DNA of 64,000 nt from Ignavibacterium sp. (GTDB lineage: Bacteria; Bacteroidota; Ignavibacteria; Ignavibacteriales; Ignavibacteriaceae), in contig JANWVQ010000091.1 of the NCBI GenBank assembly GCA_025056745.1, forward strand, positions 60,864 through 124,863. The letters run 5' to 3'. A program made the position numbers and the translations under genes. The notes beneath the pieces are model-generated. The model had not been told where the DNA came from. It saw only the letters and a list, made by a program, of their open reading frames with translations, and did not search any database. Positions 1 through 64,000 of the stretch are shown here, in pieces (within the stretch, counting starts at the first letter, position 1; each line of letters starts with the position of its first letter).

Positions 1-1
1 C

Positions 2-2707
2 AGAAAATATAAGGATGCAATCGAAAACACTCTTGAAATTGATTCGAAGATAAATTTAGAATTAAATCTCGAAAAACATCATTTCCCGAAATTCACAATT
101 CCCCAAGACTCCAATATAAATGACTTAGATGAATACCTAACAGAGCTTGCACTAAATGGACTTAAAAACAAGTTTAAAGAAATAACACCTGAAATAAAAC
201 AACGATTCGACTATGAACTTGATACAATAAAGAAGATGGGATTTTCAGGTTATTTTCTAATAGTTCAAGATTTTATTAACGCTGCTAAAAAAAGAAATAT
301 TCCTGTTGGTCCTGGTAGAGGTAGTGCTGCTGGAAGCTTGATTGCTTATTGTTTAGGAATTACAAATATCAATCCCATAGAATATAACCTTCTTTTTGAA
401 CGATTCTTAAATCCTTCAAGAAAATCATTACCAGATATTGATGTTGATTTTGCTGATGATAAACGTAATGAAGTTATTGAATATGTGAAAAATAAATATG
501 GCAGTAATTGTGTTAGTCAAATTGTTACATTTAATACTTTGTCATCTAAAGCTGTTATAAGAGATGTTGCAAGAGTATTGAATATTCCTATTCCTGTAGT
601 AAATAAAATCACAAAGTTTATTCCAACAAAGTTTGGTAAAAATTATTCTATCGAGCAATCTCTTGCAGAAGTGCCTGAATTGAAATGGGTTAAAGATTCA
701 AAAGACCCTGAAATAAAAGATTTGATTAAGTATGCTAAAGTTTTAGAAGGAATGGTTAGAAACGTCTCTAAACACGCTGCAGGAATTGTCATCACTCCGG
801 ATGATGTAAGCAATTATATTCCGCTTACAAAAACAGCTTCTCAAGATGAAATAGTTACTCAGTTTAATATGAAAGATCTTGAGAGTGCTGGTTTATTAAA
901 AATCGATTTACTTGCTCTGAGAACGTTGACTATAATTAGAGATACCATTGAAATGGTCAAAAGAAATCACAACATTGAAATTGATATAAATAAAATTCCT
1001 TTCAATGATGAAAAGGCATTCAATATTTTCAGAAAAGGACAAACAACAGGAATATTTCAGTTTGAATCAGCTCCAATGCGTGAATATCTAAAAAGATTAA
1101 AACCTTCATCGATTAGAGATCTTGCTGCGATGAACGCTTTATATAGACCAGGTCCAATGGATTTTATTGATGATTTTATTAAAAGAAAATTCAACGAAGC
1201 ACCTATTGAATATTTACATCCTGTTTTAGAACCAATATTGAAAGAAACTTATGGAATAATAGTCTATCAAGAACAAGTAATTGAAATAGCAAATAAAGTA
1301 GCTGGAATGTCATTAGCAGAAGCTGATAACTTAAGAAGAGCAATGGGTAAAAAAGATTTAATTGCGATGGAAAAGCTGAAATCAAAGTTTATTGAAGGAG
1401 CATTAAAAAATAACATTGACAATCAAATAGCAGAAAAAATTTACGAGAACATTTACAAATTTGCTAACTATGGCTTCAATAAAAGTCACGCAATTGCTTA
1501 TAGTATTGTTGCATATCAAACAGCATACTTGAAAGCTCATTTCACTGCAGAATTCTTAGCCTCAAATCTTAAAAATGAGTATGACGATACTAAAAAAATA
1601 ACAAAGTTTTTAGAAGACTGCCGAAAACTGAAAATAAAAGTTTTACCACCAGATGTAAATAGACCTTCCATTTACTTTGAGGTGATAAATGGTGAAATAA
1701 TCTTTGGCTTAGCAGCAATTAAGAATGTAGGTGTTTCTGCAGTTGAAGCAATAATTAGTGCGAAACAAGGAATAAAACGGGACTTTAAGAGCATCTTTGA
1801 TTTTTGTATAAACGTTGATTTAAGACAAGTAAACAAAAGAGCAATTGAGTCTTTGATTTTAGCAGGTGCTTTCGATTCATTGCACAATAACAGAGCTCAA
1901 CTTTATAAATATTTAGATAAGATTCTTGAATTTGCCCACAAAGTTCAAAACTCAAAAAAATCTCAAACTAATAGCCTCTTTGGTGATTCAGATGAGTTGA
2001 TAATCGAAGAACCAGAACTTCCTGAGGTGGAAAATTGGAGTAAAGATTATCAATTATCTCAAGAAAGAACAGTAGTTGGATTTTATATCTCAGACCATCC
2101 TTTAAGAAGATATGAAAAAGAAAGTGAGACATTTGCAACAATCCGATTAGGCTCATTAGACGATATTGAAAAAGAAGAGCAAAAAACAATTGTAGCTTGT
2201 GGAGTTATAACCTCACTAAAGACAAAAATTGACAAGTCAAATAAAAAGATGGCTTTCTTTAATTTGGATGATCTGACAGGTTCTTCAGAATGCATTGCCT
2301 TTTCAAAAGTATATGAAGAATATGAAAACTATATTCAAGAAGATAAAATCGTAATTGCAATTGGAAATTTTGAAAGCAGCGGAGACTCAATAAAAATTCA
2401 CGTCGAAAAAGTTATTCCTATTGAAAAAGCTAATACAGATTTACTTGAGAGTATTAGAATAAATATAAATAAAACCTCTGTTGATGAACAAAAACTTTTA
2501 AGTTTGCAAAAAGTATTAAACACATCTAATGGTAATGTGCCTGTATTTTTAAATCTCTATGAAGATCAAAATAATGGTAATAAAGGGAAGTTATTCTTTT
2601 TAGAAAAATTTAAAGTGAAAATCAATAAACAATTAATCGATTCAATTGAAGAATTGTTTGGTGAAGATTCATTAGTACTGAAACCCAAACTTCTAAATCT
2701 TGTATAG
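2..2707 (+). CDS. dnaE: DNA polymerase III subunit alpha (5'-truncated by window edge)
   Basis: Frame is open from base 2 (RKYKDAIENTLEIDSK...YELDTIKKMGFSGYFLIVQDFI). DnaE motifs: GPGRGSAAGSLIAYCLGIT, LPDIDVDFADD, YRPGPMDFIDDFI, FNKSHAIAYS. The track ORF at 236 is an internal Met. Confidence 0.97.
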   Translation, partial: RKYKDAIENTLEIDSKINLELNLEKHHFPKFTIPQDSNINDLDEYLTELALNGLKNKFKEITPEIKQRFDYELDTIKKMGFSGYFLIVQDFINAAKKRNIPVGPGRGSAAGSLIAYCLGITNINPIEYNLLFERFLNPSRKSLPDIDVDFADDKRNEVIEYVKNKYGSNCVSQIVTFNTLSSKAVIRDVARVLNIPIPVVNKITKFIPTKFGKNYSIEQSLAEVPELKWVKDSKDPEIKDLIKYAKVLEGMVRNVSKHAAGIVITPDDVSNYIPLTKTASQDEIVTQFNMKDLESAGLLKIDLLALRTLTIIRDTIEMVKRNHNIEIDINKIPFNDEKAFNIFRKGQTTGIFQFESAPMREYLKRLKPSSIRDLAAMNALYRPGPMDFIDDFIKRKFNEAPIEYLHPVLEPILKETYGIIVYQEQVIEIANKVAGMSLAEADNLRRAMGKKDLIAMEKLKSKFIEGALKNNIDNQIAEKIYENIYKFANYGFNKSHAIAYSIVAYQTAYLKAHFTAEFLASNLKNEYDDTKKITKFLEDCRKLKIKVLPPDVNRPSIYFEVINGEIIFGLAAIKNVGVSAVEAIISAKQGIKRDFKSIFDFCINVDLRQVNKRAIESLILAGAFDSLHNNRAQLYKYLDKILEFAHKVQNSKKSQTNSLFGDSDELIIEEPELPEVENWSKDYQLSQERTVVGFYISDHPLRRYEKESETFATIRLGSLDDIEKEEQKTIVACGVITSLKTKIDKSNKKMAFFNLDDLTGSSECIAFSKVYEEYENYIQEDKIVIAIGNFESSGDSIKIHVEKVIPIEKANTDLLESIRININKTSVDEQKLLSLQKVLNTSNGNVPVFLNLYEDQNNGNKGKLFFLEKFKVKINKQLIDSIEELFGEDSLVLKPKLLNLV

Positions 2708-2762
2708 ATTTTTTCAATTTAGTATTATTGCCCCACTTAATACGAAATAGTAGGAATCATAG

Positions 2763-3590
2763 ATGAAAAATTCTGCGAGTGAAAAACAGTGGGCACTTAT
2801 TTTAGGAGCTTCTTCAGGATTTGGTGAAGCAATATCCATTAAGCTTGCTATGGATGGCTATAACATTTTTGGTGTTCATTTGGATAGGCAAGCTACAATG
2901 CATAATGTTGAAAGAATAGTTAATGAAATTAAATCACAAGGAGTTGAAGCTGTTTTTTTTAATGCTAATGCTGCAGATGATGAAAAAAGACAAGAGATAA
3001 TTTCATCAATCAGAAATAAACTCTCAGGTAAGCCAGAAATTAAAGTTATTGTTCATTCCCTTGCATTTGGAACATTAAAGCCTTTTATACCAAAAGAAGG
3101 TCAACAAGCAATAACAAAAGCACAAATCGAAATGACCTGTGATGTTATGGCTCATTCGTTGGTATATTGGACTCAAGATATATACGCTAACGGATTACTT
3201 GCAAGAGAAGCAAGGATTTTTGCTATGACAAGTTCGGGGAGCCACACTGTAATTCCTTTTTATGGTGCAGTATCAGCTGCTAAAGCTGCTCTTGAATCTC
3301 ACGTTCGACAGCTTGCTATGGAACTTGGTCATATGAGAGTTTCGGTTAATGCAATTATGGCTGGAGTTACAGATACACCTGCTCTAAGAAAAATTCCAGG
3401 TAATCAAGATATGATTGAAATTGCAAAAAGAAAAAATCCAATGGGTAAACTTACTGAGCCTGCAGATGTTGCTAAGATTGTTTCCCTTTTATGTAAAGAT
3501 GGAGGCAACTGGATTTCAGGAAGTGTAATCCACGCTGATGGTGGAGAAGATATCGTAAATTACGTTGGCCAAAACAAAAGTTTAATGTAA
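2763..3590 (+). CDS. SDR-family enoyl-ACP reductase-like (FabL/FabI-like)
   Basis: GASSGFGEA cofactor motif; Y-x6-K catalytic spacing (FYGAVSAAKAALE) typical of enoyl-ACP reductases; FabL-like segment TDTPALRKIPGNQDMIEIAKRKNPMGK. Confidence 0.8.
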   Translation: MKNSASEKQWALILGASSGFGEAISIKLAMDGYNIFGVHLDRQATMHNVERIVNEIKSQGVEAVFFNANAADDEKRQEIISSIRNKLSGKPEIKVIVHSLAFGTLKPFIPKEGQQAITKAQIEMTCDVMAHSLVYWTQDIYANGLLAREARIFAMTSSGSHTVIPFYGAVSAAKAALESHVRQLAMELGHMRVSVNAIMAGVTDTPALRKIPGNQDMIEIAKRKNPMGKLTEPADVAKIVSLLCKDGGNWISGSVIHADGGEDIVNYVGQNKSLM

Positions 3591-3612
3591 AATTTCAAAT
3601 GAAAGGATAATT

Positions 3613-3939
3613 ATGAAACCTTACACTTTTACAGATCAAAATTTTGAAGAAGAAGTTATTAAATCAGAATTACCAGTTTTGGTTGATTTCTGGGCTGTCT
3701 GGTGTGGTCCTTGTAAAATGATTGCTCCTATAGTTGAACAATTAGCAGAAGAACTTGCTGGAAAAGTAAAAGTTGGAAAACTTGATGTTGATTCTAATCA
3801 AGAGACATCCATTAAATACGGAATAAGAGGAATACCAACTTTGCTGATTTTCAAAAATGGGCAAGTAGTTGATACAATAGTTGGTGCAGTACCGAAAGCA
3901 ACGATACTAAATAAATTACAATCACATATTTCAAATTAA
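3613..3939 (+). CDS. trxA: thioredoxin
   Basis: 108 aa, VDFWAVWCGPCKMIAPIVEQLA active site, GIRGIPTLLIFKNG. Confidence 0.97.
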   Translation: MKPYTFTDQNFEEEVIKSELPVLVDFWAVWCGPCKMIAPIVEQLAEELAGKVKVGKLDVDSNQETSIKYGIRGIPTLLIFKNGQVVDTIVGAVPKATILNKLQSHISN

Positions 3940-4202
3940 CTTTCGGTTTTTGTTCTTAGATTTATTGAAATTTTTAATTTATTTTATTTTAAGAGTTACT
4001 AAATTAACTTTAAGTTAAAATTAAATTTATTTTCTGATTGTTTTGAAAAATTATTTAATTTCTCAATAAAAATTAAAAAAAATAAAAAAAGTCTTGATTT
4101 GAATTGAATTGATTTTTATTTTAACCATTAAATTGTTTGAAATTAACAATAATTTAACAAGAACTAATTAACAATTATCCAACAATTAAAAAAGGAGTAG
4201 CT

Positions 4203-5993
4203 ATGAAAAAGCTAACACTATTTGTTCTCTCTTTTCTTCTCTCTGTCAGTTTGATAAACGCTCAAGATCAAAGCGTTTTCACAAGAACTGAAAAGGATAT
4301 TTATGTGACTGGTAACGAACCAGCACCAAATACTATCGTTAGCGATCTTAACCTCAATGGTGTCGAAAAAGTTTTCGAGCCATTCGTTGGTGAAACTCTA
4401 ACCTGGACTGTCACACAAATGACGTCTTTAGCTACTGGATACGACTTACAATCAAATGCATCAACGCAACAATTATGGTATCATAAAGCAACTAACAGAT
4501 TGCACGCTGTATTCACAACCTCTCAGCAAGCTTCAAGCTGGACAGATAGAACAGTTACTTATTTAGTTAGCACAAATAACGGTGCAAGCTGGACTAATTT
4601 AGGTAACGTACCACCAGCTCCACCAGCAGGCGCACGTGCTGGTTTCCCAGCTATCGATGGTTTAGCAGATGGTTCTGCTGTTATTTCATCTCACCATAAC
4701 TTAGGTGGTGTTTCAACAAGAACTCAAATCAGCATTGATGCTGGTCCTGGAGCATATTCATTCGTTCACTTTGACGCTCAAAACACTCCAGATGGAACTC
4801 AAGCAATTTGGCCAAGACATAGAGTCACCGCTGGTGATAATATTTCAATTGCATCATCTGTAAGTGGTGGCGGTCCTTGGACAAATTATTTTAATTCAAC
4901 TACTGCTGCATTCGCAGGTTGGCAAAGCTATGTAGGTGGTACTGCTGAAACTTATTCAATTGCAGTTTCCCCTGGTGGTAAAGTTGGTCACTTATATCTT
5001 GGCACTGGTGGTGGAGACTCATCAGGTTATGTTTATTACAGAGAATCTACCAATAATGGCCAAACTTGGGGAACACCACAAGTAGTTTTCAGACCATATT
5101 TGTTACCAAATGATACTACTCACTATGCTCCTATTCGTGGTTTATCTCTTACTTTCTTAGGTGAGCAACCAGCTGCTGTTTTTGAAGCAGTAAGAAGATC
5201 TTTCTCAACAGCTACTTACTTCCCAGGATGGAGAAGCCATATTAGATTCTGGAGACCTGGTGTAAATCAGGGTAACCACTTCATAATTGCTGATAGTAGC
5301 ACTGCAGTTCCTGCACAACCAAACCAAGGTGTTGCTGATGTTATGACTCCAATTTGCCGTCCTGTTATTGCACGTGGTGAATCAGGCAATTATTTGTTCG
5401 TAGCATTCTCTGTCGCTGGCCCTGATACTGGTGCTAATGGTACAAGAATTTATGAAGGATATTTTATGTATTCATCCGATGGTGGAGTAACTTGGTCAAC
5501 ACCAGAAAGATTTACTCCTAGAGGAACTCCAAGATTAGATTTTAGATACATAAGCATTGCGCCAGTTATTCCATTATCAGGAGGTTCATATAGAGTTCAT
5601 TTAGTTGCTCAAGGTGATGTTACTCCTGGTTCACAAGTAAATGGTGCAACACCAGCAGGCGTTTCTGCTCAATTCTTCCACTTTACTACAACTATTGCTG
5701 CTACTGGTGTTGAAGACGAGATAGTTGCTGATAAATTTGAATTATCTCAAAACTATCCAAATCCATTTAACCCAAGCACAACTATAAACTTTTCAATTGC
5801 TGAAAGAAGCAATGTTAGCTTAAAAGTTTATGATATGCTTGGTAAAGAAGTTGCAACTTTAGTTGATGAAGTTAAAGAAGCTGGTCAACATACCGTTAAT
5901 TTCAATGCTTCAAATCTTGCTTCTGGAATTTATGTTTATAAACTTGTTGCTGGTAACTTCACTGCATCCAAGAAAATGGTATTGATGAAGTAA
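4203..5993 (+). CDS. secreted BNR/sialidase-like repeat protein with T9SS type A C-terminal sorting domain
   Basis: Signal peptide MKKLTLFVLSFLLSVSLINAQ; Asp-box-like repeats (STNNGASWT, STNNGQTWG, SSDGGVTWS); C-terminus NYPNPFNPSTTINFSIAERSNVSLKVYDMLGKEVATLVD...KKMVLMK. Confidence 0.85.
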   Translation: MKKLTLFVLSFLLSVSLINAQDQSVFTRTEKDIYVTGNEPAPNTIVSDLNLNGVEKVFEPFVGETLTWTVTQMTSLATGYDLQSNASTQQLWYHKATNRLHAVFTTSQQASSWTDRTVTYLVSTNNGASWTNLGNVPPAPPAGARAGFPAIDGLADGSAVISSHHNLGGVSTRTQISIDAGPGAYSFVHFDAQNTPDGTQAIWPRHRVTAGDNISIASSVSGGGPWTNYFNSTTAAFAGWQSYVGGTAETYSIAVSPGGKVGHLYLGTGGGDSSGYVYYRESTNNGQTWGTPQVVFRPYLLPNDTTHYAPIRGLSLTFLGEQPAAVFEAVRRSFSTATYFPGWRSHIRFWRPGVNQGNHFIIADSSTAVPAQPNQGVADVMTPICRPVIARGESGNYLFVAFSVAGPDTGANGTRIYEGYFMYSSDGGVTWSTPERFTPRGTPRLDFRYISIAPVIPLSGGSYRVHLVAQGDVTPGSQVNGATPAGVSAQFFHFTTTIAATGVEDEIVADKFELSQNYPNPFNPSTTINFSIAERSNVSLKVYDMLGKEVATLVDEVKEAGQHTVNFNASNLASGIYVYKLVAGNFTASKKMVLMK

Positions 5994-6035
5994 TATATCA
6001 AATAATGTATAAAAAGTAAATTATTTCAAATAAAA

Positions 6036-6080
6036 CAAAGCGGATGGGAGGAAAATAAAGCCAACCATTCGCTTTGTATT
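6036..6080 (+). terminator. hairpin between T9SS cargo gene and TonB receptor gene
   Basis: CAAAGCGGATGG ... CCATTCGCTTTG (one G.U) followed by a T-rich stretch. Confidence 0.6.
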
Positions 6081-6125
6081 TAATTCAAATTTTAATCTTT
6101 AATTAAATAATATGGTGGAGTCAAG

Positions 6126-8957
6126 ATGAAACGATTTTTTTACGTTTTAATCGGTTTTCTCCTAATCTCTAACATAGCCTTCCCTCAAACCGGTGTTGGT
6201 AAAATCAGTGGAAAAGTAATTGATGCTGCAACAAAAGAACCATTGGTTGGTGCCAACATTATTGTTGTGAATACAAACTGGGGAGCGGCAACTAATATCG
6301 AAGGTGAATACTTTATCCTCAATATACCACCTGGAACATACGATGTAAGGGCTAGCTACGTTGGTTATGCTTCCAAAACAATACAGAATGTTAGAGTTGT
6401 TGCAGGAGTTACCTACGAACTTAATATTGAACTTTCAACTGATTTTACTTTACCTGAAATTGTAGTTCAGGATAAGAAATTCTTCGAAGAAAAAGCTACA
6501 AATACAAAGAAAGTTATTGACTCTGAAGATATAAGCAGATTACCAGTTAAAGGTGTAGAAAAACTAGCATCTATTCAAGCTGGTGTTGTTATTCAAGAAG
6601 GTGCTGGTGGGGCTGAAGGAAATGCTACTATCAACGTAAGAGGTGGTAGAGGTGGTGAGGTCTTATACATTGTTGATGGCGTCCCTCAAAATGATGTATT
6701 TACAGGTGTAAACTACGGTCAAGTCAGTAATGCAGCAATAGAACAAATTGCATTTGAGATTGGTGGTTATGAAGCAAAATACGGCCAAGCTCAATCAGGA
6801 ATTATAAACGTTACTACAAAATCTGGTAGTGCAACATATTCATTATTTGCAGATGTTTTAACATCATCTTTTACAGATCCTTTTGGATATAATCTCTATA
6901 CAGGAACCATTGGCGGTCCAATAATTCCGGGGTATCCAAATCATACTTTCTTCTTATCTGTTGAAAGAGGTTGGTTCAAAGATGCTGATCCAAAAGCTAT
7001 TAATTTCGAATTTCCATCAATTAATAAAAAGTATGATTTTATTCCTGAGAATGACGCTTCGGTAGATAGAATTACAGCAAGGTTGAACCACAACATCGGT
7101 GATTTCACATTGAGATTTTCTGGAAATTATAATTTCAGGAAATTCAGAGGCGTTACTGTCGAATATATGAAAAACAATGCCGCTCATAACTCAAGAAATA
7201 TTCAACAAAATTTATCAGTAAGCGGAAGATTATCTCATAATTTTAGTTCGAATGCTTTCTGGAATTTGAATGTTGGTTACAGAAGTCTTTTAAGAGAAGG
7301 TGGTGATGGTGTTTGGTTTAGAGATCTCTATGCATACGGAGATAGTTTAATTAATGCTCAAAAGAGAGGATATAGATTCCCGGCCAACGGAGTAAGACCA
7401 ACTAGAGACAGTGTTGGTGTATTTTTTGCTCGTGGTCGTATTCTAAATTCATATACTAAAGCTGAAACTAATACATTTAATGCTGATTTTGACTTTACAA
7501 TGCAGTTAGAAAAGCATTTGGTTGAGTTTGGTGGTGGAATGAATTTTAATGTTTTGAGAAATTATGCTATAGCACCAGTAGCTCTTGCATCTAACTCAAT
7601 TAGAATCTTACCAGAGATTGAAAGATTCAAGAGATTAATGCCAACAGTTTTTGGATATGATATTACTGGTAGAAAGAAAACATCTGCTGATAATGCTGAC
7701 AGAACTGAATTCGCTCCAAAAGAGCCTTTTATTGCTTATGCTTATTTGCAAGATAGATTTGAATTGGAAGATATCGTATTGAATATTGGACTTCGTATGG
7801 ATTATTTTGACACCAAGGCAGATATAATTAAAAATCCTTCTCTACCTTATGCTTATGGTGATCCAAATACATTTGATAAAGAAGACTTTGTAAAAAGTAA
7901 ACCAGAATTAAAAATTTCTCCAAGAATTGGACTTGGTTTCCCTGTAACTGCCACTACAGTATTTCACGCACAATATGGTAAGTTTATTCAACAGCCAAGT
8001 CTTAATCAATTATATTCTTCACCTTTGGACTTTGACGATCTTCTAAACAATCAATCTTTCAGCTGGAATAATGGACACGTAAAAAGCGAAGAAACAACTC
8101 AATACGAAGTTGGTTTTAGACAAATACTTGGAAATGTTGCTGCATTAAATATTACAGCATTTTACAAGAATACAAGAGGATTAATTAATCAACAGTTGGT
8201 ATTCTTTAGAAGATCTCCAGCTGGACAAATTTTAGAATACTATGCTCCTTCAAACACAGACTTTGGTACAATTAAAGGACTTGCATTTTCATTGAATGTT
8301 CAAAGAGTTAGTTATTTTAGTTTAGATTTCGAATATACTTATTCAATTGCTGAAGGAACAGGTTCTTCAACTTCATCGAATTTCATCGCAGCATTTAGAA
8401 ATACTGGTCCTGATAGAATTCCAAAAGTAATTGCTCCATTGGATTTTGATCAGAGACATACTGGAGTTATCAACATTGACTTTTATGTTCCAAAAGGTGA
8501 TTTAGGATTCTTTGAATTATTTAATGCAAATGCTTTGATATCATTTAACTCTGGAAGACCATATACTCCACTTCAAGAGCAAAATCTGTTAGAAGGTTCT
8601 TCTAACTGGGGTGAAACAAAAGGTTATGTTAATTCTGCATACGGACCTGGAAATTTCAGGGTTGATTTAAAACTTGAAAAAGGATTTAGCTTTGGAAACT
8701 TGCTAGTAACACCTTATGTATGGATTGAGAATTTGTTCGATGCAGACAATGCAGTTGAAGTTTATCGTTCAACTGGTTCGCCATACACAACTGGTTGGCT
8801 CAGTACTGAAAGTGGAATGCGATTCGCTGAAGGTAATCCTTATCCGACATTATTCAAGCAGGATTATACTTCATTAGAAAGAAATCCATTTAATTTTGGA
8901 ATTCCAAGAACCATTAAATTAGGTTTGAAAGTTAATTTTTCAAATATTTCCTTTTAA
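6126..8957 (+). CDS. TonB-dependent receptor with N-terminal carboxypeptidase-like regulatory domain
   Basis: Signal peptide; GKISGKVIDAATKEPLVGANIIVVNTNWGAATNIEGEYFILNIPPGTYDVRASYVGY domain; plug-like IRGGRGGEVLYIVDGVPQND; C-terminal beta-barrel. Confidence 0.9.
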   Translation: MKRFFYVLIGFLLISNIAFPQTGVGKISGKVIDAATKEPLVGANIIVVNTNWGAATNIEGEYFILNIPPGTYDVRASYVGYASKTIQNVRVVAGVTYELNIELSTDFTLPEIVVQDKKFFEEKATNTKKVIDSEDISRLPVKGVEKLASIQAGVVIQEGAGGAEGNATINVRGGRGGEVLYIVDGVPQNDVFTGVNYGQVSNAAIEQIAFEIGGYEAKYGQAQSGIINVTTKSGSATYSLFADVLTSSFTDPFGYNLYTGTIGGPIIPGYPNHTFFLSVERGWFKDADPKAINFEFPSINKKYDFIPENDASVDRITARLNHNIGDFTLRFSGNYNFRKFRGVTVEYMKNNAAHNSRNIQQNLSVSGRLSHNFSSNAFWNLNVGYRSLLREGGDGVWFRDLYAYGDSLINAQKRGYRFPANGVRPTRDSVGVFFARGRILNSYTKAETNTFNADFDFTMQLEKHLVEFGGGMNFNVLRNYAIAPVALASNSIRILPEIERFKRLMPTVFGYDITGRKKTSADNADRTEFAPKEPFIAYAYLQDRFELEDIVLNIGLRMDYFDTKADIIKNPSLPYAYGDPNTFDKEDFVKSKPELKISPRIGLGFPVTATTVFHAQYGKFIQQPSLNQLYSSPLDFDDLLNNQSFSWNNGHVKSEETTQYEVGFRQILGNVAALNITAFYKNTRGLINQQLVFFRRSPAGQILEYYAPSNTDFGTIKGLAFSLNVQRVSYFSLDFEYTYSIAEGTGSSTSSNFIAAFRNTGPDRIPKVIAPLDFDQRHTGVINIDFYVPKGDLGFFELFNANALISFNSGRPYTPLQEQNLLEGSSNWGETKGYVNSAYGPGNFRVDLKLEKGFSFGNLLVTPYVWIENLFDADNAVEVYRSTGSPYTTGWLSTESGMRFAEGNPYPTLFKQDYTSLERNPFNFGIPRTIKLGLKVNFSNISF

Positions 8958-8987
8958 GCGATGACAACAAAAAAAGAGGAAGGAAAA

Positions 8988-11900
8988 ATGAATAAAAAAT
9001 ATTCTTTGCCAATAAGGTTTTTCGCCTTAATGCTAATTGTTTTAATCTCTCTTGCGTTTAGAAACGTTGGGGGAGATGGTGGCAAAACAGTTCCTAAAAC
9101 TGTTAGCAAGCAAGGTGATGCCTTTTATATGTTCGTCAATAACATTGCTTTACCAATGAATAAAGAGGGTGTGCTCGCTAATGTTAATATTGGTAACTAT
9201 CCAGCCGGTGGAAGAATGGATGGTAAGGAATTCTTATACTCTGGTGGATTTTTCATAAGTGGAAAAACTAATGGTAGAATGTGGGCTAATGCAGTTGCAT
9301 CCGCATCAAGAGTATTAGATTATGAAGCTGGAACTTACCAATATGGTAAAAGCGATCCAAGAAATCAAATATATGTCGTTGAACAAAAGAGCGGTGATTT
9401 TAGCCAAGATTGGGAAGATTGGAAAGATGCAGTAGCATTGGGTGCTTATTTTTATGATGGTGATGGTGATGGTGTTTATAACCCACGAGATTTAAATGGC
9501 AATGGAAAATGGGATCCTACAGAAGATAGACCAGACTTAATTGGTGACATTACTGCTTGGTGCGTTTTTATGGACTCACGTCCTCCAGCACAAAGAAGAT
9601 GGGTTGAAGTTGAACCACAAGGAATAGAAGTTAGACAATCAGTTTTTGCTTTTGCTTCCAAGGGTGTGACAGGAAATATGGTTTTCGTAAGATATAGTAT
9701 AATGAACACTGGTTTGAAAGCAGATACATTAGATGATGTATATTTTGGTGTTTGGGCTGATCCTGATTTAGGTAATATTCAGGATGCTTATTTAGATGAT
9801 TTAGTAGGTTGTGATACTACATTAAACGCTGGATATGTCTATAATGAAGGTCCAGATAATGAATGGGGAATAAATCCACCTTGTTTCGTAATTGACTTTT
9901 TCCAAGGTCCAATCGCATATATTCCTGGTAAATCATTTGTTGATGCTAATGGAAATGGCGTATACGATGCTGGTGAAGTCGCTTTAGATACTGCATTTAA
10001 TGTTCAAGGAAAAGCAAGAGGAATCGCTAAATTCCCAGGCGCAACAAATCTAGGATTATCATCATTTGTTCACTATATGCAAAGTCACCCAACACAAGGT
10101 GACCCTGCAAACTCAACAGAAGCTAGAAATTATATGCTCGGTTTGAATAGAGTTGGTAACCCAATCGATCCCTGCACTTGGACATTTGGAGCTGTAAGAG
10201 GAAATGTTAGTTGCTCAGCTGTAAATAATAAATTTATGTATTCAGGTGATCCTGTAACTGATCAAGGTTGGATTAATATTTTTGCAACCGACCAAAGACA
10301 AATGTCAAACACTGGTCCATTTAAATTAATTAAGGGTCAACCAGTTGATATAGTTGTAGCTTATGTCGTCGGCCGTGGAACAGATGCTTTGAATAGTATT
10401 ACAGTAGCAAAAGAATATGATAAAGTTGCTCAAAAAGTTTTCGATAGCAATTTCCCATCACCTCCAGCTCCACCTGAAATTAAATACACAGTAAAAAATG
10501 GTCCTGGATTCATTGATATAGATTTTCCAACTGCGGCTCAAATGAATTATGTTGCTATTGACACAGTTTTGGATATCGAAAGAAGAATTCACGGTTATTA
10601 TGTAACAGCATTCAAGAATAGATCAAAGGCTGATTTTATTAATGGTTTAGAAAACTCAAAGAGAATAGCTGAGTATCAAGTAGATAACTTTATAAAAGAA
10701 GTTTATCAGGTAGCAGGTAATGGTGGTCAAAACCACGTAATTAAAGGTGTTGGTAGTGAGTTTAAACTAAATCCAGTTGTATATAAAGATACCACAACAG
10801 GAAGAATTAGAGTTAGGATATTTAGAGATCCGTTCACTGGAGCTCCTCTAATTAAAGGTAAAGAGTATTATTTCTCTGTAACTCATTACTACTTAAATTA
10901 CAGAGTTATCGTACACAGAAATGGAGCACCTTTTGGAACTCCAGGAGAATATCTAGATCCACAAGGTTCTGCTATCGAAGAATTTGATACTCCACTGATT
11001 GTAGTAACTTACGGTGAGGATCAATATAGTCCATCAAGCTACGGAATAGTTCCTGAACAAACTAGTGGTGCCTCTGTTGCTAATATTAAAATAATGCCAG
11101 TTGACTTTAGCAAATTGACTGGTGATGAATACACAATAGAATTTTTTGAAAACAACGCAAGGCCAAAGAATCTTCCATACTTACCGATGTGGCGTTTAAA
11201 GAGAGGTTCAACGGTATTGATTGACTCAAGCACAGTTTATGACAGTGATACTACAAACTTTGCTGGAAGATTGACAGATGGATTTATAGTCAAAATTAAA
11301 TCAATCGAGCCTGTAATTGGAACTCCAACTTACACAGCAAATCAAAGATGGTATCATCCATTTAGTGGACTTGCAAATTCAGTATTAACAAATGGAGTCT
11401 TCTATGTGGGTGGAGATAATCCTCAAAGTAATCCACCAACTGTAGGTCCAAACAATACTGTTGGATCTATTTCAAGAGTAATTGGCTCAGATCGATTAAG
11501 AAGAATTGAACTGAGATTTGGAACACAAGGTAAAGCATATAGATTTATTTCTGGTGTTAAAGGAACAGCACTTACTAGATTTATTAATAATGCCTATGCA
11601 GGTTGGATCACTGCCAGTGATACTGTCGGTAAAGGTGCTGTAGGAAACTGGAATACTTCAACTGACAGAGCAAATGGATTTATTGATGTTCCATTTACTG
11701 CTTGGGTAGTTGATCCTAAATTTAAAGAAGAAAAACAATTAGCAGTTGGTATTCTTGAGTACTCATCTGTTCACGCTAGCTTGAGAGGTAATCCTGATGG
11801 TGTATGGAATCCTGGATTCATTAACCAACCAACTCCACGCGGAAACGAAGCAATATTCATATTTGATACACCTTATGAACCAAATGGAAATAATATAATT

Positions 11901-12530
11901 TACACAGGCGGTAATGGTACTTATAGTGGAACAAACTGGCCTGATATAATTAGAGGTTACAATCTCAATGATCCTAATGCTTCAGCTCGAGATAAAGAAA
12001 TTGCCTCATCCCCATTCTTGAATACTATTTATGTTGTAGCATTAAAAAGAGATTCAACAATAACAGGTCCATTTAATCCACAGGGTACATTAACAATACC
12101 TGTAAGAACTTATCCATATACTTCAGCAGATAAGTTCAAGTTTAAGACTGTTAAAGGTGGTTTGTTAAGTGAAGATCAGCAGAGAGAACTATTTAATAAA
12201 GTTAATGTTTTCCCGAATCCTTTGTTTGGATTCAATCCAGCTACAAGCTATACCAATTCATCACCTGATGAGCCTTTTGTAACTTTCTCTAATTTACCAG
12301 AAGAAGTTACAATTAAGATCTATACATTGAGCGGTATGTTAATAAAGACATTGACAACAGCTGATAAATCATCACCATCCTCTAATTTCTTGAGATGGTA
12401 TTTGAAGAATGAAGATGGAATCAGAGCTGCATCAGGTTTGTATATTGCAATAGTTTCTTCACCAAAGTTCGGAGAAAAGATTCTTAAGTTCTCTATTATT
12501 ATGCCTCAAAAACAAATTGAAAGATATTAA
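8988..12530 (+). CDS. large secreted protein with Ca-binding-like loops and T9SS-like C-terminal domain
   Basis: In-frame ATG at 8988 preceded by a good SD (GAGGAAGG), preferred over track start 8961. Hydrophobic leader; DGDGDGVYNPRDLNGNGKWDP and VDANGNGVYDAGE loops; C-terminus VFPNPLFGFNPATS...VTIKIYTLSGMLIKTL. Confidence 0.75.
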   Translation: MNKKYSLPIRFFALMLIVLISLAFRNVGGDGGKTVPKTVSKQGDAFYMFVNNIALPMNKEGVLANVNIGNYPAGGRMDGKEFLYSGGFFISGKTNGRMWANAVASASRVLDYEAGTYQYGKSDPRNQIYVVEQKSGDFSQDWEDWKDAVALGAYFYDGDGDGVYNPRDLNGNGKWDPTEDRPDLIGDITAWCVFMDSRPPAQRRWVEVEPQGIEVRQSVFAFASKGVTGNMVFVRYSIMNTGLKADTLDDVYFGVWADPDLGNIQDAYLDDLVGCDTTLNAGYVYNEGPDNEWGINPPCFVIDFFQGPIAYIPGKSFVDANGNGVYDAGEVALDTAFNVQGKARGIAKFPGATNLGLSSFVHYMQSHPTQGDPANSTEARNYMLGLNRVGNPIDPCTWTFGAVRGNVSCSAVNNKFMYSGDPVTDQGWINIFATDQRQMSNTGPFKLIKGQPVDIVVAYVVGRGTDALNSITVAKEYDKVAQKVFDSNFPSPPAPPEIKYTVKNGPGFIDIDFPTAAQMNYVAIDTVLDIERRIHGYYVTAFKNRSKADFINGLENSKRIAEYQVDNFIKEVYQVAGNGGQNHVIKGVGSEFKLNPVVYKDTTTGRIRVRIFRDPFTGAPLIKGKEYYFSVTHYYLNYRVIVHRNGAPFGTPGEYLDPQGSAIEEFDTPLIVVTYGEDQYSPSSYGIVPEQTSGASVANIKIMPVDFSKLTGDEYTIEFFENNARPKNLPYLPMWRLKRGSTVLIDSSTVYDSDTTNFAGRLTDGFIVKIKSIEPVIGTPTYTANQRWYHPFSGLANSVLTNGVFYVGGDNPQSNPPTVGPNNTVGSISRVIGSDRLRRIELRFGTQGKAYRFISGVKGTALTRFINNAYAGWITASDTVGKGAVGNWNTSTDRANGFIDVPFTAWVVDPKFKEEKQLAVGILEYSSVHASLRGNPDGVWNPGFINQPTPRGNEAIFIFDTPYEPNGNNIIYTGGNGTYSGTNWPDIIRGYNLNDPNASARDKEIASSPFLNTIYVVALKRDSTITGPFNPQGTLTIPVRTYPYTSADKFKFKTVKGGLLSEDQQRELFNKVNVFPNPLFGFNPATSYTNSSPDEPFVTFSNLPEEVTIKIYTLSGMLIKTLTTADKSSPSSNFLRWYLKNEDGIRAASGLYIAIVSSPKFGEKILKFSIIMPQKQIERY

Positions 12531-12540
12531 GAGGAAGTGG

Positions 12541-12568
12541 CGTGGCAACTTAGTGATAAGTTGCCACG
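12541..12568. other. perfect 12-bp hairpin with GTGA tetraloop
   Basis: CGTGGCAACTTA-GTGA-TAAGTTGCCACG between stop 12530 and next start 12604; no following T-run. Confidence 0.85.
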
Positions 12569-12603
12569 AATTAATTTTGAAAAACTTGAGGAGAAAATAG
12601 AAT

Positions 12604-13620
12604 ATGAAAAAATTAACTATATTTTTAATCTTGCTTTCCTGCTTAACTTTAGTTTATGCAGGAGATAGATCAAGAAAAGGTTCTACCGGTGCTGATCAAT
12701 TACTAATACCAGTTGGTGCAAGAGGTATTGCAACTGGTGAAGCATTTCTTTCAAGTGTAACTGGTTTGGAAGCTATTTACTATAACCCAGCTGGATTTGC
12801 TCACTCTCCCGGTAGTGAGGCAATGTTCAGCTATATGAGTTATATCGCCGACATCAATGTTTCTTATTTCGCTGTTGGAACAAATCTCGGAGATTTGGGT
12901 TCATTTGCATTTAGTGTAAAATCTCTCGATTTCGGTCAAATTCCTGTTACAACTCTTGAATCTCCAGATGGTAATGGGGATCTATATTCTCCTAGTTTCT
13001 TAACAGCTGCTTTGACTTATTCAAAAGTTATAACAGACAGAGTAAGTGTTGGTGTTAACTTTAAAGGAATTAGTGAATCAATAATGGACGTTTCTGCATT
13101 TGGTTTTGCAATCGACTTCGGTGTGCAATATAAATTCTCTGGCAATCTGTCACTCGGTGCAGCTGTTAAAAACATCGGTACTAATATGCAATATGATGGC
13201 ACAAGATTACAACAGAGAGTTATAATCCCTGGTACACAAACTGGAACAAAGACAGGAATGTATCAAATAGTTACTGAACCATTCCAATTACCAAGTTACT
13301 TTGAATTGGCTATTGGATATAAGTTTAATATGGATGAGCAAAATATGTTGCAGCTTGCTTCTACCTTTAGAAGCAACAATGCTCTCGAAGATCAATTAAA
13401 GCTAGGCTTAGAATATGGATTTAATAATATGTTTTTTGTAAGAGGTGGATATGATTTGTTATTGGAAAATACCAGTCAAAGTATTTTTGGTTTAACTGCT
13501 GGTGCAGGAGTGAATTATCAGATGGATGGAATTCGTATTTCAGTTGATTACGCATTCAGAGATGTTAAAGAGTTTCCAACTGCAAACCACATTATGACAC
13601 TCAAACTTGGTATTGAATAA
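12604..13620 (+). CDS. PorV/PorQ family outer-membrane protein
   Basis: Signal peptide; GARGIATGEAFLSSVTGLEAIYYNPAGFA motif characteristic of the PorV/PorQ (FadL-like) family; beta-barrel C-terminus. Confidence 0.85.
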   Translation: MKKLTIFLILLSCLTLVYAGDRSRKGSTGADQLLIPVGARGIATGEAFLSSVTGLEAIYYNPAGFAHSPGSEAMFSYMSYIADINVSYFAVGTNLGDLGSFAFSVKSLDFGQIPVTTLESPDGNGDLYSPSFLTAALTYSKVITDRVSVGVNFKGISESIMDVSAFGFAIDFGVQYKFSGNLSLGAAVKNIGTNMQYDGTRLQQRVIIPGTQTGTKTGMYQIVTEPFQLPSYFELAIGYKFNMDEQNMLQLASTFRSNNALEDQLKLGLEYGFNNMFFVRGGYDLLLENTSQSIFGLTAGAGVNYQMDGIRISVDYAFRDVKEFPTANHIMTLKLGIE

Positions 13621-13641
13621 ATTTTTCTAATTGTTGATATT

Positions 13642-13680
13642 AAGGCGTTCAATTTAAAGAATTGAACGCCTTGTTTTTTT
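13642..13680 (+). terminator. Rho-independent terminator after porV-like gene
   Basis: AAGGCGTTCAATT-TAAAG-AATTGAACGCCTT then GTTTTTTT. Confidence 0.92.
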
Positions 13681-13698
13681 AAAAAGGATTATCTGATT

Positions 13699-15069
13699 AT
13701 GAAAAAGATATTAATATTCGTTCTCATTCTATTTTATCATAAAAATTATTCACAAAGCTTAGGATTTGATTTTGATTATGCTCAATTCGGATATGATTCA
13801 AGTTCAAACTTTGTCGAATTTTATTATGTCTTTGAACAATCAAAATTATCTACTATTAAAAAAGATGATAAGTCCTTCGTTGAAGCAATACTAAAAGTAA
13901 CTATTGTCGATTCTTCGAAAAATGATACAATTGTAAATAATCGATGGGTTGTTCAACACGAATTAACAGATCAATACAGCCAAGCTCAAAGTTTAGTTGG
14001 GGTTATAAGTTTTATAATTCCTAAAGGCGTTTATAAATGTTTATTTGAAGGGCAAGATCTAAATTCTCAGCAGAACAAAAGAACAATTTTAGAATATATT
14101 AGAGTTAATCCTTTCAGAAAAAACGATCTCTCATTGAGCGACATTCAGATAGGTTCAAAGATGATACAAGGAAGTCAGAATACTAATTCAGTCTTTTATA
14201 AAAATACTTTTGAAATAACTCCTATTCCTAATTTGGTTTTTGGAGAAAATCAACCAGTCTTATTTTTTTATACAGAACTTTACAATCTTGATGATGATTC
14301 ATATAAAATTGAAAACTTTAAGTTAAACCAAATCATTCTAAATAGTCGTGGGAAAATCGTTCTAAAAAAAGATAAGTTGCTTACTCGGAAACCTAACACT
14401 AGAGTTGAAGTTGGTTCTTTTGTCGTGGCTAAATTACCAACAGATACATATACTTTGATTATTTCAGTTTTAGATACTATAAACAATGTAGGTGTTAATT
14501 CATCAAAAAGATTTTTTGTTTATAATCCAAAAGTTAGCGATACTGATACATCTTCGATTGCTTTGAAGCCAGTTTTAAGTTCAACATTCGGTGCGATGAG
14601 TGAAGAAGAGCTCGATGACATTTTCGCTAAATCAAAATACATTGCAACTGCTAATGAAATTGATAAATATTCAAAGCTTAAAGGTGAGGATAGCAAAAGA
14701 GAATTTTTATTTGACTTTTGGAATTCAAGGGACGATAATCTATCAACTCCTGAAAATGAGTTTTTCTATGAATATATAAAAAGAATAGATATTTCAAATC
14801 AAAGATTCAATTCAATGCAAAAACAAGGATGGAAAACAGATCGTGGCAGAGTTTATATGATTTATGGAGAACCATCAGAAATTGAAAGATATCCTAATCA
14901 AATAGAAAGTAGACCTTATGAAATATGGTATTATAATGATATTGAAGGAGGGGTTTATTTCATTTTTGCAGATCTAACAGGATTTTCTGAATACACTCTC
15001 GTTCATTCCACAAAACGTGGTGAGTTGAGAGATGAAAACTGGGGTAGAAGAATTATTATAGCAAAATGA
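13699..15069 (+). CDS. GWxTD domain-containing secreted protein
   Basis: Signal peptide; C-terminal GWKTDRGRVYMIYGEPSEIERYP...EIWYYNDIEGGVYFIFAD. Confidence 0.88.
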   Translation: MKKILIFVLILFYHKNYSQSLGFDFDYAQFGYDSSSNFVEFYYVFEQSKLSTIKKDDKSFVEAILKVTIVDSSKNDTIVNNRWVVQHELTDQYSQAQSLVGVISFIIPKGVYKCLFEGQDLNSQQNKRTILEYIRVNPFRKNDLSLSDIQIGSKMIQGSQNTNSVFYKNTFEITPIPNLVFGENQPVLFFYTELYNLDDDSYKIENFKLNQIILNSRGKIVLKKDKLLTRKPNTRVEVGSFVVAKLPTDTYTLIISVLDTINNVGVNSSKRFFVYNPKVSDTDTSSIALKPVLSSTFGAMSEEELDDIFAKSKYIATANEIDKYSKLKGEDSKREFLFDFWNSRDDNLSTPENEFFYEYIKRIDISNQRFNSMQKQGWKTDRGRVYMIYGEPSEIERYPNQIESRPYEIWYYNDIEGGVYFIFADLTGFSEYTLVHSTKRGELRDENWGRRIIIAK

Positions 15070-15091
15070 TGTAATAAAAAATCTCAGAATT

Positions 15092-15961
15092 TTGAAAGAT
15101 AAGTTAGAATATTCGCTTTTTATTGCTCTTAGTTATTTTTTAAGAATTTGCGGTCTTAATTTCTCCAGAAGATTTGCTTACCTTTTAGCGTTGTTATTTT
15201 ACTATCTCATCCCTATTAGAAAAAAAACTGTATTTGAAAACTTAAGTATCGCCTTTCCTGATAAATCAAAAAAGGAAATTAAAGAGCTAACCTTTAAAAC
15301 TTATTTAAGCTTTTGTATAACTATCGTAGAGATTCTTCTTCTTCCTTATTTGAGTAAAGAAAAAATTGTAGAATTGATTAGATTAAAAAATGCTGATCAG
15401 GTCTTAAGAAAATACAAAGAAGGTAAGGGAGTTATTTTGATTTCTGCTCATTTTGGTAATTGGGAAATGACAGCAATCTCAGGGGCTATTCAAATAGGTA
15501 TTCCTTTTAATGTAGTAGTTAAGAATCAAAGAAATCAACTAGTTAATAATTGGATAAATTCAGTAAGAACTAAGTGGGGAAATAAAATTATCAATCTTGG
15601 TGCTAATATTAGAACAACTTACTCTGTGCTTAAGAATGGTGATATTTTAGCAATAATAGCAGATCAAAGAGGTCCCGAAGACGGTTTGAAATTAGAATTC
15701 TTTGGTAGAGTGACATCGGTTTTTACAGGGCCAGCCGTTCTTTCATTAAAAACCGGGGCACCGATATTTTTAGGCATTCCAGTAAGACAAAAAGATTTTA
15801 CTTATATAACTGAAATGGTTGAATTGGACAGAACTAACTTACCAGATGATTTTGAAAAACAAGTTGAAGTGCTTTCTCAAAGAATGATTAAGTATGTTGA
15901 GAATATAATAAGAAAACATCCAGAACAGTGGCTTTGGATGCACAGAAGATGGAAACATTAA
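15092..15961 (+). CDS. lysophospholipid/lipid A acyltransferase (LpxL/HtrB family)
   Basis: TTG start; ISAHFGNWEM, ADQRGPEDG, KTGAPIFLGIPVRQ, HPEQWLWMHRRWKH. Confidence 0.9.
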   Translation: MKDKLEYSLFIALSYFLRICGLNFSRRFAYLLALLFYYLIPIRKKTVFENLSIAFPDKSKKEIKELTFKTYLSFCITIVEILLLPYLSKEKIVELIRLKNADQVLRKYKEGKGVILISAHFGNWEMTAISGAIQIGIPFNVVVKNQRNQLVNNWINSVRTKWGNKIINLGANIRTTYSVLKNGDILAIIADQRGPEDGLKLEFFGRVTSVFTGPAVLSLKTGAPIFLGIPVRQKDFTYITEMVELDRTNLPDDFEKQVEVLSQRMIKYVENIIRKHPEQWLWMHRRWKH

Positions 15962-16995
15962 TAAACTCAAAAAGAATTTTATTTATTCAGACTGCATTTT
16001 TAGGCGATGCTATTCTAAGTTTACCAGCAATTGAATCTCTAAAGAAAACTTATTCTGATTATAAAATAGATGTTTTGTGTATTCCAAATACTGCAGAAGT
16101 TTTTTCGAGTTGTCCATTCGTTGATGAAATTGTTGTTTTAGATAAAAAGGGAAAGCATAGATCATTTTTCAAACTCTTTAATTTTATTAAAGAAATTAGA
16201 AAGAGAAATTATTCCCGAATTTATTCTGCACATAGGTCATTCAGAACTTCAATTATCGTTTTATTTAGTGAAGTTAAAGAGACCTTTGGATTTTCAACTG
16301 CTTCTTTTAATTACGTTTATAATTATTTGGTTGATTATACAATAACTGATCACGAAGTTAAACGAAATCTTGATTTAGTAAACTATCCCAAAAAAATTGA
16401 TGAATGGAAAATTCTGCCTAAAGTTATTATCAACGATCAAACTAAATCTAAGATAAAAAATCTAATTGAGTTTCATCAGGATAGAATTAAGATTGCTATT
16501 GCTCCTGGTAGTATATGGTTTACAAAAAAATATCCTGCCAATAAGTTCAAAAAAATTGTCGAAGTTTTAGTTGAAAGAGGATTTATTATTTATCTAATAG
16601 GTTCTAAAAGTGACTTTAATTTATGTAAATCTATTATGCCAGAAAATAATAATGTATTTAATTTTGCTGGAGAGTTTTCTGTTATTGAGACGGTTGAATT
16701 ATTGAAAAATTGTAATTTATTAATTTCAAATGATAGTGCACCAACTCATATGGCAATGTGTGCTGATATTCCAGTTTTAACTATATATTGTTCAACTATA
16801 CCAGAATTTGGATTTTATCCTTATAATAAAGACAGTGATTTTGTAAGTCTTGATGGGCTCTTTTGTAAACCCTGTGGTATTCACGGTTATAAAGAATGTC
16901 CTTTGGGGAACTTCAAATGTGCAAATGATTTGAATGAAGAAATTATCATAAATAAAGCTTTGGAGATTTTGTCAAAAGTTGAAAACAAAGAATAA
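15949..16995 (+). CDS. ADP-heptose:LPS heptosyltransferase (GT9 family)
   Basis: FIQTAFLGDAILSLPAIESLKKTYP-like N-terminus; IAPGSIWFTKKYP; LISNDSAPTHMAM; TIYCST. ATG at 15949, downstream of the track GTG. Confidence 0.88.
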   Translation: METLINSKRILFIQTAFLGDAILSLPAIESLKKTYSDYKIDVLCIPNTAEVFSSCPFVDEIVVLDKKGKHRSFFKLFNFIKEIRKRNYSRIYSAHRSFRTSIIVLFSEVKETFGFSTASFNYVYNYLVDYTITDHEVKRNLDLVNYPKKIDEWKILPKVIINDQTKSKIKNLIEFHQDRIKIAIAPGSIWFTKKYPANKFKKIVEVLVERGFIIYLIGSKSDFNLCKSIMPENNNVFNFAGEFSVIETVELLKNCNLLISNDSAPTHMAMCADIPVLTIYCSTIPEFGFYPYNKDSDFVSLDGLFCKPCGIHGYKECPLGNFKCANDLNEEIIINKALEILSKVENKE

Positions 16996-17617
16996 AATTT
17001 TTAATATAGATGAAAATATAGATCATTCAGTTGAAGAAGCAGCCAGAATATTTTTTAATGGAGGAGTTTTTATATATCCATCAGATACAATTTACGTTTT
17101 TGGTGCAAATCCATTTAACAGCAACGCTTTTAAGAAAATTTCTTCAATAAAAAAAATTAATCTTTTAGAAGATTACACACATTTGGTTGATAGTTTGGAT
17201 ACATTATTGAAATATGTAGAAATTAAAAATGAAAACTATTATGATTTTTTAATGAAGATATGGCCTAATCCAATTTCAGTAATAATGAAGTTAAACACTC
17301 AGACAAGAAAAATTTATGGTTTGGAAAAATTGCCTTTCAGGATACCTAACAATAAATTCTGTCTTAAACTTTTAGAAACTCTGAGAATGCCATTGTTATC
17401 TGAAAGTGTAAATCATTTTGGCAAAGATCCTTTGAACAGTTATGATATAATTATTCAGGAATTTGGTAAAGATGTCGATGCAATCTTTTATTCTGAAAAG
17501 AAATCTTATTTTTTAAAACCTACAGTTATTGACTTGAGTGATGATAAACCTAATTTACTAAGTGAGGGTAAATTAAAATTTGAAGAAATATTAAAGCAAT
17601 ATGAAAGTCACATTTAG
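16979..17617 (+). CDS. divergent Sua5/YciO/YrdC-family protein
   Basis: GGVFIYPSDTIYVFGANPFN; IWPNPISVIMKL; LPFRIPNN; PLLSESVNHFG. Confidence 0.75.
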   Translation: MKTKNKIFNIDENIDHSVEEAARIFFNGGVFIYPSDTIYVFGANPFNSNAFKKISSIKKINLLEDYTHLVDSLDTLLKYVEIKNENYYDFLMKIWPNPISVIMKLNTQTRKIYGLEKLPFRIPNNKFCLKLLETLRMPLLSESVNHFGKDPLNSYDIIIQEFGKDVDAIFYSEKKSYFLKPTVIDLSDDKPNLLSEGKLKFEEILKQYESHI

Positions 17618-18434
17618 TAAGGAAAGCATAAAAAATTTATTTAGAAGGATAAGTCATTTCAATCTTGTTTTCATTCCAACAGATCCATATTTATCTACAA
17701 AAAGTCTTAAAGTTTCATCTTTTAAGGTTTTGATTTTTTTATTGATTTACTCATTTACAATTTTTCTTGCAGGATTTTACATTATTACACTTTTAAATTT
17801 AGATACACTTCTAATTCCAAAAAGTTATATTGAATCGAGGAATAAAAAAGAAATAATTGAATTAAATGAAAAAATATTAAATCTGGCAAAAGAAGTAGAA
17901 GAACTCCAAATAACTAACATAAAACTTAAGAAGATTTTTGAGAAGCAAGACAGCCTGAATCAAAAGATCAAAAATCAAGATTCAATTAAAAGTAAAATTC
18001 AAGGAAATGTTTTTCACATTATAAAGAAAACTCTTTTTGATTTGTTTTCTTCAATAAGTAATGAAATTATATTCTTAAAACCTGTTGAGGGTATTTTATC
18101 AAATAAATTCAATCCGGATAAAGGGCATTTCGGTGTAGATTTTAGTGCAAAGGAAAACACTCCAATCTTAGCATCTGCTAATGGATATATTAGTTTTGCA
18201 GGATTTACTCCAGATTATGGATATGAAATTATTATTATTCATTCTAATGATTTTATAACAAAGTATAAACATTGCTCAGTAATAATTAAAAACACAGGAC
18301 AGAGAGTAATACAAGGTGAGCTGATTGGTTTAGTTGGAAACACTGGATTAAAATCACACGGTAGTCATCTACACTTTGAAATATGGCATAAAGGAAAACC
18401 TGTAAACCCTGAGAAGTATTTATTAAATTTTTAG
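17601..18434 (+). CDS. M23 family metallopeptidase, single TM plus coiled coil
   Basis: N-terminal TM; coiled coil; GHFGVDFSAKENTPILASANGYISFAG...HGSHLHFEIWHKGKPVNPEKY. Confidence 0.9.
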   Translation: MKVTFSKESIKNLFRRISHFNLVFIPTDPYLSTKSLKVSSFKVLIFLLIYSFTIFLAGFYIITLLNLDTLLIPKSYIESRNKKEIIELNEKILNLAKEVEELQITNIKLKKIFEKQDSLNQKIKNQDSIKSKIQGNVFHIIKKTLFDLFSSISNEIIFLKPVEGILSNKFNPDKGHFGVDFSAKENTPILASANGYISFAGFTPDYGYEIIIIHSNDFITKYKHCSVIIKNTGQRVIQGELIGLVGNTGLKSHGSHLHFEIWHKGKPVNPEKYLLNF

Positions 18435-18442
18435 GAGATAAA

Positions 18443-18817
18443 ATGAAAGTAAAAAATAATGGGAACATTATGGATGATGTAACTATTATTAGTAACGGGG
18501 TATCAATTGAAGGAAGAATTAATAGCAAAGGTAACATCAGAATAGATGGTATGATCAAAGGGGATGTATCAGCTCAAGGTAATTTAACAATTGGAGAAAG
18601 TGGTCAAGTTCAAGGTAATATTTCAGGACAGAACATTATAATTGGTGGAAGAGTTGAAGGCACTGCTACTGCAAATGAGAGAATTACCCTTCAATCAAAA
18701 TCTTTTCTTAAAGGTGATTTAATTACAAAAATTTTAATTGTAGAATCTGGAGCTATTTTCGATGGTAAAAGTTCTATGACTTCATTAAATAATCTTTCTG
18801 ATGAACAATCCAAATGA
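18443..18817 (+). CDS. bactofilin (polymer-forming cytoskeletal protein)
   Basis: TIISNGVSIEGRINSKGNIRIDGMIKGDVSAQGNLTIGESGQVQGNISGQNIIIGGRVEGT repeat pattern. Confidence 0.92.
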   Translation: MKVKNNGNIMDDVTIISNGVSIEGRINSKGNIRIDGMIKGDVSAQGNLTIGESGQVQGNISGQNIIIGGRVEGTATANERITLQSKSFLKGDLITKILIVESGAIFDGKSSMTSLNNLSDEQSK

Positions 18818-19074
18818 ATGAAGATAAAAGTTCTTTTAGTGATTTAGCACGAACTTTCAAGGAAGTTGGTCCTTATCTTAGCATTGGAGTTCAACTCGCC
18901 GCAACAATAGTTCTAATGGTTTTCATTGGTCACTGGTTGGATGAAAAATATTCAGGTAATTATTTATTCACTTTAATTTTTGCTGTAGTAGGAATTTTAT
19001 CAGGATTATACAACTTGATTCGTTCTTTGAATTATCTCGAAAAAAGGAAAAAAAATAATTTGAATGAACCTTAA
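18814..19074 (+). CDS. AtpZ/AtpI family protein
   Basis: 86 aa, two TMs, GHWLDEKYSGNYLFTLIFAVVGILSGLYNLIR; start of atp operon. Confidence 0.8.
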   Translation: MNEDKSSFSDLARTFKEVGPYLSIGVQLAATIVLMVFIGHWLDEKYSGNYLFTLIFAVVGILSGLYNLIRSLNYLEKRKKNNLNEP

Positions 19075-19453
19075 TACTATTCTCAGATTTTTTGCTATTT
19101 ACCTTCCAACTTTATTTACTCTTGTTATAATAACTGCATATTTTTTCAGTTTTATTAGTAAACCAATTTTTATTTCATTGATTTTAGGATTTTTGATTTC
19201 CTTTATTAACTTTCTCATCGGCTTTGTTGCAATAAAGCGAGGTATAAATAAATCCGATAAATCGTTTTTATTTATTGTCTTAGGTGGTATAATAATAAGA
19301 TTTTTTATAACATTTTTATCAATAATCACAGTATTAGTATTTTTGGATGTTAGTCCATTTTATTTTATTTTTACAGCCTTTATAATATATTTTTACTACT
19401 TAGTTATTGAAATTTTTTATCTAAAAAGCTTAAAGATTACGGAAAATTTATAG
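19064..19453 (+). CDS. ATP synthase-associated four-TM membrane protein (AtpI/AtpR-like position)
   Basis: 129 aa hydrophobic, between atpZ-like and atpB. Confidence 0.6.
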   Translation: MNLNTILRFFAIYLPTLFTLVIITAYFFSFISKPIFISLILGFLISFINFLIGFVAIKRGINKSDKSFLFIVLGGIIIRFFITFLSIITVLVFLDVSPFYFIFTAFIIYFYYLVIEIFYLKSLKITENL

Positions 19454-19458
19454 GGTTA

Positions 19459-20301
19459 ATGGACTCACTTGTTGTTAAAAAGTCTTTAGTTGATTCCTTA
19501 CAGGCAAGTCATTCAGAGAATGACAGTGGGTGGATTTTACATCACGTGATGGATGGAAATTATTTGGATTTCTCTCCATTTTTTAAGTTATACTTACCAA
19601 AAATTGAACTTCTCGGCTTTGATATTTCTATAACCCGACACGTTATCTTTATGTGGCTCGCTGCAATTCTTATGTTCATTGTATTTACTTCAGTTGCTAG
19701 GTCATATAAAAAATCATTAATTCCAAAAGGAAGTAGCAATTTCTGGGAAGTGTTTATTTTATTTGTTAGAGATGAAATTGCTAAACCTACTATAGGTAAG
19801 GGCTATGAGATTTTTCTTCCTTATTTACTTACTGCTTTCTTTTTCATTTTATTTGGAAATTTTCTTGGATTGATTCCTTTCTCAGCTACATTTACAAGTA
19901 ATATAGCAGTTACAGCCACATTGGCCACTTTATCTTTTATTATGATTCAATTTGGAGGAATTAAAAATCACGGATTTGTAGGATATTTCAAAGGCTTAGT
20001 TCCGCACGGTGTTCCAATTTTTTTATTACCAATTATGGCAATTGTCGAGTTTCTCGGTTTATTTACAAAACCGTTCGCTCTTGCAATACGACTTTTTGCA
20101 AATATGACAGCTGGCCATATAGTAATTTATGCATTGATTAGTTTAATTTTTGTTATGAAAAGTTATTTAATCTCACCAGTTTCAATAGGAATGGCATTAT
20201 TTATTTATAGTTTAGAAGTATTGGTTGCACTTTTGCAGGCCTATATATTCACAATGCTTTCGTCATTATTTATTGGGATGGCAGTTCATCAAGATCATTA
20301 A
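19459..20301 (+). CDS. atpB: F0F1 ATP synthase subunit a
   Basis: GLIPFSATFTSNIAVTATLA; FTKPFALAIRLFANMTAGHIVIY; ALLQAYIFTMLSSLFIGMA. Confidence 0.97.
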   Translation: MDSLVVKKSLVDSLQASHSENDSGWILHHVMDGNYLDFSPFFKLYLPKIELLGFDISITRHVIFMWLAAILMFIVFTSVARSYKKSLIPKGSSNFWEVFILFVRDEIAKPTIGKGYEIFLPYLLTAFFFILFGNFLGLIPFSATFTSNIAVTATLATLSFIMIQFGGIKNHGFVGYFKGLVPHGVPIFLLPIMAIVEFLGLFTKPFALAIRLFANMTAGHIVIYALISLIFVMKSYLISPVSIGMALFIYSLEVLVALLQAYIFTMLSSLFIGMAVHQDH

Positions 20302-20348
20302 ACAAATAGTTAACAAATAAATTATTCAAAAATAAAAAAGGAGGAAAA

Positions 20349-20567
20349 ATGGATTATGCATATTTAGCAGCAGGTTTAGGAGCAGGATTAACAATATTAG
20401 GCGGAGCTTTTGGTATTGGCAAATTAGCAGCATCCGCAATGGAAGCTAGTGGTCGTCAACCAGAAGCCGCAGGAGCAATCAGAACTTCAATGATCATTGC
20501 TGCTGCGTTGATTGAAGGTATTTCATTGTTCTCTTTAGTTATTTGCTTTATTCTTGCAAGTAAATAA
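20349..20567 (+). CDS. atpE: F0F1 ATP synthase subunit c
   Basis: 72 aa; GRQPEAAGAIRTSMIIAAALIEGISLFSLVICF. Confidence 0.97.
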   Translation: MDYAYLAAGLGAGLTILGGAFGIGKLAASAMEASGRQPEAAGAIRTSMIIAAALIEGISLFSLVICFILASK

Positions 20568-20581
20568 TTAAACTTAAAAAT

Positions 20582-21124
20582 ATGTTTGTCGAAATTAATT
20601 TAGCTTTAGTCTCGTTGATAGCAGCTGGTGGGGGAGGATTACTCTCTGTTGATCAAGGTTTAGCTTTTTGGACAACCTTAACTTTTTTATTGTTACTACT
20701 TTTGTTGAAAAAATATGCTTGGAAACCAATTCTCGAAGCATTAAAACAAAGAGAGTTAGCAATAAAAGAGTCTTTGGAAAAAGCAGAAAAAGCTAAAGAA
20801 GAAGCGGAGAAAATCCTGTCACAAAACCAAGCTAATCTTGCTAAAGCAGAAGAGGAAGCAAAGAAAATCATTGAGCAAAGTAGATTGTACGCTGAAAATT
20901 TGAAGCAGCAAATTCTAAATGAAAGTAAAGCTCAGGCTAAAAAGATGATTGATGATGCGACATCTGAGATTGAAAGGAAAAATATTGCTGCATTAGATGA
21001 ACTTAAGAATCAAATTGCTCAAATTGCAATAGATGCTGCCTCTAAAATCATAAAAGAAAATTTAGATTCACAAAAGAACCAAAAATTAGTACAGGATTAC
21101 TTAAACGAAATTTCTAAGAATTAA
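20582..21124 (+). CDS. atpF: F0F1 ATP synthase subunit b
   Basis: TM followed by long coiled coil (KYAWKPILEALKQRELAIKESLEKAEKAKEEAEKIL). Confidence 0.95.
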   Translation: MFVEINLALVSLIAAGGGGLLSVDQGLAFWTTLTFLLLLLLLKKYAWKPILEALKQRELAIKESLEKAEKAKEEAEKILSQNQANLAKAEEEAKKIIEQSRLYAENLKQQILNESKAQAKKMIDDATSEIERKNIAALDELKNQIAQIAIDAASKIIKENLDSQKNQKLVQDYLNEISKN

Positions 21125-21126
21125 GA

Positions 21127-21681
21127 ATGAATCTCTCTAAAGTAGCAACTAGATATGCTGAATCTTTTCTGAATGATGTCATTGAAAAAGGCCTGTTGGA
21201 ACAGATTTCTGAAGAAGTGGATTTTGTTTTAAGTACAATTAAGGCAAACAGCAAATTAGATAGATTTTTACAAAATCCAGTTATAAAATCGGAAATTAAG
21301 AAATCTGTTCTTAATCAGATCTTCACAAATAGAATTTCTGATAATGCATTAAAATTCTTGGATTTTGTAGTTGATAAAAATCGAGTAGATATTTTGGTTC
21401 AAATTCTTCAGAAATTTATTGAGCTTAAAGATGATTATTTGGGAATTGTTAGATTGGATGTGAAATCTGCATTTCCTTTCTCTGATGAGACAAAAAATTT
21501 GTTGATAAAAAAGTTTGAGAATTTGTTTAACAAAAAAATTGAAGCTGATTTTTCAGTTGATGAAAAATTAATTGGTGGATTTGTTGTTAAGTTCAAAGAT
21601 ACTATTTATGATGCATCGATAAAACATCAATTAGAAAGATTAAAACAAAATTTTATCACTGGAAGTCTATCACTTAACTAA
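21127..21681 (+). CDS. atpH: F0F1 ATP synthase subunit delta
   Basis: VATRYAESFLNDVIEKG; NRVDILVQILQKFIELKDDYLGI; IGGFVVKFKDTIYDASIKHQLERLKQ. Confidence 0.93.
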   Translation: MNLSKVATRYAESFLNDVIEKGLLEQISEEVDFVLSTIKANSKLDRFLQNPVIKSEIKKSVLNQIFTNRISDNALKFLDFVVDKNRVDILVQILQKFIELKDDYLGIVRLDVKSAFPFSDETKNLLIKKFENLFNKKIEADFSVDEKLIGGFVVKFKDTIYDASIKHQLERLKQNFITGSLSLN

Positions 21682-21699
21682 TTTAAGAAGGAAACAAAT

Positions 21700-23247
21700 A
21701 TGCCTGAAGTAAGACCTGATGAAATAACAGAAATATTAAGACGTCAACTCTCTGGTTTTGAAAGTGAAGTTGATATATATGATGTTGGAACAGTTTTGCA
21801 AGTAGGTGATGGAATTGCTCGTGTCTATGGGCTTTCGAAAGTTATGGCAAGTGAACTCGTTGAATTTCCTAATGACGTTTTTGGAATGGTTCTAAATCTT
21901 GAAGAAGATAGTGTTGGATGCGTTTTGTTTGGTGATTCCAAGCTTGTTAAAGAAGGTGATATAGTCAAAAGAACAAAAAGAGTTGCATCTCTTCCAGTTG
22001 GAGACAATATGCTCGGAAGAGTTATAACTCCTCTCGGAGTCCCAATTGATGGAAAAGGTCCTATTAAAACAGATCAATTTTTACCTATTGAAAGAAAGGC
22101 ATTGGGAGTTATACAAAGACAACCAGTTAAAGAGCCTCTTCAAACTGGAATTAAAGCAATTGATGCAATGATTCCAATAGGTAGGGGGCAAAGAGAATTA
22201 ATTATTGGTGATAGACAGACTGGAAAAACTGCCGTTGCAATAGATACAATTATCAATCAGAAATACACTCATACAGAAGAAGCCAAAAGTCTCGGTATAA
22301 AGCCTGTATATTGCATCTATGTTGCAATTGGTCAAAAAGAATCAACCGTTGCACAGGTTGTAGCTAAATTAGAAGAACACGGAGCAATGGAATACACTAC
22401 TGTAATTTCAGCATCTGCATCAGAACCTGCTCCACTTCAATTTATTGCACCTTATGCCGGAGCTACTTTAGGAGAATATTTCAGAGATTCTGGAAGACAC
22501 GCACTATGTATTTATGATGATTTGTCAAAACAAGCTCAGGCTTATAGGGAGCTTTCACTTTTATTAAGAAGACCACCTGGAAGAGAAGCTTATCCAGGAG
22601 ATGTTTTCTACCTTCATTCACGGCTTCTTGAAAGAGCTTCAAAATTAAGTGATGAATTAGGTGGTGGAAGTCTTACAGCTTTACCAGTTATTGAAACTCA
22701 ACAAGGAGATGTCTCTGCTTATATCCCAACTAACGTTATCTCAATTACTGATGGACAAATTTATCTTGAATCAAATTTATTTAATGCTGGAGTAAGACCA
22801 GCTATTAATGTTGGTATTTCAGTTTCTCGTGTCGGTGGAAATGCTCAAATTAAAGCTATGAAGAAAGTTGCTGGTTCATTAAAGTTAGAATTAGCCCAAT
22901 ATCGAGAATTAGAAGCTTTTGCAAAATTTGGCTCTGATTTGGATAAAGCAACACAAAAAACTTTAGCAAGAGGAGCTCGACTAGTTGAATTACTAAAACA
23001 AGGACAGTATTCTCCAGTTCCTGTTGAAAAGCAAGTTGTAAGTATTTTCCTTGGTACAAATGGTTATTTAGATTCTTTAGCTGTCTATGATGTAAAAAGA
23101 TTTGAACAAGAAATTTTAGAATTCATTGAGGTTAAATACAATAAAATTTTTGAAAATATCAAGAAAGAAAAAGATTTAAGTAACGAAACTATTGAACTCA
23201 TTAAGAAAGCTGCTGACGAGTTTTTGACAATATTCAAAAAATCATAA
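21700..23247 (+). CDS. atpA: F0F1 ATP synthase subunit alpha
   Basis: [61 protein letters not shown]. Confidence 0.98.
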
Positions 23248-23255
23248 TTTAAATA

Positions 23256-24137
23256 ATGGCAACACTTAGAGATATAAAACAAAGAATAAAAGGTGTAAAA
23301 AATACACAGCAGATTACCAAAGCAATGAAGATGGTTGCTGCTGCTAAGCTAAGAAGAGCACAAGACGCAATTATTAATGCTCGTCCTTATGCTAAAAAAA
23401 TTCAATCTTTGATATCAGATTTAACCTCAGATGATGATATAAATTCAAACCCACTTTTCATTCAACGTCAAGTCAAAAATGTCGCAATTGTAGTTATCAC
23501 TGCTGATAGAGGACTTTGCGGTGCATTTAACACTAATATTATTCGTGAAGCAAATAGATTTATTGATGAGGAAATATTAAAAGAGAATCTTTCTTATTCC
23601 TTGTTTTGTGTTGGTAAAAAAGGAAAAGATTTTTTCACTAAGAGAAATTTCAATGTTGTTGATTCTTTTGTTGGAATTTTTTCTTCATTAGATTTTTCTT
23701 TTGCACAGAGATTATCTGATAGATTAATAACTGGCTACATTAATGGTGAATTTGACAAGGTAATTGTAATTTTCAATGAATTTAAATCAATAATTCAACA
23801 AAAGGTTGTTGTTGAACAATATCTTCCAATTTTGGTTGATAAAAACACAAATAGAAATACCAAAGCTTCACTAAATTATATTTATGAACCGGATAGAAAA
23901 TCTATCTTCGACTTTTTAATTCCTAAAAATTTAAGAGCTCAGCTTTGGAGATTTTTGTTAGAATCAAATGCTGCTGAATTCGCTGCAAGAATGACTGCAA
24001 TGGATAACGCAACAACTAACGCTAAAGAATTAATTAGAACTTTGAATCTTAAATACAACAAAGAAAGACAAGCCTCAATTACAAAAGAAATACTCGAGAT
24101 TGTTTCGGGTGCTAATGCTCTGAAATCAAGTCAATAA
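23256..24137 (+). CDS. atpG: F0F1 ATP synthase subunit gamma
   Basis: LRDIKQRIKGVKNTQQITKAMKMVAAAKLRRAQ; ITADRGLCGAFNTNI; AARMTAMDNATTNA. Confidence 0.97.
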   Translation: MATLRDIKQRIKGVKNTQQITKAMKMVAAAKLRRAQDAIINARPYAKKIQSLISDLTSDDDINSNPLFIQRQVKNVAIVVITADRGLCGAFNTNIIREANRFIDEEILKENLSYSLFCVGKKGKDFFTKRNFNVVDSFVGIFSSLDFSFAQRLSDRLITGYINGEFDKVIVIFNEFKSIIQQKVVVEQYLPILVDKNTNRNTKASLNYIYEPDRKSIFDFLIPKNLRAQLWRFLLESNAAEFAARMTAMDNATTNAKELIRTLNLKYNKERQASITKEILEIVSGANALKSSQ

Positions 24138-24167
24138 CCAAGCTTTGTATCTTAAGGGATTGCCAAT

Positions 24168-25490
24168 ATGTTTGAAGAATTAACTCTAAAATTAGAAGCA
24201 GCATTAAAAAAAGTTACCGGTCAAGGAAAGCTCACCGAAAATAATATCTCCGATACACTTAGAGAAATAAGAAGAATTTTACTTGATGCTGATGTAAATT
24301 ATTTGGTCGCAAAAGATTTCATCGAAAAAGTAAAAGTAAAATCTTTAGGTAAAGAAGTTCTTGCCTCTATTTCTCCCGGACAATTAATAACTAAAATTAT
24401 TTATGATGAATTAGTTGAACTATTAGGTGGTGGACATAGAGAGTTAAGTTTAAATCCAAGTGGATTAACTAAAATTATGGTTGTTGGACTACAAGGTTCG
24501 GGAAAAACAACTTTCTGTGGGAAATTAGCTTTACGATTAAAAAATCTAAAAAGGAAATGTCTACTTGTAGCAGCTGACATTTATCGCCCTGCAGCAATCG
24601 AACAACTTAAAATACTTGGGAAACAAATTGAAGTAGAAGTTTTTCATAGTGAAATAAAAAATCCAGTTAAAATTTCAGAAGAAGCTTTAGCATTCGCCAA
24701 GCAACACAACTTTGATACAGTAATTTTTGATACAGCTGGAAGACTTCACGTAGATGAGGAAATGATGAATGAAGTTGTTGAGATTAAAAAAATTGTTAAT
24801 CCCACAGAAATACTTTTTGTAGTAGATTCAATGACCGGACAAGATGCAGTAAATTCAGCAAAAGCTTTTAATGAAAAAGTAGATTTTGATGGGATCGTAT
24901 TAACAAAACTTGATGGTGATGCTAGAGGTGGAGCAGCATTATCTATTCGTGCAGTTGTTGGTAAGCCGATAAAATTTGTAAGCAATGGCGAAAAATTAAA
25001 AGACTTAGAAATTTTTTATCCTGACAGATTAGCTTCAAGAATTTTAGGAAGAGGTGATATAATTTCTTTAGTTGAAAAGGCTCAAGAAAATTTAGATGAA
25101 ATTGAATCAAAAAAATTGCAAGAGAAATTAAAGAAGAATAAATTTGACTTTGAAGATTTTCTTAAACAAATTAAAATGATAAAAAAAATGGGGCCCCTCT
25201 CTAAAATTTTAGGTATGATTCCTGGTTTGGGATCCCAAATTAAAAATGCGGATATCGATGAAAAAGCTCTGATAAAAGTTGAAGCAATCATCAATTCAAT
25301 GACAAAAGAAGAAAGAGCAAACCCTAAGATATTAAATGGTAGTAGGAGAAAAAGAATCGCTCGTGGAAGTGGAACAAGCATTCAAGATGTAAATAGATTG
25401 ATAAAACAATTTAATGAAATGCAAAAAATGGTAGCAACTTTATCGAAAAAAGGTTTTTTTAATCAGAATAAAAACTTTAAATTTAATTGA
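24168..25490 (+). CDS. ffh: signal recognition particle protein
   Basis: GLQGSGKTTFCGKLA; DTAGRLHVDEEMM; VLTKLDGDARGGAALSI; M domain RRKRIARGSGTSIQDVNRLIKQF. Confidence 0.98.
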   Translation: MFEELTLKLEAALKKVTGQGKLTENNISDTLREIRRILLDADVNYLVAKDFIEKVKVKSLGKEVLASISPGQLITKIIYDELVELLGGGHRELSLNPSGLTKIMVVGLQGSGKTTFCGKLALRLKNLKRKCLLVAADIYRPAAIEQLKILGKQIEVEVFHSEIKNPVKISEEALAFAKQHNFDTVIFDTAGRLHVDEEMMNEVVEIKKIVNPTEILFVVDSMTGQDAVNSAKAFNEKVDFDGIVLTKLDGDARGGAALSIRAVVGKPIKFVSNGEKLKDLEIFYPDRLASRILGRGDIISLVEKAQENLDEIESKKLQEKLKKNKFDFEDFLKQIKMIKKMGPLSKILGMIPGLGSQIKNADIDEKALIKVEAIINSMTKEERANPKILNGSRRKRIARGSGTSIQDVNRLIKQFNEMQKMVATLSKKGFFNQNKNFKFN

Positions 25491-25514
25491 AACGTTATAA
25501 ATTGGAGGTAAATC

Positions 25515-25904
25515 TTGGCAGTTAAGATAAGATTAAGACGAATGGGAAAGAAAAAGCAACCGATATATAAAATCGTTGTTGCAGATGCTCGCTCACCCAG
25601 AGATGGAAAATTTATTGAAGCAGTTGGTTTTTATAATCCATTAACAAATCCCCATCAAATAAAATTGGATGAGGAAAAGATAAATCTCTGGTTGGATCGG
25701 GGTGCTATTCCAACTTTAACTGTTAAAAGCATTTTAAGCAAAAATGGAATTCTTCTTAAAAGACATTTAGAAAAGAAAAAATATTCAGAAGAAAGAATTC
25801 AAGAAGAGATTTCAAAATGGCAAAAGCTTAAGGAAGCTAAATTAGCTCAGCCAAAGGTTAGGAAAAAGAAATCTAAAAAAGAAAAAGCCGAACAAAAAAG
25901 TTAG
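25515..25904 (+). CDS. rpsP: 30S ribosomal protein S16
   Basis: [44 protein letters not shown] start with SD GGAGG. Confidence 0.97.
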
Positions 25905-25922
25905 TTCTCTGAAAAGTTTTTC

Positions 25923-25993
25923 TTAAGTACAGCAGAAGTATGGGTTGCTGCTTCTGTTATGCTATTGATGATTGCTCAGTAGTGTGTACTTAA
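25923..25993 (+). ncRNA. candidate structured RNA element (predicted three-way junction) in rpsP-khpA spacer
   Basis: Closing stem TTAAGTACA(25923-31)/TGTACTTAA(25985-93), stem CAGAAG(25933-38)/CTTCTG(25951-56), stem CTATTG(25962-67)/CAGTAG(25977-82, one G.U). Found by eye; no folding or covariation run. Confidence 0.45.
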
Positions 25994-26032
25994 TTGTTAC
26001 AGCACCCGTATTAATCATAGGAGGCAACTACT

Positions 26033-26266
26033 ATGAAAGAATTCGTTGAATTCATTGCCAAGCATCTTGTCGACAATCCTGATGGTGTTGTTGTTGAAGA
26101 AAAATCTGTTGAGGAAAAGAAAATTGTTTTATCGTTGAAAGTAAAACCAGAGGATGTTGGCAAAGTAATTGGTAAGCAAGGTAAAACTGCTCAGTCAATG
26201 AGAACCTTGTTGACTGCGATTGCAGCTAAAGAAGGAAAACGTGCAATCTTGGAAATTCAAGAATAA
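26033..26266 (+). CDS. khpA: KH domain RNA-binding protein
   Basis: 77 aa; VKPEDVGKVIGKQGKTAQSMRTLLTAIAAKEGKRAILEI; between rpsP and rimM. Confidence 0.93.
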   Translation: MKEFVEFIAKHLVDNPDGVVVEEKSVEEKKIVLSLKVKPEDVGKVIGKQGKTAQSMRTLLTAIAAKEGKRAILEIQE

Positions 26267-26786
26267 TCCTTCAAATCAGTTTATAGCAGTTGCTTCAATT
26301 ACTTCTTACTCGGCTAAAGACGGGTTGCTGAAATTAAAAATCTTTTTCGAAGAGAAGCAGCAAATTCTTGCTCAAAAATTCTTTTTTATTGACTTTTTTG
26401 GAAACATAAGAAAAATTTTTGTAGAGAAAATAGTTCAGAGAGGCGATTCATATTTCGTAAAGTTTAAAGGTTTTTCTAAAGAACGTGAATTAAAAATTTT
26501 TTTAGATAAAGAAGTTTTAATCCTAAAGAAAAATCTTGTTCTTGATGAAAATACTTTTCTAACTTCTGAACTTATTGATTGTGAAGTATTTTTCAGAAAG
26601 AAAAAGATTGGTAAAGTAGTGAACATAATAATTGTTCCTTCAAATAATTTAATTGAAATTCGAATTGATGATGGAAAAGAGTTGATGATTCCATTTGTTC
26701 TTAAATTTTTTGAAAAGATTGATATATATAAGAAGAAAATTTATCTCAGCGAAGAAAGCAGCTTTTTGTTGTATGATGAGAATTGA
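26220..26786 (+). CDS. rimM: ribosome maturation factor RimM
   Basis: VYFVKFKGF...; LTSELIDCEVFFRKKKIGKVVNIIIVPSNNLIEIRIDDGKELMIPFVLKFFEKID; operon position. Start uncertain (overlaps khpA). Confidence 0.85.
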   Translation: MQLKKENVQSWKFKNNPSNQFIAVASITSYSAKDGLLKLKIFFEEKQQILAQKFFFIDFFGNIRKIFVEKIVQRGDSYFVKFKGFSKERELKIFLDKEVLILKKNLVLDENTFLTSELIDCEVFFRKKKIGKVVNIIIVPSNNLIEIRIDDGKELMIPFVLKFFEKIDIYKKKIYLSEESSFLLYDEN

Positions 26787-27459
26787 TATTATTACTGCTG
26801 TGCCAGACTTGTTAGTTAGTCCTCTGAATTCGAGTATATTGAAAAGAGCGCAACAGAAAAAAAAAGTTGAGATAAAAATTCATAATCTTCGCGATTATGC
26901 TTTTAATAAGCATAAGCAAATTGATGATAAACCTTTTGGTGGCGGACCTGGAATGATTCTAAAACCAGAGCCTTTTTTTGAGTGTATTGAAAGTTTACAA
27001 AAAGAAAGACATTATGACAGAATAATTTTTACAACACCAAAAGGAAAAATTTTTAATCAAAAATATGCGAATGAGTTATCGCTTGCGAATAATTTGATAA
27101 TTATTGCAGGACACTATAAAGAAGTTGATGATAGAGTTAGAGAGTATTTTGCAACAGATGAAATTTCAATTGGAAATTTTGTTTTAACTGGTGGTGAACT
27201 TCCTGCATTGGTTATTATTGATGCAATTGTTAGGTTGATACCCGGTGTTCTTAATGATTCTGAAGCAGCACTTAATGATTCATTTCAAGATGGTGAAATT
27301 ATAGAAGCACCATATTATACAAGACCCGCTGAATATAGAGGTCTTAAAGTTCCGGAAGTTTTGTTATCCGGAAATGAAAAAGAAATTAAGAAATGGAAAG
27401 AAGAACAATCTATTTTATTAACTGAGAGATGGAAAAAATTAAACAATAGGGAGATGTAA
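26773..27459 (+). CDS. trmD: tRNA (guanine-N1-)-methyltransferase
   Basis: [75 protein letters not shown]. Likely start ATG 26773, downstream of track start 26695. Confidence 0.97.
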
Positions 27460-27461
27460 AA

Positions 27462-27806
27462 ATGATCGACTTAAATAGAATCGCAGAAGACCAACTAAGA
27501 AATGACTTGCCAAATTTTAATGTTGGTGATAGAATTAAAGTTCACGTAAGAGTAATTGAAGGAGAGAAAGAAAGAATCCAACCTTTCGAAGGTGATGTAA
27601 TAAGTATTCGAGGTTCTGGATTAAATAAAACATTTACAGTAAGAAAAATTGCAAGTGGTGTAGGTGTAGAGAGGATTTTCCCTTATAACTCTCCAAAGAT
27701 TGCTAAAATAGAGATAGTAAAGGAAGGTAGTGTAAGAAGAGCTAAGCTATATTACTTACGTAAGCTTTCAGGTAAAGCTGCTAAGATTAAAAGCAAAAAA
27801 CCATAA
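27462..27806 (+). CDS. rplS: 50S ribosomal protein L19
   Basis: [60 protein letters not shown]. Confidence 0.97.
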
Positions 27807-28565
27807 ATGAATAATTTTTATTTACCTGAAAATGTTTTTGCTAAACTCCTTTTCAATGAACTTTCTGATGTAGGTGAATTTAGCAAAAAGTATTTACCTT
27901 CAGCTTTAATATCTCAGAATCTAAAAAAAGATGATAATTCAATAGGAATAATTCCGACTTTGGATTTGATACATCACCCTGATTTTTATGTATCATCCAA
28001 AATCGGAATTTCCTTTAATGCTCTTCTTTCAAATTCATATCTACATTTCAGGGAAAATCAGTTTACTGTTGATAATCTGTATGTTAAAGGTGATGTATCA
28101 TCCAATGAGGTTATTTTAAGTAAAATTTTCCTTAAAGAAATGTATGATTTAGATATAACTCCTAGACTTGCTACCGAAAATTTCCCTGTTTACGATGAAA
28201 ATGTTTTAATTGTCGGTGATGAAAATTTCAAAGATGATTTGTTTTTACAAGGTCTTAGTTTTTCTGAAGAGATCATCGAATTGATTGAAGCACCTTATGT
28301 TAATTTTATTTTAGCATCAAAAAATGAGAAATTGTTAAAACAGTTTACAGAAAAACATAGAAATGATTTTCTTGATGGTCATCCAAGCAGTTTTTCGGAT
28401 ATATTTTCAAACTTTGGAAAAAATTCTTTTGAGTTTATTCAAGTAAATCTGCAACACGTTATTTTTGATTTTGAAGAGCAAGATTTAGAAGGAATAAAAA
28501 TATTACTTCAATTACCTTATTATCACGGTTTAATTGATGATATGATTGACTTAAAGTTCGTTTAA
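27807..28565 (+). CDS. hypothetical protein, possible divergent MqnA-like (periplasmic-binding-fold) protein
   Basis: Pattern IGIIPTLDLIHHPDFYVSSKIGISFN...LIVGDENFKDD...APYVNFILASKNE resembles the MqnA/MqnD fold; no strong signature. Confidence 0.45.
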   Translation: MNNFYLPENVFAKLLFNELSDVGEFSKKYLPSALISQNLKKDDNSIGIIPTLDLIHHPDFYVSSKIGISFNALLSNSYLHFRENQFTVDNLYVKGDVSSNEVILSKIFLKEMYDLDITPRLATENFPVYDENVLIVGDENFKDDLFLQGLSFSEEIIELIEAPYVNFILASKNEKLLKQFTEKHRNDFLDGHPSSFSDIFSNFGKNSFEFIQVNLQHVIFDFEEQDLEGIKILLQLPYYHGLIDDMIDLKFV

Positions 28566-28577
28566 TTGAACTTTAAC

Positions 28578-29639
28578 TCATAAATCTTTTCTACTATGAA
28601 ATTTCTTGCTTTCTTCCTTAACTATTCTCACCAACGCTTTAACATTTTCAGGCTCGATATTAGGAAGTATTCCGTGACCTAAATTGAAAATGTGTCCATT
28701 TCCATAACCGTAGGACTCCAACACTTTTATTGCTTCTATTTTTATCTTCTCTTGATTTGCATATAAAACCGTTGGATCTAAATTTCCTTGCAGAGCAACT
28801 TTGTCTTCAACGACTCTTCTTACATCAGTGAGGTTTAATGTCCAATCTAAACCAATCACATCTGCACCAAAAGAAACTATCTTATCAAAATTATGATGAA
28901 CTCCTTTTGAAAAAACTATTATTGGTTCACTGGTTCTTTTAACTAATTGAATTGTTTGGTGTATGTATTGTAAGTCAAATTCTAAATAATCACTTTGTGA
29001 AAGAATTCCACCCCAAGTATCAAATATTTGTACGGCATCACAACCATTTTCGATTTTTGCAGAAAGATATTCTGCTATAAGATTTGAAAGTTTAGATAAA
29101 ATTTTGTGTGCTAACGATGGGGCGGTGTAGAGCATCTTTTTTACGTTAGCAAAGTCTTTTGTCCCTTTTCCTTCAACCATATAGCATAGTAATGTCCACG
29201 GGGAGCCACTGAATCCTATTAATGGAACTCGATTATTTAACTCTCGTTTTGTAATCTTAACTGCGTCTAATACATACTTTAATTCATTTGAAGGATCAAA
29301 ACTTTTGAGTTTATTAAAATCTGATTCAGAACGAATAGGATTTTCAAATATCGGTCCTTTACCTTCGTGCATTTCTAATTTCATCCCCATTGCCTCTGGG
29401 ACAACTAAAATATCTGAAAATAAAATAGCAGCATCCACATCCAAAATGTCTATGGGTTGAATCGTTACTTCTGCAGCAACTTCAGGAGTTTTACACATAG
29501 TTAAGAAATCATACTTTTCTCTAATTGCTCTGTATTCCGGTAAATAACGACCAGCTTGTCTCATTATCCAAATTGGTGTTCTTTCTGTTGGAAGTCTTTT
29601 ACAAGCTTTGATAAATATATCGTTCTTTAAATTGTTCAA
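28578..29639 (-). CDS. hemE: uroporphyrinogen decarboxylase
   Basis: RTPIWIMRQAGRYLPEYRAIREKYDFLTMCKTPEVAAEVTIQPID; GFSGSPWTLLCYMVEG; NLGHGILPNIEPENVKALV. Confidence 0.97.
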   Translation of the reverse strand: MNNLKNDIFIKACKRLPTERTPIWIMRQAGRYLPEYRAIREKYDFLTMCKTPEVAAEVTIQPIDILDVDAAILFSDILVVPEAMGMKLEMHEGKGPIFENPIRSESDFNKLKSFDPSNELKYVLDAVKITKRELNNRVPLIGFSGSPWTLLCYMVEGKGTKDFANVKKMLYTAPSLAHKILSKLSNLIAEYLSAKIENGCDAVQIFDTWGGILSQSDYLEFDLQYIHQTIQLVKRTSEPIIVFSKGVHHNFDKIVSFGADVIGLDWTLNLTDVRRVVEDKVALQGNLDPTVLYANQEKIKIEAIKVLESYGYGNGHIFNLGHGILPNIEPENVKALVRIVKEESKKFHSRKDL

Positions 29640-29642
29640 CTT

Positions 29643-30419
29643 TCACTCCTTTTTGAAATAATTTGAGATTGTTTTTGCTAGATTTTCTAAAGTATAAACT
29701 TCAGGAATGAGAATATTTCTGATTCCAAATTTTTCGATTTCTGATTTAGTCGTTTTTCCAATTACACCAATAATTGAAGAGTTGAAGAATTCTGATGGAT
29801 TTTTTAATTCTAAAAGTTCAATAAAATTCTTAAAGGTTGATGGACTTGTAAAAATAAATATATCAATTTTATCCTTTTTAATTTTATCTATTACTTCTGA
29901 TAGATCACCTTTATCAGGAAGACTGTTTTTATAGACAATTACAGGATAAACATTGGCCATTTTACTTTTTAGATAATCATAGATTTTATTATCAGAAATT
30001 TCTGATTTCGGAATCAGAATATTTTTATTTCGTAAATCATAGTCTCTCAATAATTCTATTATACCATTACTTGAGTTATCCTCTGGAATTAAATCAACTT
30101 TAGAAAATAGAGTTTTGCATAACTCAGCAGTTTTAAATCCAACAGCTAAAACAGTTATTTTATCAAAATTTAGATCAACATTTATTTGTTTTACTCGATT
30201 GTGAAAAAACAACACCGAATTTGTTGATGTAAAAATTATAAGATCAAATTTTAAGTTAGTAATTAAATTATCAAGCTCAGACCAGTCATCGGGTTCAGTA
30301 ATTTTAATTGTTGGAAATTCAATTACATCTGCACCAAGATTTTTGAAAAGCCAAGATGTTTCTTTAATTTGGTTTTGTGCCCGCGTAATAACAACTTTTT
30401 TATTTTGAAGAGGAAACAT
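29643..30419 (-). CDS. hemD: uroporphyrinogen-III synthase
   Basis: KKVVITRAQNQIKETSWLFKNLGADVIEFPTIKI; FTSTNSVLFF; FTSPSTFKNFIELL; adjacent to hemE/hemC. Confidence 0.9.
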   Translation of the reverse strand: MFPLQNKKVVITRAQNQIKETSWLFKNLGADVIEFPTIKITEPDDWSELDNLITNLKFDLIIFTSTNSVLFFHNRVKQINVDLNFDKITVLAVGFKTAELCKTLFSKVDLIPEDNSSNGIIELLRDYDLRNKNILIPKSEISDNKIYDYLKSKMANVYPVIVYKNSLPDKGDLSEVIDKIKKDKIDIFIFTSPSTFKNFIELLELKNPSEFFNSSIIGVIGKTTKSEIEKFGIRNILIPEVYTLENLAKTISNYFKKE

Positions 30420-30423
30420 TTAG

Positions 30424-31020
30424 TTAATTTATTTTCCAATCATTTTTTTGAAGAACTTTTCCATCGCTTGGAGAGATGATCAATTCTTTACCACTTGCTC
30501 TGTAGCCGAATTCACCTTCGCTTTCAGATAGAGTTGCTAATACGTGCCAGACATATTTCTGATAAACAACATCATATAAAAAACCAATTTTCCATTCTTT
30601 AATTCCCTCTTCTAAACCATAATCTTTCGCTATTTTCTTTACTTGCTCTTTATCTACTTTGAAATTACAATCCTCAGGAAAATCTTTGCAAAGTGGTATT
30701 CCAAAAATTTCCATATTTTCAAAAACATTACCAAGAGTGTCAACTGAAAATCGTATCTCACCTTTTACAAATGGTTTTTCGGGGATAAACAGATTGTAAA
30801 CTAACAAGTAACCATTTTCGATTTTTCTGATTTTGGAAAAATCTGGTTTGATATAGTTTTGAAAAAAAGATGGGCCGGTTTTGCTAGCAATAAAATTGTC
30901 AGCTTTGCTCAAAACTAAATAAGGAATAACACTTTCTTCGTTAATGCAATTTGAGCAAGAACAAGAGTTGTGAATGAAAATTATAATAGTTGCAAAAATC
31001 AGTTTTTTAAAAAATCTCAT
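30424..31020 (-). CDS. putative exported/lipoprotein, PepSY-like C-terminal region
   Basis: 198 aa; N-terminal hydrophobic leader then NSCSCSNC; C-terminal alternating pattern KYVWHVLATLSESEGEFGYRASGKELIISPSDGKVL. Confidence 0.55.
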   Translation of the reverse strand: MRFFKKLIFATIIIFIHNSCSCSNCINEESVIPYLVLSKADNFIASKTGPSFFQNYIKPDFSKIRKIENGYLLVYNLFIPEKPFVKGEIRFSVDTLGNVFENMEIFGIPLCKDFPEDCNFKVDKEQVKKIAKDYGLEEGIKEWKIGFLYDVVYQKYVWHVLATLSESEGEFGYRASGKELIISPSDGKVLQKNDWKIN

Positions 31021-31031
31021 TGAATAATTCC

Positions 31032-31964
31032 TTATGAATTTTTGTAAATTTCATCTAAAATTTTTTTGGCACCAGCTTTTAGTAAATCTTTTGCAAGTGA
31101 TGAACCTAATTTCAATGGTTCATTTTTAGTGCCCCTGACTTTTTTTCTAAAAGTTATTGAACCATCCAAACTTCCTACGAAAGCATCTAAGTATAATCCA
31201 TTATTCTTGACAATTGCCAAAGCTCCTATCGGGACTTGACAACCTCCACCTAACGAATTTAATAAACTTCTTTCCGCAGAAATTTCTATAAAAGTATTTT
31301 CGTCGTGAATATTTTGTAGAATTTCTATTGCAGTTTTGTTATCTTCTCGTGTTTCCAATCCAAGAGCACCCTGTCCAACTGCAGGAAGAAAGAGATCAGT
31401 TGGTATGTATGAAGATATATATTTTGTGAGTTTAAGTCTTTCCACACCAGCTCTAGCTAAAATAATTGCATCCCAATCAGAGTTAAAAAACTTCTCAATT
31501 CGAGATGGAACATTTCCTCTTAAATCAAAAATCTGAATATCAGGTCTTAGATGAAGTAATTGACTCTTTCTTCTGAGTGAGCCTGTTGCAACTTTTGCAT
31601 TTTCAGGTAATGAGAAGATGGTTGTATTTTTTTTTCTACTGATTAATACATCTTCAACTGGATGGCGTTTAGTAACAGCTGCAAGTGTTAAGCCTTCAGG
31701 AATTTTCGTTTGAAGGTCTTTGAGTGAGTGGACTGCAAAATCAATTTTTCTATCTAATAACTCATTTTCTAATTCTTTTGTGAAAAGAGATTTGTCTCCA
31801 ATTTTTGATAAAGCAACATCTAAAATTTTATCGCCTTTTGTTTTTATGATTTTAAGTTCAATGGAAAGATTTTTAATTTTTTTTTCTAATTCATTCTTGA
31901 CATAATTAGCTTGCCAAAGAGCTAATTCACTTCCTCTTGTCCCCAAAATGAGTTTGTGTTTCAA
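31032..31964 (-). CDS. hemC: hydroxymethylbilane synthase
   Basis: LGTRGSELALWQANYVK; KELENELLDRKIDFAVHSLKDLQT; GSLRRKSQLLHLRPD; GGGCQVPIGA. Confidence 0.97.
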   Translation of the reverse strand: MKHKLILGTRGSELALWQANYVKNELEKKIKNLSIELKIIKTKGDKILDVALSKIGDKSLFTKELENELLDRKIDFAVHSLKDLQTKIPEGLTLAAVTKRHPVEDVLISRKKNTTIFSLPENAKVATGSLRRKSQLLHLRPDIQIFDLRGNVPSRIEKFFNSDWDAIILARAGVERLKLTKYISSYIPTDLFLPAVGQGALGLETREDNKTAIEILQNIHDENTFIEISAERSLLNSLGGGCQVPIGALAIVKNNGLYLDAFVGSLDGSITFRKKVRGTKNEPLKLGSSLAKDLLKAGAKKILDEIYKNS

Positions 31965-33244
31965 TTTTTTTCCTCATCTTTTATTGAGTTTAATCCAAAG
32001 ATTTCTTTAACAACACTGAGCCTAATTCTGTTTAGATCCTGAGCATTTTCATCGTTTGCATACTTTTTCAATTCCACAGTAGGATAATGAAGAAGTTTAT
32101 TAATTATCTTCTTTGTAACAATTTCTAATTTTTCTCTATCTTCAGCAGCAAATTTATTTATATTATTAGCAACCTCTTCGGCTCTGATGCTTTCAAATTT
32201 TTCTCTAAGAGATTTAATTATAGGTGAAACTTGTAATGAATTCAACCATTCAGAAAAATTATTAAGTTCTTCTTCAATTATTTTTTCAACTTTTGGAATT
32301 TCATTTCTTCTTTTTTGAAGATTTTGCTCAACGATGATTTTTAAAGAATCAATATCATTGTAGAACACATTTTCAATATCACGGCAACTAATATCAATAT
32401 CACGTGGTACGGCAATATCAGCAATTACAATAGGTTCATAATTCCTTTTTGTCATTGCTTTTTCAATATCATCTTTGGTTAGAATAACGTTTTGAGATCC
32501 TGTTGCGCTAATAATTATATCGAATTTATGTAAATGTTCCTTAAAGTTATCGAATGGAAATACGGCAGTGTTTAATTCTTTTGCTAATTTCTCAGCTTTA
32601 TCAAAAGTTCTGTTTGTAAGTGCTAATCTTGCAACTCCTTTTTCTCGAAGATGTTTTGCAGCAATTTCACCTGTTTCACCAGTCCCAATTATCAGAGCAG
32701 ATTTTTTTGACAAATTAGCAAAAATTTTCTCAATCAATTGAACAGCAGCAAAACTTATTGTTACCGCACCTTCGCTTATGGAAGTTTCTGTAATTGCTCT
32801 CTTTCCAATTCGAAGGCAGAAATCCATAATCTTCTTAAAATAAAACCCAATGAAATTATGTTCATCAGCAAGTTGAAATGAATCTTTAACTTGTTTAAAG
32901 ATTTGATTATCACCAACTAACATTGAATCAATACCTGTTATCAATCTGAACAGATGCTCTACCACTTGTAAAGATCGATATTTCTCAAATAAATCTGATG
33001 ATATACCATTTACTTTTTTGAAGTTTATTAGAGTTGATATCAAATTATCGAAAGATATGCTATCTGAGTATGTAATTCCCAAGATTTCGGTTCTATTGCA
33101 AGTAGAGATAATCAATCCCTCTTTTAGAATGTTCTGTTTTAGAGTTGAAATCAAGTTCTTGAGTTCATCTGAATTGAGATTTAGTGATTCTCTCAATTCC
33201 ACCGAAGCAGTTCTATGATTTATTGAAATACCAATTATGTTCAT
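31961..33244 (-). CDS. hemA: glutamyl-tRNA reductase
   Basis: GISINHRTASVELRE; STCNRTEI; RLITGIDSMLVGDNQIFKQVK; IGTGETGEIAAKHL. Confidence 0.97.
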   Translation of the reverse strand: MNIIGISINHRTASVELRESLNLNSDELKNLISTLKQNILKEGLIISTCNRTEILGITYSDSISFDNLISTLINFKKVNGISSDLFEKYRSLQVVEHLFRLITGIDSMLVGDNQIFKQVKDSFQLADEHNFIGFYFKKIMDFCLRIGKRAITETSISEGAVTISFAAVQLIEKIFANLSKKSALIIGTGETGEIAAKHLREKGVARLALTNRTFDKAEKLAKELNTAVFPFDNFKEHLHKFDIIISATGSQNVILTKDDIEKAMTKRNYEPIVIADIAVPRDIDISCRDIENVFYNDIDSLKIIVEQNLQKRRNEIPKVEKIIEEELNNFSEWLNSLQVSPIIKSLREKFESIRAEEVANNINKFAAEDREKLEIVTKKIINKLLHYPTVELKKYANDENAQDLNRIRLSVVKEIFGLNSIKDEEKN

Positions 33245-33250
33245 TGAGTA

Positions 33251-34072
33251 TCAATAAAATGAATGAAAACTTTTTGCAAGAAAATTAGATAATATTGTTG
33301 AACTAATAGTCAATAAAAAACCGATTATAGAAACTATAACTAATTTTCTGCCCCTTAATTTTCCATAAAATTTTCTCAATATTCCAATTCCATAAATAAT
33401 CCATATTAAAAATGTCCCTAACAATTTCGGATCAGTATAAGAAAAATTAATGTTTGTTTGTGGTAGCCAAATTATCCCAATAGTGATGGCTATTGTTAAA
33501 AGAATAAAACCAATTACGGCTGAATAGAAACATAATTTTTCAAGTATTTCGAGATTAGGTAGTCGGTCAAAGAGTAATCCAAATTTATTTTGTTTCAAAG
33601 AATCATATAATAGCAAATACAAAAATCCATACACAGCAGAAATTGTAATACCTGCATAACCAATTAAAGCACTGAAAACGTGTATTCCCAAAAGGTTACT
33701 TCTAAGTTCTTCTCTAACTTGGAATAAATCTTTTATAAAAAGACTGGATACAATTTGAAATGCAAATGATAAGATTATTATAAACAAGCCTGTTCCTCGA
33801 ATGTTTGTAACTAATTCGAGAATCAAATATGAAAAACTTACAGAAAACGCAAGCAAAGTAAATACTTCAAAAACGTTTGTAATAGGAGGATGATCGAATT
33901 CTATTGTTCTCAGCAAAATATAAACTAAATGAACAACAAGAGTTAAGGAAAGAAAAAACCTTTTTGATTTAGTTAATTTGTCGTCAGTCTGGAAGTCATA
34001 CAGATAAATTAAAAAGGTAAGGAAATAAAAAATTGGTAACAGAATGTTTATTGTATGAATTGTTTCTATCAT
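33251..34072 (-). CDS. CcsA/HemX-type cytochrome c assembly membrane protein
   Basis: Multi-TM; HVFSALIGYAGITISAVYGFLYLLLYDSLK; upstream of hemA as in many hemX-hemA arrangements. Confidence 0.8.
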   Translation of the reverse strand: MIETIHTINILLPIFYFLTFLIYLYDFQTDDKLTKSKRFFLSLTLVVHLVYILLRTIEFDHPPITNVFEVFTLLAFSVSFSYLILELVTNIRGTGLFIIILSFAFQIVSSLFIKDLFQVREELRSNLLGIHVFSALIGYAGITISAVYGFLYLLLYDSLKQNKFGLLFDRLPNLEILEKLCFYSAVIGFILLTIAITIGIIWLPQTNINFSYTDPKLLGTFLIWIIYGIGILRKFYGKLRGRKLVIVSIIGFLLTISSTILSNFLAKSFHSFY

Positions 34073-34084
34073 AATTATCTTCTA

Positions 34085-34957
34085 TTATCTATCTCCACCA
34101 AGAATAATTGGTAAACCTTCTTTACCAGAACCAATTACAACAATTTTGGAATTGGGTGAATTTGCTAATTTCTCTGTTGCTTCAATTCCTTTCCATTTTA
34201 GTAGTTGTTCGCTAATACCTTGAGAAACTATTTTTTGAAAATCTGAAATTCCTTGAGCTTCAATTTTTTTTCGTTCAGCTTCTAATCTTTCTTTTTCTAA
34301 TACGAATTGCATTCTCTGACTTTCTTGTTCAGCTTTTAATTTTTCTTCGATTGATGCAGTTAAACCTGCTGGTAAAGTTATTTTACGAAGAGCAGCTGCT
34401 TCAATTGTGACGCCCCGAGGTCCTATTAAAGTTGTTAATTCTTGTTCAATTTGTCTTGCTAACTTTTCTCTTTCAGCCGTGTAAAGTGCTCTTGCTTCAT
34501 ATTTTGCTGTTACGCCTCGAACTACAGAACGAAATTGTGGAATAACGACTTTTGAGGTATAGTCTTCTCCAACTGTTTTATAAATTTTGTTTGCATTCTC
34601 GAAGCTCAAAGAAAACAAAAGACTGATCTCAAGCTGAATACTTAAACCTTCCTTTGAAGGTACAGTCATCTCTTCTTTCAATTCTTGAGTTCTCGCATCA
34701 AATTTAATAACATTAGCTAAAGGATTAACGAAATTAATTCCTGGATATAAGGTTTGATCACTTACTTTACCAAAGAAATCTATCACTCCAACGTGTCCTG
34801 CTGGGATCATTGTAAAACATTGTAATATTGCTATGGTACCAGCAATCAAAAATCCAATAAATGAAAATGTAGCCTCAGTATTACTTCCTCTCTTTTTAGC
34901 AGATTGAAAAACAAAGAATGCAGCTGCTGCACCCAATGTTGCTATTATAAATAACAT
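34085..34957 (-). CDS. SPFH/prohibitin family protein
   Basis: GHVGVIDFFGKVSDQTLYPGINFVNPLANVIKFDARTQELKEEMTVPSKEGLSIQLEISLLF; RGVTIEAAALRKITLP. Confidence 0.92.
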   Translation of the reverse strand: MLFIIATLGAAAAFFVFQSAKKRGSNTEATFSFIGFLIAGTIAILQCFTMIPAGHVGVIDFFGKVSDQTLYPGINFVNPLANVIKFDARTQELKEEMTVPSKEGLSIQLEISLLFSLSFENANKIYKTVGEDYTSKVVIPQFRSVVRGVTAKYEARALYTAEREKLARQIEQELTTLIGPRGVTIEAAALRKITLPAGLTASIEEKLKAEQESQRMQFVLEKERLEAERKKIEAQGISDFQKIVSQGISEQLLKWKGIEATEKLANSPNSKIVVIGSGKEGLPIILGGDR

Positions 34958-35065
34958 TGTAACCTCTTAAAGTGATATTTTCTTTTGCAAAATATACTTA
35001 CAGGAATTATAAATATAAAAGTAATTTGAGGGTAGAATATAGATTTGAAAGTTATTTAGAAATTA

Positions 35066-35110
35066 GATTAGTTGATTGAATGACTTGTATTGTCAAACAA
35101 TCAACTAATC
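35066..35110 (-). other. perfect 13-bp inverted repeat between ferritin-like and SPFH genes
   Basis: GATTAGTTGATTG (35066-78)/CAATCAACTAATC (35098-110), with inner TGAC/GTCA. No clean T-run, so terminator status is uncertain. Confidence 0.8.
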
Positions 35111-35122
35111 AGAGTAAAACAA

Positions 35123-35575
35123 CTACTTTTTATATTCTTTTAAGAATCCTCGAAATTCAATCAAATGAGATTCTTCTTGTGCAAGAAGACCTATTACTAA
35201 ATCTTGAGTTACATAATCAACTCCTTCACACATTTTTATGATTTTATTGTATTGAGCAATAGCACCTTTTTCAGCTTCAATTACACCTTCAATCACAGAG
35301 ACAACATCAGTTGTATCTTCATTGGGTTGTAGAAACACTTGCTCTGGTTTGAAAAAATTTGAACCTTCAACTAATCCATCAAGTTCTTTAATTCTTTTGG
35401 CTAAAGTTTGTGCGTGAGTTATCTCTTCAGTAATATCGGCAGCTAAGGACTTTTTAATTTCTTCAGCTCTAACTCCATCAAGATTAACAGAATGAGCAAT
35501 GTAATTCATAACTGTTTCTATTTCCATCCAATAACTTTTTTGCAACTCTTTTGCTATATCTTCTTTGGAAACCAT
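35123..35575 (-). CDS. ferritin-like/bacterioferritin-type diiron protein
   Basis: Four-helix pattern with E..E/H residues: YWMEIETVMNYIAHS, ITEEITHAQTLAKRI, EGVIEAEKGAIAQYNKI, LLAQEESHLIEF. Confidence 0.82.
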   Translation of the reverse strand: MVSKEDIAKELQKSYWMEIETVMNYIAHSVNLDGVRAEEIKKSLAADITEEITHAQTLAKRIKELDGLVEGSNFFKPEQVFLQPNEDTTDVVSVIEGVIEAEKGAIAQYNKIIKMCEGVDYVTQDLVIGLLAQEESHLIEFRGFLKEYKK

Positions 35576-35590
35576 AATAACCTCCTGTGA

Positions 35591-36895
35591 TTAACTTATT
35601 ATTTTTTTAATTAGAATTTTTGGCTTTGTTTTTTTATCTGTGAATTTTATTGCCTTTTGAATTCTTGATTTAGCTAAATTGATTTTTTCTTGAGAATCAG
35701 AATAAAGGGAACAAATTGTATCATTTTTATTTATTTGTTCACCAATTTTCTTGTGGAAAATAATTCCTGCTTTATGATCTATTTTATCATCTTTAGTCAT
35801 TCTCCCTGCACCCAATTCTAAAGCTGCCATCCCAATTTCATAAGTGTTCATTTCTTTGATAAAACATTGCTTTTCGGATTTTAATTCAAAATAATATTTC
35901 GATTTAGGATATTCATTTGAGTTAAGTATTATATTGATATTCCCACTTTGTGCTTTAACTATTTGAAGAAATTTTTCAAAAGCCTGACCAGATTTTAAGA
36001 CTTTGATTGCTAATTCAATTCCTTCATCTATTGATTTTGCCTTTTTCCCTAAATAGATCATTATACCAGATAAAATCAGTGACAACTCTGTTAAATCATT
36101 CTTCTTTCCATCACGAAGAATCTCAATTGATTCTAAGACTTCGAGCCAGTTTCCAATATGATTACCTAAAGGTTGATTCATATCGCTAATGACAGCGATG
36201 CAATCTTTTTTGAAAGATTTAGCAGTTGATACGAGAGATTCCGCAAGCATTTCACTTTCAGATTGATTTTTCATAAAAGCACCTGAACCAGTTTTTACAT
36301 CAAGAACCAAAGCATCAATTCCTTCAGCAAGCTTCTTGCTCATAATACTTGCAGTGATTAAAGGGATTGATTCTACTGTTCCAGTAACATCTCTTAAGGC
36401 ATAAATGAATTTATCAGCGGGAGCTATTTCTTTTGTTTGTCCAATTAAAGCAGCTCCAACTTTTTTCAGAGTTGTCTCAAATTTTTTTATAGATAAATTT
36501 GTTTTGAATCCAGGTATTGACTCTAATTTATCCAAAGTTCCACCTGTATGACCTAAACCTCTTCCGGAAATCATAGGAACATATATTCCGATTGAAGCAA
36601 CTATTGGAGCAATGATCAAAGAAGTTTTATCTCCAACACCACCTGTTGAATGTTTATCTACTTTCCTACCTGTGATCGAATTGAGGTTTAGAACTTTACC
36701 ACTATGCAACATCGATTTAGTTAAAAAAGCAGTTTCTTTTTTTGAGAAACCATTTATGAATCCTGCCATTAAAAAGGCTGAAAATTGGTAATCAGGAATT
36801 TCGCGAGTGGTATATTTTGAAATTAGAAAATCAATTTCTGATTCAGTTAATTCTTTTTTATCCCGTTTCTTTTTAATGATTTCTATTACATTCAT
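35591..36895 (-). CDS. thymidine/pyrimidine-nucleoside phosphorylase
   Basis: VDKHSTGGVGDKTSLIIAPIVAS; SGRGLGHTGGTLDKLESIPGF; DVKTGSGAFM; LGAGRMTKDDKIDHKAGI. Confidence 0.95.
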   Translation of the reverse strand: MNVIEIIKKKRDKKELTESEIDFLISKYTTREIPDYQFSAFLMAGFINGFSKKETAFLTKSMLHSGKVLNLNSITGRKVDKHSTGGVGDKTSLIIAPIVASIGIYVPMISGRGLGHTGGTLDKLESIPGFKTNLSIKKFETTLKKVGAALIGQTKEIAPADKFIYALRDVTGTVESIPLITASIMSKKLAEGIDALVLDVKTGSGAFMKNQSESEMLAESLVSTAKSFKKDCIAVISDMNQPLGNHIGNWLEVLESIEILRDGKKNDLTELSLILSGIMIYLGKKAKSIDEGIELAIKVLKSGQAFEKFLQIVKAQSGNINIILNSNEYPKSKYYFELKSEKQCFIKEMNTYEIGMAALELGAGRMTKDDKIDHKAGIIFHKKIGEQINKNDTICSLYSDSQEKINLAKSRIQKAIKFTDKKTKPKILIKKIIS

Positions 36896-36896
36896 A

Positions 36897-37697
36897 TTAT
36901 CTTTTATAATATTTTAATGCCTCAGGTAAATGTTTCTTTAAATCTTCTATTCTTGTCTTATCTGATGGATGTGTACTTAAGAATTCAGGTAATTTTGCTT
37001 TGTTTAAGTTTGCCATACGTTGCCAAAAATCAACTGCTTGATTTGGGTCGTAGCCTGCCATAGCCATAAAAATTAATCCAAGTCTATCTGCTTCACTTTC
37101 GTGAGTCCTGCTGTATGGTAAAATAACACCTAAAGTTGAACCAATTCCATAAGCAGTCATAAATAATTCGCGAGTTGCAGCAGGTTCATTTTGAAGAGCT
37201 ACATCTAAAGCCATTCCGCCTAATTGTTGTAGAAGTCCTTGACTCATTCTTTCTGAACCGTGTTGAGCAATAGCGTGAGCAATTTCGTGTCCCATAACTA
37301 CTGCTAAACCAGTTTCATCTTTTGTTATTGGTAAAATTCCAGTGTAAACTACTACTTTTCCTCCAGGCATACACCAAGCATTAACTTCATCACTTTCAAT
37401 AAGATTAAACTCCCATTGATAACCTTCGAGTTGTTTACTCCAATTTCTTTCTGCAAAATATTTTTCAACTGCTGTTTTAATATTTAGACCAACTTTTTTA
37501 ACCATTGCAGTTGCTTGAGCATCTTCGCTTAATTTATTGGATTTTATAAACTCACTATATTGTTGAAAACTCAGAGCATTTATTTGTGATGCCGGAATTA
37601 TATTTAATTGTTTTCTTCCAGTTATTGGAACAGTTGTGCAGTAATAAACCACAAATATTGTTAATAAAATCGGTAGTAACACTTTTAAGTATCTCAT
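36897..37697 (-). CDS. M48 family metalloprotease, probable lipoprotein
   Basis: TVPITGRKQLNIIPASQI; VMGHEIAHAIAQHGSERMSQ; SRTHESEADRLGLIFMAMAGYDP; LSTHPSDKTRIEDL. Confidence 0.95.
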   Translation of the reverse strand: MRYLKVLLPILLTIFVVYYCTTVPITGRKQLNIIPASQINALSFQQYSEFIKSNKLSEDAQATAMVKKVGLNIKTAVEKYFAERNWSKQLEGYQWEFNLIESDEVNAWCMPGGKVVVYTGILPITKDETGLAVVMGHEIAHAIAQHGSERMSQGLLQQLGGMALDVALQNEPAATRELFMTAYGIGSTLGVILPYSRTHESEADRLGLIFMAMAGYDPNQAVDFWQRMANLNKAKLPEFLSTHPSDKTRIEDLKKHLPEALKYYKR

Positions 37698-37905
37698 ATA
37701 ACCTCCATCTTATATAAGTTTTTTTACATATCAAATATAAGAATTCTTCTATGTTATGTTTGAATTAAATCAGTTGAACATTATCTCTCTAAACTTTTTT
37801 CAATTAATTTAATTTCATTTTCGTAAAAAAGAAAAAACTTTTCTTCTTTGGCTCATTTTATTATTAATAAGCTTTCTTCTCTAAACCTACCACAAGCAAT
37901 CTTTG

Positions 37906-37913
37906 TATATTTG
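37906..37913 (+). promoter_or_regulatory. candidate Bacteroidota-type -7 box upstream of ychF
   Basis: TATATTTG fits TAnnTTTG; 38 bp upstream of start; no convincing -33 TTTG. Confidence 0.3.
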
Positions 37914-37950
37914 TAATTATAATTACTAACAATAAGTTTAAGAGGCATAA

Positions 37951-39033
37951 ATGCAAATTGGTATCGTTGGGCTTCCTTTTTCTGGAAAGACAACATTGTT
38001 TCAGACAATTACAAAAACCCATATACAACAATCCGATATTGGTAAGTCAGAAACTCATCAAGCGGTTATTAAAGTGCCAGATAAAAGATTAGATAAACTC
38101 ACATCTATTTTTAATCCAAAGAAAAAAGTTAATGCAACAATTGAAGTTGTCGATGTAGTTGGCCTACAGAAAGGAGATTCGGGTTCAACTCAATTTACGG
38201 GGAATTTTTTGTCTAAAGTCAAAACAAATGATGCACTAGTTCAAGTAGTCAGATTATTTGAAAATCCACTCGTTCCTCATCCTGAAGGAAGTATTGATAT
38301 GTTGAGAGATATCAATACATTTGAAACTGAATTTATTCTCTCGGACTTAGCTGTAGTAGAAAAAAGAGTTGAAAATCTTAAAAAGCAAATTCTGAAGACA
38401 CAAGATGAAAAATTAAAAAAAGAGCTTTCTGTCTTAGAGAAATGTTTTGAAATTTTACAAAGTGAAATTGCCTTGCGATATCATCATTTTGATAAAGACG
38501 AATATCAAATCCTTAAAACATATCAATTGCTTTCAATCAAACCTATGCTTATTGCCTTAAATCTTGATGAAAATCAGTTGTTAGATTCTGAAAAATTTTT
38601 AGTTCAAGTGATAAAAAAGAAATCTGGATTTAATACAAAAATTCTATTTTTCTCTGGCAAAATTGAAATGGAATTGGTTGATTTGTCAGAAGAGGATGCA
38701 AAAGTTTTTATGAAAGATTATGGAATAACAGAATCTGCTTTAGATAAACTTATAAGAGAAGCTTATGATTTACTCGGTTTGCAATCTTTCTTCACTGTTG
38801 GTGAAGATGAATGTAGAGCCTGGACAATTAAAAAAGGAATGAATGCTCAAGAAGCCGCGGGAGTAATTCATTCAGATTTCTTCAAAAAGTTTATTCGTGC
38901 AGAAGTTGTTCACTATGATGATTTTATAGAAACTGGTTCATTTGCAAAAGCTAAAGAAGCTGGAAAATGGAGACTTGAGGGAAAAGAATACATAGTGAAA
39001 GATGGAGACATTCTTTCTATAAGGCATAATTAG
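37951..39033 (+). CDS. ychF: redox-regulated ATPase/GTPase YchF
   Basis: IGIVGLPFSGKTTLFQTIT; LKVNDALVQVVRLFENP-type region; C-terminal TGS domain TIKKGMNAQEAAGVIHSDFFKKFIRAEVVHYDDFIE. Confidence 0.95.
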   Translation: MQIGIVGLPFSGKTTLFQTITKTHIQQSDIGKSETHQAVIKVPDKRLDKLTSIFNPKKKVNATIEVVDVVGLQKGDSGSTQFTGNFLSKVKTNDALVQVVRLFENPLVPHPEGSIDMLRDINTFETEFILSDLAVVEKRVENLKKQILKTQDEKLKKELSVLEKCFEILQSEIALRYHHFDKDEYQILKTYQLLSIKPMLIALNLDENQLLDSEKFLVQVIKKKSGFNTKILFFSGKIEMELVDLSEEDAKVFMKDYGITESALDKLIREAYDLLGLQSFFTVGEDECRAWTIKKGMNAQEAAGVIHSDFFKKFIRAEVVHYDDFIETGSFAKAKEAGKWRLEGKEYIVKDGDILSIRHN

Positions 39034-39058
39034 GATTTTAATTATGCACCATTTTTAG
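39024..39058 (+). terminator. weak terminator-like hairpin overlapping ychF stop codon
   Basis: GCATAATT (39024-31)/AATTATGC (39040-47) followed by ACCATTTTT. Confidence 0.4.
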
Positions 39059-39090
39059 GAGTTATAAACTTATCAAATAAAATTTTAATT

Positions 39091-39393
39091 TTATGTAGAA
39101 TAGTTATAATCAAATTGACTAAAGATAGAGAATAAGAATCCTCCTAAAAAGAAAAAGAACAATACAGCTAATCCAACAGCAATTAAAAGAAAAAGTAAAG
39201 TTGCCTGAGCCCAAGTTTTCTTACTTGGATGAGTGTTATCTCCAAAAGCCCAAACAAACAGCATAATAAAACCAATTATTGGGATGGATTGAATAATAAA
39301 AGTTATTAACCAATCTCCCACAGTCATTGACTTGAATTGTCTTTGAGGCTGGTTAAAATCGGGATTTTCCATACTTGCTCCAAAATTTTGCAT
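39091..39393 (-). CDS. small two-TM membrane protein, hypothetical
   Basis: 100 aa, two hydrophobic helices; real start may be internal (MENPDFNQPQ). Confidence 0.6.
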   Translation of the reverse strand: MQNFGASMENPDFNQPQRQFKSMTVGDWLITFIIQSIPIIGFIMLFVWAFGDNTHPSKKTWAQATLLFLLIAVGLAVLFFFFLGGFLFSIFSQFDYNYST

Positions 39394-39591
39394 AAAAGTA
39401 GTAAATCAAACTAATTTTTCAAAATATTCTTAAAAATGGGAAACTTAAGGAAACAGACTTTTTCAAATCTGATATGTTTTTAATAATCATTGAAAATTCT
39501 TAAAAATTTCAAAAAAAATGGGTGGTATTATTGTTGACTATAAAACATCAATTTGATATCGGATTTTCAATAACAATCAATTTGGATTAAA

Positions 39592-42500
39592 ATGGAAAGA
39601 AAAAAAGTAACAATAGATGGTAATGAAGCCGCTGCGTATGTGGCTTTTCATACTAATGAAGTTATTGCAATATATCCTATTACCCCATCTTCAAATATGG
39701 CTGAGTGGTGTGATGCTTGGTCAGCAGCAGGAATGAAAAACATTTGGGGAGTTACTCCAACTGTTACAGAACTTCAAAGTGAAGGCGGAGCCGCTGGGGC
39801 TGTACACGGTTCATTACAAAGCGGAGCGCTTACAACTACATTCACTGCTGCTCAAGGATTGTTGTTAATGATCCCTAATATGTACAAAATTGCTGGTGAA
39901 TTAACGCCAACAGTATTCCACGTCTCTGCTCGGTCAATTGCTGCTCAGGCACTTTCAATATTCGGTGATCATTCAGATGTTATGGCAGTTAGACAAACAG
40001 GATTTGCACTTCTATCCTCTGGTTCTGTTCAGGAGGTAATGGACTTTGCTCTTATAGCTCAAGCATCAACATTGGAGTCAAGGATTCCTTTCTTACACTT
40101 TTTTGACGGTTTTAGAACTTCACACGAAGTTATGAAAATTGAAGAGTTGACAAAAGATGATATGAGATTTATGCTAAACGATGATTTAATTATTGCCCAT
40201 AGAAATCGAGCTCTATCTCCAGACCATCCTGTAATCAGGGGAACAGCACAAAATCCAGATGTTTATTTTCAAGGTAGAGAAACTGTAAATCCATTTTATC
40301 TTGCTTGTCCTAACATAGTCCAAAAACAAATGGATAAGTTCGCACAGCTTACAGGAAGACAATATAAACTATTTGAATATGTTGGACATCCCGAAGCTGA
40401 AAGAATAATAATCTTAATGGGTTCTGCTACTCAAACAGTTGAAGAAACAGTTGATTATTTGGTTTCCAAAGGAGAAAAAGTTGGAGCAATCAAAGTTAGA
40501 TTATATAGGCCATTTTCAGTTGAACACTTCATTAATTCAATTCCTAAGTCAGTTAAATCAATTGCTGTATTAGATAGATGCAAGGAGCCGGGAAGTGCTG
40601 GTGAACCTCTGTATTTGGACGTGGTAAATGCAATTTCAGAAAAATATATTAATGGCGAGTTGAATTTTGCTTTCCCGAAAATAGTTGGTGGAAGATACGG
40701 ACTTTCATCAAAAGAATTTACCCCAGGAATGGTTAAAGCAATTTTCGATAACTTGTCATTAGAAAAACCTAAAAATCATTTTACTATAGGAATTATAGAT
40801 GATGTTACTAATACAAGTTTAGAATACGATCCGAATTTCTCTGTTGAAGATCCTTTAACTTTCAGGGGTAAATTTTATGGACTTGGTGCTGATGGAACTG
40901 TTGGTGCTAACAAGAACTCGATTAAAATTATTGGTGAAGGAACAGATTATTACGCTCAGGGATATTTTGTTTATGACTCGAAAAAGTCAGGTTCAATAAC
41001 AGTATCGCATTTAAGATTTGGCCCTAAACCTATAAAGTCAACTTATCTAATAAACAAAGCAAACTTTATAGCCTGTCATCAACAAGTGTTCTTAGAAAAA
41101 CTTGATATGTTACAAGATGCTGTTGAGGGGGCAACATTCTTACTTAATACTCAAGTGCCAAAAGATAAAGTTTGGGATTCATTGCCAGAAAAAGTTCAGC
41201 GTGATTTAATAGAAAAGAAGATGAAGTTCTATATTATTGATGCTTATAAAGTTGCTCAGGAAACAGGTATGGGTGTCAGAATAAATACAACAATGCAAAC
41301 TTGTTTCTTCGCAATTTCAAATATCTTTCCAAAAGAAGAAGCAATTAAACTGATTAAAGATTCGATCAAAAAGACATACGGTGCAAAAGGCGACAAGATT
41401 GTTCAGATGAATTTTGAAGCTGTCGATAAGACTTTAGATAATTTGTTTGAAGTACCTGTGCCAGATAAAATTACAAGTAATATTAAACTTCAACCAGCAA
41501 TTCAAGGTGATGCTCCTGAATTTGTTAGAGAAGTATTAGCAAAAATTATTGAAGGGAAAGGCGATTCAATTCCTGTCAGCAAAATGCCCGTTGATGGAAC
41601 CTTCCCTCTTTCTTCAGCAAGATATGAAAAAAGAAATATTGCATTAGAAGTTCCTGTTTGGGATCCAGAAACTTGTATCCAATGTAACAAATGCGTGATG
41701 GTATGTCCTCACGCTACAATAAGGGCAAAAATATTTACAGAGGATACTGTCAAAAATGCACCTCCAACTTTCAAATACACAAAGTTCAGATCAAAAGATT
41801 ATGGTGATAACTTATTATACTCCTTGCAAGTGGCAGTAGAAGACTGCACTGGTTGTGCATTATGCGTCGATGTATGCCCTGCTAAGAATAAAAAAGAGAC
41901 TCGATTAAAAGCAATAAATATGCAACCACAACTCCCACTTAGGGAGACAGAAAGAATAAACTGGGAATTTTTCTTCAACATACCAGACCTTGATAGAAGA
42001 AAAGTTGCAATAACAAAAGTCAAAGATTCACAATTCTTGCAACCACTGTTTGAATTCTCTGGAGCTTGTGCAGGATGTGGCGAGACTCCTTATGTAAAAT
42101 TAGTTACTCAACTCTTTGGTGATAGAGCCTTAATTGCAAATGCAACAGGTTGTTCATCTATCTATGGTGGTAATTTACCAACTACTCCATATTCAACTGA
42201 TAAGAATGGCAGAGGTCCGACTTGGTCAAATTCACTATTTGAAGATAACGCTGAATTTGGTTATGGATTCAGACTAGCAATTGATAAGCATAATCATCAA
42301 GCAAAAGATTTGTTGATCAAATTAGCGAATGATATAGGTGAAACCCTTGTATCTGAATTAATAAATGCACAACAAAGAGATGAATCAGATATTTATGAGC
42401 AAAGAGAAAGAGTCGAAATTCTAAAGAAAAAATTAAATGAATTATTAAAATCAAATTCCAACGGAAAGAGCGAAGACATTAAACATCTATTAAGCATTGC

Positions 42501-43176
42501 TGATTATCTTGTTAAAAAGAGTGTCTGGATAATTGGTGGTGATGGTTGGGCTTATGACATTGGATATGGAGGATTAGATCACGTTCTTGCAAGTGGAGCA
42601 AACGTTAATATGTTAGTATTAGATACAGAGGTTTATTCAAATACAGGTGGACAAAGCTCCAAAGCGACTCCAAGGGGTGCTGTTGCAAAATTTGCAGCTG
42701 CTGGAAAACCTGCTGGTAAAAAAGACCTTGGCCTAATGGCTATGAGTTATGGTAATGTATATGTTGCTAGGGTTGCTATGGGTGCAAATGATCAGCATAC
42801 ACTTAGAGCTTTCATAGAAGCAGAAGCTTACGAAGGACCTTCGCTAATTATTGCTTATAGTCATTGTATAGCTCACGGAATAAATATGGCTACTGCTATG
42901 AATAATCAAAAAGCTGCGGTTGATTCAGGTTATTGGCCGTTATATAGATACAATCCTGAATTAGCTAAAGAAGGTAAAAATCCATTTAAACTAGAATCAA
43001 AAGGTTTAAAGATTCCATTGAAAGATTACGCATATATGGAAACAAGATATAAGATGTTAACTAAATCTCATCCTGAACTTGCTGAAAAACTTATCAAAGA
43101 AGCTCAGGAAGATGTGATTAGACGATGGAAAGAATATGAAAGAATGGCTGCTTGGGAGCCAGAAAAATCTAATTGA
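39592..43176 (+). CDS. nifJ: pyruvate:ferredoxin (flavodoxin) oxidoreductase
   Basis: 1194 aa; VTIDGNEAAAYVAFHTNEVIAIYPITPSSNMAEW; two 4Fe-4S clusters (CIQCNKCVMVCPH, CTGCALCVDVCPA); TPP domain GDGWAYDIGYGGLDHVLASGANVNMLVLDTEVYSNTGGQSSKATPRGAVAKFAAAGK. Confidence 0.98.
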   Translation: MERKKVTIDGNEAAAYVAFHTNEVIAIYPITPSSNMAEWCDAWSAAGMKNIWGVTPTVTELQSEGGAAGAVHGSLQSGALTTTFTAAQGLLLMIPNMYKIAGELTPTVFHVSARSIAAQALSIFGDHSDVMAVRQTGFALLSSGSVQEVMDFALIAQASTLESRIPFLHFFDGFRTSHEVMKIEELTKDDMRFMLNDDLIIAHRNRALSPDHPVIRGTAQNPDVYFQGRETVNPFYLACPNIVQKQMDKFAQLTGRQYKLFEYVGHPEAERIIILMGSATQTVEETVDYLVSKGEKVGAIKVRLYRPFSVEHFINSIPKSVKSIAVLDRCKEPGSAGEPLYLDVVNAISEKYINGELNFAFPKIVGGRYGLSSKEFTPGMVKAIFDNLSLEKPKNHFTIGIIDDVTNTSLEYDPNFSVEDPLTFRGKFYGLGADGTVGANKNSIKIIGEGTDYYAQGYFVYDSKKSGSITVSHLRFGPKPIKSTYLINKANFIACHQQVFLEKLDMLQDAVEGATFLLNTQVPKDKVWDSLPEKVQRDLIEKKMKFYIIDAYKVAQETGMGVRINTTMQTCFFAISNIFPKEEAIKLIKDSIKKTYGAKGDKIVQMNFEAVDKTLDNLFEVPVPDKITSNIKLQPAIQGDAPEFVREVLAKIIEGKGDSIPVSKMPVDGTFPLSSARYEKRNIALEVPVWDPETCIQCNKCVMVCPHATIRAKIFTEDTVKNAPPTFKYTKFRSKDYGDNLLYSLQVAVEDCTGCALCVDVCPAKNKKETRLKAINMQPQLPLRETERINWEFFFNIPDLDRRKVAITKVKDSQFLQPLFEFSGACAGCGETPYVKLVTQLFGDRALIANATGCSSIYGGNLPTTPYSTDKNGRGPTWSNSLFEDNAEFGYGFRLAIDKHNHQAKDLLIKLANDIGETLVSELINAQQRDESDIYEQRERVEILKKKLNELLKSNSNGKSEDIKHLLSIADYLVKKSVWIIGGDGWAYDIGYGGLDHVLASGANVNMLVLDTEVYSNTGGQSSKATPRGAVAKFAAAGKPAGKKDLGLMAMSYGNVYVARVAMGANDQHTLRAFIEAEAYEGPSLIIAYSHCIAHGINMATAMNNQKAAVDSGYWPLYRYNPELAKEGKNPFKLESKGLKIPLKDYAYMETRYKMLTKSHPELAEKLIKEAQEDVIRRWKEYERMAAWEPEKSN

Positions 43177-43214
43177 TGATTTCATAAGGAAATAAAATAA
43201 CAAAGGAAATTAAA

Positions 43215-44204
43215 ATGGATATTACAACAACTTATCTTGGATTGAAGTTAAAGTCACCGATAGTTCCTTCTGCAGGTCCTTTATCGGAAAAGATTTCAAA
43301 TATTAGGGAAATGGAAGATGCTGGTGCTGGTGCAGTTGTTTTATACTCAATTTTTGAAGAGCAAATTGAACACGAACAGTTTGAACTCGACTATCATACT
43401 TCAATACATTCAGAAAGCTATGCAGAAGCAACTAGTTACTTCCCAGAGCCATTTGAATTCAAAGCAGGACCAGAGGAATATCTAGAACACATTAGAAAAG
43501 CTAAAGAAGCTGTCAACATTCCGATCATTGCAAGTCTTAATGGAAAATCCTTAGGTGGATGGACTGAGTATGCAAAATTAATCGAGCAGGCTGGTGCAGA
43601 CGCATTAGAGTTAAACATTTATATCCTCCCTACTGATATTCATAAATCCGGAAATGCAGTTGAACAAATGTATATTGATATAATTAAAGCAGTGAGGTCT
43701 TCAGTAAAAATTCCAATAGCAGTAAAAATGCATCCATTTTTCACATCAACTGCTAATGTTGCATCTAATTTCGTTAAGGCTGGTGCAAATGGTTTAGTTT
43801 TATTCAACAGATTTTATCAACCGGATATTGATTTAGAAAAATTAGAAGTTGTTCCAAATGTTCTACTTAGTACACCGATGGCGATGCGATTACCTTTAAG
43901 ATGGATTGCTATTCTTTATAATAGAGTTAATGCGGATTTAGCTGCTACAAGTGGTATTTATAATGCTTCAGATGTTATAAAAATGATAATGGCTGGAGCA
44001 AAAGTTACTCAAATGCTATCTTGTTTATTAAAATTTGGAATATCTCATATTGCTGATGTAATTTCAGAAATGAAAACTTGGATGGAAGAAAAAGAATATG
44101 AATCTCTATCGATGATGCGCGGTAGTATGAGTTATATGAATGTTGATGACCCTTCAAAATTTGAACGCGCAAACTATATGAAAATCCTTCATTCTTATAA
44201 ATAA
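43215..44204 (+). CDS. dihydroorotate dehydrogenase-like protein
   Basis: TTYLGLKLKSPIVPSAGPLSEKISNIREMEDAGAGAVVLYSIFEEQI; ADALELNIY; IPIAVKMHPFF. Confidence 0.9.
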   Translation: MDITTTYLGLKLKSPIVPSAGPLSEKISNIREMEDAGAGAVVLYSIFEEQIEHEQFELDYHTSIHSESYAEATSYFPEPFEFKAGPEEYLEHIRKAKEAVNIPIIASLNGKSLGGWTEYAKLIEQAGADALELNIYILPTDIHKSGNAVEQMYIDIIKAVRSSVKIPIAVKMHPFFTSTANVASNFVKAGANGLVLFNRFYQPDIDLEKLEVVPNVLLSTPMAMRLPLRWIAILYNRVNADLAATSGIYNASDVIKMIMAGAKVTQMLSCLLKFGISHIADVISEMKTWMEEKEYESLSMMRGSMSYMNVDDPSKFERANYMKILHSYK

Positions 44205-44223
44205 TTTTCAAATTAAAATTTTC

Positions 44224-44266
44224 AAGTCACCTTTTGCTTTTAATTGAAGCAAGGTGACTTTTTTAT
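44224..44266 (+). terminator. Rho-independent terminator after DHOD-like gene
   Basis: AAGTCACCTTTTGCTT-TTAATTG-AAGCAAGGTGACTT then TTTTATTTT (small bulge). Confidence 0.9.
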
Positions 44267-44350
44267 TTTATAAAAATTTGAGATTATTTCTTTTCTTATG
44301 ATTTTAATGATGTAATTTTGATGCTTTGAAAAAATAAAAAAGTTACTACT

Positions 44351-45001
44351 ATGAAAATATCTTACTCTAACTTAAAATCTGAATACCTAGATTCGTTGGT
44401 CAAAATTCACAGAGAAACATTCAAAGATCATTTCAATTCTCGTCTTGGGAATTTTTATACAAGAGAATATCTGAAATGGCTTAATAATAAAAACGAATTT
44501 GACAGTTTTATCTTATGTGCAGTAGATGAAGAAGAAAAAAGAGTAATTGGTTACATTTGTGGCGCTCGTTTGGGTTTTCAAACTAAAATGAATCGAGATT
44601 TGCTTTTCCCCACAGTGATTTCTTTTCTTACAAAACCATATCTTTTTTTTGATAAAAGATTTTTTCTTTTTTTGGCTCCTAAATTCAGAACTTTAATTGG
44701 AAAAGATGAATATAAACAGATAAAAAATTACGAGTCGAATCTAAAGCAACCGATTTATAGTGTAATTAGTTTTGGAATTGACTCAAATTACAAATCTGGA
44801 ATGAACCTCGGATTTTTAATACTTGAAGATTTATACAAAAAATTTTTTGAAGAATTAAAAAAGAGAAATGTAGGAACTGTCAGAGCCACAATAAGAAAGA
44901 ACAACAATAACATAATCAAATACTATCAAATGAAAAAGTGGACACTATCACCGATTGAAGGTGATAGTCAAACAATATTTTTCTACAAGGAAATTAATTG
45001 A
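44351..45001 (+). CDS. GNAT family N-acetyltransferase
   Basis: VIGYICGARLGF; FGIDSNYKSGMNLGFLILEDLYKKFFEELKKRNVGTVRATIRKNNNNIIKYYQMKKW. Confidence 0.82.
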   Translation: MKISYSNLKSEYLDSLVKIHRETFKDHFNSRLGNFYTREYLKWLNNKNEFDSFILCAVDEEEKRVIGYICGARLGFQTKMNRDLLFPTVISFLTKPYLFFDKRFFLFLAPKFRTLIGKDEYKQIKNYESNLKQPIYSVISFGIDSNYKSGMNLGFLILEDLYKKFFEELKKRNVGTVRATIRKNNNNIIKYYQMKKWTLSPIEGDSQTIFFYKEIN

Positions 45002-46665
45002 AAATAATCTGGTAGCTCAAAATCTTTTTTTGTAATATCCAAAGCCCACGAATTTTCTTTCACTTCTTCAAAACCATAATTTTTATAAACGTTTCGGCAA
45101 GGTTCATTTTTTGGTGTTGGAATAATATCAGCAGTTAATGTCTTTATATTTTTTTCTTTTGCTTTGTTTACAATAAAATATAAAACTGCATCTTCAATCT
45201 CTCTTCCAATAACTCTACAACTCATTATAAAAGAATCAATATTTATTTTAGAACTTTCATTATAAAATTTCAAAATAAAAACTCCAACAATTCCATTATC
45301 ACCAAATTTATCACTCACTGAAAAGGAATAAATTTCCCATTCATCAGAGTTTCTCATCTGCATTATTTCTGATTCAGTATATCTTTTTGTGGTTGTATTG
45401 AATTGGTTTGTTTTTTGTATCAGTTGAACTATGCGAGGGAATGTAAAATCATCAATTTTTTTGATCTCAACCTTCATATTCAAAGAGCGTAAGTAATCCT
45501 TAATATTTGAAAAAGATTCCTCCTGTTTTTTCCTTTCGAAATTTAATCTGTATGATTCATTTCTTTTAAAGTCGTCGTCAGTAAGTTTGTGAAAGTTAAA
45601 GTAATCTAACTCACTTATGAAAATAGTGTAGAGAGAAGGATCATCAGGTAAATCTGGAACTTCAACTTGAGGTAGTTGCTGTTTAATTAACTCTCTTTCA
45701 AATTTGGAGTCATCGAGGAAAACTAAACTATCTAATCCAATATTCAATTCTTTCGCAATTTCGATAATGTTTTCAACCTTGTTATTCCAATTTATTTTTT
45801 TTACTGCAAAATGCTCAGGTTTAAGAATCATATAGGGATGTTTTTCAAAAACTAAATTGACAACATTTTCAGAGTTTTTGCTACATATTGCCAACAGTAT
45901 TCCTTGATTGTATAGTTTTAGTAAATAAGATTGAAAGTCGTAAAAGGCTTTTCCAATTCCATCATTACTTAGTTTTATGTTTTCAATTCCATCTTGACCA
46001 ATTATGCCGCCCCATAATGTGTTATCTAAATCTACTACAACACATTTTTTTCTGATCCCTAAATAAGATTTGATATGTGAGATATATAAATCAGATAATT
46101 TATCTATGCCTTTTTTATTCCACTTGAATTTTGCGAGATAAAGTAACCTGTAATCAAATAATTCTTTTTGTCCGTATTTATTTATCAGGGCATTTATATC
46201 TATGATTTTTACGTTATGATGTCTTTGTTGAATTTCGATCAGTCTGCTGTTTAATTTACTAATAAGCTCTTCAAGATTAAAAAAATTATACTCTAACGTT
46301 CCAAAGTTAAAAGTTGAATCAAGATAAAAATTATCAATAAAGATTGTAGAATTTTTAAGTTTCTCAGAAATAATTTCAAAGGATTGAAAGACTTGTTCAA
46401 TTTGGTTTGAGACGTTTTCAGTAATTGGAGGATTATTTTTTAAGTCAAAATTGTTTGCAAAATAGTTATTCAAATCAATGCTAATAAAAACAATTTCTGG
46501 ACTTTTTGTATACAATTCAGATTCGGGATTAAAGATTTGTTGAGAGTATTGATTAAAACCGGGGTAGATAATATTAAACTCAATTTGAAATTCAATTAAT
46601 TTCTTTCTAAGTGATTCAAAAATAAATTCGATTGAATAATTCGAGAGGAAATAAATATTAAGCAT
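44983..46665 (-). CDS. HAD-IIIC family phosphatase, FkbH-like
   Basis: CVVVDLDNTLWGGIIGQDGIENIKLSNDG; LAICSKNSENVVNLVFEKHPYMILKPEHFAVKKINWNNKVENI; FLDDSKFERELIKQQLPQVEVPDLPDDP; C-terminal GNAT-like region. Confidence 0.93.
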   Translation of the reverse strand: MLNIYFLSNYSIEFIFESLRKKLIEFQIEFNIIYPGFNQYSQQIFNPESELYTKSPEIVFISIDLNNYFANNFDLKNNPPITENVSNQIEQVFQSFEIISEKLKNSTIFIDNFYLDSTFNFGTLEYNFFNLEELISKLNSRLIEIQQRHHNVKIIDINALINKYGQKELFDYRLLYLAKFKWNKKGIDKLSDLYISHIKSYLGIRKKCVVVDLDNTLWGGIIGQDGIENIKLSNDGIGKAFYDFQSYLLKLYNQGILLAICSKNSENVVNLVFEKHPYMILKPEHFAVKKINWNNKVENIIEIAKELNIGLDSLVFLDDSKFERELIKQQLPQVEVPDLPDDPSLYTIFISELDYFNFHKLTDDDFKRNESYRLNFERKKQEESFSNIKDYLRSLNMKVEIKKIDDFTFPRIVQLIQKTNQFNTTTKRYTESEIMQMRNSDEWEIYSFSVSDKFGDNGIVGVFILKFYNESSKINIDSFIMSCRVIGREIEDAVLYFIVNKAKEKNIKTLTADIIPTPKNEPCRNVYKNYGFEEVKENSWALDITKKDFELPDYFQLISL

Positions 46666-46670
46666 AAAAT

Positions 46671-46925
46671 TTATTTTTCATTACCATTCGTTTTTAAATC
46701 GATCAGTTTTTGCAAATCACCTACATTTTTTATTGAAAGAATTTCTTCTGTTAAAAATTTAATACCATACTCTTCTTCAATTGAGAGAAAAATGGTAAAA
46801 TTTTTAAGAGAGTCCCATCCCGGGACTTCGCTTGCAAGAGTTTCTTCTTTTATATCGAAATCGGATAAGTTGAGTTCCTTTAAAATTATGCTTTTAAGTT
46901 TTTCAGATATCATTAGAACTTTCAA
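46671..46925 (-). CDS. acyl carrier protein-like
   Basis: 84 aa; GWDSLKNFTIFLSIEEEYGIKFLTEEILSIKNVGDLQKLI, with the phosphopantetheine-type DSL serine. Confidence 0.88.
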   Translation of the reverse strand: MKVLMISEKLKSIILKELNLSDFDIKEETLASEVPGWDSLKNFTIFLSIEEEYGIKFLTEEILSIKNVGDLQKLIDLKTNGNEK

Positions 46926-47035
46926 ATAATTATTTTTACTAACTGAAAAATAATTCTAAATATTTTGTTCATCAATTCAGAAACAGCAAAGTTCTATTAA
47001 AATCTTTTTTATTTATGAGCATAAATGAGGCAAAA

Positions 47036-47422
47036 ATGAATTTGAAATTTCACCACCTTGGGATAGTAGTAGAGTCAATTGAACAATATGAAAAGCAAAT
47101 GATATATTTAGAAAAAATCTCAGAGGTAGATGATGGATTACAAAACTCAAAGTTAGCTTTATATAAAAATTTTAATGATTCTTTTATCGAATTAATAGAG
47201 CCATTAAATCCAAACTCGACTTCTTATAATTCTTTGAAAAAATTTGGAAATCATCTTAATCATATTTGTTATGAAACAACTTCATTTGAGCAAATAGAAA
47301 AACTTATGTTTGATAAAAGATTCATTAAAGTTTTTGGTCCCTCACCTGCAAAACTCTTCAATGATCGAAATGTTGTATTCTATATAAATCGTTTCGGTCA
47401 ATTATTAGAATTTTTAATCTAA
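47036..47422 (+). CDS. VOC family protein (methylmalonyl-CoA epimerase-like)
   Basis: LKFHHLGIVVESIEQ; FIELIEPLN; LNHICYETTSFEQ; FGQLLEFL. ATG 47036 has SD GAGG; track start is 47015. Confidence 0.82.
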   Translation: MNLKFHHLGIVVESIEQYEKQMIYLEKISEVDDGLQNSKLALYKNFNDSFIELIEPLNPNSTSYNSLKKFGNHLNHICYETTSFEQIEKLMFDKRFIKVFGPSPAKLFNDRNVVFYINRFGQLLEFLI

Positions 47423-47575
47423 CCAAAGATTTTCTCTAAAAATTCTCATACTTAAGAAAAAATTTAATAATTGTTAATTATTGATTTAAAAACAATTAAA
47501 ATTGAAGCATTTTTAACGCTATCGAATGGCATTTAATATGTTCTTTATTTCTCGAATTCAATATCAGAGGTAATA

Positions 47576-48055
47576 ATGCACGAGAAAATATTTGAAAACT
47601 ACCAGCCAAACGATAGAAGTAGTTTAATTCCTTTACTTCAAGATGTTCAAAATATTTATGGATATTTACCAGAAAATGCACTGAGAGATATTTCTGATTT
47701 TGTCGGTGTTCCTTTGAGCAGAGTTTATGGTGTAGCAACTTTTTATAATCAATTCAGATTAACTCCTCTGGGAAAAAACATTATTCGAGTCTGTAGAGGA
47801 ACTGCTTGTCACGTAAAAAATTCTGCGAATATACTCTATGCGTTAGAAAATGAACTTAAAATTAAAGCGGGAGAAACAACTCGCGATAAGCAGTTCACAT
47901 TAGAAGTAGTTAATTGTATCGGTGCTTGTTCAATTGCACCAGTGATACTTGTTAATGAAGACTATCACGGTAGAATAACAGTAAAAGATATTCCAAAGAT
48001 TTTGAAAAAATATCAGACAATAAAGAAAACTGATAAAGCAGAGGTAACAGAATGA
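47576..48055 (+). CDS. hydC: NADH-dependent [FeFe] hydrogenase, NuoE-like subunit
   Basis: 2Fe-2S motif VCRGTACHVKNSANIL...VVNCIGACSIAPVILVNEDYHGRI; followed by HydB- and HydA-like genes. Confidence 0.9.
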   Translation: MHEKIFENYQPNDRSSLIPLLQDVQNIYGYLPENALRDISDFVGVPLSRVYGVATFYNQFRLTPLGKNIIRVCRGTACHVKNSANILYALENELKIKAGETTRDKQFTLEVVNCIGACSIAPVILVNEDYHGRITVKDIPKILKKYQTIKKTDKAEVTE

Positions 48056-50037
48056 AAAACTTTGATCAATTATGTTGTGAAAAATGTTGGCATACTCCAC
48101 AAACACCTTGTGAACATTTTATTCAATGTTGCACTGAAGGACCACTTTGCCACAACGATGAAAAGTGCAGAATAGAAATTTCCTCTTTAAGAAAAAGATT
48201 AAGATACGAAGAGCACGATAAACCAATTATTATAATCGGAATGGGAACTTGTGGTCTTGCTTCAGGTGCAGGTAAGGTAAAAGAAACAATCTTAGAGGAA
48301 TTGAAGAAATTAAACATTGATGCCATAGTCGAATCGACAGGATGTATTGGATATTGTGCAGTTGAACCAATTGTGGATGTAAAACTTCCTGGTGAGGACA
48401 GAGTTTCTTATTGTGAAATAGTTCCCAAATTAGTTCCAAAATTTTTACAAACAGTTCTTGTTGAAAAGAAAATTTTTAAGGAAAAACTTTTAGGAACTCA
48501 CGGGAAAAGTAATCAAGATGCAAAGAACATAAATGAAATTCCTTTCTTCGAGTTTCAGAGAAAAATTGTTTTATCTAACTGTGGAATAATTAATCCTGAT
48601 TCTATTGATACTTATTTAGCTTATGGTGGCTTTAAAGCTTTTGACAAGGTTATTAGATTAATGAAACCCGAAGAGGTAATTAAAGAAATTTCAATAAGCG
48701 GTTTACGTGGAAGAGGTGGCGGTGGATTTCCAACTGGTAAAAAGTGGGAGCTTGCATTCAAGCAAAAAGCTGAGCAAAAATATTTAATATGTAATGCTGA
48801 TGAAGGTGATCCTGGAGCTTTTATGGATCGTTCTTTGCTTGAAAGCGATCCGTTCAGAGTTATAGAAGGAATGATGATTGCTGCTTATGCTATTGGAGCC
48901 TCTCAAGCTTATATTTATTGCCGTGCTGAATATCCTCTTGCTATTGAAAAGCTTCAGAATGCAATTAACCTTTGTGAAAGATATGGAATTCTTGGTGATA
49001 ACATTCTCAATAAAGGATTTTCACTTCATATAAAAATAAAAAAAGGCGCCGGTGCTTTCGTCTGTGGTGAAGAAACTGCTTTGATAGCTTCAATAGAGGG
49101 CAAACGTGGAATGCCAAGACCTCGTCCACCTTATCCAGTAGAATCTGGTCTTTGGGGCAAACCAACAGTTATTAATAACGTTGAAACTTTCGCAAACGTC
49201 CCACCAATAATTTTGATGGGTGGACAAGAGTTCGCAAAAATCGGAACAGAAAAATCTAAAGGCACAAAAGTTTTCGCTCTAAGTGGAAATGTCAAAAATA
49301 CGGGCCTGGTTGAAGTTCCAATGGGTATTACTCTTGGAGATGTAGTATTTAAGATCGGTGGAGGAATTCCTGATGGTAAAAAATTTAAAGCCGTTCAAAT
49401 AGGTGGACCTTCAGGCGGTTGTATCCCTGAACATTTAATAGATACTCCGGTAGATTATGAATCTCTAAAGGAAATTGGAGCAATGATGGGTTCTGGTGGC
49501 TTTGTTGTAATGGATGAGGATACTTGTATGGTTGATGTTGCAAAATATTTTCTGACATTTATTCAACAAGAAAGTTGTGGTAAATGCGTCCCTTGCCGTG
49601 AAGGTACAAAAAGAATGTTAGAGATAATCGAAAGAATTCCTCAAAGATATGCTTCAGGAAAAGATAAGAATGAACAACTTTTAAGATTTAAAGGAATGAT
49701 TTATCTCCAAAGATTGGCTGATGTTATTAAAGATACTTCTCTTTGTGGTTTAGGACAATCTGCACCAAATCCTGTATTATCAGGTTTGAAATATTTTCGT
49801 GAAGAATATGAAGAACATTTATACGATAGAAAATGCTCTGCTGGAGTTTGTAAAGAACTTCTCACATTTTCAATTGATAATGAGAAATGCACTGGTTGTG
49901 GCTTATGTCTAAGAAAATGTTCTGTTGAGGCTATTGTAGGTGAAAAAGGTCAAGCACATTACATCCTTGATGAAAAATGTGTTAAATGTGGAATGTGTGT
50001 TGAAACTTGTCGTTTCGATGCGATTAACGTTAATTAA
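48052..50037 (+). CDS. hydB: NADH-dependent [FeFe] hydrogenase, NuoF-like subunit
   Basis: GLRGRGGGGFPTGKKWE; CNADEGDPGAFMDRSLLESDP; ESCGKCVPCREGT; C-terminal 2x[4Fe-4S] CTGCGLCLRKC, CVKCGMCVETC; Cys-rich N-terminal extension. Confidence 0.94.
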   Translation: MKNFDQLCCEKCWHTPQTPCEHFIQCCTEGPLCHNDEKCRIEISSLRKRLRYEEHDKPIIIIGMGTCGLASGAGKVKETILEELKKLNIDAIVESTGCIGYCAVEPIVDVKLPGEDRVSYCEIVPKLVPKFLQTVLVEKKIFKEKLLGTHGKSNQDAKNINEIPFFEFQRKIVLSNCGIINPDSIDTYLAYGGFKAFDKVIRLMKPEEVIKEISISGLRGRGGGGFPTGKKWELAFKQKAEQKYLICNADEGDPGAFMDRSLLESDPFRVIEGMMIAAYAIGASQAYIYCRAEYPLAIEKLQNAINLCERYGILGDNILNKGFSLHIKIKKGAGAFVCGEETALIASIEGKRGMPRPRPPYPVESGLWGKPTVINNVETFANVPPIILMGGQEFAKIGTEKSKGTKVFALSGNVKNTGLVEVPMGITLGDVVFKIGGGIPDGKKFKAVQIGGPSGGCIPEHLIDTPVDYESLKEIGAMMGSGGFVVMDEDTCMVDVAKYFLTFIQQESCGKCVPCREGTKRMLEIIERIPQRYASGKDKNEQLLRFKGMIYLQRLADVIKDTSLCGLGQSAPNPVLSGLKYFREEYEEHLYDRKCSAGVCKELLTFSIDNEKCTGCGLCLRKCSVEAIVGEKGQAHYILDEKCVKCGMCVETCRFDAINVN

Positions 50038-50044
50038 AGTTTAA

Positions 50045-50068
50045 GTTCAGGTTCAAGTTCAAGTTTTA
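50045..50068. repeat. short imperfect hexamer tandem (GTTCAG-GTTCAA-GTTCAA-GTTTTA)
   Basis: Directly visible in hydB-hydA spacer. Confidence 0.6.
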
Positions 50069-50164
50069 TTTAAGATTGTTCTTTAAGCTTTTGAATGTTG
50101 AGATTATTAAAAACTTTATTAATTCTAAAACGAAAAACTAAAAATTGAAATTTTGGAGTCATAA

Positions 50165-51892
50165 ATGGTTCAATTAACTATAAATGGTATTAAAGTAAAC
50201 GCAGAAGAAGGAATGACAATTCTTGACGCCGCTAAATCAGTTGGAATAACAATTCCTACTTTATGCCATATGAAAAATCTTATTCCAACTGGTGCTTGTA
50301 GAATTTGCTCAGTTGAAGTAGAAGGATTTAAAGGACTGACACCAGCTTGTGCTTATCCAGTATCTGAAGGAATGGTAGTTGAAACAGACTCACCTCGCGT
50401 AAGAAGAGCAAGGAAAACTATTGTTGAACTATTAATTGAAAATCATCCTCAAGATTGCCTGATCTGTGTTAGAAATAAAAATTGTGAACTTCAGGATTTA
50501 TCTGAAAGATATGGAGTTAGAGAGCATCGTTATGTTGGAGAGACGAAATCTCACGCAATTGATATATCAAGTGCCTCTATGGAACGCGATCCTGCAAAAT
50601 GTATCCTCTGTGGCAGATGTGTTCGTGCTTGCCACGAAGTTCAGAAAATAGGTGCTATTGATTTTACTAAAAGAGGATTCGCTTCAATCGTTACAACACC
50701 TTATAATAAAGGATTAAATGTTAGCGATTGTATTCTATGTGGACAATGCATTCTTGTCTGTCCGACTGCAGCATTGAGAGAAAAAAGTTCTGTCAAAGAA
50801 GTTGCAGCTGCCTTGTATGATAGAAAAAAATACTGCATTGCTCAAGTGGCCCCTGCTGTTCGAGCATCAATTGGTGAGGAATACAATATGCCTTTAGGAA
50901 CAGATGTCACTGGTTTGATAGTTACAGGTCTTCGTCGCCTTGGTTTTAAGAAAGTTTTTGATACAAATTTTGCTGCTGATTTGACAATAATGGAAGAAGC
51001 CTCTGAATTGATTAATAGAATTCAGAATGGTGGCTCTTTACCAATGTTTACAAGCTGTTGCCCAGGTTGGGTCAGATTTGCTGAAATGAACTATCCTGAA
51101 ATTCTCGATCATATTTCAACTTGCAAATCTCCTCACGAAATGGAAGGTGCTGTATTAAAGACTTACTATGCAAGAAAAATGGGAATTGATCCAAAAGACA
51201 TCTTTGTTGTTTCAATAATGCCTTGTACTGTGAAAAAATATGAATCTGCCAGACCTGAATTGAAAGAAAACACTTTGCCAGATGTAGATGCTGTTCTAAC
51301 AACAAGAGAACTTGTTAGATTTTTCAAAATTGCTGGAATAGATTTTAATGATCTTCCTGAGAGCGAATTTGATAATCCTTTAGGTGAGTCAACTGGTGCT
51401 GCCGCTATATTTGGAACAAGTGGTGGTGTGATGGAAGCTGCTTTGAGAACTGCTTATTGGAAATTAACCGGAAAAGACCTTGAAAAACTTGAGTTTGAAC
51501 AGATTCGTGGAATGGATGGTGTTAAAGAAGCAACAGTCAAAATAAACGGAATGGAAATTAATATTGCTGTTGTCAATGGAATTGGAAATGTCAAACAAAT
51601 TATAGATGAAGTTGTTTCTGGAAAATCAAAGCATCATTTTATAGAAGTTATGGCTTGTCCGGGTGGATGTATAAATGGTGGTGGTCAACCGATTCATCAA
51701 AAACCAGAGAAAGTAATGAAGCGTATTAAAGTGCTTTATCAGATTGATGAAAATGCTAAGCACAGGAAATCTTATGAAAATGAATCAGTAAAAACTTTAT
51801 ACAGAGAATTTCTAGGTGAACCTAATTCACATAAGGCGCACGAAATTCTTCATACAGAATATTTTGATAAAAAGAAAATTTTAAGGAATTGA
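50165..51892 (+). CDS. hydA: [FeFe] hydrogenase catalytic subunit (group A, M3-type)
   Basis: H-cluster motifs FTSCCPGW, MPCTVKKYE, EVMACPGGCINGGGQ; N-terminal 2Fe-2S, NHPQDCLICVRNKNCELQ and two 4Fe-4S clusters. Confidence 0.96.
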   Translation: MVQLTINGIKVNAEEGMTILDAAKSVGITIPTLCHMKNLIPTGACRICSVEVEGFKGLTPACAYPVSEGMVVETDSPRVRRARKTIVELLIENHPQDCLICVRNKNCELQDLSERYGVREHRYVGETKSHAIDISSASMERDPAKCILCGRCVRACHEVQKIGAIDFTKRGFASIVTTPYNKGLNVSDCILCGQCILVCPTAALREKSSVKEVAAALYDRKKYCIAQVAPAVRASIGEEYNMPLGTDVTGLIVTGLRRLGFKKVFDTNFAADLTIMEEASELINRIQNGGSLPMFTSCCPGWVRFAEMNYPEILDHISTCKSPHEMEGAVLKTYYARKMGIDPKDIFVVSIMPCTVKKYESARPELKENTLPDVDAVLTTRELVRFFKIAGIDFNDLPESEFDNPLGESTGAAAIFGTSGGVMEAALRTAYWKLTGKDLEKLEFEQIRGMDGVKEATVKINGMEINIAVVNGIGNVKQIIDEVVSGKSKHHFIEVMACPGGCINGGGQPIHQKPEKVMKRIKVLYQIDENAKHRKSYENESVKTLYREFLGEPNSHKAHEILHTEYFDKKKILRN

Positions 51893-51983
51893 TTCTATTG
51901 GATTATATCTTGAAAGATTAAGACACATTTGAGAATTAAGATTAAGATATGATACTTGAATGTAATAATACAATTCTATCTAG

Positions 51984-53963
51984 ATGAGCAACGCAGTAGT
52001 TAGCACAATTAGCGAGAGATGTAAGAGATGTTATTCGTGCATCAGAGAGTGTCCAGCTTCAGCAATAAGAGTTGTTGGTGCGCGCGCACAGGTAATCGAA
52101 GAAAGATGTATTGCTTGTGGTCATTGTGTTAAAGTTTGTTCTCAAGATGCTAAACAAATTCTCTCTGAAATAGATCTAACATTTGAACTTCTTAGAACAA
52201 ATAAAGCTGTAGCAATTGTAGCACCTTCATTTGCAGCATCATTTCCAGATAATTACAAAAAAGTTCCTTCTGCTTTAAGAAGACTCGGATTCATAAAAGT
52301 AATTGAAACTGCATTTGGTGCTGATTTGATTGCGAATTATTATTCCGAAATTCTTCAATCAGAGCCAGAAAAAACAATTATAAGCTCTGCTTGTCCAGCT
52401 GTGGTGAGTTTTATTCAAAAGTATTATGTTGATCTTGTTCCTAATATTGCAAAAGTTGTTTCTCCAATGATTGCTTTGGGTAGATATCTCAAAAATGAAT
52501 TTGGAAATGATATAAAAATTATTTTCATTGGCCCTTGTGTCGCAAAAAAGCAAGAAGCAGTTGAAGATGAGGTTCACGGTACAATTGATGCCGTTTTAAC
52601 TTTTCACGAGTTAAAAGAGATGATCAAAAAAAATGAGATTGATATAAACTCTCTTGAAGAAAGTGAATTCGACCCTCCTCACGCAATGATGGGCAAAGCA
52701 TATTCACTAGCAGGCGGATTATTAAAAACAACTGATATTACTGATGATATTTTGGAAAAAGACATTATTGTGGTTGAAGGAAAGAAAAAAGTTTTAGAAA
52801 TTATAGAAGAAATTGCTCAAAACAATATCAATGCGAAGTTCACAGATATTCTTTTTTGTGAAGGTTGTATTAGTGGTCCTGCTATTGATACAACTTTGAA
52901 TTATTATTCAAGAAGAGAAAAAGTTATTGATTATATCCACGAGAAAATTAATAATGTTGATAAAAGAATTTGGAAAAGTAATTTATACAATGCAAGAAAA
53001 TTAAATCTCACAAGGAACTTCAAAGCTGATAATCAACGCAGACCAATGCCTTCTGAAGACCAGATTAAAGAGATTCTTGCTCAGACGAAAAAGTTTACAC
53101 CAAAGGACGAACTCAACTGTGGAGCTTGTGGTTATGAAACTTGTCGTGAATATGCAATAGCTATAGCTAAAGGACTCGCAGAAAAAGAAATGTGTTTGCC
53201 TTATCTTATTGATGAATTAAGAATTGCTTATGAAAATCTCAGCAATACACAGGAACAATTAAGAATTGCTGAAAAACTTGCATCAATCGGCCAACTTGCT
53301 GCCGGCGTCGCACACGAGATCAATAATCCTCTTGGAACAATTTTGTTATATACTTCAATGTTAAAAAAAGAGCTTGAAAAATATTATAACGATGATCGTT
53401 ACAAAGCTGATCTTGATTTAATTTTAGAGGAAGCGAACAGATGTAAAAACATTGTTTCGAATCTTCTGAACTTTGCTAGACAAGGCAAATTAAATCTTAA
53501 AGAATTTGATATCAAAAAAGCTCTATTGGATACTTTAAAGCCATTTACAGTTAATCCTGCTTATAAGAAGGTAGATTTTATTTTCAATGCAAGTGTTCAA
53601 AATTGTTTAATAGTAGCTGATGAAGATCAGCTTAAACAGGTTTTCATTAACATCGTAAAAAATGCTTGTGACGCTATGATGGAAACAGAAAGGAAATTAT
53701 TAACAGTCAATCTAAATTGTAGTGAAAAAGATGTAACTATTGAGTTTTCCGATACAGGTACAGGTATTGCAAAAGAAAATCAAAGTAAAATATTTACTCC
53801 ATTTTTCACAACCAAAAGCATTGGAAAAGGAACTGGTTTAGGTCTTGCTATATCTTATGGAATTATTAAAATGCATAAAGGAAATATTACTTTTGTATCA
53901 GAATTAGGAAAAGGAACAACATTTAAAATAACTTTACCACGAACTCAATTTTCAAATAATTAA
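51984..53963 (+). CDS. H-cluster-domain sensor histidine kinase (ferredoxin + [FeFe]-hydrogenase-like domain + 4Fe-4S domain + HisKA/HATPase)
   Basis: CKRCYSCIRECPASAI/CIACGHCVKVC; SSACPAVVSFI, FIGPCVAKKQEA, LFCEGCISGPA; NCGACGYETCREYAIAIAKGLAEKEMCLPY; GVAHEINNPLGTI; GTGLGLAISYGII. Confidence 0.92.
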   Translation: MSNAVVSTISERCKRCYSCIRECPASAIRVVGARAQVIEERCIACGHCVKVCSQDAKQILSEIDLTFELLRTNKAVAIVAPSFAASFPDNYKKVPSALRRLGFIKVIETAFGADLIANYYSEILQSEPEKTIISSACPAVVSFIQKYYVDLVPNIAKVVSPMIALGRYLKNEFGNDIKIIFIGPCVAKKQEAVEDEVHGTIDAVLTFHELKEMIKKNEIDINSLEESEFDPPHAMMGKAYSLAGGLLKTTDITDDILEKDIIVVEGKKKVLEIIEEIAQNNINAKFTDILFCEGCISGPAIDTTLNYYSRREKVIDYIHEKINNVDKRIWKSNLYNARKLNLTRNFKADNQRRPMPSEDQIKEILAQTKKFTPKDELNCGACGYETCREYAIAIAKGLAEKEMCLPYLIDELRIAYENLSNTQEQLRIAEKLASIGQLAAGVAHEINNPLGTILLYTSMLKKELEKYYNDDRYKADLDLILEEANRCKNIVSNLLNFARQGKLNLKEFDIKKALLDTLKPFTVNPAYKKVDFIFNASVQNCLIVADEDQLKQVFINIVKNACDAMMETERKLLTVNLNCSEKDVTIEFSDTGTGIAKENQSKIFTPFFTTKSIGKGTGLGLAISYGIIKMHKGNITFVSELGKGTTFKITLPRTQFSNN

Positions 53964-53983
53964 GAATTTAATGAGGGATAAAA

Positions 53984-54391
53984 ATGAGTGATAAAAAGAA
54001 AATACTTTTAGTTGATGATGATCTCGATCTTCTCGAACAAAACAAAATTCTAATTGAATCGAAAGGATATGAGGTGATTACTGCTAACAGTAGCAAAGAA
54101 GGTTGGGAAGTATTCAAAAAATCAAAACCAGATGCTTGTGTGATTGATTTGATAATGGAAGAATATGATTCGGGATTTATTCTTTGTCATAGAATTAAAA
54201 AAGATGAACACGGGAAAGATATTCCTGTTTTTATACTAACCTCCGCAACTTATGATACTGGATTTAAGTTTGATGCTTCAACTAGTGAAGAAAAAGAATG
54301 GATTAGTGCAGATGAAGTTATAAATAAGCCTGTAGTAATTGATGAGTTTGTTCAGAAACTTGAAAATTATTTTGAAATGAAAGGAAAGTAA
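53984..54391 (+). CDS. stand-alone response regulator receiver protein
   Basis: KKKILLVDDDLDLLEQNKILIESKGYEVITANSSKEGWEVFKKSKPDACVIDLIMEEYDSGF; no output domain. Confidence 0.92.
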   Translation: MSDKKKILLVDDDLDLLEQNKILIESKGYEVITANSSKEGWEVFKKSKPDACVIDLIMEEYDSGFILCHRIKKDEHGKDIPVFILTSATYDTGFKFDASTSEEKEWISADEVINKPVVIDEFVQKLENYFEMKGK

Positions 54392-54436
54392 ACTACGCGA
54401 GAGGAACAAGTATAAGCAAATTGATCAATTAAATAA

Positions 54437-54487
54437 ATTGCCACAAAGGGTCAAAGAATCTTAGTGTCTTTGTGTCTTAGTGGCAAT
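54437..54487. repeat. dispersed-repeat-like hairpin element (ATTGCCAC...GTGGCAAT; CTTAGTGTCTTTGTGTCTTAGTGGC)
   Basis: Terminal 8-bp perfect inverted repeat; the core matches a remembered low-complexity 'KTQRH'-encoding repeat seen in many genomes. Confidence 0.6.
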
Positions 54488-54528
54488 TAATTTCTTATCT
54501 TTGTTATCAAACTTACATTCAAAGCAAA

Positions 54529-56010
54529 ATGCAAGAATCAAAGCCGAAAATATTAGTAGTTGATGATGAAAAAGGACTTCGTATTGGTGTGCAAAGACTT
54601 CTTGAAATGGAGGGATATGATGTTGATGTCGCTGAAAATGGGATAGAAGGAATTGAATTAGGAACAAAGAAAGAATATGATTTAGCTATTATTGATCTTA
54701 AAATGCCTGATGTTGAGGGTATTGAGGTGTTAAAAAAAATAAAAGAAAAATATCCTAACACTGTTTGTTTTATTGCTACTGCCTTTGCAAGTTACGATAC
54801 TGCTATTGAAGCAACTAAACTTGGTGCTCAAAGTTATATTCCAAAACCATTCACACCAGAAGAATTGCTCACGGAAATAAAGACTGGTTATCAAAAACGT
54901 CTTCACCTTCTTGAAGAAGATAAATGGCGAAGAGAAAGAGAAGAAAGATTACTTGAGGTTGCCTTTGAAAAAACAAGACTCAATACGATTATAAATTCAA
55001 TAACGGATGGTGTTCTTGTAGTAAATAAAGAAGGACTTGCAGTTCTATTTAATCCTGCAGTTCTTAAATTCCTTGAGCTCGCAGAAATAAAAGTTGAAGA
55101 ATATATTCTTGATAAACTTCGTCCAGAGATATTAGAATTAATAAATAAATTTTTACTTTCTGATTTGAAAGAGAAAAGATCTTACACCATACAAATTGAA
55201 CTCAAACCGAACCGAGAGTTTTTCATCGAAGCAACTGCATCGCCAGTTTTTCATCCGGGTGAAAATCTTGCAGGTGTTGTGATAGTTTTCAAAGATATAA
55301 CTGAACTAAAAAAGATCGAGCTAATTAAGTCCCAATTTGTATCTATGGTTTCTCACGAACTAAAAGCACCAATTGCTGCTGTATATGGATTTCTGAAAAT
55401 TATGAGTGATGAAAAAATTAAACTTACGGAAGAACAGAAGAAAGATTATATAAATCGCTCGATGATTAGACTTGATGGATTACTTAAAATGGTCAATGAT
55501 CTTCTCGATATTTCTCGAATGGAATTAAAAACTATTAAAAAGGAAATTAAAAAAATCCATCTGTCAGAAATAATAAAGAATATTCTTGAACTTTTTCAAA
55601 TTGAAATTCAAAAATCAAATCTCTCAGTTGATTTTGATTACCAGCAAAATGGATTATTTATTAATGCAGATGCAGATGAAATATCGAGATTGTTTACAAA
55701 TATCATTAGTAATGCAATAAAATATAATAGACCCAACGGAAATATTTTCATTAAAATTTCTCAAGTTGGAAACTTCATTCTTACTGAAATTAGAGATACA
55801 GGAATAGGAATGAAAGAAGATGAAAAGAAAAAACTTTTCTCAGAATTCTTTCGAGCGAAAAATGAATTTACAAAAAATGTTAGTGGTACAGGTTTAGGTC
55901 TATCAATTGTAAAAAGAATAGTTGACTCTTACTCGGGCAAAATTGAAGTTGAATCTGAATTCGGCGTTGGAACAAGCTTTAAAATTTACCTGCCAGTTTC
56001 ATTGAGTTAA
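54529..56010 (+). CDS. hybrid REC-PAS-HisKA-HATPase sensor kinase
   Basis: PKILVVDDEKGLRIGVQRLLEMEGYDV...DLAIIDLKMPDVEGIEVLKKIKEKYP; PAS region; MVSHELKAPIAAVYGFLKIM; GTGLGLSIVKRIVDSYSGKIEVES. Confidence 0.95.
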   Translation: MQESKPKILVVDDEKGLRIGVQRLLEMEGYDVDVAENGIEGIELGTKKEYDLAIIDLKMPDVEGIEVLKKIKEKYPNTVCFIATAFASYDTAIEATKLGAQSYIPKPFTPEELLTEIKTGYQKRLHLLEEDKWRREREERLLEVAFEKTRLNTIINSITDGVLVVNKEGLAVLFNPAVLKFLELAEIKVEEYILDKLRPEILELINKFLLSDLKEKRSYTIQIELKPNREFFIEATASPVFHPGENLAGVVIVFKDITELKKIELIKSQFVSMVSHELKAPIAAVYGFLKIMSDEKIKLTEEQKKDYINRSMIRLDGLLKMVNDLLDISRMELKTIKKEIKKIHLSEIIKNILELFQIEIQKSNLSVDFDYQQNGLFINADADEISRLFTNIISNAIKYNRPNGNIFIKISQVGNFILTEIRDTGIGMKEDEKKKLFSEFFRAKNEFTKNVSGTGLGLSIVKRIVDSYSGKIEVESEFGVGTSFKIYLPVSLS

Positions 56011-56167
56011 TAAAAATAATTTAATTCAAAATGAAACTTTTTAATTGATCATTTGTCTTAAGTAGTAAAAATTTATTGAAATTAAAAAATTGTTTCCTAA
56101 TTAGTTTTTAACATTTTTTAGATATTTTTGTAATAATAAAAATATTTATTCATCAGGAGGAAAAAAT

Positions 56168-56434
56168 ATGTCAAAAAAAATGAGAATCTTTCTTGTTACT
56201 GGATCAATCTCACTATCAATTTTATTGAGTGCTTGTGGTGGATTGAGCGAGGCACAAATAGCAGAACTAAATTCTTTGAGAAATGAAGTTGCAGCATTAG
56301 AAAGAGAAGCTAACTCACTCAAAGAAGAAAGAGCAAAACTTGAGAAACAAATCGAAGAGAAAAACAGAAAACTTGCAGAGTGCCAAAAGCAAAAAGATGA
56401 AACTAAAGCTAACTTAGAAAAATTACCTAAATAA
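56168..56434 (+). CDS. small coiled-coil lipoprotein
   Basis: Lipobox LLSACGG; Glu/Lys-rich coiled coil; SD GGAGG. Confidence 0.82.
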   Translation: MSKKMRIFLVTGSISLSILLSACGGLSEAQIAELNSLRNEVAALEREANSLKEERAKLEKQIEEKNRKLAECQKQKDETKANLEKLPK

Positions 56435-56469
56435 TTCACTTAAAGTTTTAAGATAATGGAGGAAACAAA

Positions 56470-57138
56470 ATGAAGAATATTAAAATCTTGATTGCCTTTG
56501 TAGCATTATTCTCAATATTATCTCTTGCACAAGAGAAAATGACTAAAGAACAATGGCAAAGCGAAATGAATAATCTTAAGGCAAAGAAAAGCGCATTAAC
56601 TACACAAGTAAACACATTGAAAACCGATGTTGATAATCTCAAAGCTATGAATCTTCAAGATCCGGAAGATTGTATTGATGAACTTTATAAAATGGTTGGT
56701 GCAAACAGAAGTGATGTCGATAATTTCAGAAAAGCAGTTAATGAATTAAACGGAAAAATTTCAAGAAAAGAAGGTCCAAAAGCTGACAGACAAACCGATT
56801 TGAATGTTTTAAAGGCTAATAAAATTAGTGCGCTTCCAGAATTCTTTAACAAAGTCCACGTTGATATGCAAAGATCATTGGATAATTGGATTGAAGAAGT
56901 AAAAGAAATTAATTACACTGTTGTAAGAGGCGATCATTTATGGGGTATTGCACGTAAGAAAGAACACTATGGGAACCCATTTGCTTGGCCAGTTATTTAC
57001 AAGGCTAATAGAGATAAAATTAAAAATCCTGATTTAATTTATCCTAAACAAGTGTTCAAAATTCCTAATTTGACTGAAGAAGAGAAAGCTAAATACGAAA
57101 GATTGAGAAAAAATTTCAAACCTGCTCCTGTTCAATAG
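56470..57138 (+). CDS. secreted LysM domain protein
   Basis: Signal peptide; coiled coil; YTVVRGDHLWGIARKKEHYGNPFAWPVIYKANRDKIKNPDLIYPKQVFKIP. Confidence 0.9.
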   Translation: MKNIKILIAFVALFSILSLAQEKMTKEQWQSEMNNLKAKKSALTTQVNTLKTDVDNLKAMNLQDPEDCIDELYKMVGANRSDVDNFRKAVNELNGKISRKEGPKADRQTDLNVLKANKISALPEFFNKVHVDMQRSLDNWIEEVKEINYTVVRGDHLWGIARKKEHYGNPFAWPVIYKANRDKIKNPDLIYPKQVFKIPNLTEEEKAKYERLRKNFKPAPVQ

Positions 57139-57160
57139 TTTGATTATTGACTTTAAATAT

Positions 57161-57200
57161 AAAAAGAGCCCTTATCTATCAAGATGAGGGCTTTTTGTAT
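57161..57200 (+). terminator. Rho-independent terminator
   Basis: AGCCCTTATCT-ATCA-AGATGAGGGCT then TTTTTG (one G.U). Confidence 0.9.
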
Positions 57201-57217
57201 TTTAAAGGAATTATAAT

Positions 57218-58186
57218 ATGACATCAATAGAAAAGAAAATTTCACTAAGTGGAATAAATGTATCCGAACTTTTAGGTCCTAATGATTCAAATTTAAAGTT
57301 AATAGAGGACAGATTTAGCTCTATTATTACGGTTAGAGGAGAAACATTTACAATTAAAGGAGTTCAACAAGAGATTGAAACAATTGAAAAAATTCTGAAA
57401 GAAATGATTTATGTCCTCAACACTAGTAATAAATTGACCACACAAGATGTTCAAACAATTTTAACTTTAACTCTTGATGGAAAAGAAGTAGTATCTCAAG
57501 ATGATTATGAAGATGTTGTCCTTTATACAAAAAATGATGTAATTAAAGCAAAAACACCAGGTCAGAGAAACTATATAAGAATTGCTGCGCAAAACGATAT
57601 ATGTTTTGCTATTGGTCCAGCAGGGACTGGGAAGACTTATCTTGCAGTAGCAATTGCAGTAGCCGCATTGAAGAAAGGTATAGTTAAAAAAATAATTCTT
57701 GCTCGTCCAGCAGTAGAAGCTGGAGAAAGTCTTGGATTTTTACCAGGAGATTTTCAGGAGAAAATTGATCCGTATCTCCGCCCTTTGTATGATGCATTAG
57801 ATGAAATGATGCCTTCAGAGAGGCTTCGTGGTTATATTGAAAAAGGAATCGTTGAAATTGTTCCTTTAGCATATATGCGTGGTAGAACTCTCAATAATGC
57901 ATACGTAATTTTGGATGAAGCTCAAAATGCAACAGAGCTTCAGATGAAAATGTTTTTAACAAGACTTGGTGCAAATTCAAAAGCGATAATTACAGGCGAT
58001 ATTACACAAATTGATTTACCTTCTAAAACCAAGTCAGGATTGATTCAAGCTAAAGAAATACTTCAAGGAATAAATGGAGTGGGTTTTGTATACTTTGATA
58101 AAGAAGATGTTGTGCGACATAAATTAGTTAAAGATATTATTGATGCTTATGAAAAGAATAATATTTCAAAAACTAATGGTGGATAG
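57218..58186 (+). CDS. PhoH family ATPase
   Basis: IGPAGTGKTYLAVAIAVAALKKG; ARPAVEAGESLGFLPGDFQEKIDPYLRPLYDAL; VILDEAQNATELQMKMFLTRLG. Confidence 0.97.
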   Translation: MTSIEKKISLSGINVSELLGPNDSNLKLIEDRFSSIITVRGETFTIKGVQQEIETIEKILKEMIYVLNTSNKLTTQDVQTILTLTLDGKEVVSQDDYEDVVLYTKNDVIKAKTPGQRNYIRIAAQNDICFAIGPAGTGKTYLAVAIAVAALKKGIVKKIILARPAVEAGESLGFLPGDFQEKIDPYLRPLYDALDEMMPSERLRGYIEKGIVEIVPLAYMRGRTLNNAYVILDEAQNATELQMKMFLTRLGANSKAIITGDITQIDLPSKTKSGLIQAKEILQGINGVGFVYFDKEDVVRHKLVKDIIDAYEKNNISKTNGG

Positions 58187-58212
58187 AATTATTCTGTAAT
58201 TAAATTTTATAA

Positions 58213-58995
58213 TTAGACAAACTTCTTACTTTCATTCCAATATTTATCCATTTCTTCTAAATTGGAATTTTCAATTGATTTACCTGATTCTTTGAGTTTT
58301 CTTTCGATATAATTAAATCTCTTAATAAATTTTTCATTGGTCTTTCGAAGAGCTTCTTCTGGATTTATGTTGAGAAAGCGTGCGTAATTTACTAAAGCAA
58401 AAAAGACATCTCCTATTTCATCTTCTAATTTTAATTGTAAAAATGGATCATCAGATTTTTTCTTTTGCTCTTCGATTTCGTGCATTTCATTAATCTCTTC
58501 AATTACTTTCTTCCATACATCCTCTTTCTTCTCCCAATCGAAACCAACTTTTGCTGCTTTTTCCTGCAAACGATGTGCTTTTTGAAGTGCCGGTAATGAA
58601 CTTGGAACTCCATCAAGAATTGATTTTCTGCCTTCATTAAGTTTTATCTTCTCCCAATTCTTTTTTACGTCCTCTTGACCATTTACAACAACATCACCAA
58701 AAACGTGTGGATGTCTTCTAATTAATTTTTCTGAAATAGTTTCAATAACATTATCGATATTGAAATGATTTTTTTCTTCAGCAATTACTGTATGAAAAAC
58801 TACGTGTAGAAGCAAATCTCCTAATTCTTTTTTTAATTCATCAAAATTTTTATGTTCAATTGCTTCAACTACTTCATAAGCCTCTTCTATAGTGGCAGAT
58901 TTTATTGAATCATTCGTTTGCTCACGATCCCAGGGGCATTCTTTTCTAAGCTTTTTTACCAACTCAACAAATTCGTTAAATTTGTTTTCAGACAT
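58213..58995 (-). CDS. mazG: nucleoside triphosphate pyrophosphohydrolase
   Basis: LRKECPWDREQTNDSIKSATIEEAYEVVEAIE; ELGDLLLHVVFH; RRHPHVFGD; EDEIGDVFFALVNYAR. Confidence 0.96.
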   Translation of the reverse strand: MSENKFNEFVELVKKLRKECPWDREQTNDSIKSATIEEAYEVVEAIEHKNFDELKKELGDLLLHVVFHTVIAEEKNHFNIDNVIETISEKLIRRHPHVFGDVVVNGQEDVKKNWEKIKLNEGRKSILDGVPSSLPALQKAHRLQEKAAKVGFDWEKKEDVWKKVIEEINEMHEIEEQKKKSDDPFLQLKLEDEIGDVFFALVNYARFLNINPEEALRKTNEKFIKRFNYIERKLKESGKSIENSNLEEMDKYWNESKKFV

Positions 58996-59048
58996 TTGAA
59001 CTCCATTTAAATGTTTATAATCAATTCATAAAAATAAGGAGAAATTTT

Positions 59049-59504
59049 ATGATAGAAGAAAAAATAAAAGAACTTGGATTTGAAATACCTGAAGTTGCAA
59101 AACCACTTGCAGCTTATGTGCCGGCAAAATTGATAGGTAATTTAGTAATGACATCGGGGCAAGTTCCACTGGTAAAAGGTGAAATAAAATTTAAGGGAAA
59201 AGTTGGAAAAGATATTTCTGAGGAAGATGCAATTAAAGCAGCAGAGGTATGTACATTGAACTGCTTAGCTGCTATCAAATCTGAGATAGGCTCTTTAGAT
59301 AGGATTGAAGAAATCGTTAAACTCACAGTTTTTGTAAATAGTACAGATGACTATTCTGCTCAACCCAAAATAGCAAATGGTGCATCTGAATTATTGTTGA
59401 AAATTTTTGGAGATAAGGGCAAGCACGTCCGCAGCGCTGTTGGGGTAAGTGGATTGCCTCTAAATTCAGCTGTAGAAATTGAGATGATGGTAAAAGTCAC
59501 TTAA
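59049..59504 (+). CDS. RidA family protein (YjgF/YER057c/UK114-like)
   Basis: LVMTSGQVPLVKGEIKFKGKVGKDISEEDAIKAAEVCTLNCLAAIKSEIG; VRSAVGVSGLPLNSAVEIEMMVKV. Confidence 0.93.
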   Translation: MIEEKIKELGFEIPEVAKPLAAYVPAKLIGNLVMTSGQVPLVKGEIKFKGKVGKDISEEDAIKAAEVCTLNCLAAIKSEIGSLDRIEEIVKLTVFVNSTDDYSAQPKIANGASELLLKIFGDKGKHVRSAVGVSGLPLNSAVEIEMMVKVT

Positions 59505-59573
59505 AAGATTATAAATTAGATAGAATTGACTAGTAATTATTAAAACTTTAACTAACAACTAAAAAAGGAAACT

Positions 59574-62500
59574 ATGAAAAAATTATTTTTTGCTTGCCTT
59601 ATTTTAATAAGCTATTTAACTATCGCTCAGACTCAACAAAATAATCCCAAAATTTACATAGCATTTCTATGGCATATGCACCAACCGATTTACTGGCCTT
59701 ATGAAAATGTAGTTCAAACTCATATTGCAAATAGATACCCTTTCTCGATTTTTGATATTTTCAACCAAAGAGTAGGACCATACACAAGTTGGCCAAGAAA
59801 TGCTGTGCAAAGAGGAATAAATGCAAATATGCCTCACTTTGGCTCTCAGGTTTCATTATCTGGAAGTTTGATTGAAAATTTGAACAATCTTGAAAGTCAC
59901 GGAAATCAAAATTTTTCAAATTGGAAAAGTCATTGGAATTATATAAGGAATCAAAGGACTGCATTAAATAATCCAAGAATGGATTTAGTTGGATTTGGCT
60001 ATCATCATCCACTTATGGGATTGATTGATAAAACTGATATAAGAAAACAAGTTCAATATCATAAAGAGATATTTAACAATAATTTCCCGGGAACGTATTC
60101 AAAAGGAATTTTCCCGCCTGAGAATGCTTTCTCACCAAGAATGATTCCAGCATTAGTTGAAGAAGGCTTTGAATGGGTATTAGTTGACAATATTCATTTT
60201 GAAAGAGCTTGTATTAATTATCCATTTAGTGCTGCTGGAAATATTTACGAACCGAATAAAGCAGATGTGGTAAATCCAAATCCAGGAGATTGGATTCAAC
60301 TTAATGGTCTCTGGGCTCCTACAAAAGTATCAGCGCGATGGAGCAGGCAACCAAGATATGTCGCTTATGTTGATCCTCAAACCGGGCAAGAATATAGAAT
60401 AATTGCAGTTCCAGCTGATAGATATTTGGGAAATGAGGATGGACGCGGTGGTTTTGGTGCTCTGAATTATGAGGCAGTTTTAAGTCAGCTTGAGCCTTAT
60501 AACACAGATCCTCAACGTCCGATACTTGTAGTTTTACATCACGATGGTGATAATTATGGTGGAGGAAGTGAATCTTATTATAACTCAAATTTCCAAGCAT
60601 TCGTTAACTGGCTTCAAGCTAATTCTCATAGGTTTGAATGCACAACAATTCAAGATTACTTACAAAGATTTCCACCAAATCCAAATGAAGTAATTCACGT
60701 CGAAGATGGAAGTTGGAGCGGTGCTGATAATGGTGATCCTGAATTCAAGAAATGGAATGGTGATCCTGATCCAACAGGATATTCTCCTGACAGAAATAGT
60801 TGGGGGATTATTACTGCTGCAAAGAACTTTATTCAAACAGCTGAACAAATCAATCCGACTTCTGTTAATACAAAAAATGCGTGGAAATATTACTTGAATG
60901 CTTTATCTAGTGATTATTGGTATTGGGATGGCTCATTGAATGGAATATGGGATTCTCATCCTGCACGTGCTTGCAACTTGGCTATTCCTTTTGCTCAACA
61001 AGCAATTAGTGGTGGGCAGGATCTTACAGGTCCATCAATTTATCTTCCACAACGAGAACCATATAACCCCGGTGGCACTGAATGGGGAATCCCACAAACA
61101 AACAATCTTACTGTTTGGACTTATGTTTTTGATATTAATGGTTTATCTTCTGTCAAATTAAAATATAGATTAGACCTTGATGGTGTTAATAGCCCCGACA
61201 ATAAACACAATGAGACTTATGCTGGTGGTCCTGATGTAACAGAATGGTATTCTTTAGATATGCAGGGAATTTTTATCCCTTCAAGAACAAACCCTCAGCC
61301 ACTTTTTAAAGCAAAAGAATTTTCTGCTACTATTCAAGGCTTAAACAATAAATTAGTTGATTATTATGTTGAAGCAGTAGATTCATTAGGAAATATTTCA
61401 AAATCACCAATCAGACACGTCTGGATTGGAAATAACACTGGTGGCGGTGCTGGTAATAGTGGAGTAACTTGGCTACCTAACAATCCGACTAAAGATGATA
61501 CTATAACAATAATAGTAAGTGGTGTCAATAAAGGTGGCAAACTTCATTGGGGGGTTAATAATCAAGGCAATCAATGGAATACACCCCATCAAGTTTATTG
61601 GCCTGCTGGAAGTTATTTATTCAACCAAACTGGACCAGCAATTCAATCACCAATGCAAGGTCCAGTAAATGATACATTAAAAATTAAAATCGGTCCTTTT
61701 AATAATCCTGCACAAGTTGTTAATCGGGTTGCATTTGTTATTCATTTTAATGATAACACTTGGAATAATAATAATGGTAATGACTACCATATTAACATTG
61801 GAGGAACAGGTGGAAGTGGACAAACTTTTGTAATGGATGGTCAAGTTGATGCGGGAGTTCCACTTGTCGCAAACAATCAAGGATTAAATCTTTATTGTGG
61901 ATGGAATGGTAGTCAACTATACGTTGCAACAAATTCAGCTCAATCAACTGGAAGAGATCATTTTATTTTCATCACTGATTCACTAAGTAATATGATTCAG
62001 GCACCTTGGGCAAAAAATGGAATGGTTGCAAAATGGAGTGCATTCCTTGGTAATGAAAGCACAAATAATTGGTCTGGTTGGTTTGATCATAATGGTAATG
62101 TTCAAAATGCTGCTGGAAGTTTTCTCGAAGGAACAATTGGGCTTCAAAGTGAGTTGGGGTATATTCCACAAAAAATCTACGTAGCTGTTGGTAGCTATGA
62201 AACTCCTAATGCTGGAATTTTAGTAAGTCAAGTTCCCGCTGGAAATGGAAACGGCAATATCGAGCCATCTGAATTCCTTGAAGTTAATTTATCGTCTTTG
62301 AATATAGAGGATAATTTTGCGAATCAGGATTTCATATTATATCAAAATTATCCGAATCCTTTCAACCCTAACACCAGAATTAGCTGGAAATCCTCTGTTG
62401 ATGGTTGGCATACACTCAAGGTTTATGATATACTTGGGAGAGTTGTATCGACTTTAGTTGATGAATATCGAAAAGCAGGTTATTATGAAGTTGAGTTTTC

Positions 62501-62633
62501 ATCTTTGGGAAATTCTCTATCAAGCGGAGTTTATTTTTATAGATTGGAAGTTGTAAAATCAAATGAATTAAATAATAGTAGAAATAATTCTTTAATTTAT
62601 TCAGAAATGAAAAAAATGATTTTGATTAAGTAA
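59574..62633 (+). CDS. secreted glycoside hydrolase family 57-like protein with T9SS C-terminal domain
   Basis: Signal peptide; IYIAFLWHMHQPIYWPYENVV; FPPENAFSPRMIPALVEEGFEWVLVDN; CTD NYPNPFNPNTRISWKSSVDGWHTLKVYDILGRVVSTLVDEYRKAGYYEV. Confidence 0.87.
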   Translation: MKKLFFACLILISYLTIAQTQQNNPKIYIAFLWHMHQPIYWPYENVVQTHIANRYPFSIFDIFNQRVGPYTSWPRNAVQRGINANMPHFGSQVSLSGSLIENLNNLESHGNQNFSNWKSHWNYIRNQRTALNNPRMDLVGFGYHHPLMGLIDKTDIRKQVQYHKEIFNNNFPGTYSKGIFPPENAFSPRMIPALVEEGFEWVLVDNIHFERACINYPFSAAGNIYEPNKADVVNPNPGDWIQLNGLWAPTKVSARWSRQPRYVAYVDPQTGQEYRIIAVPADRYLGNEDGRGGFGALNYEAVLSQLEPYNTDPQRPILVVLHHDGDNYGGGSESYYNSNFQAFVNWLQANSHRFECTTIQDYLQRFPPNPNEVIHVEDGSWSGADNGDPEFKKWNGDPDPTGYSPDRNSWGIITAAKNFIQTAEQINPTSVNTKNAWKYYLNALSSDYWYWDGSLNGIWDSHPARACNLAIPFAQQAISGGQDLTGPSIYLPQREPYNPGGTEWGIPQTNNLTVWTYVFDINGLSSVKLKYRLDLDGVNSPDNKHNETYAGGPDVTEWYSLDMQGIFIPSRTNPQPLFKAKEFSATIQGLNNKLVDYYVEAVDSLGNISKSPIRHVWIGNNTGGGAGNSGVTWLPNNPTKDDTITIIVSGVNKGGKLHWGVNNQGNQWNTPHQVYWPAGSYLFNQTGPAIQSPMQGPVNDTLKIKIGPFNNPAQVVNRVAFVIHFNDNTWNNNNGNDYHINIGGTGGSGQTFVMDGQVDAGVPLVANNQGLNLYCGWNGSQLYVATNSAQSTGRDHFIFITDSLSNMIQAPWAKNGMVAKWSAFLGNESTNNWSGWFDHNGNVQNAAGSFLEGTIGLQSELGYIPQKIYVAVGSYETPNAGILVSQVPAGNGNGNIEPSEFLEVNLSSLNIEDNFANQDFILYQNYPNPFNPNTRISWKSSVDGWHTLKVYDILGRVVSTLVDEYRKAGYYEVEFSSLGNSLSSGVYFYRLEVVKSNELNNSRNNSLIYSEMKKMILIK

Positions 62634-62764
62634 ATTATATTTTTGTTAAAACAAATATTAAAAAATGCCATCTTAAAGAATCAACTTAGACTTTAATAAT
62701 TTTACTTTGCAAATAAGAAAAAATTTTTTTAATTATCATTCCATTAAAAATTAATGGAGATGTT

Positions 62765-63853
62765 TTGAAATTTTTTACAATTATCATTTTAATTCTGACT
62801 AATCTAATATTTGGTCAAACATTTAGATTAAATCGTCCTGCTCCTGACAATGTTCAAACCAATGGCAGCTACTTATTTGGAGAACCTCGATATCAAGATC
62901 CCCAGAATGCACATAGAGGAATTGATATACTACTTCGTTGGGATACGGTGAGATCTGCTTCTGCTGGAATGGTTCATTTCGTTGGATACAATCCTAATGA
63001 TACTATTGGTGGCTATGAACCCGATGGTGCTGGAAATTATATTGTTATAAAAAGTCAGTGGCAAGGTAGATGGATTTATCTCTATTATATGCATCTACAA
63101 AGGCCTTTGGTTAGTGTAAATGATTTAGTCTTAACAAGTCAACCGATTGCTATATCAGGAAATACTGGTCGTTCAACAGGAGCTCATCTTCATTTTGAAA
63201 TTAGATTAGACTTTCCACAATCAACAAGTAGGCGAACAAAGAATCCTGAATTATGGTGCGCTATAAGTGGAATGGGTGCCATTTATGGTAGAGTTCCAAA
63301 TGCACCAAATAGTACAAGAGTTGATATTTTCCCAGATCCCAAACCACGCCCACCATACACAACTTTCAGTTATGCACTTACTTATAATTTCAATGACCCT
63401 TACATAGGTAGTGATGAAGTTTACAACGAAAATTATGCTATTGGAGACGTAAAACCGGGAACTTACACAATTCGTGCTTTAAATGGTGCATACACAAGGA
63501 CAGTAACCGTTGGTGCTGGACAAGTTGTAAATGCAGATGCCTCAGTTGATGTTGAGAATAATTTTAATCTGCCAATTGAGTTTGCACTAGAACAAAATTA
63601 TCCTAATCCATTTAATGCAACTACAGTAATTACATTCAAATTACCTGAAGCAGGTCACGTTCAGTTGAAAATTTTTGATTTGCTTGGCAGAGAAGTTTCA
63701 ACTATCGTTGATGAAGAAAAACCTGCTGGAGAATATCACCAATTCTTTGATGCTTTTGATTTGTCATCTGGGGTATATATTTATCAATTATATGTTTCAA
63801 CTTATTCTGGAAAGAATTTTATTCAAAACAAAAAAATGACTTTAATAAAATAG
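62765..63853 (+). CDS. secreted M23 family peptidase with T9SS C-terminal domain
   Basis: Signal peptide; NAHRGIDILLRWDTVRSASAGMVHFVG; GNTGRSTGAHLHFEIRLD; CTD NYPNPFNATTVITFKLPEAGHVQLKIFDLLGREVSTIVDEEKPAG. TTG start. Confidence 0.9.
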   Translation: MKFFTIIILILTNLIFGQTFRLNRPAPDNVQTNGSYLFGEPRYQDPQNAHRGIDILLRWDTVRSASAGMVHFVGYNPNDTIGGYEPDGAGNYIVIKSQWQGRWIYLYYMHLQRPLVSVNDLVLTSQPIAISGNTGRSTGAHLHFEIRLDFPQSTSRRTKNPELWCAISGMGAIYGRVPNAPNSTRVDIFPDPKPRPPYTTFSYALTYNFNDPYIGSDEVYNENYAIGDVKPGTYTIRALNGAYTRTVTVGAGQVVNADASVDVENNFNLPIEFALEQNYPNPFNATTVITFKLPEAGHVQLKIFDLLGREVSTIVDEEKPAGEYHQFFDAFDLSSGVYIYQLYVSTYSGKNFIQNKKMTLIK

Positions 63854-63864
63854 GAGTTCATAAA

Positions 63865-64000
63865 ATGGCAGAAACTTTAATTGGGCACGTTGAAATTCCA
63901 ACTACAGATTTAGAAAAAGCGAAACAATTTTATCATAATGTTCTTGGCTGGGACTTTAGACCTTTTGGAAATGGGTATTTGCTTTTTAATAATCACAAAG
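63865..64000 (+). CDS. VOC family (glyoxalase/bleomycin resistance-like) protein, truncated by window end
   Basis: MAETLIGHVEIPTTDLEKAKQFYHNVLGWDFRPFGNGYLLFNNHK open to window end. Confidence 0.85.
   Translation, partial: MAETLIGHVEIPTTDLEKAKQFYHNVLGWDFRPFGNGYLLFNNHK

Follow-up and report, generated by a model that had tools for sequence, protein, structure and literature searches.

A soluble histidine kinase with a hydrogenase-like sensor beside a bifurcating-type [FeFe] hydrogenase operon in Ignavibacterium

The window analysed here, a stretch of 64,000 nucleotides of an Ignavibacterium sp. contig, encodes a cytosolic, soluble signalling kinase (HydS) with a sensor that resembles a hydrogen-processing enzyme in its construction. 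HydS is likely a group C-type [FeFe] sensor kinase, HydS/BfuT-like, that regulates the adjoining hydrogenase operon and signals through the relay outlined below. New here are the recurrence of the order HydA-HydS-receiver (REC)-REC/PAS/histidine kinase (HK) across about 20 phyla, the restriction of the spacing between the last Fe-S cysteine and the phospho-acceptor histidine to a heptad series (33, 40, 47 or 54), and a genome in which HydE and HydG are undetectable and HydF is eroding though congeners carry both HydE and HydG in the same locus. As the genome seems to be without the known cofactor-making genes, HydS may sense H2 here or redox state only. The features of the locus are given in Table 1.

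Table 1. Features of the hydrogenase and sensor kinase locus (positions within the window)
Feature	Position	Strand	Basis
1194-aa pyruvate:ferredoxin oxidoreductase (POR)-like and dihydroorotate dehydrogenase (DHOD)-like genes, adjoining shared GNAT-like/FkbH/ACP genes	39592..44204	+	POR named from sequence alone
HydC/NuoE-like [2Fe-2S] thioredoxin-fold subunit	47576..48055	+	PF01257 5.2e-53
HydB/NuoF-like flavin subunit, N-terminal CCxxC domain, C-terminal 2x[4Fe-4S]	48052..50037	+	PF01512, PF10589, Fer4, NF040902
HydA, group A (A3/A6) NADH-linked [FeFe]-hydrogenase catalytic subunit, canonical H-cluster motifs	50165..51892	+	NF040763, motifs
HydS-type sensor kinase: 2x[4Fe-4S] ferredoxin, H-domain, [4Fe-4S] domain, HisKA, HATPase	51984..53963	+	Pfam, alignment, AlphaFold2, Foldseek, hydropathy
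Cys137 of HydS, equivalent of H-cluster ligand C300; preceding Ala136 in place of proton-shuttle C299	52392..52394	+	Alignment
C-terminal cluster motif CX2CX4CX16C (Cys379, 382, 387, 404)	53118..53195	+	PF04060; Cys spacing identical in every aligned row
Predicted unbroken signalling helix (residues 405-467) with phospho-acceptor His444	53196..53384	+	AlphaFold2 model; heptad-series spacing
Stand-alone receiver, no output domain (D11, D12, D55, T86, K115)	53984..54391	+	PF00072
REC-PAS-HisKA-HATPase kinase, 493 aa (REC D56, His276)	54529..56010	+	Pfam

Domain architecture and H-cluster pocket of HydS

An earlier note on this DNA had placed a 659-aa protein, a receiver and a REC-PAS-kinase at the positions in Table 1, and all three open reading frames (659, 135 and 493 aa) sit exactly there. 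The 659-aa protein had been described as a ferredoxin joined to an [FeFe]-hydrogenase-like domain, a 4Fe-4S domain and a HisKA/HATPase kinase. Pfam returned the same architecture, with a Fer4 pair followed by Fe_hyd_lg_C (8.6e-58, residues 74-299), the FeS domain PF04060 (6e-11, residues 377-406), HisKA (2.5e-15) and HATPase_c (6.4e-26). No PAS domain was found by Pfam after the C-terminal cluster, and in the AlphaFold2 model a helix leads from there directly into HisKA. The protein had also been said to show no evident transmembrane segment, which was borne out by a Kyte-Doolittle scan in which no 19-aa window of HydS reached a mean of 1.6; the receiver and the REC-PAS-kinase are likewise without a peak of the transmembrane type, such as is shown by an ATP-synthase subunit included as a control. 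HydS contains 20 cysteines, 16 of them in the expected sets: eight in the ferredoxin, four at the H-cluster (Cys137, 185, 292 and 295) and four in the C-terminal cluster. Full-length orthologues are found throughout the order, and a chance origin of the protein is excluded for that reason.

The H-cluster cysteines of HydS are the equivalents of C300, C355, C499 and C503 of CpI, and K188 is the equivalent of the cyanide-contacting lysine K358. With these four cysteines and the lysine in place, HydS has the protein features of an [FeFe] H-cluster protein. Foldseek matched the front half of the model to solved [FeFe] hydrogenases and the kinase part to ZraS. The motif changes relative to the adjacent HydA also hold: TSCCPGW becomes SSACPAV, MPCTVKK becomes GPCVAKK and CxxxC becomes CxxC. 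In the pocket, Ala136 stands at the position of C299, Gly183 at that of M353 and a leucine at that of M497. An alignment of 102 HK-fused relatives showed that the four cluster cysteines and the K358 equivalent are invariant, as are the cysteines of the C-terminal cluster, the phospho-histidine and other kinase residues. The C299 position is Cys in none of the 102 and is taken by T, D, S, P, A or N, the M353 position is Gly in every one, and 101 show CxxC as the L3 spacing. That the substitutions are a peculiarity of the present HydS was rejected, since they are clade-wide.

The two N-terminal [4Fe-4S] motifs, the H-domain and the C-terminal CX2CX4CX16C of group C are all present, and HydS shows the usual group C loss of the proton-shuttle Cys C299 and of M353. 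The C-terminal cluster has been described as a feature uniting groups C and D (PMC13104023). Of the earlier sensory reading, the group C-like pocket is supported; the pocket is not distinctive, its substitutions being clade-wide and matching those published for the HydS of Thermotoga maritima (TmHydS).

Relation to published [FeFe] sensor proteins

HK-fused group C3 [FeFe] proteins beside bifurcating HydABC have been published for Hydrogenedentota and Caldithrix (PMC11406978). Among these, BfuT of sub-type V BfuTABC (Caldithrix abyssi WP_006928132.1; PMC11406978) is the nearest system in print and resembles the present protein in the fusion of an H-domain with a histidine kinase and in adjoining a bifurcating-type HydABC, both of which are found here. 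HydS also falls in the same clade as the HK-fused proteins of two Hydrogenedentota loci (L151 and L161; starred set of 88 rows on the tree), the sequences of the paper itself not being compared individually. As far as clade, fusion and gene neighbourhood can test it, HydS would thus be a member of the HK-fused BfuT kind and not a new kind, operating as a group C sensor coupled directly to a kinase. The present locus has the order HydC-B-A-HydS-REC-REC/PAS/HK, whereas the main text of the BfuT paper mentions neither a receiver nor a REC-PAS-kinase as a neighbour and describes neither a linker rule nor a loss of maturases (PMC11406978). The earlier note had said that membership of an ordinary, already characterised H2-sensor subfamily would count against its reading, and this is half the case: the HK-fused C3 proteins are published (PMC11406978), but no biochemistry of any HK-fused [FeFe] sensor was found in the literature searched.

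TmHydS (group C; PMC10055695) shares the 2x[4Fe-4S], H-domain and C-terminal cluster layout and, by the motifs given in that paper, Ala at C299, Gly at M353 and Tyr at F417. Its C-terminus is a PAS domain and Ser takes the M497 position, whereas the present HydS has Leu at M497 and HisKA/HATPase directly after the cluster. A PAS domain is not found in every published group C protein and marks TmHydS (PMC11406978); because it is absent here and not universal in the group, HydS is filed with the HK-fused BfuT kind and not with the TmHydS type. The HydS of Thermoanaerobacter mathranii (TamHydS, group D; PMC8163306, PMC13104023) has the same cluster layout including CX2CX4CX16C and Leu at M497, but has no fused PAS or kinase and carries Ser at M353. 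Relatives of the same H-domain family that are SpoIIE-linked (L054), MCP-fused (L061) or of hybrid-kinase type (L060) differ from the present HydS in their output modules, which resemble those described for HydDB types C3, C2 and C1, respectively (PMC5037454); on the tree, L060 and L061 stand apart as a pair with long branches.

Linker, relay and conserved gene order

The distance from Cys404 to His444 is 40 residues in 39 of 39 Ignavibacteria sequences, and the corresponding distance in 64 other sequences is 47, 40, 33 or 54. All 103 sequences thus keep one heptad register, with at least six changes of spacing on the tree. The AlphaFold2 model (overall mean pLDDT 86) has a single helix at residues 405-467, much of which scores lower (about 52-81 in ten-residue blocks). 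In other kinases, a heptad-dependent linker is a recognised sign of coupling through a continuous coiled coil (PMC6798134). Judging from the heptad-locked spacing and the single predicted helix, the C-terminal Fe-S domain seems to serve as the input module where a PAS domain would usually stand. The linker rule predicts which insertions should break or restore HydS.

Electrons supplied by H2 or by the ferredoxin/NADH pool would alter the state of the H-domain and the cluster chain. The C-terminal [4Fe-4S] cluster, whose last ligand Cys404 lies at the root of the helix, would hand this change on to His444 by a coiled-coil movement along the predicted helix. HydS would then phosphorylate the stand-alone receiver, the REC domain of the REC-PAS-kinase, or both, and the REC-PAS-kinase may relay to a regulator elsewhere in the genome. 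We infer these phosphotransfer partners and the output from conserved gene order and intact phospho-sites. All canonical residues of the receiver are invariant in 43 orthologues, and D56 and His276 of the REC-PAS-kinase are invariant in 40 orthologues except for one D-to-E change. The cassette combines a sensor that is soluble throughout with two likely phospho-partners encoded beside it. No DNA-binding regulator was seen among the window proteins examined (a subset of the open reading frames), in agreement with the earlier note.

A HydC-HydB-HydA operon precedes HydS, where the earlier note had placed a bifurcating-type [FeFe] hydrogenase, and HydA scores 879.9 bits against NF040763 (group A6 model; curated cut-off 765). 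Relatives were sought in one genome per species across 84,980 species, and the best 80 of at least 581 were analysed. Among these 80, 74 are HK-fused and come from roughly 20 phyla, as counted from record titles and the origin labels of the tree. In the same sample, and counting only HK-fused loci with sequence on the relevant side, HydA lies within two genes upstream of HydS in 57 of 71 loci, a receiver adjoins HydS in 57 of 70, and a REC-PAS-HK-like gene lies within three genes downstream in 67 of 70. This last count supports signalling through the adjacent receiver and REC-PAS-kinase, as had been proposed. A maturase gene is present in the locus in 23 of the 74 HK-fused cases among these best 80 of at least 581.

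That HydS is mainly catalytic, an auxiliary hydrogenase with an incidental kinase part, is highly improbable. TmHydS and TamHydS do keep low hydrogenase activity (PMC10055695, PMC8163306), but in the alignment neither the phospho-histidine nor other kinase residues vary, the linker keeps to its heptad spacing and the neighbouring receivers are conserved.

On the tree, the HK-fused proteins form one radiation set apart from group A, with a kinase-less Bacteroidota branch nested inside it. Several loci of this branch carry a gene for a SpoIIE-type phosphatase. Two genomes (G243 and G244; loci L109 and L110) keep the receiver and the REC-PAS-HK beside HydA with HydS absent, so the relay can exist without the HydS sensor. 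In HK-fused loci, 5 of 5 genes that precede HydC and encode about 210-240 aa are Rex-like; there is none at that place in the present window. In most relatives of the order the cluster extends further and includes a third receiver and a second NuoE-NuoF-HydA' set, often together with another kinase. The HydA' set of the present genome lies on another contig (L002).

Maturases and the nature of the signal

HydE and HydG were not detectable in the present genome, an assembly of 185 contigs, and the HydE/HydF/HydG set that goes with an [FeFe] H-cluster protein is incomplete to this extent, assembly gaps being possible. HydF is present on contig C67 and is 47% identical to its counterpart in the single-contig congener G223, whereas HydA is 95% identical; ACTHH has become LCIDH and HCGGC has become QCNCC. 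Erosion of HydF is milder in G217 and G218, and none is seen in G132. The same locus in congeners G222 and G223 contains HydE, HydG and HydF as well as a gene of a lyase family (PF00206), probably for an ammonia lyase. Where G223 has hydE-hydG-ammonia lyase-hydF, the POR-like and DHOD-like genes of the present locus adjoin the GNAT-like/FkbH/ACP genes. Because HydE and HydG were not detected and HydF is eroded, canonical HydEFG assembly cannot be shown here and, as an H-cluster is needed, H2 sensing is weakened for the present organism. The earlier proposal of H2 or redox sensing is undermined in its H2 part to the same extent. Taken together, the proteins of the HydS clade are best interpreted as H2/redox sensors that carry an H-cluster; at the level of the clade, sensing of H2 is plausible, but for the present organism it is unproven. 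Either HydABC and HydS of this genome work without the [2Fe] subsite, or the genes were missed by the assembly, or another route is used.

PF02906 occurs in 99 of 113 genomes of the order, and HydG in 52 of these 99. Single-contig genomes without HydG are G132, G217, G221 (rated 90% complete) and G124. Mapped on the HydA tree, the presence or absence of HydG switches 11 times, and supported branches force at least six of these switches. Judged by the motif columns of the alignment, the H-cluster motifs of HydA and HydS are equally conserved with and without HydG; a set of [2Fe] contacts located through a short motif that might match elsewhere was set aside. Values of dN/dS range from 0.01 to 0.06 in HydA and from 0.04 to 0.11 in HydS, several dS values being near saturation. 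Decay of HydS and HydA to non-functional proteins owing to missing maturases was rejected on these ratios (0.01-0.11, no relaxed constraint). The HydG-less genomes are natural knock-outs for the question of whether a conserved H-cluster pocket depends on the known maturation pathway in the first place.

The first of these readings, given somewhat less than an even chance, is that of a redox sensor only. In the present genome and in other HydG-less relatives the H-domain would lack the [2Fe] subsite, HydABC would work without making H2, and HydS would read the redox state of its own [4Fe-4S] clusters; here the H-domain may hold the [4Fe-4S] part alone. The undetected HydE and HydG, a HydF that has diverged far more than HydA and has lost conserved motif residues, and the absence of HydG from the four single-contig genomes all argue for it. 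Against it, C299, M353, K358 and M497 of HydA and K188 of HydS, which are chiefly relevant with [2Fe], are unchanged in HydG-less genomes, and neither protein is under relaxed constraint.

An ordinary complete H2 sensor, with hydE and hydG in the organism but missed by the 185-contig assembly, is rather unlikely. The assembly is indeed 2.74 Mb, compared with 3.57 Mb for G223, which has HydE and HydG. However, the contig runs on through the locus with other genes occupying the site, HydF has moved and eroded, marker completeness is 99.83%, and closed relatives are also without hydE and hydG.

A full H-cluster obtained by another route, with HydE and HydG replaced by a maturase of a new sort or by uptake of a [2Fe] precursor, is judged unlikely. 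Conservation of the pocket persists along long branches that lack HydG, among them a supported clade of six HydG-less genomes, and apo-hydrogenases are able to take up a synthetic [2Fe] precursor (PMC8163306). A candidate gene did not turn up, however, and slow-evolving sites could stay fixed for structural reasons. In its specific form, that HydG-less Ignavibacteria including the present one load working [2Fe] into HydA and HydS without HydE and HydG, by a novel maturation enzyme or a precursor from neighbouring cells, the proposal is likewise unlikely.

A search of the openly available literature for HydG-less [FeFe] genomes brought up only a passage on missed hydG in clostridia (PMC9431212) and nothing on Ignavibacteria. 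Melioribacter roseus has been reported to ferment with H2 production (PMC3534657). Genome G188 is probably that of M. roseus, to judge from its gene order and a fused NuoEF; if so, H2 metabolism is real in at least one relative that carries HydG.

Missing maturases across the order

HydG, one of the H-cluster maturases, is absent from about half of the [FeFe]-bearing genomes throughout the Ignavibacteriales (contigs C96 and C67 of the source genome, G000; L090:2067-7446), and HydE is likewise absent in the f1 genomes tested. The remaining HydF is eroding in some of the HydG-less genomes. The pockets of HydA and of the sensor kinase HydS are conserved despite HydG absence and HydF erosion.

Gene order and the second hydrogenase set

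At two loci (L109 and L110, in G243 and G244) HydS is gone, yet the REC and REC-PAS-HK genes still adjoin HydA. In G221 (L102) four ORFs stand between HydA and HydS in an otherwise conserved cluster. The second hydrogenase set of G000 is displaced: in most relatives it belongs to the sensor cluster, but here it lies elsewhere.

Other H-domain proteins

The tabulated hybrid kinase lies near a HydG-like radical SAM protein of 580 aa bearing an extension. A second H-domain protein without a kinase occurs at Bacteroidota loci L142, L159, L165, L183, L186, L189, L192, L194, and L207; a SpoIIE-like gene adjoins several of these. The lysine equivalent to K358 (CpI numbering), which contacts cyanide in the H-cluster, is lost in most kinase-less forms.

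H-domain and second-set features by locus
Locus	Coordinates	Feature
L060	768-9359	Hybrid kinase, 1348 aa, H-domain-PAS-HK-REC-Hpt
L061	7953-10265	Methyl-accepting chemotaxis signalling domain fused to H-domain; chemotactic, C2-like form
L002 (G000 contig C161)		NuoF'-HydA', HydA' with TSCSPGW, then membrane kinase
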